The notes beneath the pieces are model-generated. The model saw nothing but the letters and a program-made list of their open reading frames with translations. It was not told the origin of the DNA and did not search any database. A DNA stretch of 64,000 nt from Henriciella mobilis (lineage in GTDB: Bacteria; Pseudomonadota; Alphaproteobacteria; Caulobacterales; Hyphomonadaceae): contig NZ_QWFZ01000020.1 in the NCBI RefSeq assembly GCF_003576315.1, forward strand, positions 186,001-250,000, written 5' to 3'. Positions 1 to 64,000 of the stretch are shown here, piece after piece (the first letter of the stretch is position 1; every line of letters begins with the position of its first letter). The translations under genes and the position numbers were made by a program.

Positions 1-446
1 GCGCCCTGCCCGTGCCGCGTTTCGTCAAGGGCAGCTATTTCAGCGTGCTCGGCAAGACGCCCTTCTCGCGGCTCATTTATCCGATGCCCGACAGCGCCAG
101 CCTCGGCCTGCACCTGACGGTCGACCTGTCTGGGCGCGGCCGGCTCGGCCCCGACGCCGAATGGCTGCCCGAAGGCGCTGGCCCGCCTTTCGATTACCAG
201 GTGGACCCTGCCCGCGCCGCCCGCTTCTATGCCTCTGTCAGACGCTACTGGCCCGGCTTGCCGGACGGGGCCCTCGCCCCGGACTATGCCGGTGTACGCC
301 CGAAAATCGTCGGCGAGGGTGAGCCGTCCGGCGACTTCACTTTCATCACTGTGGATACGCGCCTCATCAATCTCATCGGCATGGAGAGCCCGGGCCTGAC
401 CTCCTCCCTGGCGATTGCAGACCATGTGGCAGGCCTGCTGGAATAG
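1..446 (+). CDS. L-2-hydroxyglutarate oxidase-like FAD-dependent oxidoreductase, 3' part only
   Basis: Only the C-terminal part (about 147 residues) is inside the window; the open frame runs off the left edge, so the GTG at 12 is an internal valine and not a start. The segment contains RLIYPMPD, GLHLTVDLSG, a DYQVDPARA stretch, the YWPGLPDGAL block and PDYAGVRPKI, and ends with IGMESPGLTSSLAIADHV. This series is typical of the C-terminal substrate-binding half of the DAO-fold family that includes LhgO (L-2-hydroxyglutarate oxidase). Family membership is confident; the exact substrate is not, because the N-terminal FAD-binding part is missing. It is followed about 90 bases later by a tRNA gene on the same strand. 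Confidence 0.8.
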   Translation, partial: ALPVPRFVKGSYFSVLGKTPFSRLIYPMPDSASLGLHLTVDLSGRGRLGPDAEWLPEGAGPPFDYQVDPARAARFYASVRRYWPGLPDGALAPDYAGVRPKIVGEGEPSGDFTFITVDTRLINLIGMESPGLTSSLAIADHVAGLLE

Positions 447-536
447 GCGGTTGCCGAGGCGGGCGCGAATGTGTATTGAGCCCGCTTGCTGTACCGCGTG
501 CAGGCATTGCGGGCAGGCACGGCCCACCACCGGTCC

Positions 537-613
537 GGTTCGGTAGCTCAGCTGGTTAGAGCGCATGACTCATAATCATGAGGTCGGGAGTTCAAGTCTC
601 CCCCGAACCACCA
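537..613 (+). tRNA. tRNA with CAU anticodon (elongator Met, or Ile2 if lysidine-modified)
   Basis: A full cloverleaf can be folded by eye. Acceptor stem GGTTCGG (537-543) pairs with CCGAACC (603-609); the D stem is GCTC/GAGC (546-549/559-562). The anticodon stem CATGA/TCATG (564-568/576-580) carries loop CTCATAA with anticodon CAT at 571-573. The T stem is GGGAG/CTCCC around loop TTCAAGT (586-602). Discriminator A610 and an encoded CCA (611-613) follow. The acceptor stem does not start with C:A mismatch features of the initiator, so it is not tRNA-fMet. Elongator Met is the likelier call; tRNA-Ile2 (CAU read as LAU after TilS) cannot be excluded by eye. Confidence 0.95.
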
Positions 614-960
614 TCCTTGCTTCAACCAGCACCCGGCGGACCTTCCAGGACATCACCTCAGAGAGCTGCGGTATTTAGGCCAGACCTGTTGCCGGCACCC
701 TACTCGCCGCAGGCCTGGCCATCCTGCAGCAACCATTATGGTCCTGACATTACAGCTGCAAATTTCTGCAAGACGGCTATGCCGCGCAACCAATTCTTAA
801 GGACGCGGCCATATCTGTCCCTGATGAATTAGTATCCACAGCGCGAAACCGGAATAGTCATCAGGCGACCCGGGGGGCATAAGGGAGCGGGGCAATCGAG
901 CCTCGTGCGTTCGGCGATGATTGGTCACCAGCAATTCGCAGCCTGTGCGGAGGCGCAAAG
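614..960. other. Intergenic region with no recognised gene
   Basis: This 347-base gap lies between the tRNA and the chemotaxis operon. The open frames here run through the tRNA or are antisense to the next gene and have no protein-like composition. It must hold the promoter of the che operon, but no clear -35/-10 pair or T-rich terminator is visible. The only clear element is the GGAGG ribosome-binding site just before 961. Confidence 0.6.
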
Positions 961-1257
961 ATGAGCGCCCTGGACGGAGCTAACAGCATTACACTTCCGG
1001 ACGATCTGTCAGGCGTCTTCTGTGAAGCCCTGAAAGCGGACCTGCTTGCCCGGCGCGGACAGCCGCTCGAGCTCGACGCGTCGAACGTCGTGCGCTGCGG
1101 CGGCCAGGCCGTACAGCTTCTAGTGTCTGCGAAACGCAGCTGGGCCAGTGACGGCCAGCCCTTCGCCATCGTCAACCCGGAGGCGGACTTCATTCGAATC
1201 GTCCAGCTCACCGGGCTGCAGGATGAGCTTTTTCCAGAGTCAGGAGCCGATACATGA
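961..1257 (+). CDS. STAS-domain protein, first gene of chemotaxis operon
   Basis: A 98-residue protein with one STAS fold (SpoIIAA-like): hydrophobic strand, the conserved turn ELDASNVVRCGGQAVQLL, then a second alpha/beta unit. In classical anti-sigma-factor antagonists the segment after the second strand carries a phosphorylatable Ser in a DSSG-like motif; here it reads RCGG, so phosphorylation by a serine kinase is unlikely. STAS genes at the head of alphaproteobacterial che operons are common and their role is not settled. The start is supported by GGAGG seven bases upstream. The 3' end overlaps the cheY start by four bases (ATGA at 1254-1257), indicating translational coupling. Family call is confident; function is open. 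Confidence 0.8.
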   Translation: MSALDGANSITLPDDLSGVFCEALKADLLARRGQPLELDASNVVRCGGQAVQLLVSAKRSWASDGQPFAIVNPEADFIRIVQLTGLQDELFPESGADT

Positions 1258-1619
1258 CATTGCGGATTCTCGCGGTCGACGATTCAAGAACGATGCGGGA
1301 CATGGTGAAGGCCGCCCTGGCCAGCGCCGGTTTCGAAGTACACACCGCCGATGACGGCGTGCACGGTCTGGAAGTGCTCAATGAGTGCACGCCCGACGTC
1401 ATTATCACCGATATCAACATGCCGCGCATGGATGGTTTCGGCTTCATCGAATCAGTGCGCTCGATCGACCAGTACAAGCAGGTCCCGATCCTCACGCTGA
1501 CCACTGAAAGCGCCCCGGAACTCAAGCAGCGCGCCCGCGATGCCGGCGCAACCGGCTGGATCGTGAAACCGTTCGACCGCGACAAGCTCGTCAACGTCAT
1601 CCGGCGCGTCGCCGCCTGA
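1254..1619 (+). CDS. cheY: Chemotaxis response regulator CheY
   Basis: A 121-residue single receiver domain. The acidic pocket (D9, D10), phosphoacceptor D53 in TDINMP, Thr83 and the conserved Lys105 in VKPF are all present. It should receive phosphate from CheA (next gene) and bind the flagellar switch or act as a phosphate sink. It is the first of two stand-alone receivers in the island; which of them is the motor-binding one cannot be told from sequence alone. The start overlaps the STAS gene by ATGA, and cheA follows after 22 bases, so the genes are co-transcribed. Confidence 0.95.
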   Translation: MTLRILAVDDSRTMRDMVKAALASAGFEVHTADDGVHGLEVLNECTPDVIITDINMPRMDGFGFIESVRSIDQYKQVPILTLTTESAPELKQRARDAGATGWIVKPFDRDKLVNVIRRVAA

Positions 1620-1641
1620 CCCCGAAAGGACGCAGAACCGC

Positions 1642-3813
1642 ATGGATCCGATGGACGAAATCAGGCAGACCTTCTTCCTTGAATGCGAAGACCTGCTCCA
1701 GGCCCTCATGGAAGGCCTCGCGGCCATCGAAGGCGGCGATGAAGACCCCGAAACCGTCAACGCCATTTTCCGCGCGGTTCACTCCATCAAGGGCGGCGCC
1801 GGTGCGTTCTCGCTGGATGAGCTCGTAAAATTCGCCCACACATTCGAGACGGTGCTCGACGAAGTGCGCGCGGACCGCATGGAGCTGACGCCTGCTCTGA
1901 TGTCGGTCTTCTTCCGCTCGGCTGACCAGCTGTCGGACCTCGTCGAAGCCGCTTCGGTTGGCGATTCGGTCGATGCCGAACGCATGAACGCGATCATGCT
2001 CGAACTCGACGCGCTCATCGATTCCGACGGGTCCGATGCCGGCGAAGTGGAGTTCGAAGCCATTCCGCTCGATTTCTCCATGGATTTCGGCGACGTCGAG
2101 GATGACCTGCCCGCGCCTGGCGGCGATAGCTGGACGATCAGCTTCAAGCCGCATGCCACGATTTTCGAGCGCGGGAACGACCCCGTGCTCCTGCTGCGCG
2201 CCCTCGCAGAGCTGGGCGAGACCGAGGTGACCTGCAACACCGACGCCCTGCCCGACCTGGCGGACATCGACACCGCCCAATCCTGCCTGTCCTGGGACAT
2301 CACGCTGAAGGGCGAGACCGTCAGCGAAGACGACATTCGTGAGATCTTCGAGTTCGTCGAAGGCGATTGCGACCTGACGATAAGTTTCGGTGCCGCCGCT
2401 GACGCGTTGCCAGAGATCGATCTTCCGCCGCTCGGCGCCCCTGATGAGGGCGAAGAAACCGGCTGGGAACTTGCCACGCCGTCACAAGATGCCGATGAAC
2501 CGGCCGCCATCCCGGACCTGCCTGAGCTGCAGGAACCGGCTGCGGCAGAGGCCGCGCCAGCCGAAACCGAGAAATCTTCCGGCGCCTCGCCCGCCCGCGC
2601 TGAGTCATCGCGCGCCGGGCCGACAGCGACCGTCCGGGTCGAGCTGGACCGCGTTGACCGCCTGATCAACCTGATCGGTGAACTCGTCATCAACCAGTCC
2701 ATGCTGGCCCAGGCCGTGTCCAATTCCGGTGTACCGCAGGATTCACCGCTGATGGATGGCCTCGATGAGTTCAAGCGCCTGACCCGCGCCATCCAGGAAG
2801 GCGTCATGGCGATCCGCGCCCAGCCGGTCAAACCACTGTTCCAGCGCATGTCACGCATTGTGCGCGAAGCGGCCGCCGCCACCGGCAAATCGGTCCGCCT
2901 GGTGACCGAGGGTGAAGGCACCGAGGTCGACAAGACCGTCATTGAGCGCCTCTCCGATCCGCTGACGCACATGATCCGCAACGCGGTCGACCATGGCCTC
3001 GAGCAGACGGCAGACCGTGCCGCCGCCGGCAAGAGCGAGGAAGGCACGGTTCACCTGACCGCGTCTCACCGCTCCGGACGCGTGATCATTGAAATCGCCG
3101 ACGATGGCGCCGGCATCAACCGCACGCGCGTGCGCGAAATCGCCGTCGAAAAGGGGCTAATCGACCCTGATGCTGCCCTGAGCGAAGCGGAAATCGACAA
3201 CCTCCTCTTCATGCCGGGCTTCTCGACTGCCAAGAATGTCTCGAACCTCTCGGGGCGCGGGGTCGGCATGGATGTCGTGAAGAAGGCCATCCAGTCGCTC
3301 GGCGGCCGGGTGACCCTGTCCTCGACGCCCGGCAAGGGCACGACCTTCACGATCAGCCTGCCGCTGACGCTTGCCATCCTTGATGGCATGCTGGTCCGCG
3401 TCGCCGACCAGACGAAGGTGGTGCCGCTGACCGATGTGGTGGAAACACTCAAGCTCAATCCTTCACAGGTTCACGGCCTGTCGAATGCCGACCGGGGCAT
3501 CATGGTCCGCGGCGAATTCGTTCCACTGGTCGATGTTGCCTGCGAACTGGGTTACCGTCCGCCGCTGGACAAGCTCTCGCACCACGTCGTCGTGCTCACG
3601 GAAACCGAAGGCGGTTCACGGACCGCCTTTATCGTCGACCAGATCCTTGATCAGCGCCAGGTTGTCATCAAGGGCCTCGAAGAAAACTATCACTCGGTCC
3701 CGGGCATCGCCGCCGCGACCATTCTGGGTAATGGCGAAATCGCACTCATTCTGGATGTTGCCGCCCTGGCAACAGGCCGCAACCGGCTCTCAGACGTCAT
3801 TCGGGCCGCATAG
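1642..3813 (+). CDS. cheA: Chemotaxis histidine kinase CheA
   Basis: A 723-residue hybrid-free CheA. The N-terminal Hpt (P1) domain has the phosphorylated histidine at H47 in AVHSIKGGAG. Residues ~150-240 form a P2-like alpha/beta insert, followed by an acidic, Pro/Ala-rich linker (~250-325). P3 dimerisation begins at VELDRVDRLINLIGELVINQ. The P4 ATPase has the N box (HMIRNAVDHGLE), G1 (IADDGAGI) and G2 (GRGVGMDVV). The C-terminal P5 domain is CheW-like. It autophosphorylates at the receptor array and passes phosphate to CheY and CheB. cheW follows after 8 bases. Confidence 0.97.
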   Translation: MDPMDEIRQTFFLECEDLLQALMEGLAAIEGGDEDPETVNAIFRAVHSIKGGAGAFSLDELVKFAHTFETVLDEVRADRMELTPALMSVFFRSADQLSDLVEAASVGDSVDAERMNAIMLELDALIDSDGSDAGEVEFEAIPLDFSMDFGDVEDDLPAPGGDSWTISFKPHATIFERGNDPVLLLRALAELGETEVTCNTDALPDLADIDTAQSCLSWDITLKGETVSEDDIREIFEFVEGDCDLTISFGAAADALPEIDLPPLGAPDEGEETGWELATPSQDADEPAAIPDLPELQEPAAAEAAPAETEKSSGASPARAESSRAGPTATVRVELDRVDRLINLIGELVINQSMLAQAVSNSGVPQDSPLMDGLDEFKRLTRAIQEGVMAIRAQPVKPLFQRMSRIVREAAAATGKSVRLVTEGEGTEVDKTVIERLSDPLTHMIRNAVDHGLEQTADRAAAGKSEEGTVHLTASHRSGRVIIEIADDGAGINRTRVREIAVEKGLIDPDAALSEAEIDNLLFMPGFSTAKNVSNLSGRGVGMDVVKKAIQSLGGRVTLSSTPGKGTTFTISLPLTLAILDGMLVRVADQTKVVPLTDVVETLKLNPSQVHGLSNADRGIMVRGEFVPLVDVACELGYRPPLDKLSHHVVVLTETEGGSRTAFIVDQILDQRQVVIKGLEENYHSVPGIAAATILGNGEIALILDVAALATGRNRLSDVIRAA

Positions 3814-3821
3814 ATCGGAGT

Positions 3822-4298
3822 ATGCAAATGGCTGAACAGCAAAACCAGCGTCGTGAACACGAAGACAAGTTCATCTCCTTCTGGGTCGGCGAACAGGAAT
3901 TCTGCGTCGACATCATGTCCGTGAAGGAAATTCGCGGCTGGACCGAACCGACGCGCATCCCGCGCGCCCCGGACCATATCTGCGGCGTGATCAATCTGCG
4001 CGGTGCCATCCTGCCGATCATCGATTTCGCCGCCCGCGTCGGCATGCCCGTGCGCGAGCCGGACGCGTCGACCGTGATCGTCGTGACCCAGAACGCCGAT
4101 CAGCTGGTCGGCATGAAGGTCGATGCCGTTTCTGACATCCTGTCCCTGAGCACCGAGAGCATGCAGCCGATCCCGGACATCGCCTCGGAATCCGCCAAGG
4201 AGTTCTTCAAGGGCGTCGTCACGCGCGAAGAAGGCATGATCCGGATCGTCGACCTGTCGCGCATCGCGCACGTTGAACCGGAAAACCTTGCCGCATGA
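3822..4298 (+). CDS. cheW: Chemotaxis adaptor CheW
   Basis: A 158-residue protein made of one CheW SH3-like double barrel: FISFWVGEQEFCVDIMSVKEI, the conserved IPRAPDHICGVINLRGAILPIID block, then VVTQNADQLVGMKVDAVSDIL. It couples MCP tips to CheA P5 in the signalling array. The ATG at 3828 region gives MQMAEQQN; the second Met (3828) is also possible. The gene ends in a four-base ATGA overlap with cheR at 4295-4298, so the two are translationally coupled. Confidence 0.96.
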   Translation: MQMAEQQNQRREHEDKFISFWVGEQEFCVDIMSVKEIRGWTEPTRIPRAPDHICGVINLRGAILPIIDFAARVGMPVREPDASTVIVVTQNADQLVGMKVDAVSDILSLSTESMQPIPDIASESAKEFFKGVVTREEGMIRIVDLSRIAHVEPENLAA

Positions 4299-5173
4299 GC
4301 GCTAGCGTAGCGAACGCCGATCCGTCTGTTTCCGCCACCCGGATCGAAGGGCTGGGCGACAGCGAGTTCACCCGCATCGCCGACTCGATCAAGACAGAGG
4401 CTGGCATCTGCCTGCCGGAGAGCAAGCGAACGCTGGTCCACTCACGCGTGTCCAAGCGGCTTCGCGCGACCGGCATGACAAGCTTTCGCGAGTATTGCGA
4501 CTTCCTCGACACCCCACAGGGCAAGGCAGAGCGGCTGGAACTCCTCTCGGCGCTGACGACCAATGTCACACGTTTCTTCCGCGAGCCACACCACTTCGAA
4601 ATTCTCAAGACAGTGACGCTGCCACCCTTGGTCGAGAAGGCCCGCAAGGGTGGACGGGTGCGCATCTGGTCGGCTGGCTGCTCCAGCGGCGAAGAGCCCT
4701 ACTCGATCGCCCTGACGCTGCTGTCGCTCCTGCCGGACGCTGGCAAGCTGGATGTCAAAATCCTGGCCACCGATATCGACAAGCATATCCTTCACCAAGG
4801 CCGTCAGGGCATCTACGATGCCGAAGACATCGAAATGATCCCGGCCGATATGCGACGAAACGCCTTCAGCGCGGCCCCTGATGGCGACGTGTCGAAATAT
4901 GAAGTTGGCGCTCCGGTCAAACAGCTGGTCGCCTTCAAGCCGCTGAACCTGATCAGTCCGGCCTGGCCCGTCAAAGGCCCGTTCGACATCATTTTCTGCC
5001 GGAATACCACGATCTACTTCGATGCCCCGACGCAGCACGGTGTCTGGAACGGCTTCGAGCGTGTACTGGCCCCCGGCGGTTACTTGTTTATCGGACACTC
5101 CGAGCGCGTGAACGGTCCAGCTGCGGCAAGGTTTTCTACAGCTGGGCTTACAACCTACAGAAAAAATAGCTGA
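4295..5173 (+). CDS. cheR: Chemotaxis protein methyltransferase CheR
   Basis: A 292-residue SAM-dependent methyltransferase that methylates receptor glutamates. It has the N-terminal helical CheR_N region (FTRIADSIKTEAGICLPE), the SAM site RIWSAGCSSGEEPYSIAL, the LATDID strand and the FDIIFCRNTTIYF motif. NTT replaces the more usual NVM/NVL but does not touch catalytic residues known to me. It carries the beta-subdomain that in pentapeptide-dependent CheRs docks to receptor C-termini, which fits the docking tail on the nearby MCP. A 151-base, more AT-rich gap follows, so the next receiver gene may have its own promoter. Confidence 0.95.
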   Translation: MSASVANADPSVSATRIEGLGDSEFTRIADSIKTEAGICLPESKRTLVHSRVSKRLRATGMTSFREYCDFLDTPQGKAERLELLSALTTNVTRFFREPHHFEILKTVTLPPLVEKARKGGRVRIWSAGCSSGEEPYSIALTLLSLLPDAGKLDVKILATDIDKHILHQGRQGIYDAEDIEMIPADMRRNAFSAAPDGDVSKYEVGAPVKQLVAFKPLNLISPAWPVKGPFDIIFCRNTTIYFDAPTQHGVWNGFERVLAPGGYLFIGHSERVNGPAAARFSTAGLTTYRKNS

Positions 5174-5324
5174 ACCGCTGAGTGAAGCGGCAAATCTACA
5201 CTGTCTGTTTTCCGCTATTCTCTCCCTCAGATAGATTACAGTTAGCGCAATACTTGTTTTACGTTTGCTTGCGTAAGGTCGGTAATCAAACGGCTTCTAT
5301 ACCTTTCGAACTGGAGAATAAGCG

Positions 5325-5711
5325 GTGTCAAACAAGGATTCTCTGAGAGTCTTGGTGGTGGACGACATGTCGACCAGCCGGGGTATTCTTCAAAACACGC
5401 TTGAATCCTTTGGCATCCGGAATGTCTTTACCGAGGCGGACGCGAACGCCGGTCTGAATTTCATGCTTCGCACGCCGGTGCACCTTGTCATTTCCGATTA
5501 CAACATGCCGGGAAAGAACGGGCTGGAATTCCTGAAGACCATCCGCACCAACAAGCAGACAGCACGCGTCGGCTTCATCCTCGTCTCCGGATCCAGCAGT
5601 CCCGACATCATCCGCGTCGGCCGCTCCTACGGCATGAACAACTTCCTGCCCAAGCCCTTCAACGCGGACTCGCTGCGCAAGACCGTCGAAGCGGTTGTCG
5701 GGAAACTATAA
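5325..5711 (+). CDS. Second CheY-like response regulator
   Basis: A 128-residue single receiver with acidic pocket D13/D14, phosphoacceptor D58 in SDYNMPGKNG and Lys110 in LPKPF. The start is GTG (GTGTCAAACAAG) after a GGAG-like site. It differs from the first CheY at many positions, including SSG in place of the usual T/S-T-E segment after beta 4. It lies two bases ahead of the small protein at 5714, a tight pair, which suggests the two proteins work together. Possible roles are motor-binding CheY or phosphate sink; the sequence does not decide. Confidence 0.92.
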   Translation: MSNKDSLRVLVVDDMSTSRGILQNTLESFGIRNVFTEADANAGLNFMLRTPVHLVISDYNMPGKNGLEFLKTIRTNKQTARVGFILVSGSSSPDIIRVGRSYGMNNFLPKPFNADSLRKTVEAVVGKL

Positions 5712-5713
5712 GA

Positions 5714-6094
5714 ATGTCCAAGACCGCCACCGCCAGACGCGACCCTGTTTCCTACGGCCACTCTTCCGATTTCTGGCAAGGCGCCGCTCGCCTGCTGACC
5801 GATTGCCAGGCGCACTGCCTGCATATCCAGAACACGCTGTCGACCTATATCGCCGACCACTCAATCCTCTCGGTCGAGGAATCGCGTCACATCCAGAATG
5901 TCGACCGCCTGACGCAGACGCTTGGCGCCCTCGCCGACGTGATGCGCTCGGCCCACGCCGCCGGCCTTGAAGCGCCCGAAGGGCTCGAGCCGCTGGTCGA
6001 GGCCAGTACGCTTGCCGTGGTGCGCGACATGCTGCTCCATCCCGGCGAGCAGCCCGACATGCCGGACGAGGCCGACACCGTCACCCTTTTCTGA
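5714..6094 (+). CDS. Small helical protein, candidate CheZ/CheT-like CheY-P phosphatase
   Basis: A 126-residue, mostly helical protein with no strong family resemblance. In its central helix the stretch NVDRLTQTLGALADVM contains D64-x-x-x-Q68, the acid/glutamine spacing of the CheZ catalytic motif (DLTGQ in E. coli), and is followed by a similar hydrophobic pattern. After a disordered acidic, Pro-rich segment the protein ends in TVTLF, resembling in character the Phe-ended CheY-binding tail of CheZ. Small DxxxQ proteins such as CheT of Sinorhizobium meliloti are known from alphaproteobacterial che loci. The gene begins two bases after a receiver gene and is last in the operon, before a terminator. 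The phosphatase role is inference; a general unknown chemotaxis protein is the alternative. Confidence 0.6.
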   Translation: MSKTATARRDPVSYGHSSDFWQGAARLLTDCQAHCLHIQNTLSTYIADHSILSVEESRHIQNVDRLTQTLGALADVMRSAHAAGLEAPEGLEPLVEASTLAVVRDMLLHPGEQPDMPDEADTVTLF

Positions 6095-6140
6095 CGCGCC
6101 CGCGCGTCTCCCCGCTTTTCCATTGAAGAAGGCCTACACG

Positions 6141-6172
6141 CGCGCCTGCCAGGCCGGCAGGGCGCGTTTTTT
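6141..6172 (+). terminator. Rho-independent terminator of the che operon
   Basis: A G+C-rich hairpin, CGCGCCTGCC pairing with GGCAGGGCGCG with one bulge (6141-6166), is followed at once by six T (6167-6172). It lies 46 bases after the stop at 6094 and points in the direction of the cheY-to-5714 operon. On the opposite strand no T run follows the hairpin, so it should not terminate the convergent mcp-cheB-cheD operon. Confidence 0.85.
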
Positions 6173-6268
6173 GTCTCAGAGAGGGTTGTGGGTGCCGCCG
6201 GCATCGCAAGGCGCGCCTTGGCCGCGTCCTGAGCCGGCACAGACCGGATGGAACGCCGCGCGGGGCCT

Positions 6269-6835
6269 CTAGAAGAGTTCGATATCGTCGCCCGGCACAT
6301 GACGCGGCGGCGGCGGCGCGACCGGCACTTTCACGGCATCCGGCGCCAGCGCCACGAAGGCATGCTGCACCCGTCCCGTTGCCGGCCAGAAGCGCAGCTT
6401 GCGCGCCCGTGTGCCGCCGACGCATTGCGACACGACGGGGATGCCCTCCATCTGCAGGAATTTGAGCGCGAAGCTCGAATTGCGCTCGCCGATATCCGAC
6501 AGGCCGGCAATCATCCGGGCACCGCCAAAGACCTTGGCCTCCATCCGGATGCGCGAGGCGCCCTGCTTCAACAGGTCGTTGATGAGCAGTTCCATCGAGT
6601 TCACGCCATAGGACAGGTTGGCAGTGTCTGCATTGCCCGTCTCAGGCAGCAGGAAATGGTTCATTCCGCCGACATGGACCGTCAGATCGTACAGACAGAC
6701 CGCCACACAGGAGCCAAGCAGCGTGGTCAGCATGACACCCGGATCGCCCGACGTCGCGAACTCGCCCTGGATGATGTTGTGCCGGCTCGCCAGTATCGGC
6801 TGGGTGGGTTGCAGTGCGGTCATGCTGTGATCCAT
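6269..6835 (-). CDS. cheD: Chemoreceptor glutamine deamidase CheD
   Basis: A 188-residue CheD that deamidates receptor glutamines (and may hydrolyse methyl esters). The catalytic set T37, C43 and H60 lies in LTTLLGSCVAVCLYD and GGMNHFLLP, with the same 6- and 17-residue spacing as the characterised Thermotoga enzyme. The protein ends in an acidic DDIELF tail. The ATG at 6835 overlaps cheB by 16 bases; the fifth codon is also ATG (6823) and makes an exact ATGA overlap with the cheB stop, so the true start may be there, giving 184 residues. It is the last gene of the mcp-cheB-cheD operon. Confidence 0.94.
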   Translation of the reverse strand: MDHSMTALQPTQPILASRHNIIQGEFATSGDPGVMLTTLLGSCVAVCLYDLTVHVGGMNHFLLPETGNADTANLSYGVNSMELLINDLLKQGASRIRMEAKVFGGARMIAGLSDIGERNSSFALKFLQMEGIPVVSQCVGGTRARKLRFWPATGRVQHAFVALAPDAVKVPVAPPPPRHVPGDDIELF

Positions 6836-7842
6836 TCACCGGCGGCCTTCAAGGTCTCCGCGGCGATCATGTTGAGGGGAAGCTGGATATTCACCGCACC
6901 GATTTCGGCGGCAACACGCGGCATGCCATAGACGACACAGGTCGCTTCGGACTGGGCGATCGTATAGCCGCCCCGGTCGCGAATGGCTTTCAGGCCGTCA
7001 GCGCCGTCGCGCCCCATACCGGTAAGCAGCACGCCCACAGCCCGAGGCCCAAGCGCTGACGCTGTCATAAAAAGTCTGTCCACTGATGGACTATGCCCGC
7101 TCACAGGCGGCCCGTCGACAAGAAGGCAGGTCGGCTCGTGCTTGCCGGACACCTCCAGGTGCCGGTCGCCGCCCGGCGCAATATAGACGTGGCCGGGCCG
7201 CAACACGGTGCCATGCGTCGCTTCCCGGACGGTCGGCGCGCAATGATGGTTCAGGCGGGAGGCGAAACTCGCCGTGAACCCGGACGGCATGTGCTGCACG
7301 ATCAGCGTTGGCGGACAGCTGGCCGGAAATGAACGCAGTATACGGAACAATGCATCCACACCACCCGTCGAGGCGCCGATGAACACAACCTTGTCGGCAG
7401 GATTGTAAGCCTCTCGCCGTACCGTTTTTTGCTCAGTATACTGTACATTTGCTGATGCGCGCGCGGCATTCTTGAGGATGGCGGGCAGCTCAAGGAAGGG
7501 ATTGGGCGTGTCGCCGCCAACAGGCTTGCCGATGCAGTCCACAGCACCAATTGCCAGCGCGTCGATGGCTTTCTCGCTACCGGCTGCCGTCAGGCTCGAT
7601 ACCATGACAACCGGCATCGGGCGAAGCTGCATGATCTTTTTCAGGAACTCGACGCCCGACATACGCGGCATTTCCACGTCGAGCGTTATCACATCGGGAT
7701 TGAGGCGCTTGATGGCCTCGCGCGCCTCGTAGGGGTCTCCAGCTTCTCCGATCACTTCGATTTCGGGATCCTGGCGAAGCACCGACTTCATGATCGCCCG
7801 AATGACCGGTGAATCATCTACAATGAGAACACGAACGGGCAT
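6820..7842 (-). CDS. cheB: Chemotaxis protein-glutamate methylesterase CheB
   Basis: A 340-residue two-domain protein. The N-terminal receiver has D9/D10 and phosphoacceptor D55 in TLDVEMPRMSG. A linker (~125-150) leads to the methylesterase domain with the catalytic Ser in FIGASTGGVDA, the His in IVQHMPSGF and the Asp in TGMGRDGADGL. Phosphorylation by CheA would activate it to remove methyl groups from receptors. The gene starts 77 bases after the mcp stop and is coupled to cheD by overlap, so receptor and both receptor-editing enzymes form one transcription unit. Confidence 0.96.
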   Translation of the reverse strand: MPVRVLIVDDSPVIRAIMKSVLRQDPEIEVIGEAGDPYEAREAIKRLNPDVITLDVEMPRMSGVEFLKKIMQLRPMPVVMVSSLTAAGSEKAIDALAIGAVDCIGKPVGGDTPNPFLELPAILKNAARASANVQYTEQKTVRREAYNPADKVVFIGASTGGVDALFRILRSFPASCPPTLIVQHMPSGFTASFASRLNHHCAPTVREATHGTVLRPGHVYIAPGGDRHLEVSGKHEPTCLLVDGPPVSGHSPSVDRLFMTASALGPRAVGVLLTGMGRDGADGLKAIRDRGGYTIAQSEATCVVYGMPRVAAEIGAVNIQLPLNMIAAETLKAAGEWITA

Positions 7843-7919
7843 GGATGCTACTCGATGAAGAGGGAAACGAGGCGTGCTGCGTTCCCGGGATGGAACGCAG
7901 CAGCGTCAGTCAGATTGAT

Positions 7920-10310
7920 TTAAAAATCGTTCCAGTCCTCATCGTCCACTGATGTGTCCGGCTCGAATTTCAGAGCGCTCGTCCCCCGTGAAGCAGGCTT
8001 CGGAGCGGCGGCGGGTGCCTGGCTCAGCTGGGTCTCAGCGAAGGCCTTCACCCGTTGCTGCTGCTCGCTGACCGCATTGACCGGCTTCTTGGTAACGGTT
8101 GGTGCCGGCGCGGCCATGGCCGTCTGGCCAGCGCGGTTGAACCGGAAGCGGGCCACGAACTGCATCAGCTTCTCGGCATCCTGGGTCAGCGCATGGCTTG
8201 CCGCGGTCGACTCCTCGACCATCGCTGCGTTGGATTGCGTGACCTGGTCGAGCTGGTTGACCGCGGTGTTGATCTCCGCAACGCCCGTCGACTGTTCCTG
8301 CGCGGCCGCTGAAATCGAGGCGACGGATTCGCTGACTTTCGCGACAGCCTCTACGATTTCCTTCAGCACCTTGCCGGTCTGGCCGACATTCTCGACGCCG
8401 TCCGACACATGGCTCGAACTCTGCGTGATGAGGTCCTTGATCTTCTTGGCGGCTTCCGAAGACCGTTGGGCCAGAGCCCGCACTTCAGATGCGACAACCG
8501 CAAACCCGCGGCCTGCATCGCCAGCCCGGGCCGCCTCAACGCCGGCATTCAGCGCCAGGAGGTTGGTCTGGAAGGCGATCTCGTCGATGACGCCAATAAT
8601 CTGGGCAATCTCATTGGACGAGGATTCGATGTTGCCCATGGCCGCCACGGCATCGTTGACGACCTTGTTGCTCGACTCCGCGCTGTTGCGGGCCGAGGAG
8701 ACAAGATCGAAAGCCTGCTTGGCGCTCGACGCGGTGGAGGATACGCTCGAGGTGATCTGCTCCAGCGCGGCTGCTGTTTCTTCCAGCGTAGCCGCCTGGC
8801 TTTCGGTGCGGCGCGACAGGTCGTCGGCTGCATGGCTGATTTCCCGGGCGCTGTCACCGATCTGGTTGGAACTCAGCACGACCGAGCTCAGCACCTCTTC
8901 GAGGTTGATCATGGTCGAGTTGAAGTCGCGGCGCAGCTGCTCATATTTCGGATGGAAGTCATTCTCGATGCGGTAGGTCAGGTCGCCGCCGGACAGTGAG
9001 CCGAGCGCCTCGCCGAGCGCCTCAACCGTCTTTGCCGTTTCCTGGTCCATCAGGTCAGCTTCAGCGAGCTTCTCCTTGAACGTATCGAGCGTCTTCGCCA
9101 TGTCGCCGATCTCATCCTGACGATCCGTATGCGGAATGGCGAGTTCGAACTTCTTGTTGGACACATCTTCCATGGCCTGGCGCACAGCTGTCAGCGGGCG
9201 CGTTACGCGGCGGGCCACCATGACCCCAAGCACGCCGAGCACCAGCGCCGTGATCCCTATCTGGATCATCATGTGATTGCCGACCGTTGCCGCCGGTGCG
9301 TTGATCTCAGCCTTGGTCTTGCTGGCGAGATAGGCCCAGCGCACACCTTCGAACTCGAAGGAATCGTAGGCTGTGAACGCGGCCCGCCCCGCAAGGTCGG
9401 GCGTCGCCATCACGCCGGACTGCCCGGCCAGCGCCTTGCGGACCGCTTCATTATCGACCCGGGTCGCCAGAATATCGTCCCCGCTGGTGAGCGGCGTGTC
9501 GTTGCGCATCAGAAAATCGCCGCCAACGATGACCGAAGAGCCGGTCTCACCGAGGTCTTCGGTGCGCGACACGAGTTCATTCATCCGGTCGATCGGCATC
9601 TGGTAGGCTAGCACGCCGATGAAGTTTCCGGCTTCATCGGTAATTGGCGTGGACAGGAAGCTGGCCGGGGCCCCATCGCTAGGCGCGTAAGGCTTGAAGT
9701 CGAGGAAAGCGAGATCACCACTCGACGCGTTTGAGCGCGCTTTGCTGAAGGCCTGTGACAGATCGGTCTCGGCCGCCGGCCCAGAAAGCGCATTCGATGC
9801 AAAATCAGCCTGCTTGGAAACCGAGTAGATGACGTTGCCACTACGGTCCATTAGCAGGATATCATAATAGCCCTTTTCTTCCAGAAGGCCCCGGAAGTAG
9901 GGGTGATAGTCGGCGTGGACGTCGCGATAGTTCACGGACTCGCCGGTTTCAGAGACCACAGTCGGCAATCCGGCGCCATCGCTCTCCGCGCTGGAATAGG
10001 CGCGCCGGAGGTCTTCGCCAGCACTCGCGCCGAGCCCGGCAAAGGCCTCGCTGAAACCGCCAATCGCTTCGCGGACGGTCGGGTTTTCGCTGTTTGCGCG
10101 AATATCGGCCTCGATCGATTCCAGCCACGCGCTGAGAGAATGCTCATGTGCTTTCAGGGTATGATGGAGCTGTTCCTTGGCTTGCTCACGGAACGTATTG
10201 TCAGCGCTCATATAGCCGAGCGCCGCCGTGATCGCGGCGGTCGAGACGCTGAAGGCGACAATCGTCATTGGAAGCGTTTGCGAGAGCTTCCGGTTAGCAA
10301 AGAGGTTCAT
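7920..10310 (-). CDS. Methyl-accepting chemotaxis protein with C-terminal docking pentapeptide
   Basis: A 796-residue transmembrane receptor: TM1 at ~15-32, a periplasmic double-Cache-like sensor (~35-340), TM2 at ~343-362, a HAMP domain, a second HAMP-like segment (~435-485), then the long MA coiled coil. The hairpin tip contains IAFQTNLLALNAGVEAARAG (Gly-Val in place of the usual Ala-Val). After a Pro/Ala-rich linker the protein ends in DEDWNDF; DWNDF fits the x-W-x-x-F pentapeptide that tethers CheR and CheB. I chose ATG 10310 because GGAG lies eight bases upstream and the hydrophobic N-terminus follows directly; upstream codons at 10352 and 10382 are less likely. Ligand unknown. Confidence 0.93.
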   Translation of the reverse strand: MNLFANRKLSQTLPMTIVAFSVSTAAITAALGYMSADNTFREQAKEQLHHTLKAHEHSLSAWLESIEADIRANSENPTVREAIGGFSEAFAGLGASAGEDLRRAYSSAESDGAGLPTVVSETGESVNYRDVHADYHPYFRGLLEEKGYYDILLMDRSGNVIYSVSKQADFASNALSGPAAETDLSQAFSKARSNASSGDLAFLDFKPYAPSDGAPASFLSTPITDEAGNFIGVLAYQMPIDRMNELVSRTEDLGETGSSVIVGGDFLMRNDTPLTSGDDILATRVDNEAVRKALAGQSGVMATPDLAGRAAFTAYDSFEFEGVRWAYLASKTKAEINAPAATVGNHMMIQIGITALVLGVLGVMVARRVTRPLTAVRQAMEDVSNKKFELAIPHTDRQDEIGDMAKTLDTFKEKLAEADLMDQETAKTVEALGEALGSLSGGDLTYRIENDFHPKYEQLRRDFNSTMINLEEVLSSVVLSSNQIGDSAREISHAADDLSRRTESQAATLEETAAALEQITSSVSSTASSAKQAFDLVSSARNSAESSNKVVNDAVAAMGNIESSSNEIAQIIGVIDEIAFQTNLLALNAGVEAARAGDAGRGFAVVASEVRALAQRSSEAAKKIKDLITQSSSHVSDGVENVGQTGKVLKEIVEAVAKVSESVASISAAAQEQSTGVAEINTAVNQLDQVTQSNAAMVEESTAASHALTQDAEKLMQFVARFRFNRAGQTAMAAPAPTVTKKPVNAVSEQQQRVKAFAETQLSQAPAAAPKPASRGTSALKFEPDTSVDDEDWNDF

Positions 10311-11452
10311 TTTTGTGGCTCCACGAAACGGAATGTATTTTGATTTTGGCATGCCTGGTTCACGGACGTCCCGACTGCACATCCTGCGGAGACCGTTTCG
10401 TTTTCTGGAACCAGATTAGGTTTGATAGCCGACCGAACGGGGGAAATTGGAGTGCCTTCACCTGCCTGAACGCACGCGTTTCCAGCGCCCCTATCACCGG
10501 TAGTTGAACTGCCAAGAAAAATCGCGACTAACGGCGTTGCCGCCTTCCGACCTTCTTGTGCGCAGTTCGTGTACATGGTGACGTTTTGCCTCCCCCCGGG
10601 TTGGTTGTCCGACTAGTCAGGGCTGGTTAAAAACTTGTTCACAACCAGTGTCTTGTTGCAGTCGCCCGCCCCGTCACACCGGCGCTTCAGGCGCAAGAAT
10701 CCCTCCGGCCCTTCACCAGCATGCCATCGTGCAGGAGAGCGCAAGAAAGAGAAATTTTCTGTAAGTGCTACAGAAGGAGCAGGCTTGCGGCGCAGCAGAA
10801 ACGCGGCGACGAGGCGCTTCGCAGGGACGTTCGCCTAATCCGGCACGGCGTGTGCAAAAAAATGTGTTCGCACTGAAAAAATGGCGCGGCGTGCAGACGT
10901 CTCGCGCCCCTCGATGATTCGTGCAGCACGTCGTCCCTTCAGCTTCAATACGCCGCTTGCAGAACCAAGGCCAGAGTCTTGAAACCTTAAGGGTAATATA
11001 TCTCTCTACCACTGGATGATCCGCTCCCGGGCGCGCGATGGTTCGAGCGGTGTTGGAGTCCCCACAGGCTAGCCAGTCCGGTCGGGGCGCAAGGCATGGC
11101 GGTGCTGCCTGGTGGCTGGCCCCGGATGGAGCCTGCGCCGGTCCGTATTCCGGTTGGCTTGGTCATCAGACTGGAATCATACCGCGGCGATACTGGAATC
11201 GGACTCTTTTCGTACTGCGGCTGGACCTGCCTTTGCCGGTCTCAAGCCAATCCGCCGAAGAAGGCCGGGACGTCAGCGCCATCCCGAGGCAAATCCGTTT
11301 CAGAGCAAGGGCCAAACCCTATGAGCCCGCTGCCTGTATTTCTGCCGCGAATGCAGGCACCGCCGCCCCCTGACACTTCGTCCATGCGGCGCAGCCGTTG
11401 CAAATGGTTCGGGGAGCCTCTTTATTCAAAGGCGTGCGCACAAGGACCAGCG
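10311..11452. other. Long intergenic region without a recognisable gene
   Basis: About 1.1 kb between the divergent mcp and a MarR-family gene. Open frames here (for example around 10635-10838, 10713-11012 and 11038-11373) have low-complexity or Arg/Pro-rich translations typical of G+C-rich noncoding DNA. The region contains an inverted repeat CTGGTT/AACCAG (10623-10628 and 10643-10648) and AT-rich patches near 10850-10880 and 10990-11005. It must include the mcp promoter, but I could not place it. A diverged gene remnant or a small RNA cannot be excluded. Confidence 0.5.
11398..11426 (+). promoter_or_regulatory. Candidate sigma70-type promoter of the MarR gene at 11453
   Basis: TTGCAA (11398-11403) and TTTATT (11421-11426) are separated by exactly 17 bases and lie 27 bases before the ATG, with an AAGGA ribosome-binding site between. 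The -35 region includes the 10-mer GTTGCAAATG (11397-11406), which is identical to part of the hpd operator palindrome. The promoter call is by consensus only. Confidence 0.4.
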
Positions 11453-11890
11453 ATGATCAAGAATCCGTTCGCCGACTATCCCGGCTACCTGCTCAGGCAT
11501 GCCAGTAACGCCAACCTCAATGCGATTTACGACCGGCTGCGTCCCCTGGACCTGCGCCTGGCGGAAGCGTCAGTCCTGCTGCTGATACAGGCTAATCCGG
11601 GTGTCACGCAGAGCGAAGCCTGTCAGACGCTCGGCATCGCCCGCGCCAATATGGCGCCGCTGGTCAGCCGGCTCGAAAGCAAGGACTTGGTCAGCCGCAC
11701 ACCGGTCGATGGCCGCTCCTACGGGCTCACTGTGTCACCTCAGGGCAAGGAAGTCGCCAAACGCGCGGACGCCGAATTGAAAGCGCACGAGAAAGAGCTG
11801 CTCGACGCCGTCCCGAAGGAGCTGAGGCAGTCATTTGTCGAGGCCCTCAGCTATATCGCCGCGTTCAACGCCGCCGAGCAGACTGAGTAG
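11453..11890 (+). CDS. MarR-family transcriptional regulator
   Basis: A 145-residue winged-helix protein. The recognition-helix region TQSEACQTLGIARANMAPLVSRLESKDLVSRTP and the wing DGRSYGLTVSPQGK are standard MarR features; the outer helices would form the dimer. I chose the ATG at 11453 because AAGGA lies nine bases upstream and the upstream in-frame sequence (from 11096) is not protein-like. The gene is convergent with the VOC gene at 11935. Its ligand and targets are unknown. It belongs to a different MarR branch from the regulator at 13905. Confidence 0.87.
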   Translation: MIKNPFADYPGYLLRHASNANLNAIYDRLRPLDLRLAEASVLLLIQANPGVTQSEACQTLGIARANMAPLVSRLESKDLVSRTPVDGRSYGLTVSPQGKEVAKRADAELKAHEKELLDAVPKELRQSFVEALSYIAAFNAAEQTE

Positions 11891-11934
11891 CGCGGACATA
11901 TCCGAAGGCTAATTTGTAGCGACCGGTTCAGGCG

Positions 11935-12495
11935 CTAGGCCGTCTCGTCGGCGATCTTCTCATGCAGCCAGGCCGCGTGGCGAGGCGCCTTTTTTGTGCG
12001 CGACCATTCCTCGAGCATGTCATGGGCGACCGATTTCAGCTGCGCCATCTGGTCCGGCGTGCCGATGTCGCAGGCGAGCTCCAGGCGGTGGCCGTTGGGA
12101 TCGAAGAAATAGATCGACTTGAAGATTCCGTGATGGGTCGGGCCGACAACGTCGAGCCCCATCTCCTCGGCCCGCGCCTTGGCATTCATGAGGTCGTCCA
12201 TCGTGGCGACCTTGAAGGCGATGTGCTGGACCCATTCCGGCGTGTTGCGGTCACGGTCCATCTCCGGCTTTGTCGGCAGCTCGAAGAAGGCGAGCACATT
12301 GCCATTCCCGGCATCGAGAAAGACGTGCATGTACGGGTCCGGCGCACCGGTCGAGGGAACCTTGTCTTCGGCAATAGCGAGCTGGAAGTCCATGCCAAGT
12401 ACCTTGTTGTAGAACTCGACCGTCTCCTTGGCATCCTTGCAGCGATAGGCGACGTGGTGGACGCCTTGAAGGTTCGGGATCGTTGCGGTGGTCAT
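11935..12495 (-). CDS. VOC-superfamily (glyoxalase/extradiol dioxygenase-like) protein
   Basis: A 186-residue protein with a single VOC domain in two beta-alpha-beta-beta-beta halves: GVHHVAYRCKDAKETVEFYNKVLGM and VQHIAFKVATMDDL...SIYFFDPNGHRLELA. Metal ligands of the fold are available (H near the N-terminus, H in the second half, E in HRLELA). The start at 12495 has GGAGG nine bases upstream; the longer upstream frame is not coding. It overlaps the preceding small membrane protein by ATGA and so belongs to the hpd operon, which suggests a step in aromatic amino-acid or related ring catabolism. The reaction cannot be named from sequence. Confidence 0.85.
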   Translation of the reverse strand: MTTATIPNLQGVHHVAYRCKDAKETVEFYNKVLGMDFQLAIAEDKVPSTGAPDPYMHVFLDAGNGNVLAFFELPTKPEMDRDRNTPEWVQHIAFKVATMDDLMNAKARAEEMGLDVVGPTHHGIFKSIYFFDPNGHRLELACDIGTPDQMAQLKSVAHDMLEEWSRTKKAPRHAAWLHEKIADETA

Positions 12496-12722
12496 TTGAA
12501 CGTATCCTCCGTTTTTTCTTTCTGGAGAGCTTTTGACGGGAACAGAAGGTTCCCGACAAACGCTCCGAGCCCGCCGCCTGCCGCGCCTGATGCCGTGGCT
12601 GCCGCGATAGCCGCACCGCCCTCCAGATCCAAAAATACGCGGTTGATCGCGATGCCCGCCGAAATGCCAAGGATAAGGCATATTCGGGCACCCCAGCTCT
12701 GCTGCGGTCGTTCCGTGCTCAA
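12492..12722 (-). CDS. Small glycine-rich membrane protein in the hpd operon
   Basis: A 76-residue protein with two hydrophobic stretches (~11-30 and ~36-60) rich in Gly and Ala (GGAAIAAATASGAAGGGLGAF), ending in a charged tail. No family is recognised. It is probably real: it starts at TTG one base after the hpd stop, with GAGGA just upstream inside the end of hpd, and its stop overlaps the start of the VOC gene as ATGA. Its presence in this operon suggests a membrane role linked to aromatic compound metabolism, for example uptake, but nothing in the sequence shows this. Confidence 0.6.
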   Translation of the reverse strand: MSTERPQQSWGARICLILGISAGIAINRVFLDLEGGAAIAAATASGAAGGGLGAFVGNLLFPSKALQKEKTEDTFK

Positions 12723-12723
12723 T

Positions 12724-13824
12724 TTATGCGTCCTCTTCCACCTTCAGCGCGCCGCGCTTGATCTGGTCACGTTCCATGCTTTCGAACAAGGCCTTGAAGT
12801 TGCCTTCGCCGAAGCCCTGCTTGTAGTCGCCCTTGCGCTGGATAAACTCGAAGAAGACCGGGCCAATCTGCGGTTCTGCGAAGATTTGGAAGAGGAGGCG
12901 CGGTTCGCCGCCTTCGGTCGTGCCGTCGAGCAGGAGGCCGCGCGTGCGGAGCGCATTCTCGTCCTCGCCATGACCCGGCAGGCGCTCGTTCAGCATTTCG
13001 TAATAGGTGTCCGGTGGCGGCGTCATCATGGGCACGCCGCGCGCTTTCAGCTTGTCATAGGCGGCAACGAGGTCGTCACAGATCAGCGCGATGTGCTGAA
13101 TGCCTTCGCCATTATACTCACGCAGGAATTCCTCGATCTGCCCTTTACCGCCTTCGGCTTCTTCGTTGAGCGGGATACGGATCTTGCCGTCAGGCGCTGT
13201 GAGTGCCTGGGAGGTCAGGCCGGTATACTCACCCTTGATATCGAAATAGCGGATCTCACGGAAATTGAAGAGCTTCTCATAGAAGTCCGCCCAGTACTTC
13301 ATCCGGCCCTTGTAGACATTATGCGTCAGGTGATCGACGAGCTTGAAGCCACAGCCTTCGGGGAATTTCTCGACGCCCGGCAGGTATTCGAAATCGATGT
13401 CATAGATGGAGAGGCCGCCCTCGCCATCATCGTAGCGGTCGATGAGATAAATGAGCGAATGGCCGATGCCGCGGATCGCTGGAAGCTTAAGCTCCATCGG
13501 GCCGGCTGGCACATCGCAAGGCTCGGCATCATTCGCGAGGAGATGATCATAGGCCGCCTTCGCGTCGCGCACGCGGAAACCCATCCCGCAGGCGCTGGCG
13601 CCATGCTCCTTGGCGAAATAGTAGGCCGGCGAGCCCTTCTCGTAATTGGTGATCAGGTTGATGCCGCCCTGACGCCAAAGCTCGACATCCTTGGAGCGGT
13701 GGCGGGCGACCTTCGTGAAGCCCATCGCTTCGAAAACCGGTTCCAGCTGGCCCTTCTCAGGCGCAGAAAACTCGATGAATTCAAAGCCGTCCAGACCGGC
13801 CGGATTTTCAAACAGGTCCGCCAT
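12724..13824 (-). CDS. hpd: 4-hydroxyphenylpyruvate dioxygenase
   Basis: A 366-residue two-VOC-domain Fe(II) dioxygenase that converts 4-hydroxyphenylpyruvate to homogentisate in tyrosine catabolism. Conserved elements include [14 protein letters not shown] at the N-terminus, [10 protein letters not shown]-type sequence ([14 protein letters not shown]) with the first His ligand, [19 protein letters not shown] with the second, and the C-terminal [24 protein letters not shown] with the Glu ligand, then [15 protein letters not shown]. The start at 13824 is supported by AGGAGG; upstream in-frame codons are not. It leads an operon with the small membrane protein and VOC gene and is divergent from a MarR gene. 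Homogentisate dioxygenase is not in this window. Confidence 0.96.
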
Positions 13825-13855
13825 GTGCTTAATCCTCCTGTGAATGACCCGACTC

Positions 13856-13883
13856 ATAATAGTTGCATTTGCAACTAAATCAA
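13856..13883 (-). promoter_or_regulatory. hpd promoter with palindromic MarR-type operator in its spacer
   Basis: On the minus strand TTGATT (13883-13878) is a -35 element and TATTAT (13861-13856) a -10 element, 16 bases apart. The spacer is filled by a perfect 8-bp inverted repeat with two central bases, TAGTTGCA-TT-TGCAACTA (13860-13877). Such placement would block RNA polymerase when a repressor binds. The obvious candidate is the divergently encoded MarR protein at 13905, whose own start is 28 bases away, so autoregulation is likely too. Confidence 0.75.
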
Positions 13884-13904
13884 GTTCCGGAGCGTGGAGA
13901 CAGC

Positions 13905-14393
13905 ATGACGAAATCGGCCGACCATCCGCAGGAGACCCTCAGACTCGATGGATTCCTGCCCTACCGGCTGTCGGTGCTGTCGAATGCCGTCTCACGCAAG
14001 ATCGCCGACATGTATGAGCGCGAGTTCGATATATCGATCTGGCAATGGCGCATCATCGCCGTGCTCGGCGAAAGCGACGGGCTGACCTCAACTGAGGTGG
14101 CCAATCGTACCCTGATGGACAAGCCCGCCGTCAGCCGGGCCGCCGCCAGCCTGACAGAGCGCAACATCATCTCGCGCAAGTCCGACGATGCCGACCGGCG
14201 CAAGGCCGAGTTGCGCCTGACTGACAAGGGCCGCGAAATCTATGCAGCGATCAAGCCCCGTGCCCTGGCCTATGAGCGCGAGCTGCTGGCGTCCCTGTCA
14301 CCCGAAGAATCCCGCATGCTTCACGGCTTGCTAACCCGGCTTTCGCACATTGCCTCACCGGACCGGAACCTCTGGTCCGAGACAGGCGAATAA
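13905..14393 (+). CDS. MarR-family regulator divergent from hpd
   Basis: A 162-residue MarR winged-helix protein: [41 protein letters not shown] is the HTH, followed by the wing [21 protein letters not shown]. The ATG at 13905 has GGAG seven bases upstream; the longer frame from 13863 runs through the operator and is rejected. It shares an 80-base promoter region with hpd that holds a perfect palindrome, so it very probably represses hpd and itself and responds to an aromatic intermediate. The ligand is inferred, not shown. Confidence 0.9.
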
Positions 14394-14425
14394 CGCGATT
14401 GGCATAAGCCAGGGGACCGATAGCC

Positions 14426-15493
14426 ATGCAGGCCGCGCTCGACATCTATTTCGACAGTATCCGCAGCAAGCGCCCGGAATTCGAGCCGGCCATCGCTGTG
14501 TGGCGCGACGTCCTGCAGCCGCAGCTGGAGCGCATGGAGGAAGAGCGCAAGGCGGTGATCGGCAAGGCCATCAAGCGGACGGCCATCGTCGGCTCGATTG
14601 CGCTGCTGTCGGTCATCGCGCTGACCTGGGTACTCGGCTTCCAGGTCATGTTCCCGTTCGGCATCTTTGCCGGGATCGTCCTGACCGTACTGGCTTCTGC
14701 TGCCGTCTGGATTCCCGTTTTCTCGATGAAGTCCCAGACCAAGCAGCTCGTCGTTGGCGCTGCCTGCGAATGCTTCGGCTTCAACTATGACACCATGCAT
14801 CCTGACCTTAGCGGAATTTCCGGCTTCTCGAGCCTCGGCAACTGGGTGAAATCGCAGGCGGGCAACCTCAAGGAATTGAACGAACCGCCGACACCAGCCT
14901 TCGAGCGGCTGAAAGCCTATGCCCTGCTGCCATCCTATGACAGCCGCAAATTCGAGGACCTGATATCGGGCACGCGGGCCGAAGCCGACTTCACCATGGT
15001 CGAGTGCAAGCTCACCGAACAGCAGGGATCGGGCAAGAACCGCCGCACTGTCACCAAGTTCCAGGGGCTTCTTTTCAATATCGACTATCCCGAACCCTTC
15101 CTCGGCCGGACAATCATCGCCCGTGACAAGTGGTGGAAGCGCGGCAAGGGAGCCAGTGACCTGCAGCGGGTCGACCTCGTCTCCAAGGAGCTTGAGGACG
15201 CCTTCACCGTTCACTCGACCGACCAGGTCGAAGCGCGGACCCTTCTGACGCCCGACCGGATGGAGCGTTTGATCGCGCTGGAGCGCCATTTCCAGGGCGG
15301 CAAGCTGCGCGGCATTTTCGAAGACGGGCACATGACGATCGCGCTTGAGGCTGGAAACCAGTTCGAGGCGGGCTCGATCTTCAAGCCGCTGGTCGACCCC
15401 GACCGGTTCATCCAGACCCTGACCGAAATCGGGCTGGTCTGCGACATGATCGACGGCTTCCTGACCCGAGAGTGGTACAAGGACCGGATCTAG
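14426..15493 (+). CDS. DUF3137-family membrane protein
   Basis: A 355-residue protein with two adjacent membrane helices near the N-terminus (~50-70 and ~74-96) after a charged amphipathic segment (EEERKAVIGKAIKRTAIVG). The long soluble C-terminal part contains the conserved EADFTMVECKLTE, FQGLLFNIDYPEPF and LEDAFTVHSTDQVEARTLLTPDRMERL blocks. This matches the DUF3137 family (galanin-like in older annotation), whose function is unknown. The start has a reasonable GGGG-type site. It follows the MarR gene by 32 bases on the same strand but no functional link is evident. Confidence 0.82.
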   Translation: MQAALDIYFDSIRSKRPEFEPAIAVWRDVLQPQLERMEEERKAVIGKAIKRTAIVGSIALLSVIALTWVLGFQVMFPFGIFAGIVLTVLASAAVWIPVFSMKSQTKQLVVGAACECFGFNYDTMHPDLSGISGFSSLGNWVKSQAGNLKELNEPPTPAFERLKAYALLPSYDSRKFEDLISGTRAEADFTMVECKLTEQQGSGKNRRTVTKFQGLLFNIDYPEPFLGRTIIARDKWWKRGKGASDLQRVDLVSKELEDAFTVHSTDQVEARTLLTPDRMERLIALERHFQGGKLRGIFEDGHMTIALEAGNQFEAGSIFKPLVDPDRFIQTLTEIGLVCDMIDGFLTREWYKDRI

Positions 15494-15686
15494 GCAGCAC
15501 CTTGGCGGCCAATACGCCTGCAAAATCGCCCGTCTGTTGCCATCATTGCCAATCCGGCACGCCCGACACGCCCACTCGATCGATGCAGGAACGGCCGATC
15601 CATAAAATTTCACCGATCGGCGAAACCCGATATTGAGCCTGTTCTGGCATGAAGCGGGGACGCAACCTCAGGCAGGTCCTCACCGC

Positions 15687-17222
15687 ATGGCCGATGGGCT
15701 TCAACAACTTGGCATCCCGGCGACACCGGAGCGAACCGAAGATATCGGCGGCGCGGTGTCGACCCCCGTCCTTACGAGCCGGGCAAGCCTCAGCGACGCA
15801 GCCGAGCGCATCCGGCCACGAAACCGGACGATCAACCGCCCGATGATGCGCGAGGCCTTGAAGCTGGCTGATATCGCCGTCGCGGCCATCGTCTCCTTCC
15901 TGTTCCTGAATGCCGGTGGATACAGCTTGCTGCAGTCATCCGTCGCCGCCGTGCTGCCTTTCGTCTTCATCCCGGTCGTGATGAGCTGGGGCCTTCGAAG
16001 GGCGGATGCCTACAATCTCTCCTTCGCCCGGCCGGTCTCTCAGATGCTCCTGCGCAGCAGCATAGGCTCAGGCCTCGCCCTGGCCGGTCTGGTCGTCGTT
16101 GTTTCGCTGCTCTATCCGGCGCGCCATACCAGTATCGTACTTGGTGCAGCCTGCCTCGCTTTCACCTTCGCCGTCGCCGTGCATGCGCATGTCATCATCC
16201 TGTTCAAAGTGCTGACACGCAATGGCGTCCTGTCGGAGAACGTCGTGCTCGTCGGCGCAACGCCCAATGCCCGGCGGCTCCTCCAGCGCAACAGTGAATC
16301 GCGCGAGCTCAATATTGTCGGCGTGTTCGACGACCGCCTGTCGCGCGCGCCCATTGCCATGGGCGGCGTTCCCGTCGTCGGCCGGCTCGATGACCTGATG
16401 AACTGGGACCGCCTTCCCGATATCGACCGCATCATCGTCACCGTGACCTCGGACGCCCGGGTCCGCGTGCGCCAGTTGGTCGACCGGCTCCGTGTCCTGC
16501 CGCAGCGCGTTGTCCTGCTGCTGGACCTTGAAGGATTCGACCCGGAATCGGAATCGCTTGCTCGCATCGCCCGCTCGCCAGCCGCCTACATGTCCGGCGC
16601 TCCGGACAATCTGCGCCGCGTGGTCATCAAGCGTGCGGCGGACATTCTGTTCGGGTCGCTGTTGCTTGTCCTGTTCAGCCCGATCCTGCTCGCGACGGCG
16701 ATCGCGGTAAAGCTCGACAGCCCTGGCCCCGTCTTCTTCCGGCAGAAGCGTCATGGCTTCAACAACCAGATCATCCGCGTGTGGAAGTTCCGGTCCATGC
16801 GGCACGACCCTGAGGCCGAGAACCGGATGGGCCAGCAGACGGTTCATCGCGACCCCCGCGTCACCCGCGTCGGCAAGTTCATTCGCATGACGTCCATCGA
16901 CGAGCTGCCGCAACTGCTCAACGTCCTGAGCGGGGAGATGTCGCTCGTCGGCCCGCGCCCGCACGCGATCGGCATGACCACCGAAGACGCAGAAGTACAG
17001 GGCCTGGTGAGCGACTACGCCCACCGTCACCGCGTGAAACCCGGCATTACCGGCTGGGCTCAGATCAATGGCTCAAGGGGCCCTGTTCACTCGCGCGAGG
17101 AAGTTCGCGAACGCGTCCGGCTGGATATGGAATACGTGAACCGCGCCTCTTTCTGGTTCGACCTCTTCATCATGCTCGCCACAGCACCATGCCTGCTGGG
17201 TGACTGGCGGCGGCAGCGATAG
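15687..17222 (+). CDS. hfsE: Undecaprenyl-phosphate hexose-1-phosphate transferase, HfsE/PssY-like
   Basis: A polyprenol phosphotransferase of about 511 residues that starts polysaccharide assembly by moving a hexose-1-phosphate to undecaprenyl phosphate. Four N-terminal helices (~45-155), a Rossmann-like central domain ([16 protein letters not shown]) and the C-terminal catalytic domain ([62 protein letters not shown]) follow the WcaJ/ExoY plan. Start is uncertain: TTG 15633 extends it by 18 residues, ATG 15687 is used here, and ATG 15843 is also possible. It begins the locus that matches the holdfast set of Caulobacter; the hfsE name rests on that context. Confidence 0.85.
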
Positions 17223-17227
17223 GACAC

Positions 17228-18226
17228 ATGAAGAAGATGCCGGACTCTGCCTATCCGTCGGAGAGCGAACCACTCACCTATTCCATCGACCGCACTGAAG
17301 CTGGCGAAGCAATCTTGTCGAACCAGGTCATGTGTGACACTGCGATTACGATCTGTGTGCCCTGCTATCGCGACCATGCCGCCCCACTCCTGTCGGGCCT
17401 GTCGCGCCTTGCCGAAGCGCCGCAAACGGGGTTGCTGCTATTCGATGACGGGTCTGGCGATGAGACGCTGACCAAGCAGCTGGCCGGCCACATCATGAAG
17501 TATCCCGGGCCAGCCCGCCTGATCACGGCGCCGCAGAACGCAGGGCGCGCGCATGCACGCAACCGTCTGGTTGCGATGGCCGAGAGCGACTGGATCCTGC
17601 TTGTCGATGCGGACATGCGACCCGACACGGACCTGTTTCTCAGCCGCTACATGAAGTCGATCGAGCAGGCAGATGGTCCGGCGCTGATCGCTGGCGGTTT
17701 CACGCTGCGCCAGGTCACACCTACCAAGAAAACCCGGCTGCATGCGGCCCAGTCTGCTCTGTCGGAATGCCTGTCGGCCGAAGCCCGTTCCGAGGAGCCG
17801 GGACGGTATGTCTTCACATCCAATATCCTCGTCCACAAGCAGATCCTCGAAACCGTCAGATTTGATGACGGCTTCAGCGGCTGGGGCTGGGAGGATGTCG
17901 ACTGGGGCCTGCGGGTGGCAGAAACGTATCCCGTCCGGCATATCGAGAACACGGCCACGCATCTCGGCCTCGACGATACCGAAACCCTTCTGGCGAAATT
18001 CGGCGGCTCCGGAGCAAACTTTGCACGGCTGGCCGAGCGTCATCCGGACGCTGTCCGGCAGATGCAGCTCTGGAAAATAGCCCGGTTGTCGCAACGTCTG
18101 CCCTTCAAGGCCACATGGACGGGTCTTTGCCGGTCCGTGGCGAAAACGGAATGGTTGCCGATCAGCCTGCGCCTGCCTGCGCTGAAGCTGTACCGGGCCT
18201 TCCGCTATGGCGAGCATCTTGCATAG
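17228..18226 (+). CDS. GT2-family glycosyltransferase, holdfast locus
   Basis: A 332-residue GT-A fold glycosyltransferase. It has ITICVPCYRDHAAPL, the acidic LLLFDDGSGDE turn, NAGRAHARNRLVAMAESDWILLVDADM with the DxD metal site, and the GWGWEDVDWGLR motif with the catalytic-base ED pair. It starts five bases after the phosphotransferase stop, with AGGA upstream, so the two are co-transcribed. It probably adds a sugar to the lipid-linked repeat unit in the cytoplasm. HfsL of holdfast loci is a plausible counterpart, but I cannot tell it from other GT2 enzymes by eye. Confidence 0.85.
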   Translation: MKKMPDSAYPSESEPLTYSIDRTEAGEAILSNQVMCDTAITICVPCYRDHAAPLLSGLSRLAEAPQTGLLLFDDGSGDETLTKQLAGHIMKYPGPARLITAPQNAGRAHARNRLVAMAESDWILLVDADMRPDTDLFLSRYMKSIEQADGPALIAGGFTLRQVTPTKKTRLHAAQSALSECLSAEARSEEPGRYVFTSNILVHKQILETVRFDDGFSGWGWEDVDWGLRVAETYPVRHIENTATHLGLDDTETLLAKFGGSGANFARLAERHPDAVRQMQLWKIARLSQRLPFKATWTGLCRSVAKTEWLPISLRLPALKLYRAFRYGEHLA

Positions 18227-18256
18227 GCATCGCTAAAAAAATCGGGGGGACGAACC

Positions 18257-19027
18257 ATGAAACCATACCAGCCAGACCGCTCACTACCGGCCAAAATCGC
18301 TCGGCGCATGACGCGCTGGTCGGTTGCCCATCCTTTGCCGGCGACGCCAGAGCACACCAAAATCTGCTTCACCTTTGATGATTTTCCAAAATCTGCTGCC
18401 GATACAGGCGCCGAAATTCTCGATGAAGTTGGCGCCAGGGGTTGTTTCTATGCCTGCACCGGCATGGTCGGCACGAAGAACCAGACCGGCGAACTGTTCG
18501 ATGCGCATGATCTTCGCCGCCTGGCTGCCGCCGGGCACGAAATCGGCGCCCATACCGAAACACACCTTGATTGCGCGCGGACCGGCACCGCCGAAGTGCT
18601 CGCCGATATCGATACCAATATCGCCAGGCTGGCAGCGCTTGGGCATACCCTGCCCGTCACGCAGTTCGCCTGGCCCTATGGCGAAACCCGCGCCTCGCTG
18701 AAGCCGAAGCTTACCTCGCGCTTCATGGCCGCCCGCGGCGTGCTACCTGGCGCCAATGTGCAGGGCAGCGACCTTATGCAACTGTCGGCCTATGAGCTGG
18801 ACGAAACCGAATCCAGCATCGCACGCGCCGCTGACGCCATCGAAAAGGCTGCCGCCTCACCGGCCCTGCTCTTCATTTTCACACATGACGTTCGCGAGAA
18901 GCACAGCGCATGGGGCACCACGCCGGCTCATCTGCGGCGTCTGGTGCGGCTTGCGCGCGACACTGGCGCGGAAATCGTCACGCCGTCTGTGGCGCTTGCC
19001 TCCATCCGCGCTAAGGAGGTCGCATGA
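18257..19027 (+). CDS. hfsH: Polysaccharide deacetylase (CE4), HfsH-like
   Basis: A 256-residue NodB-fold deacetylase. Motif 1 is FTFDDFPKSA (catalytic and metal Asp), motif 2 HTETH (metal His pair), and the later WPYGE and IFTHDVREKHSAW blocks complete the active site. HfsH removes acetyl groups from N-acetylglucosamine in the holdfast, which is needed for adhesion and cohesion. A strong GGGGGGA site precedes the ATG. No signal peptide is visible, in line with a cytoplasmic action on lipid-linked sugars. The stop overlaps the next gene by ATGA. Confidence 0.88.
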   Translation: MKPYQPDRSLPAKIARRMTRWSVAHPLPATPEHTKICFTFDDFPKSAADTGAEILDEVGARGCFYACTGMVGTKNQTGELFDAHDLRRLAAAGHEIGAHTETHLDCARTGTAEVLADIDTNIARLAALGHTLPVTQFAWPYGETRASLKPKLTSRFMAARGVLPGANVQGSDLMQLSAYELDETESSIARAADAIEKAAASPALLFIFTHDVREKHSAWGTTPAHLRRLVRLARDTGAEIVTPSVALASIRAKEVA

Positions 19028-20031
19028 CCGCTGAAACCGTCACCGTCGTTGTTCCGACCTTCAATCGTCCCGAGAGCCTTCACCGCGCTGTCGAAAGCCT
19101 GTTCTGGCAGAGCATGCGCAAGGACGGCTTCAAGGTCCTGATCGTCGATAACTCGCGCGAAGCGACGGCCCGGTTTGCCTATGACGCACTGGAGGCGCGA
19201 GCACCTGAAGCGATCGCGCTGACCTATCTTCATGCGCCGGAGCCCGGTGTCGCCAATGCTCGCAACGCCGCCATGGACGCGCTGACCACACCGCTTGCCG
19301 CCTTCCTTGATGACGACCAGACCGCCCCGATCCATTGGCTTGAAAAGCTTCTGGAAGCCCATGAGCGGTTCGGCGCGGCCGTTACCTTTGGCCCGGTCCT
19401 GACGGCGCTGCCCGACTACATCACCGAGCACCGCGCCTATTTCGAGCACTTCTTCGCCCGCGACCCCGGCCATCGCGATGGCTACATCCACAAGCCATGG
19501 GGCTGCGGAAACGCATTGCTCGACACCCGCCAGATCCCGGGCACCAAGCCCTGGTTTGACGCTCGAATGAATGAGGTAGGCGGTGAGGATGACGTCCTGT
19601 TTGCCCGCATAGCGGAAGCGGGTGGCAAGTTTGCCTGGGCCGCCAGCGCAGGCGTCAACGAACATCCGCTGCCCCAGCGCATCAGCCTCTCCTATACCCT
19701 CCGCCGGGCTTTCGCCTACGGTCAGGGCCCCTGCACGCTCGCGCGCAAGGCCAGCCCGCCGCGCATTGGCAGCCTCCTCATGTGGATGGGGATCGGTGCC
19801 GGCAAGTTCGTCCTGCACGGCTCGGCCTGGCTCGGCCTTTGGGTAGCTCGCCAGCCGCGGCGTGCCTTCCAGCTGGATGAAGCGATCCGCGGTCTCGGCA
19901 AGGTGTTCTTCTGGAAGAAGATGCGCTTTTACGGCGCATCGACCGTTCGCCAGGCCGCAAGACCCGACGACGAAACCCAGGCCTCACATGCCGGCACGCC
20001 GGGCGGCGGGGCCATTGCGGCCAACCACTGA
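19024..20031 (+). CDS. hfsG: GT2-family glycosyltransferase, HfsG-like
   Basis: A 335-residue GT-A enzyme: VTVVVPTFNRPESLHRAV, VLIVDNSRE, PGVANARNAAMDAL, the metal site AAFLDDDQTAP, and the GGEDDVLFARIAEAGG acceptor-side motif. A C-terminal hydrophobic segment (~258-280) suggests membrane association. It overlaps the deacetylase gene by four bases. In Caulobacter hfsG sits next to hfsH, so the name is given from context. Its last 48 bases overlap the 3' end of the opposing polymerase gene (19984-20031). Confidence 0.85.
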   Translation: MTAETVTVVVPTFNRPESLHRAVESLFWQSMRKDGFKVLIVDNSREATARFAYDALEARAPEAIALTYLHAPEPGVANARNAAMDALTTPLAAFLDDDQTAPIHWLEKLLEAHERFGAAVTFGPVLTALPDYITEHRAYFEHFFARDPGHRDGYIHKPWGCGNALLDTRQIPGTKPWFDARMNEVGGEDDVLFARIAEAGGKFAWAASAGVNEHPLPQRISLSYTLRRAFAYGQGPCTLARKASPPRIGSLLMWMGIGAGKFVLHGSAWLGLWVARQPRRAFQLDEAIRGLGKVFFWKKMRFYGASTVRQAARPDDETQASHAGTPGGGAIAANH

Positions 20032-21306
20032 AGGTCTCGGCGGCTGCGACTGACGGCTTCGAGCAGGCGCTGACACGCTGAGCGCAACTTTGGACGCCAC
20101 AGATACAAGCGTCACCCAGACGATCGTGTTCTGCTGAAGGGCGATGCTCTCAGACAGGCTGAACAGCAGGAACTGGCCCGCGACACCGAGCGCAAAAAGG
20201 CCGGTCCAGTCTCTCACGGCCAGTCGGGCAGCCCGGAACACAAAAAGCAGATAACTCATGATGAGCCCGGCCAGGCCAACAAGGCCGATCGAGAGGGCAG
20301 TCTCCAGCCACCCATTGTGCGCGGTGGGAACGGCCCATTCGGTCGCCAGCCGCACCATGTAGGCAGGCTGCGAATCCACGCCCCAGAACGCGCCATAGCC
20401 ATAGCCGAGCCATGGCCGCGCGGCGATGGCATCCATCAAAGCGGTCCAGATATCCGTTCGCCCTGTCAGCGTCGCGTCCCGGCCGAGCAGTTGAAAGACA
20501 AATTCCGGAGCAAGGACGAGCGCCATGGCCGCGCCGGCGACAAGAACAACGCCCGCCCACAGCATGGACAGGGTCGACACAACGCCGCGACGCATCCATG
20601 CGCCAGCGACCAGGACACCGATGCCGAACAACAGGCCGATCAGCGCGGTCTTCGATGTCGATAGCAGGACGAGCGCCACGCACATGACCAGGGCCGCCGC
20701 CCACAGCTTGCGCCACGGGCGGTCCATCAGGAGCAGGAAGGCCATGAGGAAACTCGCGCGCGCCATGTGTCCGCCGAGCGCATTCTTTTCCCACCACATG
20801 CCGCGCCATGCACCCGTGTGGACGTCCTGCATCACGGCAAAACCTGGCGCAACGATGCCGGAGACGATTGATACGACCGCCATGAACAGCCAGACCGCAC
20901 CGAACAGACGCAACATGGTGCGCCAGTCATAGCGCATTGCCATGAACAGCCCGCCGAGCGTCGTCGCGACAATTGCGATGGCCCGGCGCTCGGTGACCGC
21001 GGAGTCGATTGACCAGCTCCACGAAGCACAGGCCAGGACCAGGATGAAGACCAGGAACGGTATCCGGAGCAGCGCCGAGAAGAACCGCATCGGCATGCTC
21101 GCACAGCCAAGCAGGATAAAACCGTAGACCGGCAGCCAAAGCATCCGCAGCAGCGTGCTTTCAGGATCGGTCTCGCTTGCGAAGAGGCGCGGCAGGAGGC
21201 CCTCCGTGAACATCACCAGGCAGAGGAAGACAACCGCGTACTCAGAAAAGCGGAAGAAGGTTTCCAGCGGCGTTCTAGCCGGCGAGGCGGTCTGCGAAAC
21301 GCGCAT
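19984..21306 (-). CDS. hfsC: Wzy/O-antigen-ligase-like polysaccharide polymerase, HfsC-like
   Basis: A 440-residue integral membrane protein with about ten to twelve helices. The Wzy_C signature is present as the large periplasmic loop TDIWTALMDAIAARPWLGYGYG followed by PTAHNGWLETALSIGLVGLAGL. It would polymerise repeat units at the periplasmic face. The start overlaps hfsB by 32 bases (ATG 21306 with GGGAAG upstream), so it is translated from the hfsA-hfsB-hfsC transcript. The C-terminal 16 codons overlap the opposing glycosyltransferase gene. Confidence 0.85.
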   Translation of the reverse strand: MRVSQTASPARTPLETFFRFSEYAVVFLCLVMFTEGLLPRLFASETDPESTLLRMLWLPVYGFILLGCASMPMRFFSALLRIPFLVFILVLACASWSWSIDSAVTERRAIAIVATTLGGLFMAMRYDWRTMLRLFGAVWLFMAVVSIVSGIVAPGFAVMQDVHTGAWRGMWWEKNALGGHMARASFLMAFLLLMDRPWRKLWAAALVMCVALVLLSTSKTALIGLLFGIGVLVAGAWMRRGVVSTLSMLWAGVVLVAGAAMALVLAPEFVFQLLGRDATLTGRTDIWTALMDAIAARPWLGYGYGAFWGVDSQPAYMVRLATEWAVPTAHNGWLETALSIGLVGLAGLIMSYLLFVFRAARLAVRDWTGLFALGVAGQFLLFSLSESIALQQNTIVWVTLVSVASKVALSVSAPARSRQSQPPRPSVVGRNGPAARRAGM

Positions 21307-21976
21307 CGCTTCCCATCCTGTTCAGCACCAGTCCTGCAACGCGCCCGCCACTGGCAGCAATCTCGTCGCGCAGCGCAGCGACTTCCTGGGGGCCTGTAGA
21401 ATCGGCGCGAACGACAATGAACACGCCGTCGGCCTCGGAAACAAAAGACAGGCCGGCAGATGAGCGGGTAACGGCCGGTGCGTCGATCACGACCCAGTCG
21501 GCGGCCTGGCGCACCCGCGACCACCATTCAGGCTGCGACTTCAGGCGCACGCGCTGTCCATGGCCCAGCAATTCGTTGCGAAACCGCGAGACCAGCAGCC
21601 GCGTGCGATCGATCTCATGAACACTCAGCAGCTTGTTGGCCACGTCGGCGCCGCTCTGCCCCTTCACGGGAGAGGAAACGGTGTAGATCGGCTCCGTCCT
21701 GAGCGAGGCATCATAAGCGCGTCCCGGCCGTCCGACGCCGCGCGCAAAGCCATCCTCGAAGGCGGCAAAGGCCGCGTTCCGGCGCAGGTCGAGGTCGAGG
21801 AGCCAGGCCGATTTCTGGGCTTTGCGAGCGGCCAGCAGCGCAAATGAGGCGGCGACACTGCTGGTGCCCTCACCCTCGCGCGCGGCAATGAACATGACGC
21901 AGCATCCGCCACTGCCTGACGACAGCCTGGACGCGGCGTGCCAAACGCCGTCTATCTGATCCCGTAAATCCCGCAT
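21275..21976 (-). CDS. hfsB: HfsB-like tyrosine-kinase-family protein with degenerate Walker A
   Basis: A 233-residue protein with the BY-kinase/ParA-like P-loop fold, separate from its membrane partner HfsA. The fold shows VMFIAAREGEGTSSVAASFALLAA, the Walker A' segment AWLLDLDLRRN and Walker B-like DWVVIDAPAV. In active BY-kinases the P loop ends in GKT/GKS; here the lysine position is Thr (GEGTSS), and there is no C-terminal tyrosine cluster. It is therefore probably a regulatory or structural partner of the Wzc-like protein, not an active kinase. Overlap with hfsC and closeness to hfsA (68 bases) support one operon. Confidence 0.82.
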   Translation of the reverse strand: MRDLRDQIDGVWHAASRLSSGSGGCCVMFIAAREGEGTSSVAASFALLAARKAQKSAWLLDLDLRRNAAFAAFEDGFARGVGRPGRAYDASLRTEPIYTVSSPVKGQSGADVANKLLSVHEIDRTRLLVSRFRNELLGHGQRVRLKSQPEWWSRVRQAADWVVIDAPAVTRSSAGLSFVSEADGVFIVVRADSTGPQEVAALRDEIAASGGRVAGLVLNRMGSDARFADRLAG

Positions 21977-22015
21977 CGGCCCACAATCTGATGGAAATTC
22001 GGGCTTACATGGGTC

Positions 22016-22037
22016 TGGTTAACGCTTTTCTTAACCA
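22016..22037. repeat. Inverted repeat between hfsA and hfsB
   Basis: TGGTTAA (22016-22022) and TTAACCA (22031-22037) form a perfect 7-bp inverted repeat with an 8-base spacer, in the 68-base gap between the hfsA stop and the hfsB start. TTAA half-sites with a 7-base spacer are the CtrA box; the spacer between the TTAA cores here is 8, so it is not a canonical site. It could be a regulator site or an mRNA hairpin. Confidence 0.4.
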
Positions 22038-22044
22038 AGCCCAC

Positions 22045-23556
22045 TCAAACGCGGCCAACCGCTCCGACAACCGGAACGCCGATGGTCCGCTCGAGCGAGC
22101 GCGCGGTCGCAAAGCCATCACGCGTCAATGCCCGCAGAAGGCCGGCCATGAGCGCGGTGAATCCGGCAAACAGGAAAGCGAGCGCCGCGATGGGCAGCTT
22201 CAGGCTCGAGCCCTGGATTGGCACGCGGGCAGGCTCGAGGACACGCACGCTATCGGCTGACTGGTTGGAGATTTCGGCGAGCGCGCGTTCCTCGATTTCA
22301 CGCGCCGAGAAGTTCTGCACATTCGCCTCCATGAGCGCCTTGCGTCGCTGCAGCTCCTGCCATTCAGGCTGCAATTCATTGAGGCGCTGAAGCCGGGCTT
22401 CGATGCTGTTGAGCTGGCGTTCGAGTTCTGCCCGCTGCAGGGCCAGCGACTGGGCTTCGGCTTCGAGGTTGGCCGCTGCCTGCTCGATCTGCTGGTAGAC
22501 GGGGTTTGGCCCGCGACGCGTCGTTCCAGACAGGCCATCCCGCGAGTTCAGATAATCTCGCAGCTGGTCGATGCGGGTATCGATCGCCTGAACGGCGCGC
22601 GAGTCTTCAGTGTAGCGGGACAGAAGCTCCTCACGCTCCATGCGAAGCTCGCTGAGGCGCTGGGCGGAATTGTCCTCGACATAGAGGTCCTGCTGCGGCT
22701 CCATGGTGGCAAGCTGCTGGTTATTGATATCAAGCTGCCCCTCAACAGCGCTCGCGCGGGACTTGTTGGTCAGGAGTTCGCCGGAAATGGTCGCAAACAG
22801 CTGCTGGGCCGTCTGGCGCTCGCTTTCGAAGTCACCGATCTGGTTGCGCCTCAGAAAGGCGCGGATCTCGCTCTCGACATTGAGCAGCTCGCCTTCGAAC
22901 TTCTTGCGCTGGTCACGCAGCGAGTCCGATCCGCCGACCGAGAAGACTTCGCTGCGATAGTCGAGATAGGCGCCGATCATCGCATTCAGAAGCTCGGCTG
23001 AGAGCTGGGCATCCTCGTGCGACAGCGCGGTTCCGATCACCGGGGTCTTCGGCGCAGACCCGGCCTCAAAGGATTTGCGAAGCGCCGCCACGCCCTTCTG
23101 GAACGTCTGTTCAGCGATAGCCTCCCGGCGAGAGTCCGGCGCCTCAGCGATTTGCTTTTCCATCGCTTCGACAAGGTCCGGAAACACGCGCGACAGCGGA
23201 AAGCGTGCCAGCGCGCGCTCGGCAACGACTGGGCTGCGCAAGATCTCGATTTCCGCCTGGATCAGCTGCTCCTGTTCCGGAGTGGCGCCAGCGCCTTCGG
23301 TTCCGACCTTCGGCCGGTAGACGCTCTCCTCGCCAAGACGGACATAGAGCCGCGACTGGGCTTCATACTTGGTAGGCATCTGCATGGCCGCCACAAGGCC
23401 CAGCACAAAGATCGGGAGGAAAATCACCAGCATCAGCCACTTGGCCCGCCACAGCTGCAGGACAAGCTCGGCCGCACCCATCCAGGGGCGCCGGCGCACG
23501 ACGCCGACCTCGGAACGGCTGTCGCCGCCCGGACCCCAGTCTTGCGATGCTGCCAT
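22045..23556 (-). CDS. hfsA: Wzc-like polysaccharide co-polymerase without kinase domain, HfsA
   Basis: A protein of about 503 residues. A Wzz domain begins at the N-terminus (AAELVLQLWRAKWLMLVIFLP, TM1 ~30-50; PTKYEAQSRLYVRLGEE follows). A long periplasmic coiled coil (~170-440) is rich in Gln, Glu and Arg; TM2 is near the C-terminus (SSLKLPIAALAFLFAGFTALMAGLL). No Walker motif is present: the kinase-like part is the separate HfsB. It would form the periplasmic oligomer that links polymerase to outer-membrane exporter HfsD. ATG 23556 gives a sensible N-terminus, but ATG 23625 is possible; neither has a strong ribosome-binding site. Divergent from hfsD. Confidence 0.86.
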   Translation of the reverse strand: MAASQDWGPGGDSRSEVGVVRRRPWMGAAELVLQLWRAKWLMLVIFLPIFVLGLVAAMQMPTKYEAQSRLYVRLGEESVYRPKVGTEGAGATPEQEQLIQAEIEILRSPVVAERALARFPLSRVFPDLVEAMEKQIAEAPDSRREAIAEQTFQKGVAALRKSFEAGSAPKTPVIGTALSHEDAQLSAELLNAMIGAYLDYRSEVFSVGGSDSLRDQRKKFEGELLNVESEIRAFLRRNQIGDFESERQTAQQLFATISGELLTNKSRASAVEGQLDINNQQLATMEPQQDLYVEDNSAQRLSELRMEREELLSRYTEDSRAVQAIDTRIDQLRDYLNSRDGLSGTTRRGPNPVYQQIEQAAANLEAEAQSLALQRAELERQLNSIEARLQRLNELQPEWQELQRRKALMEANVQNFSAREIEERALAEISNQSADSVRVLEPARVPIQGSSLKLPIAALAFLFAGFTALMAGLLRALTRDGFATARSLERTIGVPVVGAVGRV

Positions 23557-23676
23557 GCGTGTCAAAGCCCCACTGTTATGGTTAGCACAGTCCTGACCCA
23601 AGGCGCTTGATAATTCCTTAAACATTAACGAAGAGCCTTGGCCGCGCTGCAGCATGCATATTTTGAGCGGACGGAA

Positions 23677-24384
23677 ATGAGACGCGCCTGCCTGATCCTT
23701 CCCCTGATTGCGCTTGGCGCCTGCCAGAGCGTTGATCCCGAGCCGACGCAATATTTCCCGGTTGCGGACTGGCGCCATGAAGATGGCCAGGACGCCGCTT
23801 ACCTACTGGCGCCTGGCGACACGATCCAGCTGATCTTCCACACGGCGCCCGAACTCGACCGCGAGATCAGGGTAGCGCCGGATGGCTCACTGAACCTGCC
23901 CTATATCGGATCGCTTCGCGCATCGGCCCGCACGGCTGGCGAACTGCGCGGTGCCTTGCTGCAGGCCTATGCGAGCGAGTTGAAGGATCCCGACATCGAT
24001 GTGATCCCGACTGGATTTGAGAGCCAGAAGATCTTTGTCGGAGGCGAGGTCCGCAATCCCGGCATGGTGGACCTTCCCGGTCAGATCGACCCGCTGCAGG
24101 CGATCATCATGGCGGGCGGCTTCTCCGAAAGCGCCAAGCCAACCCAGGTCGCCGTTCTCAGGCGAATGCCGGGCGGCCAGGTCATGTCGGCCGTGTTCGA
24201 TGTGAACAAAGGCATCAACGATCCGCGCTATGCCGACTTTACGCCGCTGCGCCGGTTTGACGTTGTCTACGTGCCCCGCTCTGCCATCGCAGAGGAAAAC
24301 CTGCTGATGCAGCAATGGTTCAGGAATGCGCTCCCGATCCAGTTCTCGCTGTACTACGACATTTCGGGCGATATCCGGCGCTAG
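23677..24384 (+). CDS. hfsD: Outer-membrane polysaccharide export lipoprotein, HfsD/Wza-like
   Basis: A 235-residue lipoprotein: signal peptide MRRACLILPLIALGAC with lipobox LGAC, then the polysaccharide export (PES) domain starting at YLLAPGDTIQLIFHTAPELDREIRV-type sequence, and SLBB-like repeats (IFVGGEVRNPGMVDLPG, LQAIIMAGGFSESA). The family forms the outer-membrane channel for capsule or holdfast export. The C-terminal amphipathic helix of Wza is not obvious. ATG 23677 is chosen because it places the signal peptide at the N-terminus and has GGACGG upstream. It is divergent from hfsA across 120 bases. Confidence 0.9.
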   Translation: MRRACLILPLIALGACQSVDPEPTQYFPVADWRHEDGQDAAYLLAPGDTIQLIFHTAPELDREIRVAPDGSLNLPYIGSLRASARTAGELRGALLQAYASELKDPDIDVIPTGFESQKIFVGGEVRNPGMVDLPGQIDPLQAIIMAGGFSESAKPTQVAVLRRMPGGQVMSAVFDVNKGINDPRYADFTPLRRFDVVYVPRSAIAEENLLMQQWFRNALPIQFSLYYDISGDIRR

Positions 24385-24476
24385 GCCTGCCAGCACCGCA
24401 GCCGCGGGCTTGCCCGGTTTCCGGCCATCTGCTTTTCAGGCCGCATCACACAAACTGCGGGACAATTGAAAACGCA

Positions 24477-25574
24477 ATGAAATCCACGATGATGGCGGTC
24501 CTCGCGCTAGCATTTCTGGCTGGTGGCTGCGCCGCCGAGCGAACCAGCTCACCGAAGACCTCAGCAGCAGAGGAACAGTCCGAAGCATCCACGGTTGTTC
24601 TTGCCAGCATCCCAAGCGGCGTCGATTTCTCGGGAGCCATTCTTGTCGCCAGGGGCGATGACATCATTGTCCGTGAGGCGGTCAGTTCGTCTTCCGGAGA
24701 AGGTGCGAACCCAATAGACCTCGACTCCCGGTTTGCAATCGCTTCGATGACCAAGAGCTTTACCGCCGCGCTGGTTCTGGAGCTGGTAGATCAGGATCTG
24801 GTTGCGCTTGACGACACGCTTTCCGACCTGCTGCCTACGCTCGAGACAGACTGGGCCGACCAGGTTACGCTTGGCCAGATGCTGCGCAACCGATCTGGTA
24901 TCCCGCACTACGTCGATATTCCGGGCTGGTTTGACAATGAGGTGAAGCGGTCCTTCAGCGACGAAAGCTTCCTGGACGCCATCAGCGCGCTGGAGCTGAA
25001 GTTCGAACCGGGAAGCGATTACCTATACTCGAACGTCAACTACTTCCTGCTTGCGCGCATCATCGATCGCTACTCCGGAATGACCTATGAAGATTATCTG
25101 CGTTCGCAGATACTGGGCCCTCTCGGGATGCAGGCGACCGGTCAACTCTATGAAGATCCCGGTCAACTCGCACCGAATTCTCTCAGACTCGACGACGGAA
25201 CCTATGAAACTGTTCCGATCGTGAACCCCGTCCTGTTCCGGGGTACGGCCTCAATGTATTCGACTATCGATGATTTGCGGCGCTGGGGGCAAGCGGTCAT
25301 GGATGGCCAAGTGTACTCGAAAGCTGGCCAACGCAATGCCTTCGACGAAGACTTGCCGATGGCCTGGGCGCTTGGACAATTGCCTCTCGGCGGCGAAAGG
25401 ACCACCGACGTTATTTACTACAATGGGCGCCTGATCGGCTATCTGAGCCTGATCATGTTGCTGCCGGACGAGGATGGCCTGATCATTGTCCTCAACAACA
25501 ATAGTGCCGGCTACGACGCCTTGTTGACCATCGCAGGCGCGCTGGCGGCACAGGTATTTGGCGAAGAGCACTAG
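24477..25574 (+). CDS. Beta-lactamase-fold serine hydrolase, lipoprotein
   Basis: A 365-residue class C beta-lactamase/penicillin-binding-protein-like hydrolase. The lipobox LAGGC in MKSTMMAVLALAFLAGGC predicts a lipoprotein. The catalytic SMTK (Ser-x-x-Lys) and YSN (Tyr-x-Asn) motifs are present; the third, usually HTG/KTG, is replaced by NGR in IYYNGRLIGYLS. This family includes esterases, D-aminopeptidases and PBP4*-like proteins, so resistance should not be assumed. The start at 24477 follows a weak site. It is 92 bases after hfsD on the same strand; no functional link is evident. Confidence 0.85.
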   Translation: MKSTMMAVLALAFLAGGCAAERTSSPKTSAAEEQSEASTVVLASIPSGVDFSGAILVARGDDIIVREAVSSSSGEGANPIDLDSRFAIASMTKSFTAALVLELVDQDLVALDDTLSDLLPTLETDWADQVTLGQMLRNRSGIPHYVDIPGWFDNEVKRSFSDESFLDAISALELKFEPGSDYLYSNVNYFLLARIIDRYSGMTYEDYLRSQILGPLGMQATGQLYEDPGQLAPNSLRLDDGTYETVPIVNPVLFRGTASMYSTIDDLRRWGQAVMDGQVYSKAGQRNAFDEDLPMAWALGQLPLGGERTTDVIYYNGRLIGYLSLIMLLPDEDGLIIVLNNNSAGYDALLTIAGALAAQVFGEEH

Positions 25575-25611
25575 CTTGCTGGGCCATACGGCAGCTTCGC
25601 GCAGCGCCGGA

Positions 25612-25887
25612 CTAGTTCATCAGGTTCAGCCAGTCGCGGGCCGATTTCAGCGCGCGCTTGATCTCTTCGCTGGACAGCATGTCGGCCATTTGCTGGCGAT
25701 ATTCCTTGGCTTCTTCCGAGCCCTTCAGCACGGCCAGATTGAACCATTTGTGCGCAGCAATCATGTCGGCATCGACACCCACGCCGGTCGAATAGGCCAG
25801 GCCCACGCGGCACAGTTCCTCGCCCGTGGCGTTGGAACCAATTCCCGTTTCCGGGGCGACATCTACTGCCATATCTGAATAAGGCAT
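25612..25887 (-). CDS. Small Sel1-repeat-like protein
   Basis: A 91-residue protein. The central part, ELCRVGLAYSTGVGVDADMIAAHKWFNLAVLKGSEEA, is a Sel1-like repeat (helical hairpin with the GxGV...D...A.KWF.LA pattern). Sel1 repeats mediate protein contacts. The start is supported by GGAG seven bases upstream. There is no signal peptide. It is isolated between convergent and divergent neighbours. Very similar single-repeat proteins are common and uncharacterised in alphaproteobacteria. Confidence 0.75.
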   Translation of the reverse strand: MPYSDMAVDVAPETGIGSNATGEELCRVGLAYSTGVGVDADMIAAHKWFNLAVLKGSEEAKEYRQQMADMLSSEEIKRALKSARDWLNLMN

Positions 25888-26011
25888 TTGACTTCTCCAT
25901 CTACACCCAGACCCGGTTGGCGCTTCATGCGGCCTGATTTTACCGGGTCTCCAAAAACCATCACGTCACGCCTCGGTGACGGGGTTCAGCCTGCCCTCAG
26001 AGCTTTGCGAC

Positions 26012-26075
26012 ATGGTTAACAGCGAGACGCTCAAATCGTCTGTGTGTTAACGACCAGCAGGCGGAAATTAACCAA
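26012..26075. promoter_or_regulatory. Cluster of three TTAAC half-sites upstream of a small membrane protein
   Basis: Within 64 bases there are ATGGTTAA (26012-26019, i.e. TTAACCAT on the minus strand), GTTAAC (26046-26051) and TTAACCAA (26068-26075). TTAACCAT is known as a CtrA-type half-site in Caulobacterales. The spacings are not the canonical TTAA-N7-TTAA, so binding is only a possibility. The nearest downstream gene is at 26144. Confidence 0.35.
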
Positions 26076-26143
26076 AGGGGGCTGCAGGCCGGATTCTTCA
26101 GAAAACCGGTGCATGCCCGGCTGGGCGGCTTATAATCGCGGCC

Positions 26144-26347
26144 ATGATATTTGTTTTCTGGCTGATCCTCTTTACGCTCAATCTTGTCTGCTTCTGGCGA
26201 ATTTTCGAGAAGGCAGGGTTCAAGGGCGCCTATGCCCTGATGATGGTTGTTCCCATTCTCAACATTGTCGGCCTCGTCCTGCTGGCTTTCGTCGAATGGC
26301 CGGTACACAGGCTGGTGAACTATCTCGACGAGCAGCGCCGGCGCTGA
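26144..26347 (+). CDS. Small two-helix membrane protein
   Basis: A 67-residue protein with two membrane helices (~1-18 and ~29-50) joined by a short basic loop (RIFEKAGFKGAYA) and a charged, Arg-rich C-terminus. No domain is recognised, but the AGFKGAYALMM..PILNIVGLVLLAFVEWPV pattern, with conserved Trp and Pro, is protein-like and recurs in small membrane proteins of unknown role. No clear ribosome-binding site is seen. It precedes the dioxygenase gene by 77 bases. Confidence 0.6.
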   Translation: MIFVFWLILFTLNLVCFWRIFEKAGFKGAYALMMVVPILNIVGLVLLAFVEWPVHRLVNYLDEQRRR

Positions 26348-26424
26348 GCCGGCCACCCCGCGTCAATCTTGCTCTGACGAAGCGGCTTGGGCATTGCGGG
26401 AACGACGCGTATATTGCGCGCGTC

Positions 26425-27366
26425 ATGACAGATCTCTTTGAACCCATCCCCTATCCGCTCTGGAAGAAGGACAAGCAGGCCTTCGCCGACAAGCTTGGCC
26501 GTTCCTTCCGCGAGACCGGCTTCGCCGTCATCACGGACCACCCCGTCGATGAGGCCGTCATCGCCCGCGCCAATCAGGCCGCAAAGGATTTCTTCAAGTT
26601 GCCGGAGGCGACCAAGGAGAAGTATCACGACGCTGCCAATGGCCGCCAGCGTGGCTACACCCCGTTCGGCACCGAGAATGCCAAGGGCCAGAAAGCGGCG
26701 GACCTGAAAGAGTTCTGGCATACCGGACGCAAGCTGCCGGCTGATTCAAAGTATCGCGCCACCATGAAGGAGACACCCGTCGTCGATGAGGTGCCCGGCT
26801 TCGACAGCGCGACCTATGCCTTCTATGAAGCGCTCGACGATTTCGGCCGTGACCTCCTGCACGCCGTCGCGCTTCACCTCGACCTGCCGGAGGACTGGTT
26901 CGACGACAAGGTCAATTTCGGCAACTCCATCCTGCGGCTGCTGCACTATCCGCCGCAGGAGAACCCGCCACCCAAGGGCACGGTTCGCGCCGCTGCGCAT
27001 GAGGACATCAACGTCATCACGCTCCTGCTGGGCGCAGAAGAGGCGGGGCTGGAAGTGCTGCACCGCTCGGGCCAGTGGCTGTCCGTCAACCCGCCGCCGG
27101 GGTCTCTCGTCATCAATTGTGGTGACATGCTGCAACGCCTGACGGGCGGCGTCCTGCCATCGACGACCCACCGCGTCGTCAATCCGGAACCGGAGCGCGC
27201 CAAGTTCCCGCGCTATTCGACGCCCTTCTTCCTGCACTTCAATCAGGACTACCTGATCGAGCAGCTGCCGCAGTGTCTTGCGGAAGGTGGCAAGAAACAA
27301 CCGCCCATCACGGCGCAGGACTACCTCATGGAACGCCTGCGCGAGATCGGCCTTGTGAAGGCTTAG
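26425..27366 (+). CDS. 2-oxoglutarate/Fe(II) dioxygenase, isopenicillin N synthase-like
   Basis: A 313-residue protein with the DIOX_N domain (LGRSFRETGFAVITDHPVD) and the 2OG-FeII catalytic core. Iron ligands are H and D in AAAHEDINVITLLL and H in PSTTHRVVNP; the RYSTPFF motif supplies the Arg/Ser that bind 2-oxoglutarate. Bacterial members include oxidases of varied substrates, so the substrate is unknown. I chose ATG 26425 because the conserved N-terminus begins there; the longer frame from 26044 crosses the small membrane gene. Confidence 0.88.
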   Translation: MTDLFEPIPYPLWKKDKQAFADKLGRSFRETGFAVITDHPVDEAVIARANQAAKDFFKLPEATKEKYHDAANGRQRGYTPFGTENAKGQKAADLKEFWHTGRKLPADSKYRATMKETPVVDEVPGFDSATYAFYEALDDFGRDLLHAVALHLDLPEDWFDDKVNFGNSILRLLHYPPQENPPPKGTVRAAAHEDINVITLLLGAEEAGLEVLHRSGQWLSVNPPPGSLVINCGDMLQRLTGGVLPSTTHRVVNPEPERAKFPRYSTPFFLHFNQDYLIEQLPQCLAEGGKKQPPITAQDYLMERLREIGLVKA

Positions 27367-27547
27367 CCACCCGCATTTCCCGAAGCTGGCCTGGGTACGT
27401 GGTCTGACCGCCTTCCGCGCGGAGCAGCCCATGGCGCTGGCCCAGTCAATCAAACTTGCGTTGCGCCACCTCTTGCCCCCAGACGCTTTTGCGCTTCGAA
27501 TAACGATACAGCCCTTCAGAGGCTGACGGATTCGAGGAGGCAAACGC

Positions 27548-28567
27548 ATGTTCGACAATGATGACTGGTTGAACCAACACCGCGAGGAGGTCATCGACCC
27601 CGACCGGGAGATCGTCGATCCGCATCACCATCTCTGGCCAAAACCCAATCCGGCCGGGATTGTCTACGACCTCGACGATCTTTGGCGCGACACGGAAGAC
27701 GGCCACAAGGTCACGCAGACTGTCTTCATGGAATGCCGCGCCGCCTATCGCGAGGATGGACCCGACCATCTGAAGCCTGTGGGCGAGACCGAGTTTGTTG
27801 CAGCTGCAGCCGCGCGTTCAGCCCGTGAAGCGGACAAGGCGACCATCGCTGCCATCATCTCGCATGCGGATCTGCGCCTGCCCATCTCGCAGCTCGATGA
27901 GGTGCTCGACGCCCATCTTGAAGCCGCCAACGGATTGTTCCGGGGCATCCGGCACTCCGGCCCGTTTGATCCGCACAGCGAGCACTTCCGGATCCGCCCC
28001 CGCTCGCCGGAAGGGCTCTACCGCGACCCGGACTTCCGACGGGGCGTCGCGCATCTCGGCGAACGCGGCTTCACGTATGACACCTGGAACTATCACCACC
28101 AGATTCTCGACTTCCGCGACCTAGCCGCTGCCGTGCAGGGCACTGTCATGGTCCTTGACCATTTTGGGACCCCACTCGGCGTCGGGCCCTATGAAGGCAA
28201 GCGCGACAGCAATTTCAGCAAGTGGAAAGACGATATCGCGGCTGTAGCCGCCCAGCCCAATGTCTATGCCAAGCTCGGCGGGCTCGCCATGCCGGACAAT
28301 GGCTTTGGCTGGAATGAGCGCGACACGCCGCCGTCATCCGATGAATTCGTGGACGCGCAAGCGAAGTATTATCACCACGCGATCGAGTGCTTCGGCCCGG
28401 AGCGGTGCATGCTGGAAAGCAACTTCCCCGTCGACCGCCTTTCAATTTCGTACCGGACACTCTGGAACGGATTGAAGAAGATCACGGCGGACTATTCGGA
28501 ATTCGAGAAGGCCGCCCTGTTTGCCGGGACAGCACGGCGCGTCTATCGCGTCAGCCGCCCAGCTTAA
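27548..28567 (+). CDS. Amidohydrolase-2 family metal-dependent hydrolase
   Basis: A 339-residue TIM-barrel hydrolase. The metal motif is IVDPHHHLWP at strand 1, with AIISHADL, VMVLDHFGTP and LESNFPVDRLSISY on later strands supplying further His and Asp ligands. The family includes L-rhamno-1,4-lactonases, 2-pyrone-4,6-dicarboxylate hydrolases and decarboxylases; this branch is often described as acting on lactones, but the reaction cannot be assigned. A GAGGAGG site precedes the ATG. It is 15 bases upstream of the crotonase gene and probably in the same operon. Confidence 0.85.
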   Translation: MFDNDDWLNQHREEVIDPDREIVDPHHHLWPKPNPAGIVYDLDDLWRDTEDGHKVTQTVFMECRAAYREDGPDHLKPVGETEFVAAAAARSAREADKATIAAIISHADLRLPISQLDEVLDAHLEAANGLFRGIRHSGPFDPHSEHFRIRPRSPEGLYRDPDFRRGVAHLGERGFTYDTWNYHHQILDFRDLAAAVQGTVMVLDHFGTPLGVGPYEGKRDSNFSKWKDDIAAVAAQPNVYAKLGGLAMPDNGFGWNERDTPPSSDEFVDAQAKYYHHAIECFGPERCMLESNFPVDRLSISYRTLWNGLKKITADYSEFEKAALFAGTARRVYRVSRPA

Positions 28568-28582
28568 CGAGGGCGCAGCACC

Positions 28583-29482
28583 ATGTTCGACGAGATCATC
28601 TACGAAGCCGAAAATGGCCGGGCCCGGATCACTCTGAACCGCCCCGACAAGCTCAATGCCCTCACCATGAAGATGCAGGCGGAATTGTCCGAGGCGCTCT
28701 GGCAGGCCGACAATGACCGCGATGTCCATTGCGTCATCATCAAGGGCGCGGGACGCGGATTCTCCGCCGGCTATGACCTATCCGGGTCCAGCGCCGTGCC
28801 AGTCTCACGGCTCGACTCCGAGACCGGAAACAAACGCGGCGCCCGCAGCGTCGATGATGATATCTGGCAGCTCGAAAGGGCCCAGCGCTACCGCATGGCG
28901 ATCTTCGACCTGCACAAGCCTGTCATTGCCCAGGTCCACGGCCCATGCGTCGCGGGCGGCACGGACATCGCGCTTCTCTGTGACATCGTCATCATCGCCG
29001 ATGATGCGAAAGTATCCTTCCCGGCCGGTCGAAATCTCGGCGCGCTGCCCAACCAGATGTGGCTCTACAATGTCGGCCCGCAATGGACCAAGCGCCTCAT
29101 GCTGACTGGCGACTCGATCACAGGAACGGAAGCCGCCCAGCTCGGCTTTGCCATGAAGGCTGTGCCGGCAGACATGCTCGAAGCGGAAGTCGAAGGCCTC
29201 GCTGACCGCATGGCGCTGATCGATCCGGACATCCTCGCCGCCAACAAGCGGGCGATCAATCTCGGCATGGAGCTGATGGGCGCACGGACCATGCAGCGTC
29301 TCGCCGTCGAGAATGATGTACGCGGACACCAGGCCGCATCGGCCCATGCCTTCGTCAAGCGCGTGGGCGAAGCCGGGCTGAAGCAGGCCCTGAGCGAGCG
29401 CGACACACCCTTCGGCGACGGACGCGCCCGCGTCAACGGGCCGGAAATCCGCGATAGCGAAGGAAAGCTGCGCGACGACTAG
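28583..29482 (+). CDS. Enoyl-CoA hydratase/isomerase (crotonase) family protein
   Basis: A 299-residue crotonase-fold protein. The oxyanion-hole segments are IIKGAGRGFSAGYDL and QVHGPCVAGGTDIALLCD. The two catalytic glutamates of classic hydratases are not seen: the first position falls in FPAGRNLGALPN and the second in GPQWTKRLML. It is therefore likely to catalyse another CoA-ester reaction or act on an unusual substrate. It follows the amidohydrolase by 15 bases. Its stop shares a CTAG with the stop of the opposing GNAT gene. Confidence 0.85.
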   Translation: MFDEIIYEAENGRARITLNRPDKLNALTMKMQAELSEALWQADNDRDVHCVIIKGAGRGFSAGYDLSGSSAVPVSRLDSETGNKRGARSVDDDIWQLERAQRYRMAIFDLHKPVIAQVHGPCVAGGTDIALLCDIVIIADDAKVSFPAGRNLGALPNQMWLYNVGPQWTKRLMLTGDSITGTEAAQLGFAMKAVPADMLEAEVEGLADRMALIDPDILAANKRAINLGMELMGARTMQRLAVENDVRGHQAASAHAFVKRVGEAGLKQALSERDTPFGDGRARVNGPEIRDSEGKLRDD

Positions 29483-30102
29483 GCGGTGCGGCCCAGCCGC
29501 TCGAACCAGACCTCGCGAGTCACTTCCCAGACCTGCGAAGCGCGGGTCGTCCCATCCGGGCGGCGGCTCTCGATATCGCCCTTGTATTCACAGCCCGTCT
29601 TGCGGAACAGGCTCTGTATACGGACATTGTCGAGGGCTGTCGTATTGCTGATCAGGTCGAGATCGAATGTCTCGAACATCCAGGTGAACATCGCCGCCAT
29701 ACCGCTGCCGCCCTGCCCCTTGTTCTGCAGGTCAGGCCGCATGGCACCCGCGACTTCACCCGCCGCCCATTCCGGCCATATGTGAACTTCGGAAAAGCCC
29801 GAAACCCGTCCCTCTTCATCGAAATTGAGCGACAGGAGAACCTCGCCACGTTCTCGCCGCGAAACACATGTCTCGATATAGGCCCGCACGCCTTCAAGGG
29901 TCAGCGGACGCGGAAGCGAATAGATCCAGTCGCGGACACCGGGATGATCTAGAAGTTCGAACAGGGCTGGCGCATCTTCGATCGTTGCGAGCCGGCTACT
30001 GGCGCCGGAAGACGGCACCTGGTCGGCTTGCCGGACGGCCTCGCGGATCGCTGCCTCCCGCTCAGGGCTTGTCCGGTTTCGAGTAAGGGGCAGTTCGGCC
30101 AT
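29479..30102 (-). CDS. GNAT-family N-acetyltransferase (RimJ/RimL-like)
   Basis: A 207-residue protein whose GNAT fold starts after ~40 residues: ATIEDAPALFELLDHPGVRDWIYSLP, then VSGFSEVHIWPEWAAGEVAGAM, the acetyl-CoA loop PDLQNKGQGGSGMAAMF in place of the typical Q/RxxGxG/A, and NVRIQSLFRKTGCEYKGDI, the typical motif of the C-terminal half. The acceptor is unknown. It starts three bases after the ribokinase stop, so it is the last gene of the nucleoside hydrolase operon. Its stop overlaps the opposing crotonase stop. Confidence 0.8.
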   Translation of the reverse strand: MAELPLTRNRTSPEREAAIREAVRQADQVPSSGASSRLATIEDAPALFELLDHPGVRDWIYSLPRPLTLEGVRAYIETCVSRRERGEVLLSLNFDEEGRVSGFSEVHIWPEWAAGEVAGAMRPDLQNKGQGGSGMAAMFTWMFETFDLDLISNTTALDNVRIQSLFRKTGCEYKGDIESRRPDGTTRASQVWEVTREVWFERLGRTA

Positions 30103-30105
30103 CGC

Positions 30106-30969
30106 TCACGCCTTGTCCGCCAGGAAGGACTCGACCTCGCTGCGCCAGGGCAGGCTCGGCTGAGCCCCTTTCTTTGTCACGGCCAATGCCGCCGCACCGG
30201 ACGCAAAACGCAGCGCGGCGCCCTCCTCCATGCCTTCAGCCAGCGCGACGGCGAGCGCGCCGCAAAACGTGTCGCCTGCCCCGGTCGTATCGACCACAGG
30301 CACGGCGTAGACCGGCATATGGGCGACTTCCTTGCCGGCGCGGTACAGGACCGAGCCATCGCGCCCGAGCGTCTTGGCCACGAGACCGTCGCCCCGGAAC
30401 AAGGCATCTCCGTAGAAGTCAGCCTCCACTTCATTGACGATCAGCAGGTCCGCCGTCTCGAGCAGGCCGGCTGGAACCGGCATGGCAGGCGCGAGGTTGA
30501 GCGCGAAAAGCTTTGAGGAGATCTGACTCGCCGCAATGACCGCGGAGATCGGCACTTCGAGCTGACAAAGCACTGCATCGGCTGGCCCGGCGCCTTCGAC
30601 ATCGCGCGCATCAAGCTCGGCGTTTGCGCCGCTCGCGACGATGATGAAGTTTTCTCCTGACGCATCAACACCGATCAGCGCGACACCCGTTTGCGCAGAC
30701 TCGTCCTCGACAATCCGCGACAGGTCAACGCCATCTTTCCGCAACAGCGCGAGCGCCAGCTCGGCGTTCGGATCCTTGCCGACCCGCGCGAGCATTGAAA
30801 CGTCGGCGCCCAGCCGCCGCGCCGCAAGCGCCTGGTTTGCGCCTTTCCCGCCTGGATATTGGGCGAACGTTGCCCCCGTGACGGTTTCGCCGGGCCTTGG
30901 CAGCGTCTCGCAAGCCGCGACAAGGTCCAGGTTGACCGAGCCGACTGTGATTATTCTCGGCGCGCTCAT
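30106..30969 (-). CDS. rbsK: Ribokinase (PfkB family)
   Basis: A 287-residue sugar kinase. The N-terminal GSVNLDLVAACETLPRPGETV and PGGKGANQALAARRLGADV are the ribokinase substrate-side motifs; the C-terminal VVDTTGAGDTFCGALAVAL holds the catalytic Asp and anion hole. It would phosphorylate ribose released by the nucleoside hydrolase encoded just upstream, feeding the pentose phosphate pathway. The gene overlaps the hydrolase by ATGA (30966-30969), strong support for a joint function. Confidence 0.9.
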   Translation of the reverse strand: MSAPRIITVGSVNLDLVAACETLPRPGETVTGATFAQYPGGKGANQALAARRLGADVSMLARVGKDPNAELALALLRKDGVDLSRIVEDESAQTGVALIGVDASGENFIIVASGANAELDARDVEGAGPADAVLCQLEVPISAVIAASQISSKLFALNLAPAMPVPAGLLETADLLIVNEVEADFYGDALFRGDGLVAKTLGRDGSVLYRAGKEVAHMPVYAVPVVDTTGAGDTFCGALAVALAEGMEEGAALRFASGAAALAVTKKGAQPSLPWRSEVESFLADKA

Positions 30970-31901
30970 TCTCCATACCTCGCCAGCTGGCCGAGCATCT
31001 CCGAAAAGACCGCATCAGCATCGACCTCGTTGTACCAGCGAATGTGGCCGCCCTGGCGGTAGTCGGGCACCGTCTTGCCAAAGCGCTCGCCTGCCTGCAG
31101 CTCGACGCTGACTGTCGCCATCGGGCCTTCGAAGAGGTCTGGCCGCAGCAGGGCCAGGATCGTCGACGGATCGTGCAGCGGCGCCTTGCGGCCCTTTCCC
31201 TGTTCCTCAAGCCGGTTGGACGCGGCCAGAAGGTCAGCCGCCCTGATCGCAACCGGCGAGCCAAGCGCCCGGACGCGGTCGACCTGTTCGTCGCTTGTCA
31301 GCATCTGGTGGGTGACATCGAGATTCAGCACGCGCATGGGGATGCCGGACTGGAACACGGCCTGCGCAGCATGCGGGTCTGCGAAGATATTGAACTCCGC
31401 ATGCGGCGTGATGTTGCCGCCTTCAGTGTCGGCACCGCCCATGACCACAATCTCTTTCAGGCCCTCACGAATATCGGGCGCGATGGTCAGCGCCAGCGCG
31501 ACATTCGTCATCGGGCCCGTTACGACCAGCGTCATTGGGAAGCCCTTTGCCGCGCGCAGGGTCCGCACAAGGAAATTCACCGCATTCGCCCGCGAGGCTC
31601 TCACGCGCGGCTTTGGAAACGGAATGCCGCCGAGACCGGTGGTGCCGTGAAAGTCTTCGGCGGTGACCGGATCGCGCAGCAGGGGCACCGGCGCACCGCC
31701 GCAAACTGGGATTTCGCGCCCCTTACCGGCAAGCTCGCGAATGATGCGGGCATTGCGCAGGGTCAGTGGCGCGGGAACATTGCCGGCCACGGTAGTAATC
31801 CCGACCACATCCATCATGTCGGAGGCTGCAAAAGCAACGAGCAAGGCGACGGCGTCGTCGAGACCCGGGTCGCAATCAATAATAATCTGGCGTTTTCTCA
31901 T
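30966..31901 (-). CDS. Inosine-uridine-type nucleoside hydrolase
   Basis: A 311-residue nucleoside N-ribohydrolase that splits purine or pyrimidine ribosides to base and ribose. The Ca-binding N-terminus IIIDCDPGLDDAVALL is diagnostic (DxDxxxDD). Other conserved blocks are VVTGPMTNVALAL, VVMGGADTEGGNITPHAEFNIFADPHAA and LHDPSTILALL with the active-site His. No signal peptide is present, so it acts in the cytoplasm. I chose ATG 31901 (MRKRQI); the TTG at 31940 is less likely. First gene of a salvage operon with ribokinase and a GNAT protein. Confidence 0.92.
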   Translation of the reverse strand: MRKRQIIIDCDPGLDDAVALLVAFAASDMMDVVGITTVAGNVPAPLTLRNARIIRELAGKGREIPVCGGAPVPLLRDPVTAEDFHGTTGLGGIPFPKPRVRASRANAVNFLVRTLRAAKGFPMTLVVTGPMTNVALALTIAPDIREGLKEIVVMGGADTEGGNITPHAEFNIFADPHAAQAVFQSGIPMRVLNLDVTHQMLTSDEQVDRVRALGSPVAIRAADLLAASNRLEEQGKGRKAPLHDPSTILALLRPDLFEGPMATVSVELQAGERFGKTVPDYRQGGHIRWYNEVDADAVFSEMLGQLARYGE

Positions 31902-31945
31902 GATACTCGAACTAAGAAACCACTCCGTGCGTTCCGGCAAGGGCT

Positions 31946-31975
31946 GGCCGTAACGGCCTCACACAACTAAGTGTG
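31946..31975. repeat. Two adjacent inverted repeats in a divergent promoter region
   Basis: GGCCGT-A-ACGGCC (31946-31958) is a perfect 6-bp inverted repeat with one central base, and CACAC-aactaa-GTGTG (31960-31975) follows one base later. They lie between the nucleoside hydrolase (minus) and dienelactone hydrolase (plus) genes, so they could be operators for either or both. Confidence 0.4.
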
Positions 31976-32004
31976 CATTCAAACACAAGAAGGAGACACA
32001 AAGC

Positions 32005-32712
32005 ATGGCCATTTCCACGAAATCGCTCGACTACGAACAGGCAGGACAGGTCTATGAGGGCTTCCTGGCGATGCCCGAAGGGACGCCGAAGGCGGTCGTG
32101 GTCATCGCTCACGCCTGGGGCGGGCCGGGCGAATTCGATCAGGGCAAGGCGAAGATGCTGGCCGAGTGGGGTTACGCCGCCTTTGCGATGGACGTCTACG
32201 GAAAGGGCAAGCGCGGCGAGACCGTCGAGGAATGCCAGGCGCTGATGAACCCGTTGGCCTCGAACCGGGCGGAACTCCAGAGCCGTCTCCAGTTCGGCCT
32301 TGAGACTGCGAAGAAGGAGGCCGGTTGCGACAAGGCCTCCGCGATTGGCTTCTGCTTCGGCGGCCTGTCCGTCCTGGACATGGCCCGCGCCGGCATGGCG
32401 GTCGATGGCGTCGCTTCCTTCCATGGCCTGCTTGGCGCACCCGGAAACACCGATGGAAACAAGGTGAAGGCCAAGGTGCTGGTCCTGCACGGCTGGGACG
32501 ATCCGATGGCCAAGCCGGAAGACGTGCTGACCTTCTCCAAGGAGATGTCTGAAGCCGGCGCTGACTGGCAGCTGCATGCCTATGGCGGCACGATGCACGC
32601 CTTCACCAATCCAGGCGCCAACGATCCCGACTTCGGGACCGTCTACAACCCTGCCGCCGAGCGCCGCTCACTCGCTGCGCTCAAGGACTTCCTGTCCGAA
32701 ATGTACGGCTAG
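32005..32712 (+). CDS. Dienelactone hydrolase family protein
   Basis: A 235-residue alpha/beta hydrolase. The nucleophile is Cys in AIGFCFGGLSVLDMA, the usual DLH choice; the acid lies near LHGWDDPMAKPED and the His in GGTMHAFTNPGAN. The oxyanion segment is VVVIAHAWGGPGEF. It has no signal peptide. Many such proteins act on substrates other than dienelactone and no chlorocatechol genes are nearby, so the substrate is open. AAGGAG precedes the ATG by a proper distance. Confidence 0.88.
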   Translation: MAISTKSLDYEQAGQVYEGFLAMPEGTPKAVVVIAHAWGGPGEFDQGKAKMLAEWGYAAFAMDVYGKGKRGETVEECQALMNPLASNRAELQSRLQFGLETAKKEAGCDKASAIGFCFGGLSVLDMARAGMAVDGVASFHGLLGAPGNTDGNKVKAKVLVLHGWDDPMAKPEDVLTFSKEMSEAGADWQLHAYGGTMHAFTNPGANDPDFGTVYNPAAERRSLAALKDFLSEMYG

Positions 32713-32719
32713 TCTGGCT

Positions 32720-32746
32720 GGGACGCGGACCGCGAGGCCGCGTCCC
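32720..32746. terminator. Hairpin between convergent genes
   Basis: GGGACGCGG (32720-32728) pairs perfectly with CCGCGTCCC (32738-32746) around a 9-base loop, directly between the dienelactone hydrolase stop and the dipeptidase stop. No T run follows on either strand, so it would act as a weak or bidirectional terminator or mRNA 3'-end stabiliser. Confidence 0.55.
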
Positions 32747-34065
32747 TAGTTCAGCACGTCAGGCGATGCCAGCTCAGACGTGCGAGCCTCTTCCGCCGCA
32801 CGCAAAAGCCGGAGCATGTTGCCGCTCCAGATCTTCTGGATGTCTTCTTTCGTGTAGCCAGCATCTATAAGCGCTGCGGTGACCTTGGGCAGGAAGGTGA
32901 TGTCCGACATGCCGTCGACGCCGCCGCCGCCATCCCAGTCCGCGCCCATGCCGACATGGTCAGGGCCGACCAGTTCCAGGGCATACAGCATGTGTTCCAT
33001 GAACTTCTCGAAGGTCGAGCGCGGGGGCGGGAACTCGTCATTGAGCGCCCGGCGCGCTTCCCAGTAGCGGGTCATGGTTTCCTTATCCATGTCAGCGGTA
33101 TCGCCAAATTCGGCGTCGAGTTCCTCCAGCGCCTGCGTGCGCTCGGGACTTGGCTCCAGCGCTTCGAGATATGAACCGTAAGCGTTGATCTGGATGACAC
33201 CGCCATCCTCCGCGACAGCCAGCAGCAACTCATCGGGAATATTCCGGAAGTGCTCGTACACGCCATCGACACCGGTATGGGACAGGATGAGCGGCGTCGT
33301 CGAAAGTTCGATCATGTCGTAGACTGTTGTGTCCGCGGCATGGGACCCGTCGAGGATCATGCCCAGCTCATTGGCCTTTTTCACCAGCTCCTCACCGAGC
33401 GGCGAAAGGCCATCGAACTTCTCGCCCGTCACGTCGGTTGCACTGTCGGCGAACTGGTTGTTGCGAAAGTGAACCGGCCCGACCATGCGAAGGCCGCCAA
33501 TATAGAAGGTTTCCAGTAGCGAGACGTCCGTGCCGAGCGGGTAGGAATTCTCCATGCTCTGATAGACAACGCGCTTGCCTTCGCCTGCGATGCGTTCAGC
33601 GTCGTCGGCCGTGAAGGCCAGCTCGACCTCGTCAGCGTATTTCGCCGCCATTTCACGGATCGCCATCTGTCGAAGCAGCGCGCTGTTGCGGGCCGAATGA
33701 TATGAAGCTTCGTCAAGTGGCCCTTGCGGCGTGAAGATCACCCAGAAGCCGCCATCGAGCCCGCCTTCCTTCATCCGCGGCAGGTCGACATGCGTCCCAT
33801 CGGCCTCGAATGTCTGACGTTTCGAAAAATCATACTTCGCCGAGTGGAAGTAGGCCGGCGTATCGAGGTGGGTGTCCATGACAAGCATGTCGTTGTGCAC
33901 CTCGAGAACGTCCTTAGAGACGCCGACGCCATGGCCGTGTGTGGACATCTGCGCCTCTGCCTGCGGAATGATCTCGCTACCGCTTTCCTGGTGAAAATCG
34001 TTACAGGCGGTCAGGGCAAGCAGGCTGGAAGCAGCGAGCAGGCCGGCCAGTGGACGCAAGGTCAT
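32746..34065 (-). CDS. Membrane dipeptidase (peptidase M19), lipoprotein
   Basis: A 439-residue zinc dipeptidase of the renal dipeptidase family. The lipobox is LTAC in MTLRPLAGLLAASSLLALTAC. Metal and substrate motifs include VMDTHLDTPAYFHS (HxD; the typical motif is DGHxD), KRVVYQSMENSYPLG with the bridging Glu, GMILDGSHAAD, LILSHTGVDGVY and VGMGADWDGGGGVDGM. It hydrolyses dipeptides, often with D-residues, in the periplasm. ATG 34065 has GGAG seven bases upstream and starts the signal peptide. It is separated from rarA by about 70 bases on the same strand. Confidence 0.9.
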   Translation of the reverse strand: MTLRPLAGLLAASSLLALTACNDFHQESGSEIIPQAEAQMSTHGHGVGVSKDVLEVHNDMLVMDTHLDTPAYFHSAKYDFSKRQTFEADGTHVDLPRMKEGGLDGGFWVIFTPQGPLDEASYHSARNSALLRQMAIREMAAKYADEVELAFTADDAERIAGEGKRVVYQSMENSYPLGTDVSLLETFYIGGLRMVGPVHFRNNQFADSATDVTGEKFDGLSPLGEELVKKANELGMILDGSHAADTTVYDMIELSTTPLILSHTGVDGVYEHFRNIPDELLLAVAEDGGVIQINAYGSYLEALEPSPERTQALEELDAEFGDTADMDKETMTRYWEARRALNDEFPPPRSTFEKFMEHMLYALELVGPDHVGMGADWDGGGGVDGMSDITFLPKVTAALIDAGYTKEDIQKIWSGNMLRLLRAAEEARTSELASPDVLN

Positions 34066-34135
34066 GGGAGGGCTCCGATAGTTTTTTGCTGGCTGGATAC
34101 GAGCAGAGTCTGGCACGAACCGCAATTGCGCCAAA

Positions 34136-35443
34136 TCAGCTCCCTTTCTGGCGGCGCAGCTCTGCCCACTTTTTCAGCCGTTCGGCGATCGGCCCTTCCC
34201 GGCCCTCGCCTTTGGGCTGGTAGAACGCTTCCCGTTTCATTCCATCAGGGAAATAGTTCTGCCCCGAAAAGCCCTCTTCGGCATCGTGATCGTAATTGTA
34301 GCCCTTGCCGTAGCCCTCTTCCTTCATGAACGCAGTCGGCGCGTTCAGGATATGCTTCGGCGGCATCAGCGAGCCCGTCTCCTTGGCGGACCGTTGCGCG
34401 GACTTCCAGGCGACATAGACGGCATTCGACTTTGGCGCCGTTGCCAGATGCACGACCGCATGCGCGAGCGCCAGTTCGCCCTCGGGACTGCCAAGGCGTT
34501 CATAGGTGCGGGCCGCTTCTGCGGCGATCATGAGACTGGTCGGATCGGCAAGGCCGATATCCTCGCTCGCCATGCGGACAATCCGGCGGGCGAGATAGAG
34601 CGGGTCTTCTCCGCCGGTAATCATGCGGGCAAGCCAGTAGAGTGCCGCATCCGGGTCCGACCCGCGCACGGACTTATGCAGGGCGGAGATGAGATTGTAA
34701 TGCTCTTCCCGGTCCTTGTCATAGGCGGGCGCGCGCTTCTGCAGCGCATTGGACAACTGCTCGGCGGTGAGCTGCTTTCCATCGTCGGCCAGCGTGAAGG
34801 CCTGCTCGGCGAGATTTAACATGTAGCGGCCATCGCCATCGGCCATGTCGATCAGCGCTTCGCGGGCGCGCGCGTCCAGCGGCAGCTTCCGCTTCTCCAG
34901 CGCTTCGGCACGCTGAAGCAGCTCCTCCAGCGCCTCCGGTGTCAAACGTTTGAGCGTCAGCACCGCGCAACGCGACAGCAAGGCGCCGTTGATCTCAAAG
35001 CTCGGATTCTCCGTCGTCGCGCCGACCAGCGTCACCACGCCCGCCTCCACGAAGGGCAGGAAGCCGTCCTGCTGGGCGCGGTTGAAGCGGTGAATCTCGT
35101 CGACGAAGAGAAGCGTGCCCTTGCCCATTCCGCGCCGGTTCTCGGCCCGGTCGAAGGCGGCGCGCAGATCCTTCACGCCGGAGAAGACCGCGCTGATCGC
35201 CTCGAATTCGAGATCGGTTTCCTTGGCGAGCAGGCGCGCGATCGTCGTCTTGCCGACACCGGGTGGGCCCCAGAAGATGATCGAGCCAAGCCGCCCCGTC
35301 TTCAGCATCCGCCCAAGCGCGCCATCGGGGCCGAGCAGATGGTCCTGCCCAACCACTTCCGACAGCGTCTGCGGGCGCAGCCGGTCCGCCAAAGGCCGCG
35401 GCGCCTCATCGGCCATACCGGATGCAGAGAAGAGATCGCTCAT
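34136..35443 (-). CDS. rarA: Replication-associated recombination protein RarA (MgsA/WRNIP1)
   Basis: A 435-residue AAA+ ATPase of the clamp-loader-like family that acts at stalled forks. N-terminal RPLADRLRPQTLSEVVGQDHLLG, Walker A FWGPPGVGKTTIARLLA, Walker B TLLFVDEIHRFNRAQQDGFLP, sensor 1 VGATTENPSFEINGALLSR. The C-terminal part has AALYWLARMITGGEDPLYLARRIVRMASEDIG and YNYDHDAEEGFSGQNYFPDGM, both typical. I chose ATG 35443, which has AGGTG upstream; a GTG at 35452 overlaps that site. Confidence 0.95.
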   Translation of the reverse strand: MSDLFSASGMADEAPRPLADRLRPQTLSEVVGQDHLLGPDGALGRMLKTGRLGSIIFWGPPGVGKTTIARLLAKETDLEFEAISAVFSGVKDLRAAFDRAENRRGMGKGTLLFVDEIHRFNRAQQDGFLPFVEAGVVTLVGATTENPSFEINGALLSRCAVLTLKRLTPEALEELLQRAEALEKRKLPLDARAREALIDMADGDGRYMLNLAEQAFTLADDGKQLTAEQLSNALQKRAPAYDKDREEHYNLISALHKSVRGSDPDAALYWLARMITGGEDPLYLARRIVRMASEDIGLADPTSLMIAAEAARTYERLGSPEGELALAHAVVHLATAPKSNAVYVAWKSAQRSAKETGSLMPPKHILNAPTAFMKEEGYGKGYNYDHDAEEGFSGQNYFPDGMKREAFYQPKGEGREGPIAERLKKWAELRRQKGS

Positions 35444-35501
35444 GGCGCACACCTAGCCGGTTCGAAGCATGGTGATAAGATGTCAGCTGGAGGAAACAAC
35501 A

Positions 35502-35840
35502 ATGCCGAAATTCCTAGCCGTCTATACAGGCACCCCACCCGGTCCTGACGCTGGTCCGCCATCAGCGGAAGTTATCGCCAAGGGCATGAAAGCCTGGCAG
35601 GACTGGATGGAGCAGCATGCGAGCCAGATTGTCGATGCAGGCGGCCCGCTTGGCGCGACAAAGAAAGCGTCCAAGGCCGGTGTCACTGACACGAAGAATA
35701 ATCTCTCTGGTTACGTGATCGTAGAAGCAGCTTCACATGATGCCGCCGCGCGCCTGTTCGAGAACCATCCTCACTTCTCGATCTTCCCCGGCGAGGCTGT
35801 CGAGATCATGACCTGCCCGCCCATTCCGACAATGGACTAG
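35502..35840 (+). CDS. YCII-related (DGPF) domain protein
   Basis: A 112-residue ferredoxin-like alpha/beta barrel protein: MPKFLAVYTGT strand, a helix MKAWQDWMEQHASQIVDAGGPLG, the SGYVIVEAASHDAAARLFENHPHF unit and the VEIMTCPPI strand. YCII-type proteins are dimeric with a His-Asp pair; H at ENHPHF is a candidate. The role is unknown; some relatives are dechlorinase-like or sigma-factor associated. GGAGG precedes the ATG. It precedes a dioxygenase gene by 32 bases. Confidence 0.8.
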   Translation: MPKFLAVYTGTPPGPDAGPPSAEVIAKGMKAWQDWMEQHASQIVDAGGPLGATKKASKAGVTDTKNNLSGYVIVEAASHDAAARLFENHPHFSIFPGEAVEIMTCPPIPTMD

Positions 35841-35872
35841 CGGTCATCCGAACAGGACGAGGAGGAGAAACA

Positions 35873-36715
35873 TTGACACTCACCATCACACCTAGCGGTC
35901 AGGCCTGTGGCGCGAGCATCACCGGCCCTGACCTGTCAAAACCGCTGGATGCCGAGACTATCGCCGACATCCGCTCGGTCTGGCTGGAACATCACGTCCT
36001 CGCCTTCCCGGACCAGCACCTCACCGACGACGACCTCGAACGCTTCACGCAATACTTCGGACCATTCGGAGACGATCCGTACATCGCGCCGATTGAAGGC
36101 CGCGAGCACATCATCGCCGTCAAACGCAACGCCGACGAGACTGGCCCCGTCTTCGCCGAAACCTGGCACACCGACTGGAGCTTCCAGAAGTCCCCACCCG
36201 CGGGCACCTGCCTTTATGGCATCACCATACCGCCTGTCGGCGGCGACACCCTCTTCACCAACCAGCACAAGGCGCTCGCCGAAATGCCGGATGATTTGCG
36301 CGGGAAGCTGGAAGGCAAGATGGCCGTCCATTCCGCGCGAAACGGCTACGCCAAGGCGGGCATGTATGGCGAAAAAGATACGGGCCGCAGCATGGACATC
36401 CGCCCGTCAGACGAGGCGATGGAGACCCAGCTTCACCCGATCATCCGCAAGCATCCGGAGACCGGTCGCGAAGGCCTCTTTGGCTGCGCCGGCTACATCA
36501 TCGGCATAGACGGCATGAACGAGGAAGAGGGCTGGGCGCTCATCACCGAGCTTTATCGCTGGCAGACGCGGCCAGAATTCCAGTACCGCCACAAATGGCA
36601 GCCGAACATGCTGCTCATGTGGGACAACCGCTCCTGCCTGCACATGGCGACCGGCGGCTATCAGGGCCATGACCGCCTGCTCCACCGCACCACGATTGGC
36701 GCCCAAGCCGCCTGA
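35873..36715 (+). CDS. TauD/TfdA-family 2-oxoglutarate dioxygenase
   Basis: A 280-residue Fe(II)/2OG dioxygenase. Iron ligands are H and D in ETWHTDWSFQKSPP and the distal H in HDRLLHRTTIGA; the Arg that binds 2-oxoglutarate lies in the latter segment. GYIIGIDGMNEEEGWALI and HKWQPNMLLMWDNRSCLHMA are typical family blocks. Members act on taurine, aryloxyalkanoates and other substrates; the substrate here is unknown. The start is TTG with an excellent GAGGAGG site seven bases before it. Second of three Fe/2OG enzymes within 11 kb. Confidence 0.9.
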   Translation: MTLTITPSGQACGASITGPDLSKPLDAETIADIRSVWLEHHVLAFPDQHLTDDDLERFTQYFGPFGDDPYIAPIEGREHIIAVKRNADETGPVFAETWHTDWSFQKSPPAGTCLYGITIPPVGGDTLFTNQHKALAEMPDDLRGKLEGKMAVHSARNGYAKAGMYGEKDTGRSMDIRPSDEAMETQLHPIIRKHPETGREGLFGCAGYIIGIDGMNEEEGWALITELYRWQTRPEFQYRHKWQPNMLLMWDNRSCLHMATGGYQGHDRLLHRTTIGAQAA

Positions 36716-36721
36716 ACCGCA

Positions 36722-37399
36722 TCAACTATCTGTCCAGAGCCGGCGGATATTGGCTGTGATCTTGGCGAGCGCCAATTGTTCTGGCGCTTCGATGGGCAGG
36801 CTTTTTGACAGGTTGGCGCGCAAATTGGCGAGATCGAACAGGATTTCCCGCTGCTCTGCCGTCCGCACCAGGCTCTCCACCCATCCGACACAGACCATGC
36901 GCTCACCGCGCGTCACCGTCTCGACCCGGTGCAGGCTGGTCGATGGGTAGAGCAGCAGCGAGCCGGCATCGAGTTTCATCGAATGCACCATGCCGGCCCA
37001 GTCAATGGTCAGCTCTCCGCCGTCATAGTCCTGCGGATCGCTGAGAAACAGGGTGAAGGAAATGTCGGTACGGATGCGCGTGTCGCCGCTGCCCATCAGG
37101 ACATTGTCGACATGCGTGCCATAGCCTTCGCCCTCTCCGGTCCGGCTGACCATGAGCTTCGACAGCTTCCTCGGCTGGGCGGCGGCCTCGAAAATCGCAT
37201 TGCCGGTAATTGCGTCATAAAGCCGCCGATGCAGTTCAGCGCCAGTTCGGGTCGAGAGGTCAGCTTGCCGATTGGACTTTACGCGCGCGGCCTGAACGCC
37301 AGCAGTGATGCGGCCATCGCGCCATCCCACCGCCTCAAGTGAGGTCCGGATTCCAGCCAGGGCATCAGGGTCGAGAAGTCCGGGAATTGTGATCAGCAT
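36722..37399 (-). CDS. PKHD-type Fe(II)/2OG hydroxylase, PiuC/YbiX-like
   Basis: A 225-residue prolyl-4-hydroxylase-fold enzyme. MLITIPGLLDPDALAGIR starts the protein; ITAGVQAARVKSNRQ, the HxD pair in GYGTHVDNVLM, the distal iron His in YPSTSLHRVETVTRGERMVCVGW and the C-terminal LLKITANIRRLW-like end (LALAKITANIRRLW) match YbiX of E. coli and PiuC of Pseudomonas. These genes are often iron-repressed and lie beside TonB receptors; their substrate is unknown. Its 3' end is convergent with the TauD-like gene, six bases away. A Fur-like palindrome lies just upstream. Confidence 0.88.
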   Translation of the reverse strand: MLITIPGLLDPDALAGIRTSLEAVGWRDGRITAGVQAARVKSNRQADLSTRTGAELHRRLYDAITGNAIFEAAAQPRKLSKLMVSRTGEGEGYGTHVDNVLMGSGDTRIRTDISFTLFLSDPQDYDGGELTIDWAGMVHSMKLDAGSLLLYPSTSLHRVETVTRGERMVCVGWVESLVRTAEQREILFDLANLRANLSKSLPIEAPEQLALAKITANIRRLWTDS

Positions 37400-37409
37400 G
37401 GCTTGCACT

Positions 37410-37424
37410 TGCGAATGGTTTGCA
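37410..37424. promoter_or_regulatory. Candidate Fur box between piuC-like and lipoprotein genes
   Basis: TGCGAATGGTTTGCA is an imperfect palindrome (5 of 7 pairs around a central base) that resembles alphaproteobacterial Fur sites built on TGCGAAT-ATTCGCA. It lies 11 bases before the ATG of the PiuC-like gene and about 57 bases before the divergent lipoprotein gene. The position and the known iron control of PiuC relatives support the call; it rests on consensus only. Confidence 0.45.
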
Positions 37425-37481
37425 GTTACCCGTATCGCCCATACTCAACTGCGTAAGCCCGAACATTGAAAGTGCGACCAA

Positions 37482-38348
37482 ATGGCGACCTCCTACAAAT
37501 CCTGGGCCGTTCTCGGCCTGTCGACGACCCTGCTTGGCGGCATAGGCCTCGCAGCGTGCGGCAATGACCAGGGCTCCGTATCGCCTGAAAGTGAAGCATC
37601 ACAGCCGGCCGAAGCGACGCCGTCCAGTGCCGGGCTTGTCGACGAAATCGACGTCACCTCAACACCTGTTCGCGCCGAGGGCGGCGAAGGCGAAGGCGGG
37701 GTGAACATCGCAGCGGCAGGCGAAGACCCAGCCGTCTATCTGAGCGCCCTGGCCGTAGTCGAGGCGCACATCCGCGCAGGGATAGACGCGCTGGACGCTG
37801 GCGAACGCAAGGCCGCCGCCGAAATGTTCGCCCATCCGGTCAGCGAGATCCTCTTCGATCTGGAACCAGTTCTCCGTCAGCAAGGCGTGGCCCCTTTCGA
37901 GCAGAAGCTGATTGATGCCTCCCACGGTGTCTTCGGCGGTGAAAGCGATGACGCTTTGCGGGCGCGCGCTAGCGACATCATCGCCACCATCCGCCAGGCC
38001 GGCGAGTTTGCGCCCAAGGGCCAGGCTGATGATGTCACGATAAAGGCGCGGGTGATCGCCGACGAGATCGACCGGGCCATCGCACAATACATGTCGGCCC
38101 GAAACAGCGACGCTTATGAGCCGTATCTGGACGGCTACGGATTTTACAAGACCGCTGAATCCTTGATGATCGACAATGCCGAGGCGATCGCGGCCGACGC
38201 ACCCGCCTTTCACCAGCAGGCTGAAACCGTGCTGAGCGCTCTCTCCGAGGCCTATCCCTCAGCCCGCCGCCCCGCTGCGCTGGGCGCCGATGCATCGCAC
38301 CTGGCGGTCCTGAACTCGGGGCTTCAGCTCGAACTCAGCGGGCTCTGA
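37482..38348 (+). CDS. Helical periplasmic lipoprotein, possibly imelysin-like
   Basis: A 288-residue lipoprotein. The signal MATSYKSWAVLGLSTTLLGGIGLAAC carries lipobox LAAC, followed by a disordered Ser/Glu/Ala-rich linker (~28-75). The remainder is nearly all helix: YLSALAVVEAHIRAGIDALDAGERKAAAEMFAHPVSEILFDLEPVL, then a repeat-like second half. The pattern of buried His and Glu recalls four-helix imelysin (EfeO-type, M75) proteins, but I cannot confirm it. It is divergent from a PiuC-like hydroxylase across a Fur-like site, which fits an iron-related role by inference only. Confidence 0.65.
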   Translation: MATSYKSWAVLGLSTTLLGGIGLAACGNDQGSVSPESEASQPAEATPSSAGLVDEIDVTSTPVRAEGGEGEGGVNIAAAGEDPAVYLSALAVVEAHIRAGIDALDAGERKAAAEMFAHPVSEILFDLEPVLRQQGVAPFEQKLIDASHGVFGGESDDALRARASDIIATIRQAGEFAPKGQADDVTIKARVIADEIDRAIAQYMSARNSDAYEPYLDGYGFYKTAESLMIDNAEAIAADAPAFHQQAETVLSALSEAYPSARRPAALGADASHLAVLNSGLQLELSGL

Positions 38349-38354
38349 ATCAAA

Positions 38355-38380
38355 GAAGGCCGGGTTGTGGCCCGGCCTTC
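38355..38380. terminator. Strong hairpin between convergent genes
   Basis: GAAGGCCGGG (38355-38364) pairs perfectly with CCCGGCCTTC (38371-38380) around a 6-base loop. It lies between the stop of the lipoprotein gene (38348) and the stop of the S9 peptidase (38405). On the minus strand it is followed by TTTGATT, on the plus strand by CCC, so it mainly suits the leftward gene but may work both ways. Confidence 0.7.
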
Positions 38381-38404
38381 CCCAACTAGCCAATCGAAGC
38401 GCGT

Positions 38405-40420
38405 CTATTCCGCCGCATTCCCGGAAGGTGCCGGGTCCTCGTCAGGGGCCTCACCCTTCAGATAGGTATTGAGGAAATCGACATAGGCCTCGGACGCCTT
38501 GATGCGGTTTTCACGTTTCTGGAAGCCGTGTCCCTCGTCCGGGAAGAGGACGTACTCGACGGTGGCACCATTGGCGCGGGCGGCCTCGACGAGTTCGTCG
38601 CTCTCGACCTGCAACACGCGTGGATCATTGGCGCCCTGAATGACCAGCATTGGCTTGGTGATCTGGTCGGCATGGAAGAGCGGCGAGATGCGGCGCAGCC
38701 GCTCAATGTCGGTGGCCGGGTCACCCATCTCGTCATAGAGCGCATCGCGGAACGAGCCCCACCATGGCGGAATGCTTTCCAGAGTACGGACCCAGTTGGT
38801 CACCCCGAAAATATTGACACCGACATCGAAGACCTCAGGCTCGAATGCGAGGGCGGCTGCAACCATGAAGCCGCCATAGGACCCGCCGAGAACGCCGATC
38901 TTCTCGGGGTCTATGCCCTCCACGCCTTCCAGGTATTTCCGCCCATAGACGATGTCCTGCAGGTCCTTCTCGCCATGGTTCTTGTCGTCCATGTGAAAGA
39001 AGGTCTTGCCGTAGCCCGACGAGCCGCGATTGTTGGCGGCCAGCACCGCATAGCCGTGATTGACCAGGTGCTGGATGGTCGCCGAATAGCCTCGCGTACT
39101 CTGTCCGCCGGGCCCGCCATGGACCCAGACCAGCGCCGGGACAGGATCGTCCGCCGATGCCTGTTTGGGCATGTAGAAGATGGACGGGATTTCAAGGCCG
39201 TCGAAGCTCTCATACCGCACGACCTCGGCGGTCACGAGATCATCCTCGTCAATCGCTTCAGGCAGCGCGTTGGTCAGCCGTGTAGCCTCGCCATCACTGA
39301 GGCCGGCGACGTAGAGATTGAAAGGTGAGGTGTCGGTGTTCACGCCGAAAGCAATCGTCTCTTCGTCGCGGTCGAAACGGATCTGGCCCAGCTCTCCGTC
39401 AGGAATTCCCTTCAGTTCAACCGCTTCGCCGGTTTCATTGTCCATAATCGTGAGATCGGTCATCGCGTCCGCATTGATGGCGGAAACGAGGTAGCGTCCC
39501 GTCGGGCTGTCGAACACAAACGAGACATCCCAGTCCGCTTCGATCAGCGGATGCTTTTCTCCGCTGGCGAGATTGTAGGTCCAGGCCTGATTGAATTCGC
39601 CATGCTCATTGGTGGCGTAGATCAGCGTTTCGCTGTCTGCCGTGAAATCGTAGACGCCATAAGAGATATCGCCCTCATGTTCGGTGATGAGCTGAGGCTC
39701 GGTATCGTCCGCCAGGAAATCCACGAGATAGATATTGGAGTCGGCATTGGTGCGGTCTTTCGACAGGGCCAGCCAGCGCCCGTCCGGTGAGATGTCGGCA
39801 ATATCCTTGCCGTCGTTCTCGAAGATCATTTCCCGCGAATAGTCCGCCGTGCTGTAGGCATAGAGGTCATTGGTCTGCGGATCGCGCTCATTGGTCTGGA
39901 TGTAGAAGACCTCGCCATCGTCGCGCCAGCCGACAAAACTCGCACGCACCTCCTCACCCGGCGTAAGATCGGTCAGGGTGCCGTCGATTTCGCGGACGTA
40001 GACGTGATAGATTTCGTTGCCGCCGCTGTCGGAGGTGATCAGGACCCGGTCGTCATCGGGGAAGAAGGATTGAGCGTAGACGGCATTGTCGTCAGAGCTG
40101 GTCAGCGGCGTGATCGCCCCCGTCTTGTCCATTGCGACTGCGTTGAAAATGCCGGTTTCATCTGTCGAGACCAGGATGGCATCATTGTTGTGAGAGAAAA
40201 CGTAGCCATTGTTCGACCCCAGCCCGTAACTGGTCGTCTCATGGAAGAGCGACGCCGGATACTGCTGGACCGAGACAGGCTCAACCACCACATCCGCGAC
40301 CTGCTCAATATCGTTCGCAGGCGTGGACACCGCCTCTTCTGCCGCGTCTTTAGCAGGCGTCTGGGCGCAGGCCGCCAACAGGGCCGATGCGCCAATCAAC
40401 AGGGTTTGTTTCAAGTACAT
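38405..40420 (-). CDS. S9-family prolyl oligopeptidase, lipoprotein
   Basis: A 671-residue peptidase. The lipobox LAAC in MYLKQTLLIGASALLAAC predicts a lipid anchor. Residues ~50-390 form a beta-propeller (repeated DG/ISPDGRWLALSKD-type blades); the C-terminal alpha/beta hydrolase has Ser in GVLGGSYGGFMVAAAL, Asp in VIQGANDPRVL and His in FPDEGHGF. It would cleave short peptides in the periplasm or at the cell surface. ATG 40420 has GGAGG upstream; the TTG at 40435 is rejected. Confidence 0.92.
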   Translation of the reverse strand: MYLKQTLLIGASALLAACAQTPAKDAAEEAVSTPANDIEQVADVVVEPVSVQQYPASLFHETTSYGLGSNNGYVFSHNNDAILVSTDETGIFNAVAMDKTGAITPLTSSDDNAVYAQSFFPDDDRVLITSDSGGNEIYHVYVREIDGTLTDLTPGEEVRASFVGWRDDGEVFYIQTNERDPQTNDLYAYSTADYSREMIFENDGKDIADISPDGRWLALSKDRTNADSNIYLVDFLADDTEPQLITEHEGDISYGVYDFTADSETLIYATNEHGEFNQAWTYNLASGEKHPLIEADWDVSFVFDSPTGRYLVSAINADAMTDLTIMDNETGEAVELKGIPDGELGQIRFDRDEETIAFGVNTDTSPFNLYVAGLSDGEATRLTNALPEAIDEDDLVTAEVVRYESFDGLEIPSIFYMPKQASADDPVPALVWVHGGPGGQSTRGYSATIQHLVNHGYAVLAANNRGSSGYGKTFFHMDDKNHGEKDLQDIVYGRKYLEGVEGIDPEKIGVLGGSYGGFMVAAALAFEPEVFDVGVNIFGVTNWVRTLESIPPWWGSFRDALYDEMGDPATDIERLRRISPLFHADQITKPMLVIQGANDPRVLQVESDELVEAARANGATVEYVLFPDEGHGFQKRENRIKASEAYVDFLNTYLKGEAPDEDPAPSGNAAE

Positions 40421-40493
40421 AAATGCCTCCCGCAACCAAGATTGCGGAAAGCTAGCACTCGCCTTTCAGGATAGCGAGACCGTCAGGCCGGTT

Positions 40494-41963
40494 TTACAGG
40501 GTTACCGTGCCGGCAATCCGGCGGCCATTGCGATCAAGCTCGATCGCCCAGCGCGACGCATCGGTATCGAGGGCCTCGTCCAGCTGCTCCAAGGTCTTGA
40601 TCGGCGCATTGTTGACCGAGACGATCAGGTCGCCGGGGCGCACAACCCTCCAGGCATATGCGCCGCGCAGGATCCGGGTTACGAGCACCCCTGTCACGAA
40701 TGGATCGCGGCCCATCTCCTCAGCGAGGCGGGGGGAAAGCTCGGCAACTTCCGCACCGGAAAACGGATGGCGGCCTTCCAGCAGCTCAAGTTCAGCCTTG
40801 GTCGCTCCCGGTGGCGGCGCGAGCGTGACACCGACGGTCTCATAGCGCCCGCCATGCAGGACTTTCAGCTGGGAGACCTCTCCGGGTGAACGCGTCGCGG
40901 CGAGGAATTTCAGGCCGTTCTCGTCAAAAACCTCGCGGCCATCGATCTCCGTGATCAGGTCGCCGCGCTTCAAGCCCGCCTCGTCGGCCGGGCCATCATC
41001 GAAGACTTCCGTCACCATCACGCCGACCGGCCGGTTCATGCCCTGCGACTTGGCGATGTCATAGGTCACCGATTGCGCCTTCAGACCGAGCCATGGGCGG
41101 ACAATACGCCCCTCGTTGACCGCAGCATCGACGACCCGCTTGACCATCTCGGCCGGGATGGCAAATCCAATGCCGTTCGAGCCGCCAGAGCGCGAGAAGA
41201 TGGCGGAATTGATGCCGACCAGCTCACCCTTCGTATTGACCAGCGCGCCACCGGAATTGCCGGGGTTCACTGCCGCATCGGTCTGCAGGAAGAAGGCGTA
41301 GTCGGACACGCCGACATCGGTCCGCGCCGTCGCGGAGATGATGCCGCTGGTGACCGTCTGCCCCACGCCGAACGGGTTACCGATGGCCAGAACGATGTCG
41401 CCGACTTCCGTATCACGCGTGTCGCCATACTGTACGGTCGGAAGCGGATCGCCTTCGGTGTCGATGCGCAGCACGGCAAGGTCGGTACGCTCATCAGCAA
41501 GGATGAGCTCTGCCTCGTATTCGCGGCGATCCGAGAGGACGACGAGCAACTCGTCGGCATCGGCCACAACGTGGTTATTGGTGACGATCACGCCGTCATC
41601 AGAGACGATCACCCCGGAGCCGAGCGAATTCTGGACACGCTCCTGAGGGGCTCCGAAAAACTCCCGGAAGATCGGGTCATTGGCAAAGGGTGAAACGTTC
41701 TGGCGAACGACTTTCTTTGTGTAGACGTTCACCACCGCCGGCGAGACCTTCTTGACGAGTGGCGCATAGGACAGCTCCACCTGCGCGTGGGTCTGAGGCA
41801 CCTGCTTGTCGGTATCGTTGCCGAAGAAACTGACGCCCTGCGCGCCAGCCTGTCCGGCTGAGAAGAGCGGGCTGATAAGAACTGCAAGCAGGGCGAGCAC
41901 AGCGACCACACTCACCAGAAGCAGTTTCGAAACATGGCGGGTCATGGTGTTGGTTTGCATCAT
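40494..41963 (-). CDS. Deg-type periplasmic serine protease (DegP/DegQ family)
   Basis: A 489-residue trypsin-fold protease with an N-terminal membrane anchor or signal (~10-35). The triad is His in VTNNHVVADA, Asp in DERTDLAVLRI and Ser in NPGNSGGALVN. Two PDZ domains follow (~270-355 with GVMVTEVFDDGPADEAGLKRGD; ~395-485 with GVLVTRILRGAYAWRVVRPGD). It degrades or refolds misfolded envelope proteins. ATG 41963 is chosen; ATG 41945 would shorten it by six residues. It is about 60 bases upstream of the peptidase gene on the same strand. Confidence 0.93.
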   Translation of the reverse strand: MMQTNTMTRHVSKLLLVSVVAVLALLAVLISPLFSAGQAGAQGVSFFGNDTDKQVPQTHAQVELSYAPLVKKVSPAVVNVYTKKVVRQNVSPFANDPIFREFFGAPQERVQNSLGSGVIVSDDGVIVTNNHVVADADELLVVLSDRREYEAELILADERTDLAVLRIDTEGDPLPTVQYGDTRDTEVGDIVLAIGNPFGVGQTVTSGIISATARTDVGVSDYAFFLQTDAAVNPGNSGGALVNTKGELVGINSAIFSRSGGSNGIGFAIPAEMVKRVVDAAVNEGRIVRPWLGLKAQSVTYDIAKSQGMNRPVGVMVTEVFDDGPADEAGLKRGDLITEIDGREVFDENGLKFLAATRSPGEVSQLKVLHGGRYETVGVTLAPPPGATKAELELLEGRHPFSGAEVAELSPRLAEEMGRDPFVTGVLVTRILRGAYAWRVVRPGDLIVSVNNAPIKTLEQLDEALDTDASRWAIELDRNGRRIAGTVTL

Positions 41964-42044
41964 GAAAATGGCTCTATTGCGGCGCCGCCGGGGGCGCAAT
42001 CAGGCAATTCATGACAATTCAGAAAGACGTTCCGGCCGCAGCAA

Positions 42045-43475
42045 TCAAGTGGCCTGGTCGCGCTCTGCCAATGCCCGCAGATTATTCTCGTGGTCCTCGC
42101 GGCTGATCCGGTAAAAGCTGACGCACACAATCATGATCATCCATAGCGACAACAAGGTCAGCGCATAGCCCCAGCCGAGTGTCCGCACGGCTTCGTCGCT
42201 TGCCTGCGAAGCCCGCATGCCGGGCGTGATGGCAGCAACGGCAAGGATGAAGGACGCAGTCAGCACACCCACGCCCTGGGCGAGCTTGCGCATGAAGCTG
42301 ATGCCCGCGAAGTAGATGCCCTCGGACCGCCGCCCGGTCACGAGTTCGTTCTGCTCGACAATATCAGCCACCATGGACGCGGCGAGCATCTGGTAAGCGA
42401 TGATCAGGGCCAGGTCGAAGACGGTGATACCAAGCACAATCATGTAGAGTTCGTCTGAGCCATTCGGCGGCAAGAGACCGAACTGGCGTGCGATGACCGG
42501 CATAGGCGCTATCGTGAACGCGAGGATGCCGATGGTGATGGCCGCGCGCTTCTTGCCGAAGATGCGGCCGGCGATCGGCGCGAGAACGAGCGCGAGGATC
42601 GACGAAACATAGACGGCTGCGGTCAGTCCGGTGATCTGGGTATTCGAGAACTCCCAGAAGAAGCCATTGATGTACTGGTTCAAGGTTGCCGAGACGCCGG
42701 ATGCCAGCAACCCGAACAGCGTTGCGAGAAACAGGGCCCGGAACGAGGGGTTGGACACCGTCTCCCAGATCTCACCCAGCACTTTCAACGGGGTGAGCTT
42801 GCGAGGCGCAGGGGGCGCCTTGAGGTGGGGAATATGCCGGTGCGTCCCGAAGGACGTGACGGTGATCGACGCCAGGATACAACAGGCACCAAGCAGGCCA
42901 TAAGTGTGCCAGCCGGTAATATGGAAGAAGCCCGAGGGGTCGCCTTCGCTCGGCTTCAGAAGGAACAGGAACAGGATGATCTGGACGGTCAGGCCGCCAA
43001 CCCAGGCAAAGAAATAACGGAACGACATCAGTGATGTGCGCGCGTCGTAATCCTGGGTCAGCTCCGCTGCGAGCGCTGTGCTCGGCACTTCGAACAGGGT
43101 GTACATCAGGCGCACAGCGACCGTGAATCCGAGGAGCCAGGCAAACAGGCCGAGCCCGGAAAGGTCTCCGGGCGGATTCCAGACAAAGAAATAGGCGATC
43201 GTGACCGGGATCATCGCCGTGTACATGAGCGGGTGGCGGCGGCCCCACTTGGTACGCAGATTGTCCGACCAGTAGCCGACAATCGGGTCGGAAACGGCAT
43301 CGATCAGCAGCGCAATCCAAAGCGCCGCTGCCACGAGAACCGCCGACAGGCCGAGCACCTGGCTGTAGAATAACAGCAGCACATATTCGAAGCCGTTATT
43401 CTTGATGCCACCTGCCGCGCCGCCTACGCCATAGGCGAGGCGGGTGAGAAATCCGGGGGCTCTATGCTCAGCCAT
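42045..43475 (-). CDS. GPH/MelB-type sugar-cation symporter, MFS superfamily
   Basis: A 476-residue, 12-helix transporter of the glycoside-pentoside-hexuronide family. N-terminal LAYGVGGAAGGIKNNGFEYVLLLFYSQVLGL and the loop LIDAVSDPIVGYWSDNLRTKWGRRHPLM carry the family signature (DxxxDPxxG...D...R.GRRHP). MelB uses the conserved Asp residues for cation binding. The sugar is unknown; no glycoside hydrolase is adjacent. It overlaps nothing and lies 25 bases upstream in sequence from the ABM gene, on the same strand. Confidence 0.88.
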   Translation of the reverse strand: MAEHRAPGFLTRLAYGVGGAAGGIKNNGFEYVLLLFYSQVLGLSAVLVAAALWIALLIDAVSDPIVGYWSDNLRTKWGRRHPLMYTAMIPVTIAYFFVWNPPGDLSGLGLFAWLLGFTVAVRLMYTLFEVPSTALAAELTQDYDARTSLMSFRYFFAWVGGLTVQIILFLFLLKPSEGDPSGFFHITGWHTYGLLGACCILASITVTSFGTHRHIPHLKAPPAPRKLTPLKVLGEIWETVSNPSFRALFLATLFGLLASGVSATLNQYINGFFWEFSNTQITGLTAAVYVSSILALVLAPIAGRIFGKKRAAITIGILAFTIAPMPVIARQFGLLPPNGSDELYMIVLGITVFDLALIIAYQMLAASMVADIVEQNELVTGRRSEGIYFAGISFMRKLAQGVGVLTASFILAVAAITPGMRASQASDEAVRTLGWGYALTLLSLWMIMIVCVSFYRISREDHENNLRALAERDQAT

Positions 43476-43500
43476 TATGCGCGCCGAACCGGCTCAGCGC

Positions 43501-43791
43501 CTATTCGACGATGTCGAAGTATTCGATTTCCGGGCGACCTGCGAGACAGGCGCCCAGTTTGGCGCCGGCTGCCTTGAAGTAGTCGGTCTGGCCGTGTGCC
43601 TTGAGTGCATCCTCGGAGGCATACTCCTCCATGAAGATGTAAGTCTGCGGGTCGGATTTCGATTTGTAGAGCTGGTAGGTCAGCGTGCCGGATTCGTTTG
43701 CCTTGACCTTTGCCATGAGATCCTTGCCGACCTCTTCAAACTCGGCGTTCTTCCCTTCGGCGATGGTCAGTTTCGCGACAACTCCGATCAT
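43501..43791 (-). CDS. Antibiotic biosynthesis monooxygenase (ABM) domain protein
   Basis: A 96-residue dimeric alpha/beta barrel protein: MIGVVAKLTIAEGKNAEFEEVGKDLMAKVKANESGTLTYQLYKS, then TYIFMEEYASEDALKAHGQTDYFKAAG. The NESGTLTYQLY and EEYAS..AL..H patterns match YgiN-like quinol monooxygenases. It may act in quinone or reactive-intermediate metabolism. ATG 43791 has GGGAGG seven bases upstream; the longer frame is not supported. Confidence 0.85.
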   Translation of the reverse strand: MIGVVAKLTIAEGKNAEFEEVGKDLMAKVKANESGTLTYQLYKSKSDPQTYIFMEEYASEDALKAHGQTDYFKAAGAKLGACLAGRPEIEYFDIVE

Positions 43792-43876
43792 GCAGTCCTC
43801 CCAGTGATTTTTCTGTTTGTAGAACCATAACCAACTGTTTCGGCCGGGCAAGCCATGACGTCGCGGATGCGGGCGC

Positions 43877-44263
43877 TCAGCCCCGAAAGGCGGTCACCTC
43901 GATTTCGATCTTCATTTCCGGCGCAATCAGCCCGGCGACCACCATGGTCGCGGCCGGGCGGATCGTCCCGAGATGCCGGCCGAGTACGGGCGCGATGGCG
44001 TCGACCAGGCCTCTGTCGACCACTGTGTACTGGACACGGACGATATCACTCATTCCGAAGCCCGCTTCATCCAGGACGCGCGAAATGGTGGCAAAACACG
44101 CTTCGGCCTGCGCGGCAGCATCTTCTGGCATGGCCATCGTCGCATAGTCGTAGCCGGTCACGCCGGACACGAAACACCAGTCGCCCTGCACCACCGCGCG
44201 CGAATAGCCCAAAGTCCCTTCAAAGGGCGAACCGGTAGAAATCAGGCGGCGCGGCGACGGCAT
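43877..44263 (-). CDS. RidA/YjgF-family protein
   Basis: A 128-residue trimeric RidA-fold protein: RLISTGSPFEGTLGYSRAVVQGDWCFVSGVTGYD, the DAAAQAEACFATISRVLDEAGFGMSDIVRVQYTV helix-strand unit and RPAATMVVAGLIAPEMKIEIEVTAF. The Arg that binds the substrate carboxylate in RidA deaminases is present in RPAATMV. Sub-branch and substrate are unknown. ATG 44263 lies 10 bases after the crotonase stop, so these two genes are co-transcribed. Confidence 0.88.
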   Translation of the reverse strand: MPSPRRLISTGSPFEGTLGYSRAVVQGDWCFVSGVTGYDYATMAMPEDAAAQAEACFATISRVLDEAGFGMSDIVRVQYTVVDRGLVDAIAPVLGRHLGTIRPAATMVVAGLIAPEMKIEIEVTAFRG

Positions 44264-44273
44264 GGCGGTCAGG

Positions 44274-45071
44274 CTATTTGCCTTCAAACTTCGGCGCGCG
44301 TTTTTCGAGAATGGCGTTCACGCCTTCCATGTGGTCCTCGGTCTCGTGCATGAGGGCTTGCGAGGCCGCCGACAGCTCCATGATCGTGTCATAGGAGGCG
44401 CTCTGGCCGTGACGCAGCAGCGTCTTGGCAAGGCGTAGGGACTGCGGCGGCTGGACAGCCATGCGTTCGGCGAGCTTCATGGTCTCGTCCATCAGCTGGT
44501 CACCCGGCACGACATCGGAGACCAGCCCCCATTCCTTGGCCGTCTGTGCGTCGATAACGTCACCGGTAAAAAGCAGCTGCGCCGCGCGCGAGTTGCCGAT
44601 AATGCGCGGAAGCAGCCAGGCCCCGCCGTCGCCGGGAATGAGGCCGAGCTTCAGGAAGGTCACACCAAATTTCGCATGATCGGCGGCGATCCGGACATCG
44701 GCCATGCAGGCGACGTCGCAGCCAAGGCCGATTGCCGCACCATTCACCGCAGCAATCAGCGGCACTTCAAGATTGTAGAGCGACTTGACCACCAGGTGGA
44801 TGTTGCGGCGATAGCCATTGCGGATGTCGTTCGGGCTGCCGCCAAAGGCGCCTTTGCGGTCACGCATGGCCTTGACGTCGCCGCCGGCCGAGAAGGCCTT
44901 TCCCTCGCCCGTCAGGATTGCGACACGGATCGCCGGGTCTGCCTCGATCTCGGCGCAAGCCGCGGCCACGGCAGGACCGTCGCCTTCCTGGCCGAGCGCG
45001 TTCATCATGTCCGGCCGGGTCAGCGTCAGGGTCGCAATCGGGCCGGATTTTTCAAGTTTGATGACGGACAT
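44274..45071 (-). CDS. Enoyl-CoA hydratase/isomerase family protein
   Basis: A 265-residue crotonase. Oxyanion segments are ILTGEGKAFSAGGDVKAM and AAVNGAAIGLGCDVACMADVRIAAD. The first catalytic Glu position reads FGVTFLKLGLIPGDGG (Phe-Leu in place of PE), and the second falls in SRAAQLLFTG (Gln), so it lacks the standard hydratase pair. It may be an isomerase, thioesterase or a hydratase with another mechanism. It precedes the RidA gene closely. Confidence 0.87.
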   Translation of the reverse strand: MSVIKLEKSGPIATLTLTRPDMMNALGQEGDGPAVAAACAEIEADPAIRVAILTGEGKAFSAGGDVKAMRDRKGAFGGSPNDIRNGYRRNIHLVVKSLYNLEVPLIAAVNGAAIGLGCDVACMADVRIAADHAKFGVTFLKLGLIPGDGGAWLLPRIIGNSRAAQLLFTGDVIDAQTAKEWGLVSDVVPGDQLMDETMKLAERMAVQPPQSLRLAKTLLRHGQSASYDTIMELSAASQALMHETEDHMEGVNAILEKRAPKFEGK

Positions 45072-45152
45072 GGTGCAGCGCTCCCGGATAATCTGATGAA
45101 GGTTCCGGGATGGTCTATGGCAGGCTGGCTGCCCTGATGTCGAGCCCTGACC

Positions 45153-45665
45153 TTACGACTTCCGGTAAGTTCCGATGAACCAGTCGTCCCATTCCTCGGT
45201 TTCGGGATTGTACTGCTCGAAGTGCTGCGTGACCGAGCCGTCATCATTGGGGACCCAGCTGCCCCTGAAGGGGAAGGTCGTTCCATTGCGGTACTTGATC
45301 TCACCTTCGAGCAACATGTGGCCTCTCTGGTTGATCCCGCCGGAATACTCGATGACCGAGCCGGCGCTGACCCAGAGCTGGTGCCACTTCTTGTCGCCCG
45401 GGTCGTAATAATTGTAGCTCTGCCCGGTGCCGCCAGCCGTGTTCGTCCAGTGTTCGACGATCAGACAGCCGCGCTCTTCCTTCGTGATGATATTCGTTCC
45501 AGCCGGCTGCTCGGCCAGATCGGTCACGGTCCATTCGCCGAGCCAGAAGTCAAAAGCCTCATAGGGCGGCGAGCTGCACGGTTCGGGCTGACCACTGCCC
45601 TGTGCATTGGCCCCCGCAGAGAGCCCAAGCGCCGCCAGCGCCGTGACGAGAGATTTCCTGTACAT
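45153..45665 (-). CDS. Secreted protein with FDFWLGEW motif, DUF1579-like
   Basis: A 170-residue protein with a signal peptide (MYRKSLVTALAALGLSAGANA, cut before QGSGQ). The mature part starts with EAFDFWLGEWTVTD and continues as a lipocalin-like beta barrel (IVEHWTNTAGGTGQSYNYYDPGDKKWHQLWVS; HFEQYNPETEEWDDWFIGTYRK). Proteins with this opening motif (DUF1579-like) are common and uncharacterised. Strong GGGAGG before the ATG. It is downstream of the acyl-CoA dehydrogenase operon but after its terminator, so it is likely expressed separately. Confidence 0.75.
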   Translation of the reverse strand: MYRKSLVTALAALGLSAGANAQGSGQPEPCSSPPYEAFDFWLGEWTVTDLAEQPAGTNIITKEERGCLIVEHWTNTAGGTGQSYNYYDPGDKKWHQLWVSAGSVIEYSGGINQRGHMLLEGEIKYRNGTTFPFRGSWVPNDDGSVTQHFEQYNPETEEWDDWFIGTYRKS

Positions 45666-45678
45666 GTATCCTCCCGAT

Positions 45679-45716
45679 AAAAAAGACCCGCCCTGCCAGC
45701 TTGGGCAGGACGGGTC
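45679..45716 (-). terminator. Rho-independent terminator of the acyl-CoA dehydrogenase operon
   Basis: On the minus strand GACCCGTCCTGCCC pairs with GGCAGGGCGGGTC (13 pairs, one mismatch; 45685-45716) and is followed by six T (45684-45679). It lies 29 bases after the stop of the gene at 45746 and just before the start of the secreted protein gene at 45665. Confidence 0.85.
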
Positions 45717-45745
45717 CTTGCGTCAAATGAAAGCTTTTGGACGAC

Positions 45746-46903
45746 TTACTCGGCAGCGACCTTCTCGACTTCGCCACTGAGCGCCGTGTAGCGGCGCATA
45801 TGGTGATCGATATTGCCAAACTCGCTGTCGATCATGGTCAGGCGCTTGAAATAGTGGCCAACAGCCAGTTCGTCCGTCATGCCCATGCCGCCATGGATCT
45901 GGATCGCTTCCTGGCCGACAAAACGCCCGCCCTGGCCGATCCGGACCTTGGCACCGGAAACCGCCTTCTTGCGCGTGACTTCATCCTCATCGAGCTTCAG
46001 CGTCGCCATATAGGTCATGGAAATCGACTGCTCATGCTCCATGAACATGTCGACCATACGGTGCTGAAGGACCTGGAACTTGCCGATGGCGATGCCAAAC
46101 TGCTTGCGCTGCTTGGAATACTCAACGGTCATCTGGTGGGCGACGCCCATGGCGCCCATGGCCTCGGCACAGACGGCGACGGTGGCTTCGTCGACAACCC
46201 GCTCGATCAGCGGCAGGGCCTTGCCTTCCTCGCCGATGAGGGCATCGGCCGGCACTGTCACATTCTCGAAGTAGACCTCGGATGCGCGGCGGCCATCGAC
46301 TGTCGGGTAGTCACGCGTCGTGACGCCATCGGCGTCTTTCTCGACGATGAAGACGGAAATGCCGTTCTTGTCGCGACGGTCGCCCGATGTGCGGGCGGTC
46401 ACGATGAGGTGGCTCGCCCACGGCGCGCCAATCACAACGGCCTTGTGACCGTTGATCACATAGCTGCCGTCTTCCTTCTTCGCCATCGTCTCGAGGTCGT
46501 GCAGGTCATAGCGGCCACGCGGCTCAGCATAGGCGAAAGCGAAGACACGCTCACCGCCGATGATCGCCGTGAGGTGCTCTTCCTTCTGGGCGGGCGTGCC
46601 CGCATGCTTCAGGAATCCGCCAGCGCAGACGATCGTCGGGACATAGGGTTCGACGACCAGGGCCTTGCCGAATTCTTCCATGATGACCATGGAGTCGACG
46701 GCGCCGCCGCCAAGACCGCCATCGTCTTCTGAAAACGGCGCAGCGAGAAGGCCGAGTTCGGCGAATTGCTGCCACATCTCCGGACGCCAGCCTGCATCAC
46801 TTTCCGAGACCTTGCGGCGGGTGTCGAAGTCATATTGATCGCGAAGCAGCCGGGCCAGGCTGTCGCGGATCATTGTCTGTTCTTCTGAAAAGTTGAAATC
46901 CAT
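45746..46903 (-). CDS. Acyl-CoA dehydrogenase, PimD/small-subunit-like
   Basis: A 385-residue flavin dehydrogenase: MDFNFSEEQTMIRDSLARLL, FAYAEPRGRYDLHDLETMAKK, VINGHKAVVIGAPWASHLIVTA, and QAIQIHGGMGMTDELAVGHYFKRLTMIDSEFGNIDHHMRRY. The Glu in DSEFGN lies where the catalytic base of the family is expected. Length and sequence resemble small subunits of two-gene dehydrogenases such as pimeloyl-CoA dehydrogenase. The probable partner is at 48234 in the same transcript. GGAGG precedes the ATG. Substrate unknown, probably a dicarboxylic, branched or ring-derived acyl-CoA. Confidence 0.9.
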   Translation of the reverse strand: MDFNFSEEQTMIRDSLARLLRDQYDFDTRRKVSESDAGWRPEMWQQFAELGLLAAPFSEDDGGLGGGAVDSMVIMEEFGKALVVEPYVPTIVCAGGFLKHAGTPAQKEEHLTAIIGGERVFAFAYAEPRGRYDLHDLETMAKKEDGSYVINGHKAVVIGAPWASHLIVTARTSGDRRDKNGISVFIVEKDADGVTTRDYPTVDGRRASEVYFENVTVPADALIGEEGKALPLIERVVDEATVAVCAEAMGAMGVAHQMTVEYSKQRKQFGIAIGKFQVLQHRMVDMFMEHEQSISMTYMATLKLDEDEVTRKKAVSGAKVRIGQGGRFVGQEAIQIHGGMGMTDELAVGHYFKRLTMIDSEFGNIDHHMRRYTALSGEVEKVAAE

Positions 46904-46927
46904 CGGTTTCCTCCAAATTCCCTTTGT

Positions 46928-47614
46928 TCAATATTCGTCGAGTATGGCCGCACAGGCGCCGAGCTGGCTTGCCGTGGGCGGCGTGATCTTGGTCGTTTTG
47001 GCACCAGACACCATCATCACGCGGTCCTGGCTGCTATCATCCCAGTCGATAACCACCGTCAGCGGATAGTCATCAAGGACAACAAGTTTCTCATTCAGGT
47101 CTTCATCCCCGTAGTCGATCAGGACCTCATGGGCCGGATGCGTCTGCCCCATAAGAAAGTATTCCGTGGCGGCTCCAACCCGCACCACGGGATCGTCTTC
47201 CAGCGATGCGAGTTCGACCGTTGCACCTTCGCTGAATGGCCGCAGCGCCTTGATGGCGTCACGTTCGGCTTCGGTCGGCAGCGGCGTGTCAAAGCAGCTG
47301 CGATAGTCGATGCCGCCATAGAGCAGGAAAAGGCTGTCGGGTGACATCGCCTCGTCTTCTTCAGTGTCGAAGATGCTCTGGTACAGTACCCAGTCGTCTC
47401 CAGTGAGAACCACACGCTCGCGGAACGTATCCGCGCTGCCGCCGGTGCTGGACGACCAGAAGACAGACGAACCGGCCTCCAGTTCCGGCAAGGCCGGCTC
47501 GTCCGCCGAGGCGGGACAAGACAGGCTTGCCAGGACAGCAGCAGCGGCGACCGGAGCAACCGGAAACGACCTGAAGCCCGATGCCGCGCCTTTGGGTATC
47601 TCGTTCACTTTCAC
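46928..47614 (-). CDS. Secreted protein of unknown function, paralogue of the next gene
   Basis: A 228-residue protein with a signal sequence (hydrophobic ~17-37, cut near PASA-DEP). The mature part is rich in beta strands and acidic residues and has one central Cys (DYRSCFDTPLPTEAERDAIKALRPF) and one near the C-terminus (ASQLGACAAILDEY). It shares the order VVLTGDDWVLYQ, RSCFDTPLP, a helix ending in a Gly, and the C-terminal Cys with the protein at 47611, so the two are diverged duplicates. It starts at GTG in a GTGA overlap with that gene, with GGAG eight bases upstream. No known domain recognised. Confidence 0.75.
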   Translation of the reverse strand: MKVNEIPKGAASGFRSFPVAPVAAAAVLASLSCPASADEPALPELEAGSSVFWSSSTGGSADTFRERVVLTGDDWVLYQSIFDTEEDEAMSPDSLFLLYGGIDYRSCFDTPLPTEAERDAIKALRPFSEGATVELASLEDDPVVRVGAATEYFLMGQTHPAHEVLIDYGDEDLNEKLVVLDDYPLTVVIDWDDSSQDRVMMVSGAKTTKITPPTASQLGACAAILDEY

Positions 47615-48228
47615 TCCAGAAGCTCCGAGCAGTATCCAAGGTCCTGGCCAGCCATGTCGGTCGGGCTCAAGCCCCCTTGAGGCTCGATCACTTCCAGCAC
47701 CTGGCCCTTGTCACCCGATGCCCAGACGACCTGAACCGGCATACCGAGAACCGGCGAGACAGCAAGGGTCATTTCGGCCTCGCCATACGCCGTCTGGACC
47801 GACAATGCATCACCGGCCCCCTCGATATTGGAAATGAGCTCAACCTTCATCGGCTCTGCAACGCTGTAGACGCTTTTGACCCCTGTGCGCACGGAGGCCG
47901 AAGCACCCGGAATCAGGGGCCAGATCGCCGACAGCGCCGCCCGGTCTTCATCGCCGGGCAGTGGCTGGTCGCACGACTGCGAATGCACCCCCGAAAACTC
48001 GACGATGTAGTCCGCCGCTTCACCGCTGGAGCGCTGAATGTCCGGATCGTAAATGATGAAGTCTTCTCCGGAGATGACGACTTCATTCAACCGGATATAG
48101 GTCTGGTCGCCGAACTCGTACTTCCAGGTAATCATGGTGCCCGGCTGCGGAGACTGGAATCCCTGCTGGGCGGCACTCACCTGCGCAGATGCAATCGACA
48201 TGACAAGCAGGATGAGTGCACGCACCAT
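47611..48228 (-). CDS. Secreted protein of unknown function, paralogue of the preceding entry
   Basis: A 205-residue protein with a clear signal peptide (MVRALILLVMSIASAQVSA). Mature features: NEVVISGEDFIIYDPDIQ, SQSCDQPLPGDEDRAALSAIWPLIPGASASV, and a C-terminal DMAGQDLGYCSELLE. The two cysteines at matching places in both paralogues suggest a conserved disulfide. It starts five bases after the stop of the acyl-CoA dehydrogenase large subunit gene, so it is in the middle of that operon. A role linked to acyl-CoA metabolism is implied only by location. Confidence 0.75.
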   Translation of the reverse strand: MVRALILLVMSIASAQVSAAQQGFQSPQPGTMITWKYEFGDQTYIRLNEVVISGEDFIIYDPDIQRSSGEAADYIVEFSGVHSQSCDQPLPGDEDRAALSAIWPLIPGASASVRTGVKSVYSVAEPMKVELISNIEGAGDALSVQTAYGEAEMTLAVSPVLGMPVQVVWASGDKGQVLEVIEPQGGLSPTDMAGQDLGYCSELLE

Positions 48229-48233
48229 TGGGT

Positions 48234-49430
48234 CTACAGCCCCAGGATCATCTTGGTGATGATGTTGCGCTGGATCTCGTTCGAGCCGCCGTAGATGGAC
48301 GTCTTGCGCATGTTGAAATAGGTCGGCGCGGCCTGATGGGCATAGTCCGGCCCGATCGGGAATTCGTTCGAGCCGTCCTCGGGGAAGCCGCGGAAATACG
48401 GGTGGCCATAATGGCCGACCGCTTCCAGGGTCAGCTCGGTCAGGCGCTGCTGGATTTCCGTGCCCTTCACCTTGAGGATCGAGCTTTCCGGGCCGGGGCC
48501 CTTGCCCTGCGCTTCGCCAGCCAGCGTCCGCAGCTCGGTGAACTCGAGCGCTGTCAGGTCGATTTCGAGCTGGCTGATCTTGCGGATGAAATCGTCATCC
48601 TTGATCAGCGGCTTGCCGTCGAGCAGCTCCGTCGAGGCGATCGCACGCAGCTTTTCGACGCCGCGCTTGGAACGGGCCACGCCAGCAATGCCGGAGCGCT
48701 CATGCGCGAGCAGGAACTTGGCATAGGTCCAGCCTTCATTCTCCTTGCCGACGAGGTTCTCCACCGGCACGCGAACATCGGTCAGCCAGGTCTCGTTGAC
48801 CTCATGGCCACCATCGATGGTCTTGATCGGCTTCACCTCGATACCCGGCGTATTCATGTCGGCGAGGATGAAGCTGATACCTTCCTGCGGCTTGGCAGCG
48901 TTTGGATCGGTGCGGCAGAGGAAGAAGCCCCAGTCTGCGTGCTGGGCGAGCGTCGTCCAGGTCTTCTGGCCGTTGATCACATAGTGGTCACCGTCGCGCA
49001 CGGCCGTCGTCTTCAGCGAAGCGAGGTCGGAGCCTGCGCCCGGCTCTGAATAGCCCTGGCACCACCAGACCTTGCCGGAACGGATACCCGGAAGATGCTT
49101 GGCCTTCATTTCCTCTGAGCCGAAGGTGTAGATCACCGGGCCGACCATCGAGACGCCGAAAGGCAGCGGCATGATGGTGTCCATGCGGGCATTCTCTTCA
49201 GACCAGATGTAGCGCTGGGTCGGGGTCCAGCCCGTGCCGCCATACTTCTCTGGCCAGGCCGGAACAGACCAGCCCTTTTCGCCGAGAATCTGGTGCCAGG
49301 CGAGCATGTCGTCCTTGCCGAGATCCTCTCGTGCCCCGACACCGCGCAGGTGCTTGGGGTAGTTTTCTTCGATGAAGGCCCGGACCTCCTTGCGAAACTC
49401 GACTTCCTCCGGGGTGAATTCCAGGTTCAT
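48234..49430 (-). CDS. Acyl-CoA dehydrogenase, PimC/large-subunit-like
   Basis: A 398-residue flavin dehydrogenase: MNLEFTPEEVEFRKEVRAFI, WPEKYGGTGWTPTQRYIWSEE, WWCQGYSEPGAGSDLASLKT, VINGQKTWTTLAQHADWGFFLCRTD, and a C-terminal IYGGSNEIQRNIITKMILG. At the usual catalytic glutamate (YEGT in medium-chain enzymes) the residue is Gly, as seen in large subunits of heteromeric dehydrogenases. It therefore probably pairs with the protein at 45746. ATG 49430 has GAGGA upstream; the longer frame from 49520 is rejected. First gene of a four-gene operon. Confidence 0.9.
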   Translation of the reverse strand: MNLEFTPEEVEFRKEVRAFIEENYPKHLRGVGAREDLGKDDMLAWHQILGEKGWSVPAWPEKYGGTGWTPTQRYIWSEENARMDTIMPLPFGVSMVGPVIYTFGSEEMKAKHLPGIRSGKVWWCQGYSEPGAGSDLASLKTTAVRDGDHYVINGQKTWTTLAQHADWGFFLCRTDPNAAKPQEGISFILADMNTPGIEVKPIKTIDGGHEVNETWLTDVRVPVENLVGKENEGWTYAKFLLAHERSGIAGVARSKRGVEKLRAIASTELLDGKPLIKDDDFIRKISQLEIDLTALEFTELRTLAGEAQGKGPGPESSILKVKGTEIQQRLTELTLEAVGHYGHPYFRGFPEDGSNEFPIGPDYAHQAAPTYFNMRKTSIYGGSNEIQRNIITKMILGL

Positions 49431-49560
49431 ACGCTTATCCTCGCGATCGATTTTCTTATTTGGTATTTCGTTCCCTTCTGCCTGCACGATGGAACGAAAG
49501 CAAGTTGACGCGGACGTCAACGTAAGCCTTGTCGCACCCGATTTAGCAGTTTCTCCGGAC

Positions 49561-50568
49561 TTAATTCGCCGGCTGGCCCAGAAAAGGCGCGCATGCTGTC
49601 TTCAGAACACCGACAGCGGCAGCCGACCCCATGCCCCCGCCAGTATTGAATTCGAACGGCAGGAGCGGCCTCATGGCGATGCGCTCAAGCGCGGCCTCAT
49701 GGGCTGGACGTTTCGTCACATGTCCCGACAGCACATGCGCCACGGCATCCGGATTGATGGCATGGACAACGCCAGCCGCAATTGTCGTGGCGAAGCCATC
49801 GAGGACGACCGGCACAGACTGGATGCGCGCGGCCAGGATGGCACCAACGCAAGCGGCCAGCTCACGCCCGCCAAGGCAGCGCAAAGCCTCCAGCGGATCA
49901 TCCAGGTGGCCGCGATGCGTCGCCAGGGCCTTGTTCACGAGTTCGGTGCGAGATGCGCTGACATCCTTGGGAGTCTGGGGCCCGGGGCGAACCCAGTAAT
50001 TGGCGGTGCCGCCATAAAGCGCGCAGGCCACGGCCGCCGCAGACGTCCCGATTCCGGCACCGATGACACCGAGGGCGAGGAGGTCCGGCTTTCCCTCAAG
50101 AGCCTCGAAACCATAGGCAATCGTCGCCGCGCACTCGCGTTCGGACATCGCCGGGACTTCCGCGAAATCCGCCGTCGGTTTGTCGAGGGCAAGTTCGAAA
50201 ACCCGGATGTTTACGCCAACCTGTGCAGCGATTGCCGAAAGCGGCGCCTTTCCTTCGCGGAGGGCTTCCACCTTGGAGCGGGTACTGTCATCGCTGGAAA
50301 GCGTGATCTCTTTGCTCGAGATACCGTGCGAGCCAGCGAACAGGGCAAGCGTTGCGTTCTCGATGCGCGGCGGAAACCGGCCCTGCCAGTAGGCCAGCCA
50401 TTCGGCGGCTTCACCGAGGCGCCCGAAATCGCCCTCGCGCCCCATGCCGAGCAGCGCCTGACTTACGCTTTCTGCAGGGGCCGGATCATGTTCGACCTTG
50501 CGAAGTGCCAAATCGCGCACATCATCAAAAGGCGTTGCAGGAGAGGCTGCGTCACTCAACGTATTCAC
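49561..50568 (-). CDS. Divergent CobT-like phosphoribosyltransferase family protein
   Basis: A 335-residue protein with the full-length fold of nicotinate-nucleotide:dimethylbenzimidazole phosphoribosyltransferase (lower-ligand activation in cobalamin assembly): ALFAGSHGISSKEITL, LLALGVIGAGIGTSAAAVA, VPVVLDGFATTIAAGVVHAINPDAVAHVLSGH. Both acidic active-site positions are changed: the first motif (GEMGIGNTT in typical CobT) reads GVIGAGIGT, and the C-terminal LGEGTGAA motif reads TGGGMGSAA, losing the catalytic Glu. No other cobalamin genes or B12 riboswitch are nearby. It may be a variant enzyme with another base or a non-catalytic relative. Confidence 0.75.
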   Translation of the reverse strand: MNTLSDAASPATPFDDVRDLALRKVEHDPAPAESVSQALLGMGREGDFGRLGEAAEWLAYWQGRFPPRIENATLALFAGSHGISSKEITLSSDDSTRSKVEALREGKAPLSAIAAQVGVNIRVFELALDKPTADFAEVPAMSERECAATIAYGFEALEGKPDLLALGVIGAGIGTSAAAVACALYGGTANYWVRPGPQTPKDVSASRTELVNKALATHRGHLDDPLEALRCLGGRELAACVGAILAARIQSVPVVLDGFATTIAAGVVHAINPDAVAHVLSGHVTKRPAHEAALERIAMRPLLPFEFNTGGGMGSAAAVGVLKTACAPFLGQPAN

Positions 50569-50673
50569 TCACACATAGGAATGGGCGCAAACCGCCTGAA
50601 AGACCCGTTGAAGTCAATGAAAGATTCGTGATTTTTTGCCAATCTACGACAAAAGTCGCACAGTGAAATTGAA

Positions 50674-50886
50674 ATGACGAAAAAGCCAATTCCCATCATG
50701 TCGCCCTGTCAGTCCGTCTGCGCCGTGGACGGCCAGACCGGATTTTGTCTTGGATGCGGTCGGACGCTGATGGAAATCGGCACCTGGACCAAACTCACCC
50801 ATGAGCAGCGCCAGGACGTGATGAGCGTGCTGGGCGACCGGATGGATCATCTCAAATCGCTCGGAAAGCTTGGCCCGAACGCATGA
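50674..50886 (+). CDS. DUF1289-family small Cys-rich protein
   Basis: A 70-residue protein with the DUF1289 signature: SPCQSVCAVDGQTGFCLGCGRTL followed by EIGTWTKLTHEQRQDVM and a basic helix. Four cysteines in CxxxC and CxxC spacing suggest a bound metal or Fe-S site; the function is unknown. The stop overlaps the start of the aspartic protease gene by ATGA (50883-50886), so the two are translated together. A purine-rich start region precedes the ATG. Confidence 0.88.
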   Translation: MTKKPIPIMSPCQSVCAVDGQTGFCLGCGRTLMEIGTWTKLTHEQRQDVMSVLGDRMDHLKSLGKLGPNA

Positions 50887-51419
50887 GCGCGCGCCTGGTC
50901 TCCACGCTGATCAGCGCAGCCGCGATTGCCGGCGCCGTCGCCATCTTCGTCGTGCCGAAACTCGATGAAACGCCTGAACCTGATACCAGCCGGCCAGCCG
51001 CTGAAATCAACTCCGCGACCACGACACCCCAGCCTGCCGACACAACACGGCGCCAGGCCGTGCTCTCCATCCGGGACGATGGCCACTACTGGGCGCGAAC
51101 GCTGGTCAACCGCAAGGCCAGCGTCGACTTCATGGTGGATACCGGCGCCAGCACGGTCGCGATCACCCAGGACGATGCCCGCAAGATGGGGCTTTCGCCC
51201 GATGAACTCGAATATATCTGGGAAATCCGCACCGCTGGTGGCCTTACTCATGGAGCGAGCGTGCGGATCGACTCCATCAAGATCGGTCAGGTCGAGGTGA
51301 AGAATGTCAGCGCCATGGTGATGCGCGAGGAGCTGACGCAGTCGCTTCTCGGCATGAGCTTCCTGCGCGAGCTTTATTCCTATGAGTTCCGCGGCGATCG
51401 CCTGATCATCCGCCAATAA
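50883..51419 (+). CDS. Retropepsin-like membrane-anchored aspartic protease
   Basis: A 178-residue protein with one N-terminal membrane helix (~5-25), a Pro/Thr-rich linker (~33-58) and a single retropepsin lobe: ASVDFMVDTGASTVAITQDDARKMG contains the catalytic DTGAS; MREELTQSLLGMSFLRELYSYEFRGDRLIIRQ closes the fold. It matches the clan AA family (TIGR02281-type) found in alphaproteobacteria, which must dimerise to act. It is probably periplasmic. The substrate is unknown. Its last 14 bases overlap the opposing TauE/SafE gene. Confidence 0.88.
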   Translation: MSARLVSTLISAAAIAGAVAIFVVPKLDETPEPDTSRPAAEINSATTTPQPADTTRRQAVLSIRDDGHYWARTLVNRKASVDFMVDTGASTVAITQDDARKMGLSPDELEYIWEIRTAGGLTHGASVRIDSIKIGQVEVKNVSAMVMREELTQSLLGMSFLRELYSYEFRGDRLIIRQ

Positions 51420-52233
51420 CCTTCCAGACCATCCGAACCGATACGACCACCAGCAGCACGCCAAAGAGCTTTCGCAACAGGCCGGCATCGAGCTTGTGAG
51501 CGAGGGACGCGCCGACCGGCGCCATGGTCACCGTGCAGATCGATATCAGCGCGAAGGCGGGCAGGTTCACATGGCCCAGCGAGAAAGGCGGGAGACCGGC
51601 CTTCCCAATGCCATTCCCGATCGCAACGGCCGCGCCCGGCAATCCGATGGCAACGCCAAAGCCGGCCGCTGTGGCAACAGCCTGATGGATCGGCCTGCCG
51701 CAGACGGTCATCAGGCTTACGCCGAACGTTCCGCCGCCAATCCCCATGATGGCCGAGAGCGTCCCAAGCGCGCTGCCAAGTCCCATCCGGGCCGGGCCTT
51801 TGGGCAGGTCTTCAGCTAGCCGCCAGCTGGGACGTCCGAAATAGAGCTGCATTGCCAGCACCAGAAGCAGGGCGCCAAAAATGAACGTCAGGACGTCCTT
51901 CGACACATAGCCTGCAATGGATTGGCCAATAACGGCGCCCAGCACGATCCAGGGCGCCCAGCCGCGGATGACAGCCCAATCCACCGCCCCCCGCCTGTTA
52001 TGCGCCATGACGGAGCGGATCGATGTCAGGATGATGGTCGCAAGCGACGTCGCAATGGCAACGTGCATCGCGGTTTCGCCATAGCCGAGCGCCGTCAGCA
52101 GGAAATAGAGGACTGGCACGATGACCGCTCCGCCACCGATCCCGAACAGGCCTGCAGCCAGCCCGGCGGCAAGGCCGGCGGCGATCAGGGAGACAAGCAG
52201 GATGCCGTATTCCGAGACGAACGCGGCCATCAT
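51406..52233 (-). CDS. TauE/SafE-family anion exporter
   Basis: A 275-residue protein with about eight membrane helices. The duplicated core is visible: SLIAAGLAAGLAAGLFGIGGGAVIVPVLYFLLTALG in the first half and GLGSALGTLSAIMGIGGGTFGVSLMTVCG in the second, each with the GIGGG motif. Members export or import sulfite, sulfoacetate or related organosulfur anions. The start overlaps the dusA stop by four bases (ATGA at 52230-52233); the next codon is also Met. Substrate unknown. Confidence 0.88.
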   Translation of the reverse strand: MMAAFVSEYGILLVSLIAAGLAAGLAAGLFGIGGGAVIVPVLYFLLTALGYGETAMHVAIATSLATIILTSIRSVMAHNRRGAVDWAVIRGWAPWIVLGAVIGQSIAGYVSKDVLTFIFGALLLVLAMQLYFGRPSWRLAEDLPKGPARMGLGSALGTLSAIMGIGGGTFGVSLMTVCGRPIHQAVATAAGFGVAIGLPGAAVAIGNGIGKAGLPPFSLGHVNLPAFALISICTVTMAPVGASLAHKLDAGLLRKLFGVLLVVVSVRMVWKVIGG

Positions 52234-53237
52234 GCCGGAACAACGTGCGGCGAAACATGAGACAGCGCTTCGTCCAGCACTTCGAGCCCCGCACCAGCTC
52301 GAACGGCTTTTTCAGACAGCGTACGCCGCCAGCCTCTTGCGCCAGGCTGGCCTGCGAAGAGGCCCAGCATATGCCGCGTCATGGAGGACAGTTTCACCCC
52401 CTCCTCCAGGCGCGCCGCCATATAGGGCCGGTAAGCCTGCAGCCCGTCCAGACAGGCCTGCATATCGAAAGCGTCATGCCCCTGCCCGGTCTCGAGCAGC
52501 CGGTCGACATGCGTCAGGACGTGGGGCGTCTGGTAGGCGGCCCGACCAAGCATGACGCCGTCGAAGGTCTTTAGGTGTTCAGCGCTCTCGCCGAGCGTCT
52601 TTATTCCGCCATTGAGGACAATCGTGAGCTCGGGCCGCTCGGCTTTGAGGTCGGCCACCAGGCCGTAGTCAAGCGGCGGGATGTCCCGGTTCTCCTTCGG
52701 GCTGAGCCCGGAGAGCCAGGCCTTGCGCGCATGCACGGTGAAGACCTCGCAGCCGGCATCGGCGACCTGATCGACAAAGCCGAACAGGGTCTCGCGCGGC
52801 GGGTCATCATCGACAGCAACCCGGCACTTGACCGTCACAGGAATGGATACCGCCTGCCGCATCGCGCTGACACAGCGGGCCACGGTTGCCGGCTCCTGCA
52901 TCAGGCAGGCACCGAACCGGCCAGACTGCACACGGTCCGATGGGCAACCGCAATTGATGTTGACTTCATCGTAGCCGAAGCTTTCCGCGATCCGGGCTGC
53001 CTCGGCGAGCTTGTGCGGGTCCGAACCGCCAAGCTGCAGCACAACCGGGTGCTCGTCAGCGCTGAAGCCAATCAGGCGGTCGCGATCACCGTGGATCACG
53101 GCATCTGCGGTCACCATTTCGGTCCAGAGCAAGGCACGCTTCGACAATGCACGATGGAACATCCGGCAATGCCGGTCCGTCCAGTCCATCATCGGCGCGA
53201 CGGAAAATCTGTAATCGAGCAAGGTGTCCTTGACCAT
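52230..53237 (-). CDS. dusA: tRNA-dihydrouridine(20/20a) synthase DusA
   Basis: A 335-residue FMN-dependent tRNA reductase. The DUS fold is marked by FSVAPMMDWTDRHCRMFHR, VLQLGGSDPHKLAEAARI, the catalytic Cys region YDEVNINCGCPSDRVQSGRFGACLM, VTVKCRVAVDD, and FTVHARKAWLSGLSPKENRDIPPLDY, which is specific to DusA. VLNGGIKTL and GVMLGRAAYQTP bind FMN phosphate. ATG 53237 is chosen since the conserved N-terminus starts there; an upstream codon at 53276 is possible. Confidence 0.94.
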   Translation of the reverse strand: MVKDTLLDYRFSVAPMMDWTDRHCRMFHRALSKRALLWTEMVTADAVIHGDRDRLIGFSADEHPVVLQLGGSDPHKLAEAARIAESFGYDEVNINCGCPSDRVQSGRFGACLMQEPATVARCVSAMRQAVSIPVTVKCRVAVDDDPPRETLFGFVDQVADAGCEVFTVHARKAWLSGLSPKENRDIPPLDYGLVADLKAERPELTIVLNGGIKTLGESAEHLKTFDGVMLGRAAYQTPHVLTHVDRLLETGQGHDAFDMQACLDGLQAYRPYMAARLEEGVKLSSMTRHMLGLFAGQPGARGWRRTLSEKAVRAGAGLEVLDEALSHVSPHVVPA

Positions 53238-53314
53238 TCCGACCTGCAAGGTGGCAATTGGGCCTCGTCCAAGCACACATTGCCTTACCAGTAAATCGGC
53301 GAGGTGTTCGCCCG

Positions 53315-54244
53315 CTACTCCTCGGAGCTGGCTTCAAGGAAACCGTTCACGTCCAGCCAGTGGATGAAGGCATCGAACCACTTGTTGCTGGTGCGGTCCG
53401 GATTGCCGAGGCCGAAGCCATGGCCGCCATTCTGGTAGAGATGGAACTCAACCGGGATACCGGCATCGAACCAGGACTGGATCAAGCCAAACTCGCCGCC
53501 GAACAGGAAATCGTCCGTCGCGATTGCGGCGAACATGGGCGGCGCACCCTCCGGCACGTCGACCGGGCCCATGCCGCCATAGATCGGGCCGATAAAGGCG
53601 AGGTCGACGGTCTCCGAATTGAGCGTGGTGTGCATTGTTAGGCCAGCGCCGGCGGAAAAGCCGATCATGCCGATCCGCGCCGGATCGACACCCCACTCAT
53701 CCTTGTTTTCAAGGATCATGGCGTAAGCGGCTTCGGCATCCTCCAGCTGGTTGGAGAGATCCCAGCGCGGCGGTCCGGCGGGTGTGTCATCATCCTCGTC
53801 CCGATTGCCCGCCTCGGCGAAGCGCCGTTCCATCTCTTCCTTGAAGGCGTCGAGTGTGTCTGCTGTCGGCTGTAGCCGGTATTTCAGGACGAACGCGTTG
53901 ATGCCCTTGTCCTGAAGCGCCTCGGCGACTTCCCAGCCTTCATTGCCCATGGACAGCCACATGAAGCCCCCACCCGGCGCGACGATGACACTGGCGCCAG
54001 TGGCTGTCTCCGGGTCCGCCAGGAAAGGCGTGAGCGTGGCTGCGGTAATGTTGCGCGCCATCGGATCGCCCCACTGGCGAAACCAGGACTCGCTGGCCGT
54101 CTGGCCTTCCACGCCGCCTGTATTCAACGGGATCGCTCCAGCCTCGGCAGGCGCCTCCATGGGATACATCGTCCCGTCCTGAGCAAGCGCCGGGCCGGCG
54201 AAAGTAACGGTACAGAAGGCCGCGATCATGGATCGGATCATCAT
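53315..54244 (-). CDS. Secreted alpha/beta hydrolase, carbohydrate-esterase-like
   Basis: A 309-residue protein with a signal peptide (MMIRSMIAAFCTVTFAGPALA). The fold has the oxyanion segment VIVAPGGGFMWLSMGNEGWEVA, nucleophile Ser in IGMIGFSAGAGLTMH and His in YQNGGHGFGLG. It resembles xylan- and arabinan-linked acetyl esterases found in glycoside hydrolase operons. It is the last gene of the arabinan operon and overlaps the GH43 gene by ATGA, so it probably removes ester groups from arabinose-containing glycans. Confidence 0.85.
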   Translation of the reverse strand: MMIRSMIAAFCTVTFAGPALAQDGTMYPMEAPAEAGAIPLNTGGVEGQTASESWFRQWGDPMARNITAATLTPFLADPETATGASVIVAPGGGFMWLSMGNEGWEVAEALQDKGINAFVLKYRLQPTADTLDAFKEEMERRFAEAGNRDEDDDTPAGPPRWDLSNQLEDAEAAYAMILENKDEWGVDPARIGMIGFSAGAGLTMHTTLNSETVDLAFIGPIYGGMGPVDVPEGAPPMFAAIATDDFLFGGEFGLIQSWFDAGIPVEFHLYQNGGHGFGLGNPDRTSNKWFDAFIHWLDVNGFLEASSEE

Positions 54245-55296
54245 GGCTTTTGCCCTTCCTCGGTGGACTGGCTTGCGGGCGCAGGTTGCGGTGGAACGCT
54301 GATGCCCTCGGGCGTCTGTTCGACCGGCTGAAGCGTGCCGTCCGGATTATGGTAGAGATATTCGACGCGGACGGAGCGGCGGCCGAGTGCCCCCGGCACG
54401 CCGTCGATCGTCTGTGACGCATCGTGGTAGAAGAGATACCACTGGCCTTCGAACTCGACCGTGCCGGGATGGATGGTGAAACTGTTCTCACCCGAACCGG
54501 TGAGCATTCCCTGTAGCGTCCACGGACCGGTGATGCTCGGCGCCGTCGCATAGTGGATCTGCTCATCCTCGCTGACACTGCGGTGGATCGCGGCGTAGAG
54601 GAGATAGTAGGTCCCGTTGTGTTTGTGGATCCAGGGGCCTTCCTCGTAGGGCGCGATGTCGAGCGTCTGGATCGGGCCGTCGAGCTCGATCATGTTCGGC
54701 GCAAGCTTCGCATAATAGAGGATCTGGTTGCCCCACCAGAGCCAGGCCGTGCCGTCATCGTCCTGGAACACGGTCGGATCAATGTCATCCCAGGAGTGCG
54801 CGGCCATCTTCGTCATGCTGTTGCTGATGAGAGCAGACCCGCGCGCATCGACGAAAGGCCCGGTCGGACTGTCGGACACGGCCACCCCGACCGCCTTGCC
54901 GGGATCGGTGTCGTCGTGCTCGACCGTTGTGTAGAAGTAGAACTTGCCGTCTTTCTCCTCGACCTCGGACGCCCACGCGTCGCGCTTGGCCCACGCAAAG
55001 TCGGTGGGCTTCATGACCGGGCCATGCGCCGTCCAGTTGCGCATGTCGTCGGAGGAATAGACCAGCCATTCGGTGATGTTGAACATCTGGTCTGGGCCGG
55101 CCTCGTCATGGCCGACATAGAGATAGACCCGCCCGTCATGGACCATGGGCGCGGGATCGGCTGTGAAGGCATCCGAAAAGAGCGGGTTGGCCCCCGGCAG
55201 TCGGGGCTCATTTGCCGCCGGTGCGCCCTGCGATACGCAGGCTGAAAGGAGGACCGCAGCAAGGCCGGTCGTCAGCGATGATCGTTTGGCAGACAT
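54241..55296 (-). CDS. Glycoside hydrolase family 43 lipoprotein
   Basis: A 351-residue five-bladed beta-propeller enzyme with lipobox LLSAC. The catalytic base Asp lies in FTADPAPMVHDGRVYLYVGHDE, the pKa-modulating Asp in DDIDPTVFQDDDGTAWLWWGN, and the general-acid Glu in YEEGPWIHKHNGTYYLLYAA. GH43 enzymes are alpha-L-arabinofuranosidases, arabinanases or beta-xylosidases; the neighbouring GH51 favours arabinan side chains. The start is ATG 55296, two codons after the GH51 stop, with GAGGAG upstream; a GTG precedes it directly. Confidence 0.92.
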   Translation of the reverse strand: MSAKRSSLTTGLAAVLLSACVSQGAPAANEPRLPGANPLFSDAFTADPAPMVHDGRVYLYVGHDEAGPDQMFNITEWLVYSSDDMRNWTAHGPVMKPTDFAWAKRDAWASEVEEKDGKFYFYTTVEHDDTDPGKAVGVAVSDSPTGPFVDARGSALISNSMTKMAAHSWDDIDPTVFQDDDGTAWLWWGNQILYYAKLAPNMIELDGPIQTLDIAPYEEGPWIHKHNGTYYLLYAAIHRSVSEDEQIHYATAPSITGPWTLQGMLTGSGENSFTIHPGTVEFEGQWYLFYHDASQTIDGVPGALGRRSVRVEYLYHNPDGTLQPVEQTPEGISVPPQPAPASQSTEEGQKP

Positions 55297-55299
55297 CAC

Positions 55300-56817
55300 T
55301 CACTGCTCCTCTGTCAGGACAACGACCGAATGCGGCGGCAAGTTTGCCACGCCGCCTTCGACCTCGAACGGCGATGGCGTGACAGCCTCCGGTGCCTCGA
55401 ACGTGTTGTGCGCGTCCATGGCTTCCGCTGTCAGGATCCGTCCCGTGAAGGCACTCGCCCCGAACGCACTGATATCAACGGCGTGCGCGGCCTTCGCGTC
55501 GGAATTGATGAGGGCGACAACCAGCTTGCCGTCCGGCGTTTGCGCCGCCGAAAGGCTGATCGCGGGGATGGTGTGGTCACCATGGCTGTAATCCGGCGCA
55601 TCGTAGCTTACCGGCAGCGCCGTCGCGCCCTGGAAGGGCTTGTACATCTCGAAGACGTGATAGGTCGGCGTCAGCACCATGTCGGGGCCATCCGTCAGGA
55701 TCATGGCCTGCAGCACGTTCACCATCTGGGCGATGTTGGTCATGGCGACCCGGTCAGCATGGTCATGGAATATGTTGAGGCTGAGGGCCGCGACGACCGC
55801 GTCGCGCATAGTGTTCTGCTGGTAAAGCGCCGGCGTGTCCTCCGTGGCCGGGTCGTACCAGGTGCCCCATTCGTCAACATACAGGCCGAAGTCGTCACCC
55901 AGGTCTTCATGCTCTTCGAACATCGCGATCTGGTCCGTGATCACATCCTCCATGCGGAGTGCGCGTGACAGGGTGGAAATCCACTCCGCCTCCGGAAAGC
56001 CCACCGCTGCGCCCTTGGCGCCCCAGTCGCCGGTCGGCAGGGAGTAGACGTGCACGGAAATGCCTTCGGCCAGATCGGCGATGTAAGGATGGCTCAATAC
56101 GGCGTCCGAGTATTCGATATTCTCGTCATGCGAGCCGGAGATGATGCGCTTGGGCTGCTCGCCCTCGGTCTTCGCGAAACTGGAATAGAGCGCGTACGTG
56201 TCCGCGTAGTATTCCGGCGTGATATGACCGCCGCAGCCCCAGGTCTCATTGCCGATGGCGAGATAATCCACGGTCCATGGCTCGTCCCGGCCATTGGACC
56301 GGCGTTCCTCGGCGCGGTCGCCTCGGGTGGCCGTGATGTATTCCAGCCAGTCGGCGGCATCCTTCGGCGTGCCGGTGCCGATATTGATGTTGAGATAGGT
56401 TTTCGCACCTAGCCGTTCGGCGAGGTTGAAGAATTCATGCGTCCCGAACGTGTTCGGCTCGAGCGTCCCACCCCAGGCGGCGTTGGTACGCAGTGCCCGT
56501 TCGCCGATGCCGTCACGCCAATAGTAGCGGTCCGAATAGCAGCCGCCCGGCCACCGGATCACGGGAATGTCCAGCTTGTCGAGCGCGGCGAAGACATCGT
56601 CGCGAATCCCATCCGTATTGGGGATATCGCTGTCTTCGCCGACCCAGATGCTGCCATAGGGCTGGGCCCCGAGATGCTCGAGGAACTGGCCGTACACTTC
56701 TGGTGCGATCGTGCCGATGGGCGAGGACGGATCAACTGTGGCACGCGTCTGCGCCTCGATCGTCGCACACGCCGATAGCGCTATCATGCTTGCCGCTAAT
56801 AATGCAGACCGGATCAT
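55300..56817 (-). CDS. Alpha-L-arabinofuranosidase, GH51, lipoprotein
   Basis: A 505-residue enzyme that frees terminal L-arabinofuranose. The lipobox LSAC in MIRSALLAASMIALSAC anchors it. Signatures: IAPEVYGQFLEHLG, DIPVIRWPGGCYSDRYYWRDGIG, acid/base Glu in YLAIGNETWGCGGHITPEYY, nucleophile Glu in GLYVDEWGTWYDP, and TNIAQMVNVLQAMILTDG. Most GH51 enzymes are intracellular; a lipid-anchored one suggests action at the cell surface or in the periplasm. GGGAG precedes the ATG. It lies 54 bases after the AraD1-family gene in the same operon. Confidence 0.95.
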   Translation of the reverse strand: MIRSALLAASMIALSACATIEAQTRATVDPSSPIGTIAPEVYGQFLEHLGAQPYGSIWVGEDSDIPNTDGIRDDVFAALDKLDIPVIRWPGGCYSDRYYWRDGIGERALRTNAAWGGTLEPNTFGTHEFFNLAERLGAKTYLNINIGTGTPKDAADWLEYITATRGDRAEERRSNGRDEPWTVDYLAIGNETWGCGGHITPEYYADTYALYSSFAKTEGEQPKRIISGSHDENIEYSDAVLSHPYIADLAEGISVHVYSLPTGDWGAKGAAVGFPEAEWISTLSRALRMEDVITDQIAMFEEHEDLGDDFGLYVDEWGTWYDPATEDTPALYQQNTMRDAVVAALSLNIFHDHADRVAMTNIAQMVNVLQAMILTDGPDMVLTPTYHVFEMYKPFQGATALPVSYDAPDYSHGDHTIPAISLSAAQTPDGKLVVALINSDAKAAHAVDISAFGASAFTGRILTAEAMDAHNTFEAPEAVTPSPFEVEGGVANLPPHSVVVLTEEQ

Positions 56818-56871
56818 TCTTTTCTCCCTGATCTATTCTCGTTGTTTCGCCCCTGTCCGGGCGCCCCTGCC

Positions 56872-57867
56872 TTATAGCGGCAATGGGTGGAAGTCGGATT
56901 GGGCTTGCCCTTCCACGATGCGGTTTCGCAGCGGAGCGCCGAAGCCCTCCGCGCTGATCTCAAAAACATCCCCCGGCTTGGCTTCGATACCATCCGCAAA
57001 ACTCAACGTCGCCGTCCCGAAGAAATGGACATGCACGTCGCCCGGCCGCCGGAAACCTTCATATTTGAAATGGTGCGCTTCGAGATTGGCGATGGAATGG
57101 CTCATATTGTCTTTGCCGCTGGCAAAGGGCTTTTCCCAGACTGTTTTTCCATCGCGCGAAATCATCGACCTGCCCCGTATGTCGGCAGGCAGCTCGCCGA
57201 GCCGCAGCTCTGGCCCGAAAGCGCAGGGGCGCAGCTTCGAATGGGCAAGATATAGATAGTTGATCTTCTCCATCGTGTGGTCGGAAAACTCATTGCCGAG
57301 GCAGAAGCCGAGACGACGCGGCCGGCCATCCGCCGCGATGATGTAGATGCCGGCGATCTCGGGCTCTTCGCCGCCGTCAAGCGCAAATCGGGGTGAGACA
57401 AGGTCTCCACCAGGCCTGACGACCGACAGCCCGTCGCCCTTGTAGAACCATTCCGGCTGCACACCCTCCTGCCCGCTTTCCGGCTTGCCGCCTTCAAGCC
57501 CCATGCGGAACATCTTCATGGAATCGGTAAGGTTTTCCCCGCCCGCTTCGAGCTTCGCATGCATGGCGTCGCGGGTGTCGGCGCTGCCGAGATGGGTCAG
57601 GCCTGTCCCTGTGACCAGAAGGTGGGCCGGGTCGGGGTGGCTAATGGGCGACAGGATGCGCCCCTCCAGAAGCAGCGCTTCATAATTCAGACGCCCAGAA
57701 CCCAGTGAAGCCTGGATAGCGTCAGACAGTCGAAGCCCCTGCTCCATCACTTTGAGAGCAAAGTCATACAGCGAAATCGCAGGCTCCAGCGGCGCCAGCG
57801 TTTCGCTGTCGAGAACACAGGCAACCCGCCCGGCGCCAGAATCGTCAAGATACTGAACGAGGTTCAT
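56872..57867 (-). CDS. AraD1/GguC-family FAH-fold protein
   Basis: A 331-residue member of the fumarylacetoacetate hydrolase superfamily, AraD1 branch. Typical stretches are PISHPDPAHLLVTGTGLTHLGSADTRDAMH, VRPGGDLVSPRFALDGGEEPEIAGIYIIA, LGFCLGNEFSDHTME and HSKLRPCAFGPELRLGELP. AraD1-type proteins lie in L-arabinose or galactose loci (GguC beside chvE-gguAB in Agrobacterium) and are thought to act on 2-keto-3-deoxy sugar acids. It overlaps the GntR gene by ATGA. The precise reaction is inferred. Confidence 0.85.
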   Translation of the reverse strand: MNLVQYLDDSGAGRVACVLDSETLAPLEPAISLYDFALKVMEQGLRLSDAIQASLGSGRLNYEALLLEGRILSPISHPDPAHLLVTGTGLTHLGSADTRDAMHAKLEAGGENLTDSMKMFRMGLEGGKPESGQEGVQPEWFYKGDGLSVVRPGGDLVSPRFALDGGEEPEIAGIYIIAADGRPRRLGFCLGNEFSDHTMEKINYLYLAHSKLRPCAFGPELRLGELPADIRGRSMISRDGKTVWEKPFASGKDNMSHSIANLEAHHFKYEGFRRPGDVHVHFFGTATLSFADGIEAKPGDVFEISAEGFGAPLRNRIVEGQAQSDFHPLPL

Positions 57868-58580
57868 TGGTGATCCGTCTCGTCAATGCCGGCAACATGA
57901 ACGAAATCCCGGCGCGACTCTTCGAGGAGGATCTGCATCGTACGCGCCGCCCCTGCGCTGTCGCGCTTCAGGATCGCATCGCAGACCGCCTTGTGGCGCG
58001 GCAGGGACAGGTCATGGGTGTGCGGATGGCGGCTGGTAAGCTCGATGGAGTATTTGAGCGCATTGTAGAGCGTGCGCCCGATATGGGCGAGAAACGGGTT
58101 TTGCGTCGCATCGACAATGGCTTGGTGGAATTCAAGGTCCGGGTCCATGAGATCAGACGTGGTATCGGCCTCCTCCATCGCCTCATAGGCTGAGCGGATG
58201 CGCACCAGGTCCTCTTCACTTGCATTCCTCGCCGCCAGCGCCGCAGCGCCCGGCTCATAGACCATGCGCGTATCAAACAGGGAGTCGATGAAGTCCTGCT
58301 CGGGCAGCGACTGGATTGTCCAGCGCAGCACGTCCGGATCCAGCATCGACCAGTTCTCACGCGCCCTGACCGTCGTCCCGACCCGCGAACGCGACTCCAC
58401 CAGCCCCTTGGCCATCAGGACCTTTGTCACTTCCCGCAGGATGGGCCGGCTAACGTCGAATTCCTCGCCGAAATACTGCTCGCTCGGCAAACGATCACCG
58501 ACCGGATAGTCGCCCGAGACAATTCGCAGACCCAGGGTCTCGACGAGTTGTTCGGTGAGGTTTCGAGGTTTCAGCGACAT
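57864..58580 (-). CDS. GntR-family regulator, FadR/FCD subfamily
   Basis: A 238-residue regulator. The winged HTH is at ~10-75 (GDRLPSEQYFGEEFDVSRPILREVTKVL; the wing RSRVGTTVRARENWSML). The C-terminal FCD ligand domain is all-helical, with metal or ligand residues in DLMDPDLEFHQAIVDATQNPFLAHI (D and H) and SLPRHKAVCDAIL (H). FCD regulators of sugar-acid pathways usually repress and are released by a pathway intermediate, here perhaps L-arabinonate or its 2-keto-3-deoxy form. It heads the leftward operon, and a matching operator lies 36 bases upstream. Confidence 0.92.
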   Translation of the reverse strand: MSLKPRNLTEQLVETLGLRIVSGDYPVGDRLPSEQYFGEEFDVSRPILREVTKVLMAKGLVESRSRVGTTVRARENWSMLDPDVLRWTIQSLPEQDFIDSLFDTRMVYEPGAAALAARNASEEDLVRIRSAYEAMEEADTTSDLMDPDLEFHQAIVDATQNPFLAHIGRTLYNALKYSIELTSRHPHTHDLSLPRHKAVCDAILKRDSAGAARTMQILLEESRRDFVHVAGIDETDHQ

Positions 58581-58615
58581 GAGGTAACCGATGTGTTGGC
58601 AGCGTCTTACTCATA

Positions 58616-58626
58616 TTGTATGACCA
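58616..58626. promoter_or_regulatory. FadR-type operator in the arabinose locus
   Basis: TTGTATGACCA fits the FadR-subfamily GntR consensus TNGT-N3-ACNA exactly. It lies in the 109-base divergent region between the GntR-led operon and the L-arabinonate dehydratase gene, so one site could control both. On the minus strand it overlaps a possible -10 element (TACAAT). Confidence 0.55.
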
Positions 58627-58689
58627 GATGACGCAAATCAAGCCGCGTTCAGAAAGCGCCGCAAAAAACGGTTCAGGGAGAGGCATTGA

Positions 58690-60423
58690 ATGTCTGACCA
58701 GAAGAGGAAACTCCGGTCTCAGGCCTGGTTCGGCACAGCCGACAAGAACGGCTTCATGTACCGGTCCTGGATGAAGAATCAGGGGTTTCCGGCACATCAG
58801 TTCGACGGCAAGCCCGTCATCGGCATCTGCAATACCTGGTCTGAACTCACCCCCTGCAACGCACATCTTCGCGGTGTTGCCGATCGGGTTAAGCAAGGCA
58901 TCTACGAGGCGGGCGGCCTGCCGGTAGAGTTCCCTGTCTTCTCGAATGGCGAGTCGAACCTCCGCCCCACAGCCATGATGACCCGCAACCTTGCCAGCAT
59001 GGACGTCGAGGAGGCGATCCGCGGCAATCCCGTCGATGGGGTCGTGCTGCTGGTCGGCTGCGACAAGACCACGCCGGCCTTGCTCATGGGCGCGGCAAGC
59101 TGCGATGTCCCGGCCATCGTCGTCAGCGGCGGGCCGATGCTGAACGGCTACCACAAGGGCAAGCCCGTCGGCTCCGGCACGCTCGTCTGGCGGATGAACG
59201 AGCAATACAATGCCGGCGAGATCAGCCTCGACGAGTTCATGGCCGCCGAGCAGTCCATGTCGCGCTCGGCTGGCTCCTGCAACACGATGGGCACGGCCTC
59301 CACCATGGCCTGCATGGCCGAATCCCTTGGTGTGACGCTGCCCGAGAACGCCGCCATTCCCGCCGTCGATTCCCGGCGCTATGGCCTTGCGCACCTTTCC
59401 GGCATGCGCGCCGTGGAGATGGTGAAGGAAGACCTTGCCCTCTCCAAGCTCCTTACCCGCGAAGCCTTCGAGAACGCGATCCGCGCGAACGCCGCAATCG
59501 GCGGATCGACGAACGCCGTCATCCACCTGAAAGCCATCGCCCAGCGGATCGGCGTCGATCTCACGCTTGATGACTGGCAGACGCTGGGCGCGGACGTGCC
59601 GACCATTGTGGACCTGCAGCCCTCCGGCCGGTTCCTGATGGAGGAATTCTACTATGCCGGCGGCTTGCCTGTCGTCCTGCGCCGCCTCGGTGAACTCGGC
59701 CTCCTGCACCGCGGCGCGCTGACGGCGAACGGCAAGCCGATCTGGGAGAACGTCAAGGACGCGCCCTGCCACAATGACGAGGTCATCCGCCCGCTCGGCA
59801 ATCCGCTGGTCGCAAGCGGCGGCATCTGCATCCTTCGCGGAAACCTCGCCCCGCGCGGCGCCGTGCTGAAGGTTTCGGCCGCTACGCCAGAGCTGCTGAA
59901 GCATCGCGGCCGCGCCGTCGTCTTCGAAGACTTCAAGGACTACAAGGCCCGCTTTGCCGATCCTGATCTCGACATAGACGAGACCTCTGTCATGGTGCTG
60001 AAGAATTGTGGACCGAAAGGCTATCCGGGCATGGCTGAAGTCGGGAATATGGGCCTGCCGCCGAAACTGCTGAAGCGCGGGATCACCGATCTCGTCCGCA
60101 TTTCGGACGCGCGGATGAGCGGCACCGCCTTTGGCACCGTCGTCCTGCATGTGGCACCTGAAGCGGCAGAATTCGGTCCTCTCGCCGCCGTGCGCAATGG
60201 CGACATGATCGAACTCGATGCGCGCGCGGGCCGGTTGCATCTCGATATCCCGGATGAGGAGCTCGAGGCCCGCCTCGCTGAGCTTCGGGCCAGTACCGTC
60301 GCCCAACCTGCCGGAGGATATGAAGGCCTCTACCGCCGGCATGTGCTGCAGGCCGATGAAGGCTGCGATTTCGATTTTCTTGTTGGCTGCCGGGGCGCCG
60401 CCGTCCCGCCCCATTCCCATTGA
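58690..60423 (+). CDS. L-arabinonate dehydratase (IlvD/Edd family)
   Basis: A 577-residue Fe-S dehydratase converting L-arabinonate to L-2-keto-3-deoxyarabinonate. Cluster ligands are Cys in GICNTWSELTPCN, LLVGCDKTTPALLMGAAS and SRSAGSCNTMGTASTMA. The catalytic Ser segment is ISDARMSGTAFGTVVLH, and GPKGYPGMAEVGNMGLPPK is highly conserved. The N-terminus KLRSQAWFG...WMKNQGFP and the length match characterised L-arabinonate dehydratases of rhizobia better than D-xylonate dehydratase XylD. GGGAGAGG precedes the ATG. First gene of the rightward operon. Confidence 0.92.
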   Translation: MSDQKRKLRSQAWFGTADKNGFMYRSWMKNQGFPAHQFDGKPVIGICNTWSELTPCNAHLRGVADRVKQGIYEAGGLPVEFPVFSNGESNLRPTAMMTRNLASMDVEEAIRGNPVDGVVLLVGCDKTTPALLMGAASCDVPAIVVSGGPMLNGYHKGKPVGSGTLVWRMNEQYNAGEISLDEFMAAEQSMSRSAGSCNTMGTASTMACMAESLGVTLPENAAIPAVDSRRYGLAHLSGMRAVEMVKEDLALSKLLTREAFENAIRANAAIGGSTNAVIHLKAIAQRIGVDLTLDDWQTLGADVPTIVDLQPSGRFLMEEFYYAGGLPVVLRRLGELGLLHRGALTANGKPIWENVKDAPCHNDEVIRPLGNPLVASGGICILRGNLAPRGAVLKVSAATPELLKHRGRAVVFEDFKDYKARFADPDLDIDETSVMVLKNCGPKGYPGMAEVGNMGLPPKLLKRGITDLVRISDARMSGTAFGTVVLHVAPEAAEFGPLAAVRNGDMIELDARAGRLHLDIPDEELEARLAELRASTVAQPAGGYEGLYRRHVLQADEGCDFDFLVGCRGAAVPPHSH

Positions 60424-60434
60424 GCAATACTGCC

Positions 60435-61196
60435 ATGACCACCCCTGCCCCACTTACAAACACCTATCCGAGCCTCGCCGGCCGGACTGTCTTCATTACG
60501 GGTGGTGCGACGGGGATCGGCGCCGAGCTGGTCAGTGCATTTGCAGCCCAGAAGGCAAAGGTCAGCTTTGTGGACCTGCAGAAGGATGCGGGCAAAAGCC
60601 TTGCAGACACAACCGGCGCCAGCTTCTTCGAATGTGATCTACGCGACACCTGCAAGCTTGCCGACATCATTGCAAAGGTCGGCGAGGCGAACGGCCCGAT
60701 CAGCGTTCTCGTCAACAATGCCGCCGACGATACGCGCCACGATTTTCGCGAGGTTACTGAAGCCTATTGGGATGACAGGATCGCGGTGAATCTCCGCCAC
60801 GCCTTCTTCGCGATCAAGGCCGCGCATTCCCAGATGCTTGAGGCCGGCGGCGGCTCCATCGTCAATTTCGGCTCGATGAGCTGGTATGAATGCCAGGGCG
60901 GCATGACCGGCTACACCACGTCCAAGGCCGCCATCGAGGGCATGACGCGCGGCCTTGCCCGCGATCTCGGCGCCGACAATATCCGCATCAACACGCTGGT
61001 GCCGGGCTGGGTGATGACACCGAAGCAAAAGGCAATGTGGGTCGGCGAAGAGGTAAAGCGCGAGATCGAACGCGGTCAGTCGCTGAAGAGCGAGCTGCTG
61101 CCGCAGGATATCTGCGCCATGGCGCTGTTCCTCGCCTCGGACGATGCGCGGATGTGTACGGCCCAGTCGTTTATAGTCGACGGCGGCTGGATCTGA
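60435..61196 (+). CDS. Short-chain sugar dehydrogenase, XylB-like (probable L-arabinose 1-dehydrogenase)
   Basis: A 253-residue SDR. TVFITGGATGIGAELVSAF is the NAD-binding GxxxGxG, VLVNNAADDTRHDF the NNAG-like motif, SIVNFGSMSW the catalytic Ser, and GYTTSKAAIEGMTRGLARDLG the YxxxK. It resembles D-xylose dehydrogenase XylB of Caulobacter across its length. With an L-arabinonate dehydratase next door, oxidation of L-arabinose to the lactone is the likely role, though several pentoses may be accepted. ATG 60435 is 11 bases after the preceding stop; a TTG at 60420 overlaps that stop and is the alternative. Confidence 0.87.
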   Translation: MTTPAPLTNTYPSLAGRTVFITGGATGIGAELVSAFAAQKAKVSFVDLQKDAGKSLADTTGASFFECDLRDTCKLADIIAKVGEANGPISVLVNNAADDTRHDFREVTEAYWDDRIAVNLRHAFFAIKAAHSQMLEAGGGSIVNFGSMSWYECQGGMTGYTTSKAAIEGMTRGLARDLGADNIRINTLVPGWVMTPKQKAMWVGEEVKREIERGQSLKSELLPQDICAMALFLASDDARMCTAQSFIVDGGWI

Positions 61197-61228
61197 ATTC
61201 TAGAATAGAAAGAAAAACGGGAGGCCAA

Positions 61229-62188
61229 ATGAAACAGCTTATCACGCTAATTGTTAGCGCTATCGCTATCGCAGGGTGCGGTTCCGGAAGCTCGGAGGGC
61301 GGCGCCGACGACCAGCTCACCGTCGGTTTCTCTCAGGTTGGCTCCGAAAGCGGTTGGCGGACGTCGTTTACGCAGGCCGTGCAGGCCGAAGCGCGCGACC
61401 GGGGCATCGACCTGAAATTCTCCGACGCACAGCAGAAACAGGAAAACCAGATCCGCGCTGTGCGCAGTTTCATTGCCCAGGGCGTCGATGCCATTGTCAT
61501 CGCGCCCGTCGTCGAAACCGGCTGGAAGCCCGTGCTGACGGAAGCCAAGCGCGCCGGTATCCCGGTCGTCATCGTCGACCGTAACATGGCGCTCGAAGAT
61601 GACAGCCTGTACCTCACGCGCGTTGCGTCCGACTTCGTCGAGGAAGGCCGCAAGGCCGGCCGCTGGCTGATGGAAGAGACGGGCGGCGATTGCGACATCG
61701 TCGAGCTACAGGGCACGGTCGGCGCCACGGCCGCCATCGACCGCATGACCGGCTTCAATGAGGTGATCGCCAACTACCCCGATGCCGAGATCGTCATGAC
61801 ACAGACGGCAGACTTCACCCGCGCCCGCGGCAAGGAAATCATGGAGACCTTCCTGCGCGCCATGGACCCTGCCGATATCTGCGCGGTCTGGGCGCATAAT
61901 GACGAGATGGCGCTCGGCGCGGTGATCGCCATGAAGGAAGCCGGTATCGATCCAGGCGACGACATTCTCGTCGTCTCCGTCGATGCCGTGCCGGACATCT
62001 TCAAGGCCATGGCCGATGGCGACACCAACGCCACGGTCGAGCTGAGCCCGCATATGGGCGGCCCGGCCTTCGACGCAATCGAGGCGCATCTGCGCGGCGA
62101 GAGCGTGGAAAAGCTGATCTCGGTGAATGGCGACCTCTTCACCCAGGAGACCGCCGCCGAGGAATACCAGAAGCGGACCGCCGGCTGA
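61229..62188 (+). CDS. Furanose ABC transporter substrate-binding lipoprotein, YtfQ-like
   Basis: A 319-residue periplasmic binding protein of the ribose/galactose type (Peripla_BP_4). The lipobox is IAGC in MKQLITLIVSAIAIAGC. The segments VGFSQVGSESGWR, QQKQENQIRAVRSFIAQGVDAI, IVELQGTVGATAAIDR and DFTRARGKEIMETF closely match E. coli YtfQ, which binds galactofuranose. With arabinofuranosidases in the locus, L-arabinofuranose is the likely ligand (inference). GGAGG precedes the ATG by a short spacing. It is followed after four bases by the ATPase gene. Confidence 0.9.
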   Translation: MKQLITLIVSAIAIAGCGSGSSEGGADDQLTVGFSQVGSESGWRTSFTQAVQAEARDRGIDLKFSDAQQKQENQIRAVRSFIAQGVDAIVIAPVVETGWKPVLTEAKRAGIPVVIVDRNMALEDDSLYLTRVASDFVEEGRKAGRWLMEETGGDCDIVELQGTVGATAAIDRMTGFNEVIANYPDAEIVMTQTADFTRARGKEIMETFLRAMDPADICAVWAHNDEMALGAVIAMKEAGIDPGDDILVVSVDAVPDIFKAMADGDTNATVELSPHMGGPAFDAIEAHLRGESVEKLISVNGDLFTQETAAEEYQKRTAG

Positions 62189-62192
62189 GCCA

Positions 62193-63695
62193 ATGACTGC
62201 TGCCACGTCGCTACTCTCCCTCCGCGGGGTCCGGAAGGAATTTCCGGGCGTCGTCGCACTGGACGATGTCGACTTCGAGGTGAGGCCCGGCGAGGTCCAC
62301 GCGCTGCTCGGCGAAAACGGCGCGGGCAAGTCGACACTGATCAAGGTGCTGACAGGCGTCTATCCGCGCGATGGCGGGGAAATGTCGCTGGGCGGCGAGA
62401 CGCTGTCGCCGCAATCGGTTGGCGAAGCACAGGCGGCGGGGATCAGTACGGTGTACCAGGAGGTCAATCTCCTGCCCAACCTGTCGGTCGCGCAGAACCT
62501 CCTGCTCGGGCGCGAGCCGCGGCGCTTCGGCCTGACCGACTGGAAGCAGATGAATGCCAAGGCGCGCGAAACGCTGAAGCGATTCCGTCTCGACATCGAC
62601 GTGACCCGCCCGCTGGGTGCGTTCTCCGTCGCCATCCAACAGCTTGTCGCGATTGCCCGAGGTGTCGACCAGCGCGCGAAAATTCTTGTCCTTGATGAGC
62701 CGACGGCAAGCCTGGATGCCAGCGAAGTCGAGGTGCTATTCGACATCCTGCGCGACCTGCGGACCGCCGGGCTGGGCGTGGTCTTCGTCACCCACTTTCT
62801 CGACCAGGTCTATGCGCTATCGGACCGGATAACGGTGCTGCGTAATGGCAGGAAGATCGGGACGTTCGAGACAGCCGAACTCCCTCGCCCGAAACTCGTC
62901 GAGCACATGCTGGGCTATGAGCTCCAGGGCACGGCCAGCAGCCACGCAAGCCGCGGAACAGTAACAGAGGGAAACGACGCGGCGCTGGAAATGGACAGTG
63001 CCTGCGTATCGGGTTCGGTGCAGGAGATCAGCCTGGCGGCGCAATCGGGCGAGGCGATCGGTCTTGCCGGCCTGCTCGGTTCCGGGCGCACCGAAGTCTG
63101 CCGCGCACTCTTCGGTCTCGACACGCTTTCCAGTGGCCGGATTCGCCGCAATGGCCGCGATGTGCACATCACATCGCCGCGCGGCGCCATTGCAAAAGGC
63201 ATCGCGCTGTGCCCGGAGGACCGCAAGGCAAACGGCATCGTGGGCGAGCTTAGCGTGCGGGAGAATATTGCCCTCGCCTTGCAGGCCCGGCGCGGCTGGT
63301 GGCGGCCCATTCCGGCCCGTGAGAAGCGCGCCATGGCCGAGAAGGCGATTACCGATTTCAAGATTGCGACACCTGACGCCGACAAGCCCGTCCGCCTTCT
63401 CAGTGGCGGCAACCAGCAAAAGGTCATCCTCGCGCGCTGGCTCGCCATCGCGCCGGATGTGCTGCTCCTGGACGAGCCGACACGCGGCATTGATGTCGGC
63501 GCTCATGCTGAAATCCTGCGCCTCATCCACCAGCTCTGCGAGCGCGGAATGGCGTTGATTGTGACGTCTTCGGAACTGGAAGAACTCGTCGCCTTCAGCC
63601 ACCGCGTCATCGTGCTGCGCGACTTCCGCCAGATCGCAATGATCGAAGGCGAGGACATCACAGAGGACGCCGTCTTGCAGGCGATTGCCTCATGA
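62193..63695 (+). CDS. Sugar ABC transporter ATP-binding protein, YtfR-like
   Basis: A 500-residue protein with two ABC domains. The first has Walker A LLGENGAGKSTLIKVLTG, Q loop STVYQEVNLLPNLS, a signature region FSVAIQQLVAIARGV and Walker B ILVLDEPTASLD. The second has GLAGLLGSGRTEVCRALFG (Walker A degenerate, as usual for this family), ALCPEDRKANGIVGELSVRENI and signature LLSGGNQQKVILARWL before LLLDEPTRGIDVG. It drives uptake with the binding protein and the permease. The stop overlaps the permease start by ATGA. Confidence 0.94.
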   Translation: MTAATSLLSLRGVRKEFPGVVALDDVDFEVRPGEVHALLGENGAGKSTLIKVLTGVYPRDGGEMSLGGETLSPQSVGEAQAAGISTVYQEVNLLPNLSVAQNLLLGREPRRFGLTDWKQMNAKARETLKRFRLDIDVTRPLGAFSVAIQQLVAIARGVDQRAKILVLDEPTASLDASEVEVLFDILRDLRTAGLGVVFVTHFLDQVYALSDRITVLRNGRKIGTFETAELPRPKLVEHMLGYELQGTASSHASRGTVTEGNDAALEMDSACVSGSVQEISLAAQSGEAIGLAGLLGSGRTEVCRALFGLDTLSSGRIRRNGRDVHITSPRGAIAKGIALCPEDRKANGIVGELSVRENIALALQARRGWWRPIPAREKRAMAEKAITDFKIATPDADKPVRLLSGGNQQKVILARWLAIAPDVLLLDEPTRGIDVGAHAEILRLIHQLCERGMALIVTSSELEELVAFSHRVIVLRDFRQIAMIEGEDITEDAVLQAIAS

Positions 63696-64000
63696 CCGGG
63701 CCGAAGTCGATCATTTCCACACTGCAGCGCCACGGCGCGCTCTGGCCGCTGGTCGCGCTCGGCCTCATCTGGCTGGTCATCATCATCGTCAATCCGGGCT
63801 TCTTTGCTTTCACCATTCAGGACGGGCGAGTGTTCGGCGGCGTCATCGATATCTTCAATCGCGGCGCACCGGTCGCCCTGATCGCCATCGGCATGTCGCT
63901 CGTCATTGCTACTGGCGGAATCGACTTGTCGGTCGGAGCCGTGATGGCGATTGCGGGCGCCGTCGCGGCCAATCTCATTGTCGGGACGGACCTGCCCGCG
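63692..64000 (+). CDS. Sugar ABC transporter permease, YtfT-like, 5' part only
   Basis: The first 103 residues are in the window and the frame runs off the right edge without a stop. Two membrane segments are visible (~17-37 and ~62-80), and the conserved APVALIAIGMSLVIATGGID followed by LSVGAVMAIAGAVAANL marks the BPD_transp_2 permease family of ribose/furanose importers. It starts in an ATGA overlap with the ATPase gene. In YtfQRT-YjfF systems a second permease follows; that would lie outside the window. Confidence 0.93.
   Translation, partial: MTGPKSIISTLQRHGALWPLVALGLIWLVIIIVNPGFFAFTIQDGRVFGGVIDIFNRGAPVALIAIGMSLVIATGGIDLSVGAVMAIAGAVAANLIVGTDLPA

Follow-up and report, generated by a model that had tools for sequence, protein, structure and literature searches.

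A Highly Divergent CheT-like Protein as a Candidate for Signal Termination in the Chemotaxis Cluster of Henriciella mobilis

The 126-aa protein encoded at positions 5714–6094 of the window (the whole 64,000-nucleotide stretch of DNA that was analysed) appears to be a highly divergent alphaproteobacterial CheT, which most likely ends the chemotaxis signal and has the adjacent receiver as its likeliest target; judged from sequence, we give this reading a probability of roughly 0.68. Synteny, profile links, an invariant motif, a predicted helical hairpin and the predicted exposure of the motif on the surface together lead to this assignment, through which a gene that would otherwise be left hypothetical gains an annotation. 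The function of CheT was reportedly assigned only in 2024, mainly from rhizobia. According to PMC12654446, citing Agbekudzi et al. 2024, CheT of Sinorhizobium meliloti is a DXXXQ protein that tells two CheY proteins apart and speeds the dephosphorylation of one of them; the same source describes a complex of CheT with CheR in which the phosphatase activity is retained.

The Chemotaxis Cluster of the Window

The che genes of the window run in the order STAS-cheY1-cheA-cheW-cheR, followed after a 151-bp gap by a receiver gene, the cheT-like gene and a terminator-like hairpin, while cheD, cheB and a chemoreceptor gene lie on the other strand. The features are as follows.

961–1257, + strand: protein with a STAS domain, occupying the CheS position (PF13466, E=1e-11)
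1254–1619, + strand: cheY1, phosphoacceptor D53 (PF00072, E=6e-29)
1642–3813, + strand: cheA, the sole CheA found in the genome (ORF; single PF02895 match in the genome)
3822–4298, + strand: cheW (ORF and place in the cluster; related clusters have homologues next to cheA and cheR)
4295–5173, + strand: cheR (PF01739, E=4e-64)
5325–5711, + strand: stand-alone receiver of CheY2 type, 128 aa, phosphoacceptor D58, likely partner of the CheT-like protein (PF00072, E=7e-21)
5714–6094, + strand: cheT-like gene, putative divergent CheT family member, 126 aa (ORF; found by a CheT-family profile made without it; beside a CheY2-type receiver as in related clusters)
5894–5917, + strand: QxxDxxxQ motif codons Q61 to Q68 (Q61 5894–5896, D64 5903–5905, Q68 5915–5917), invariant in 16 aligned members and in the blind match at locus L225
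6068–6091, + strand: acidic linker and Phe-terminated tail (EADTVTLF; from the sequence; CheD and most CheT proteins have a similar tail)
about 6138–6172, + strand: GC-rich hairpin resembling an intrinsic terminator, with T6 behind it, at the end of the receiver-cheT unit (it matches the consensus and folds; z-score -1.66, statistically not strong)
6269–6835, - strand: cheD, ends DDIELF (PF03975, E=4.5e-27)
6820–7842, - strand: cheB (ORF and cluster position; matches cheB of related clusters)
7920–10382, - strand: chemoreceptor ending DEDWNDF, a receptor-type C-terminal pentapeptide (ORF and tail)

Several points of the initial annotation are borne out by these features: the ATG at 5714 lies two bases past the receiver stop TAA (5709–5711), the phosphoacceptors of the receiver at 5325 and of cheY at 1254 are D58 and D53, D64-R-L-T-Q68 is present in the 126-aa ORF on the + strand, and an acidic linker with a C-terminal Phe closes the protein (DEADTVTLF). 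The sequence around the motif is H59-I-Q61-N-V-D64-R-L-T-Q68-T-L. DxxxQ alone is weak evidence because about 0.33 occurrences are expected by chance per 126 aa, as counted in the che proteins of 40 related loci, where the background of the longer QxxDxxxQ is 0.006 per 126 aa. The main evidence for the motif is that each of the 16 aligned homologues, as well as a blind match that came later, keeps Q61, D64 and Q68.

Homologues and Synteny

The window protein has no relative among Pfam, NCBIfam and PDB sequences, and no Pfam family of any kind matched it up to E=5. Similarly, 60 relatives yielded no credible match, no homologue turned up when 84,980 species genomes were scanned with the window protein, and its genus yielded no close one. 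The adjacent receiver has close homologues in only 5/100 family members and in none of the window's own genus. Since direct searches with the window protein alone failed, synteny through the receiver and CheD was needed, and it can thus find CheT where BLAST-type searches fail.

In G116 and G079, a 125-aa ORF lies beside the receiver homologue, with 29% identity over 95 columns (pair E=6e-7), D-R-V-S-Q in the place of the motif and an ELF end, while in G072 a 121-aa ORF with D-E-L-S-Q follows cheB-receiver-cheD. Profile and CheD-anchored searches added G452, G366, G045, G374, G283, G163 and G146, all with QxxDxxxQ. The che clusters of these distant alphaproteobacteria therefore show two gene orders: cheR-receiver-[gene], with the homologue directly after the receiver (G116, G079, G452, G374, G146 and G277), and cheB-receiver-cheD-[gene], with the homologue after receiver-cheD (G072, G045, G283 and G163). 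The latter is the rhizobial order cheB-cheY2-cheD-cheT. The rhizobial set comprised 80 named loci gathered with CheY2 of S. meliloti (PDB 1p6q) as query, and a QxxDxxxQ ORF stands in the cheT position after cheD in 79/80 of them; the ORF in this position in S. medicae precedes a fliF-like gene. CheY2-type receivers precede CheT, directly or via cheD, in nearly all CheT clusters.

An out-of-sample success came when the family model was searched across the class, which found G277 (L225), a genome absent from model building. Its cluster has the order cheR-receiver-[gene], facing a cheD remnant and a cheB encoded in the opposite direction, which is the order of the window, and its gene carries D-Y-L-R-Q and a GDLDLF end, with Q, D and Q kept. 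The cheD of this cluster (L225 1968–2204) is shortened to 78 aa and apparently degenerate, which suggests that a cluster can lose CheD and retain CheT. A further match in G465 (L224) was a chemoreceptor fragment and was rejected as a false positive. In G214 (L101), the cluster contains cheD and a receiver of CheY2 type, with no CheT directly behind them.

Profile Evidence for CheT Membership

When the window protein was held out, the family profile still found it with E=2.6e-5, and when its two nearest relatives were held out as well, the value was E=0.0014; the best among 400 shuffled-copy controls was E=0.12 and 0.55 for these two profiles, respectively. One control, bg116, scored just behind the window protein with every profile that found it, and was taken as a stop-to-stop fragment that contains the same ORF and left out of the controls. 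The rhizobial CheT profile alone ranked 9/10 other members above all controls, and the receiver-adjacent subgroup aligned with rhizobial CheT at hhalign E=6.7e-8 (probability 94.6). The link between the window protein and rhizobial CheT runs through these intermediates because the direct comparison with the rhizobial profile was not significant (E=25). Identity to rhizobial CheT is only about 17%. Among the 16 aligned members, with a mean identity of 22%, the only invariant residues besides the start Met are Q61, D64, Q68, L100 and L107, so that D64 and Q68 are conserved in the homologues beside receiver genes, and the DXXXQ of the window protein sits at the same alignment column as that of rhizobial CheT. 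Four family members scanned with Pfam models gave no match. The CheT family can thus be defined beyond rhizobia by QxxDxxxQ and two Leu in helix 3.

The likeness to CheT of S. meliloti, S. medicae and Agrobacterium (Atu0522) includes, besides this profile homology through intermediates, small size, a helical make-up, a gene placed after a CheY2-type receiver in the che cluster, QxxDxxxQ in the second helix, a third helix of the L100/L107 type and a tail that usually ends in Phe. Two differences are evident. The rhizobial gene follows cheD, whereas the window gene directly follows the receiver, and its cheD and cheB are read from the opposite strand; and the rhizobial tail is DF(D/E)xF, whereas that of the window protein is TVTLF.

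Predicted Structure and Proposed Mechanism

AlphaFold2 models of single chains, made from an alignment of window and related-locus sequences with the nearest homologues left out, show both proteins as a similar helical hairpin with a third helix: the helices span residues 17–48, 54–82 and 91–108 in the window protein, with a hairpin pLDDT of about 90, and 15–41, 48–76 and 86–104 in S. medicae CheT. D64 and Q68 fall within helix 54–82, in agreement with the initial annotation, which had placed the motif in a predicted helix. V63, L70 and M77 form the hydrophobic side of this helix, from which D64 lies at about 100–125 degrees, Q68 at about 150–165 degrees, and Q61 and Q68 taken together at about 150–175 degrees; the helical phase thus places D64 and Q68 away from the hydrophobic core, on the helix surface. 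Foldseek searches of the PDB with the window and S. medicae models gave no significant match and no CheZ among the matches listed, which for a bare hairpin is weak evidence either way.

In E. coli CheZ, D143 and Q147 are catalytic, and a water molecule placed by the Gln attacks the Asp-phosphate. By analogy with this and with the activity reported for S. meliloti CheT, the helical hairpin of the window protein would dock on the phosphorylated receiver, D64 and Q68 would both enter the receiver active site, D64 would contact the region near the conserved Lys as D143 does in CheZ, and Q68, like CheZ Q147, would position the water that attacks the Asp-phosphate of the receiver. For the window protein, we infer catalysis, the choice of target, dimerisation and any binding of CheR. 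If the activity is real, signal termination in such clusters would be explained without CheZ.

C-Terminal Tails and a Possible Role in Adaptation

A tail of the form [IVLAF][EDTQV][LFM]F is found at or near the end of 36/40 CheD proteins of such clusters (DIELF in the CheD of the window), while none of 165 CheA, CheW, CheR, CheB, CheY and STAS proteins has it. All CheD proteins of the 80 rhizobial loci have EFF as their last residues, and 76/79 rhizobial CheT proteins end in x-aromatic-x-x-aromatic with acidic residues, such as DFDFF and DFEAF. It has been reported that the receptor pentapeptide which tethers CheR and CheB carries Trp at position 2, Phe at position 5 and acidic residues at other positions (PMC7390727). 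The CheD tail resembles this xWxxF pentapeptide, but I or V replaces W, and the tail of the window protein is closer to the CheD form than to the rhizobial CheT form. Because CheT binds CheR, the CheT tail may be a CheR-docking element.

From these tails it could be argued that the window protein belongs to the CheT family and yet acts mainly in adaptation, as a scaffold or regulator of CheR and perhaps of the receiver, with the conserved polar stripe as a binding surface. The CheT–CheR complex described for S. meliloti (PMC12654446), the pentapeptide-like ends of rhizobial CheT and the position of the window gene near cheR all speak for such a role. It is nevertheless unlikely, since D64 and Q68 remain strictly invariant where identity over the remainder has fallen to 22%, a pattern more in keeping with an active site than with a docking face; in addition, CheT is still active as a phosphatase in its CheR complex according to that paper, and TVTLF has no aromatic residue at position 2.

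Target and Output

Under the preferred reading of the window protein as a signal-terminating CheT, the receiver encoded just upstream would be the most likely substrate, since that receiver type accompanies CheT in nearly all the clusters analysed; its phosphorylated D58 is probably dephosphorylated by the window protein, and CheY1 is a less likely target. The cluster holds two stand-alone receivers and adjacency is no proof of partnership, while S. meliloti CheT is reported to be selective for one CheY (PMC12654446); CheY1 or another receiver could thus be the target, or the protein could serve as a sink or transfer helper. We regard this as quite improbable, because almost every cluster examined pairs CheT with a receiver of the same type as the adjacent one, and because the CheT family lacks an invariant His for phosphotransfer.

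The genome itself contains one CheA, flagellar genes including FlhA and flagellin, and a FliM with the N-terminal LSKAEIEALL, a CheY-binding-type peptide, and the output of the system is therefore probably the flagellar motor. A non-flagellar output, suggested when PF02154 found no FliM in the genome, was dropped once FlhA, flagellin and the divergent FliM had been found. This FliM (L215 664–1710, G000:C17) is too divergent for PF02154 and keeps its FliMN_C domain, and its gene is separate from the main flagellar cluster, which is on C23. Besides FliN (C23) and FliM (C17), the genome encodes two further FliMN_C proteins (L216 1459–2388 and L213, G000:C9:206509), one of them beside MotA-like and MotB-like genes.

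Comparison with CheZ and CheC/CheX

PF04344 did not match the window protein up to E=5, and in the genome no CheZ was above the cut-off, the single hit of this model, a sub-threshold one (E=0.15), being a chemoreceptor. It has been reported that AXXF(Y)Q stands directly before DXXXQ in CheZ (PMC7750401); it is absent from the window protein, where residues 59–63 are HIQNV. When the family profile was compared with E. coli CheZ, the motif was not part of the alignment (hhalign E=0.22 for another region), and the CheZ-like hydrophobic pattern that the initial annotation had seen after the motif finds no support in the profile comparison. The Phe-terminated tail is not specific to CheZ because nearly all CheD of such clusters carry it, as do other proteins encoded there, so that its presence does not argue specifically for CheZ. 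An identity as CheZ is not supported: there is no PF04344 match, no AXXFQ, no profile match and no CheZ among the fold matches listed. Of the CheZ/CheT-like phosphatase originally proposed, the CheT part is well supported, by synteny, transitive profile homology, invariant D64 and Q68, the predicted hairpin and the surface motif, while the CheZ part is not.

The window protein has 126 aa, E. coli CheZ 214. That the former is a genuine CheZ pared down to the catalytic hairpin is very unlikely: DxxxQ in the second helix of the hairpin, the acidic linker and the Phe-terminated tail are common to both, against which stand the missing sequence, profile and fold matches listed above and a tail shared with CheD. 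The CheC, CheX and FliY families are alpha/beta. The window protein would share with them the proposed role, removal of phosphate from CheY-P, but it has no Pfam match to them and is predicted to be all-helical.

Receptor-like FQDxxxQ Proteins in Related Clusters

Clusters that lack cheT contain a receptor-like (MCPsignal) protein of 350–700 aa, in which QFQDxxxQ lies about 115 aa past the receptor tip and which usually has a C-terminal tail of the DIELF type. Among 30 CheA-containing loci with CheD, 8 have CheT, 19 have the receptor-like FQDxxxQ protein, none has both and 3 have neither (Fisher p=2.8e-5, uncorrected for shared ancestry). The motif region is similar to the catalytic helix of CheZ, in register (MQFQDLTKQ and DFQDLTGQ), and its comparison with a single CheZ gave hhalign E=0.034, which is suggestive only. 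On sequence grounds, the receptor-like protein might offer another, receptor-shaped way of ending the signal.

A broader and more doubtful proposal is that alphaproteobacterial che clusters use either CheT, accompanied by a receiver of CheY2 type, or else a soluble protein of receptor shape with a CheZ-type FQDxxxQ motif, never both. Under this proposal, CheT, the receptor-shaped protein and CheD have in common an x-hydrophobic-acidic-x-F tail akin to the receptor pentapeptide, which docks all of them on one partner, with CheR as the best candidate, thereby coupling signal termination to adaptation; we hold it only tentatively and think it more likely wrong than right. The exclusive pairing makes it testable which phosphatase serves the alphaproteobacterial che systems that lack CheZ. 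The receptor-like QFQDxxxQ proteins are encoded at L092 3207–4814, at L083 from 3550, L095 from 3752, L086 from 3651 and L111 from 767, and in further related che clusters.
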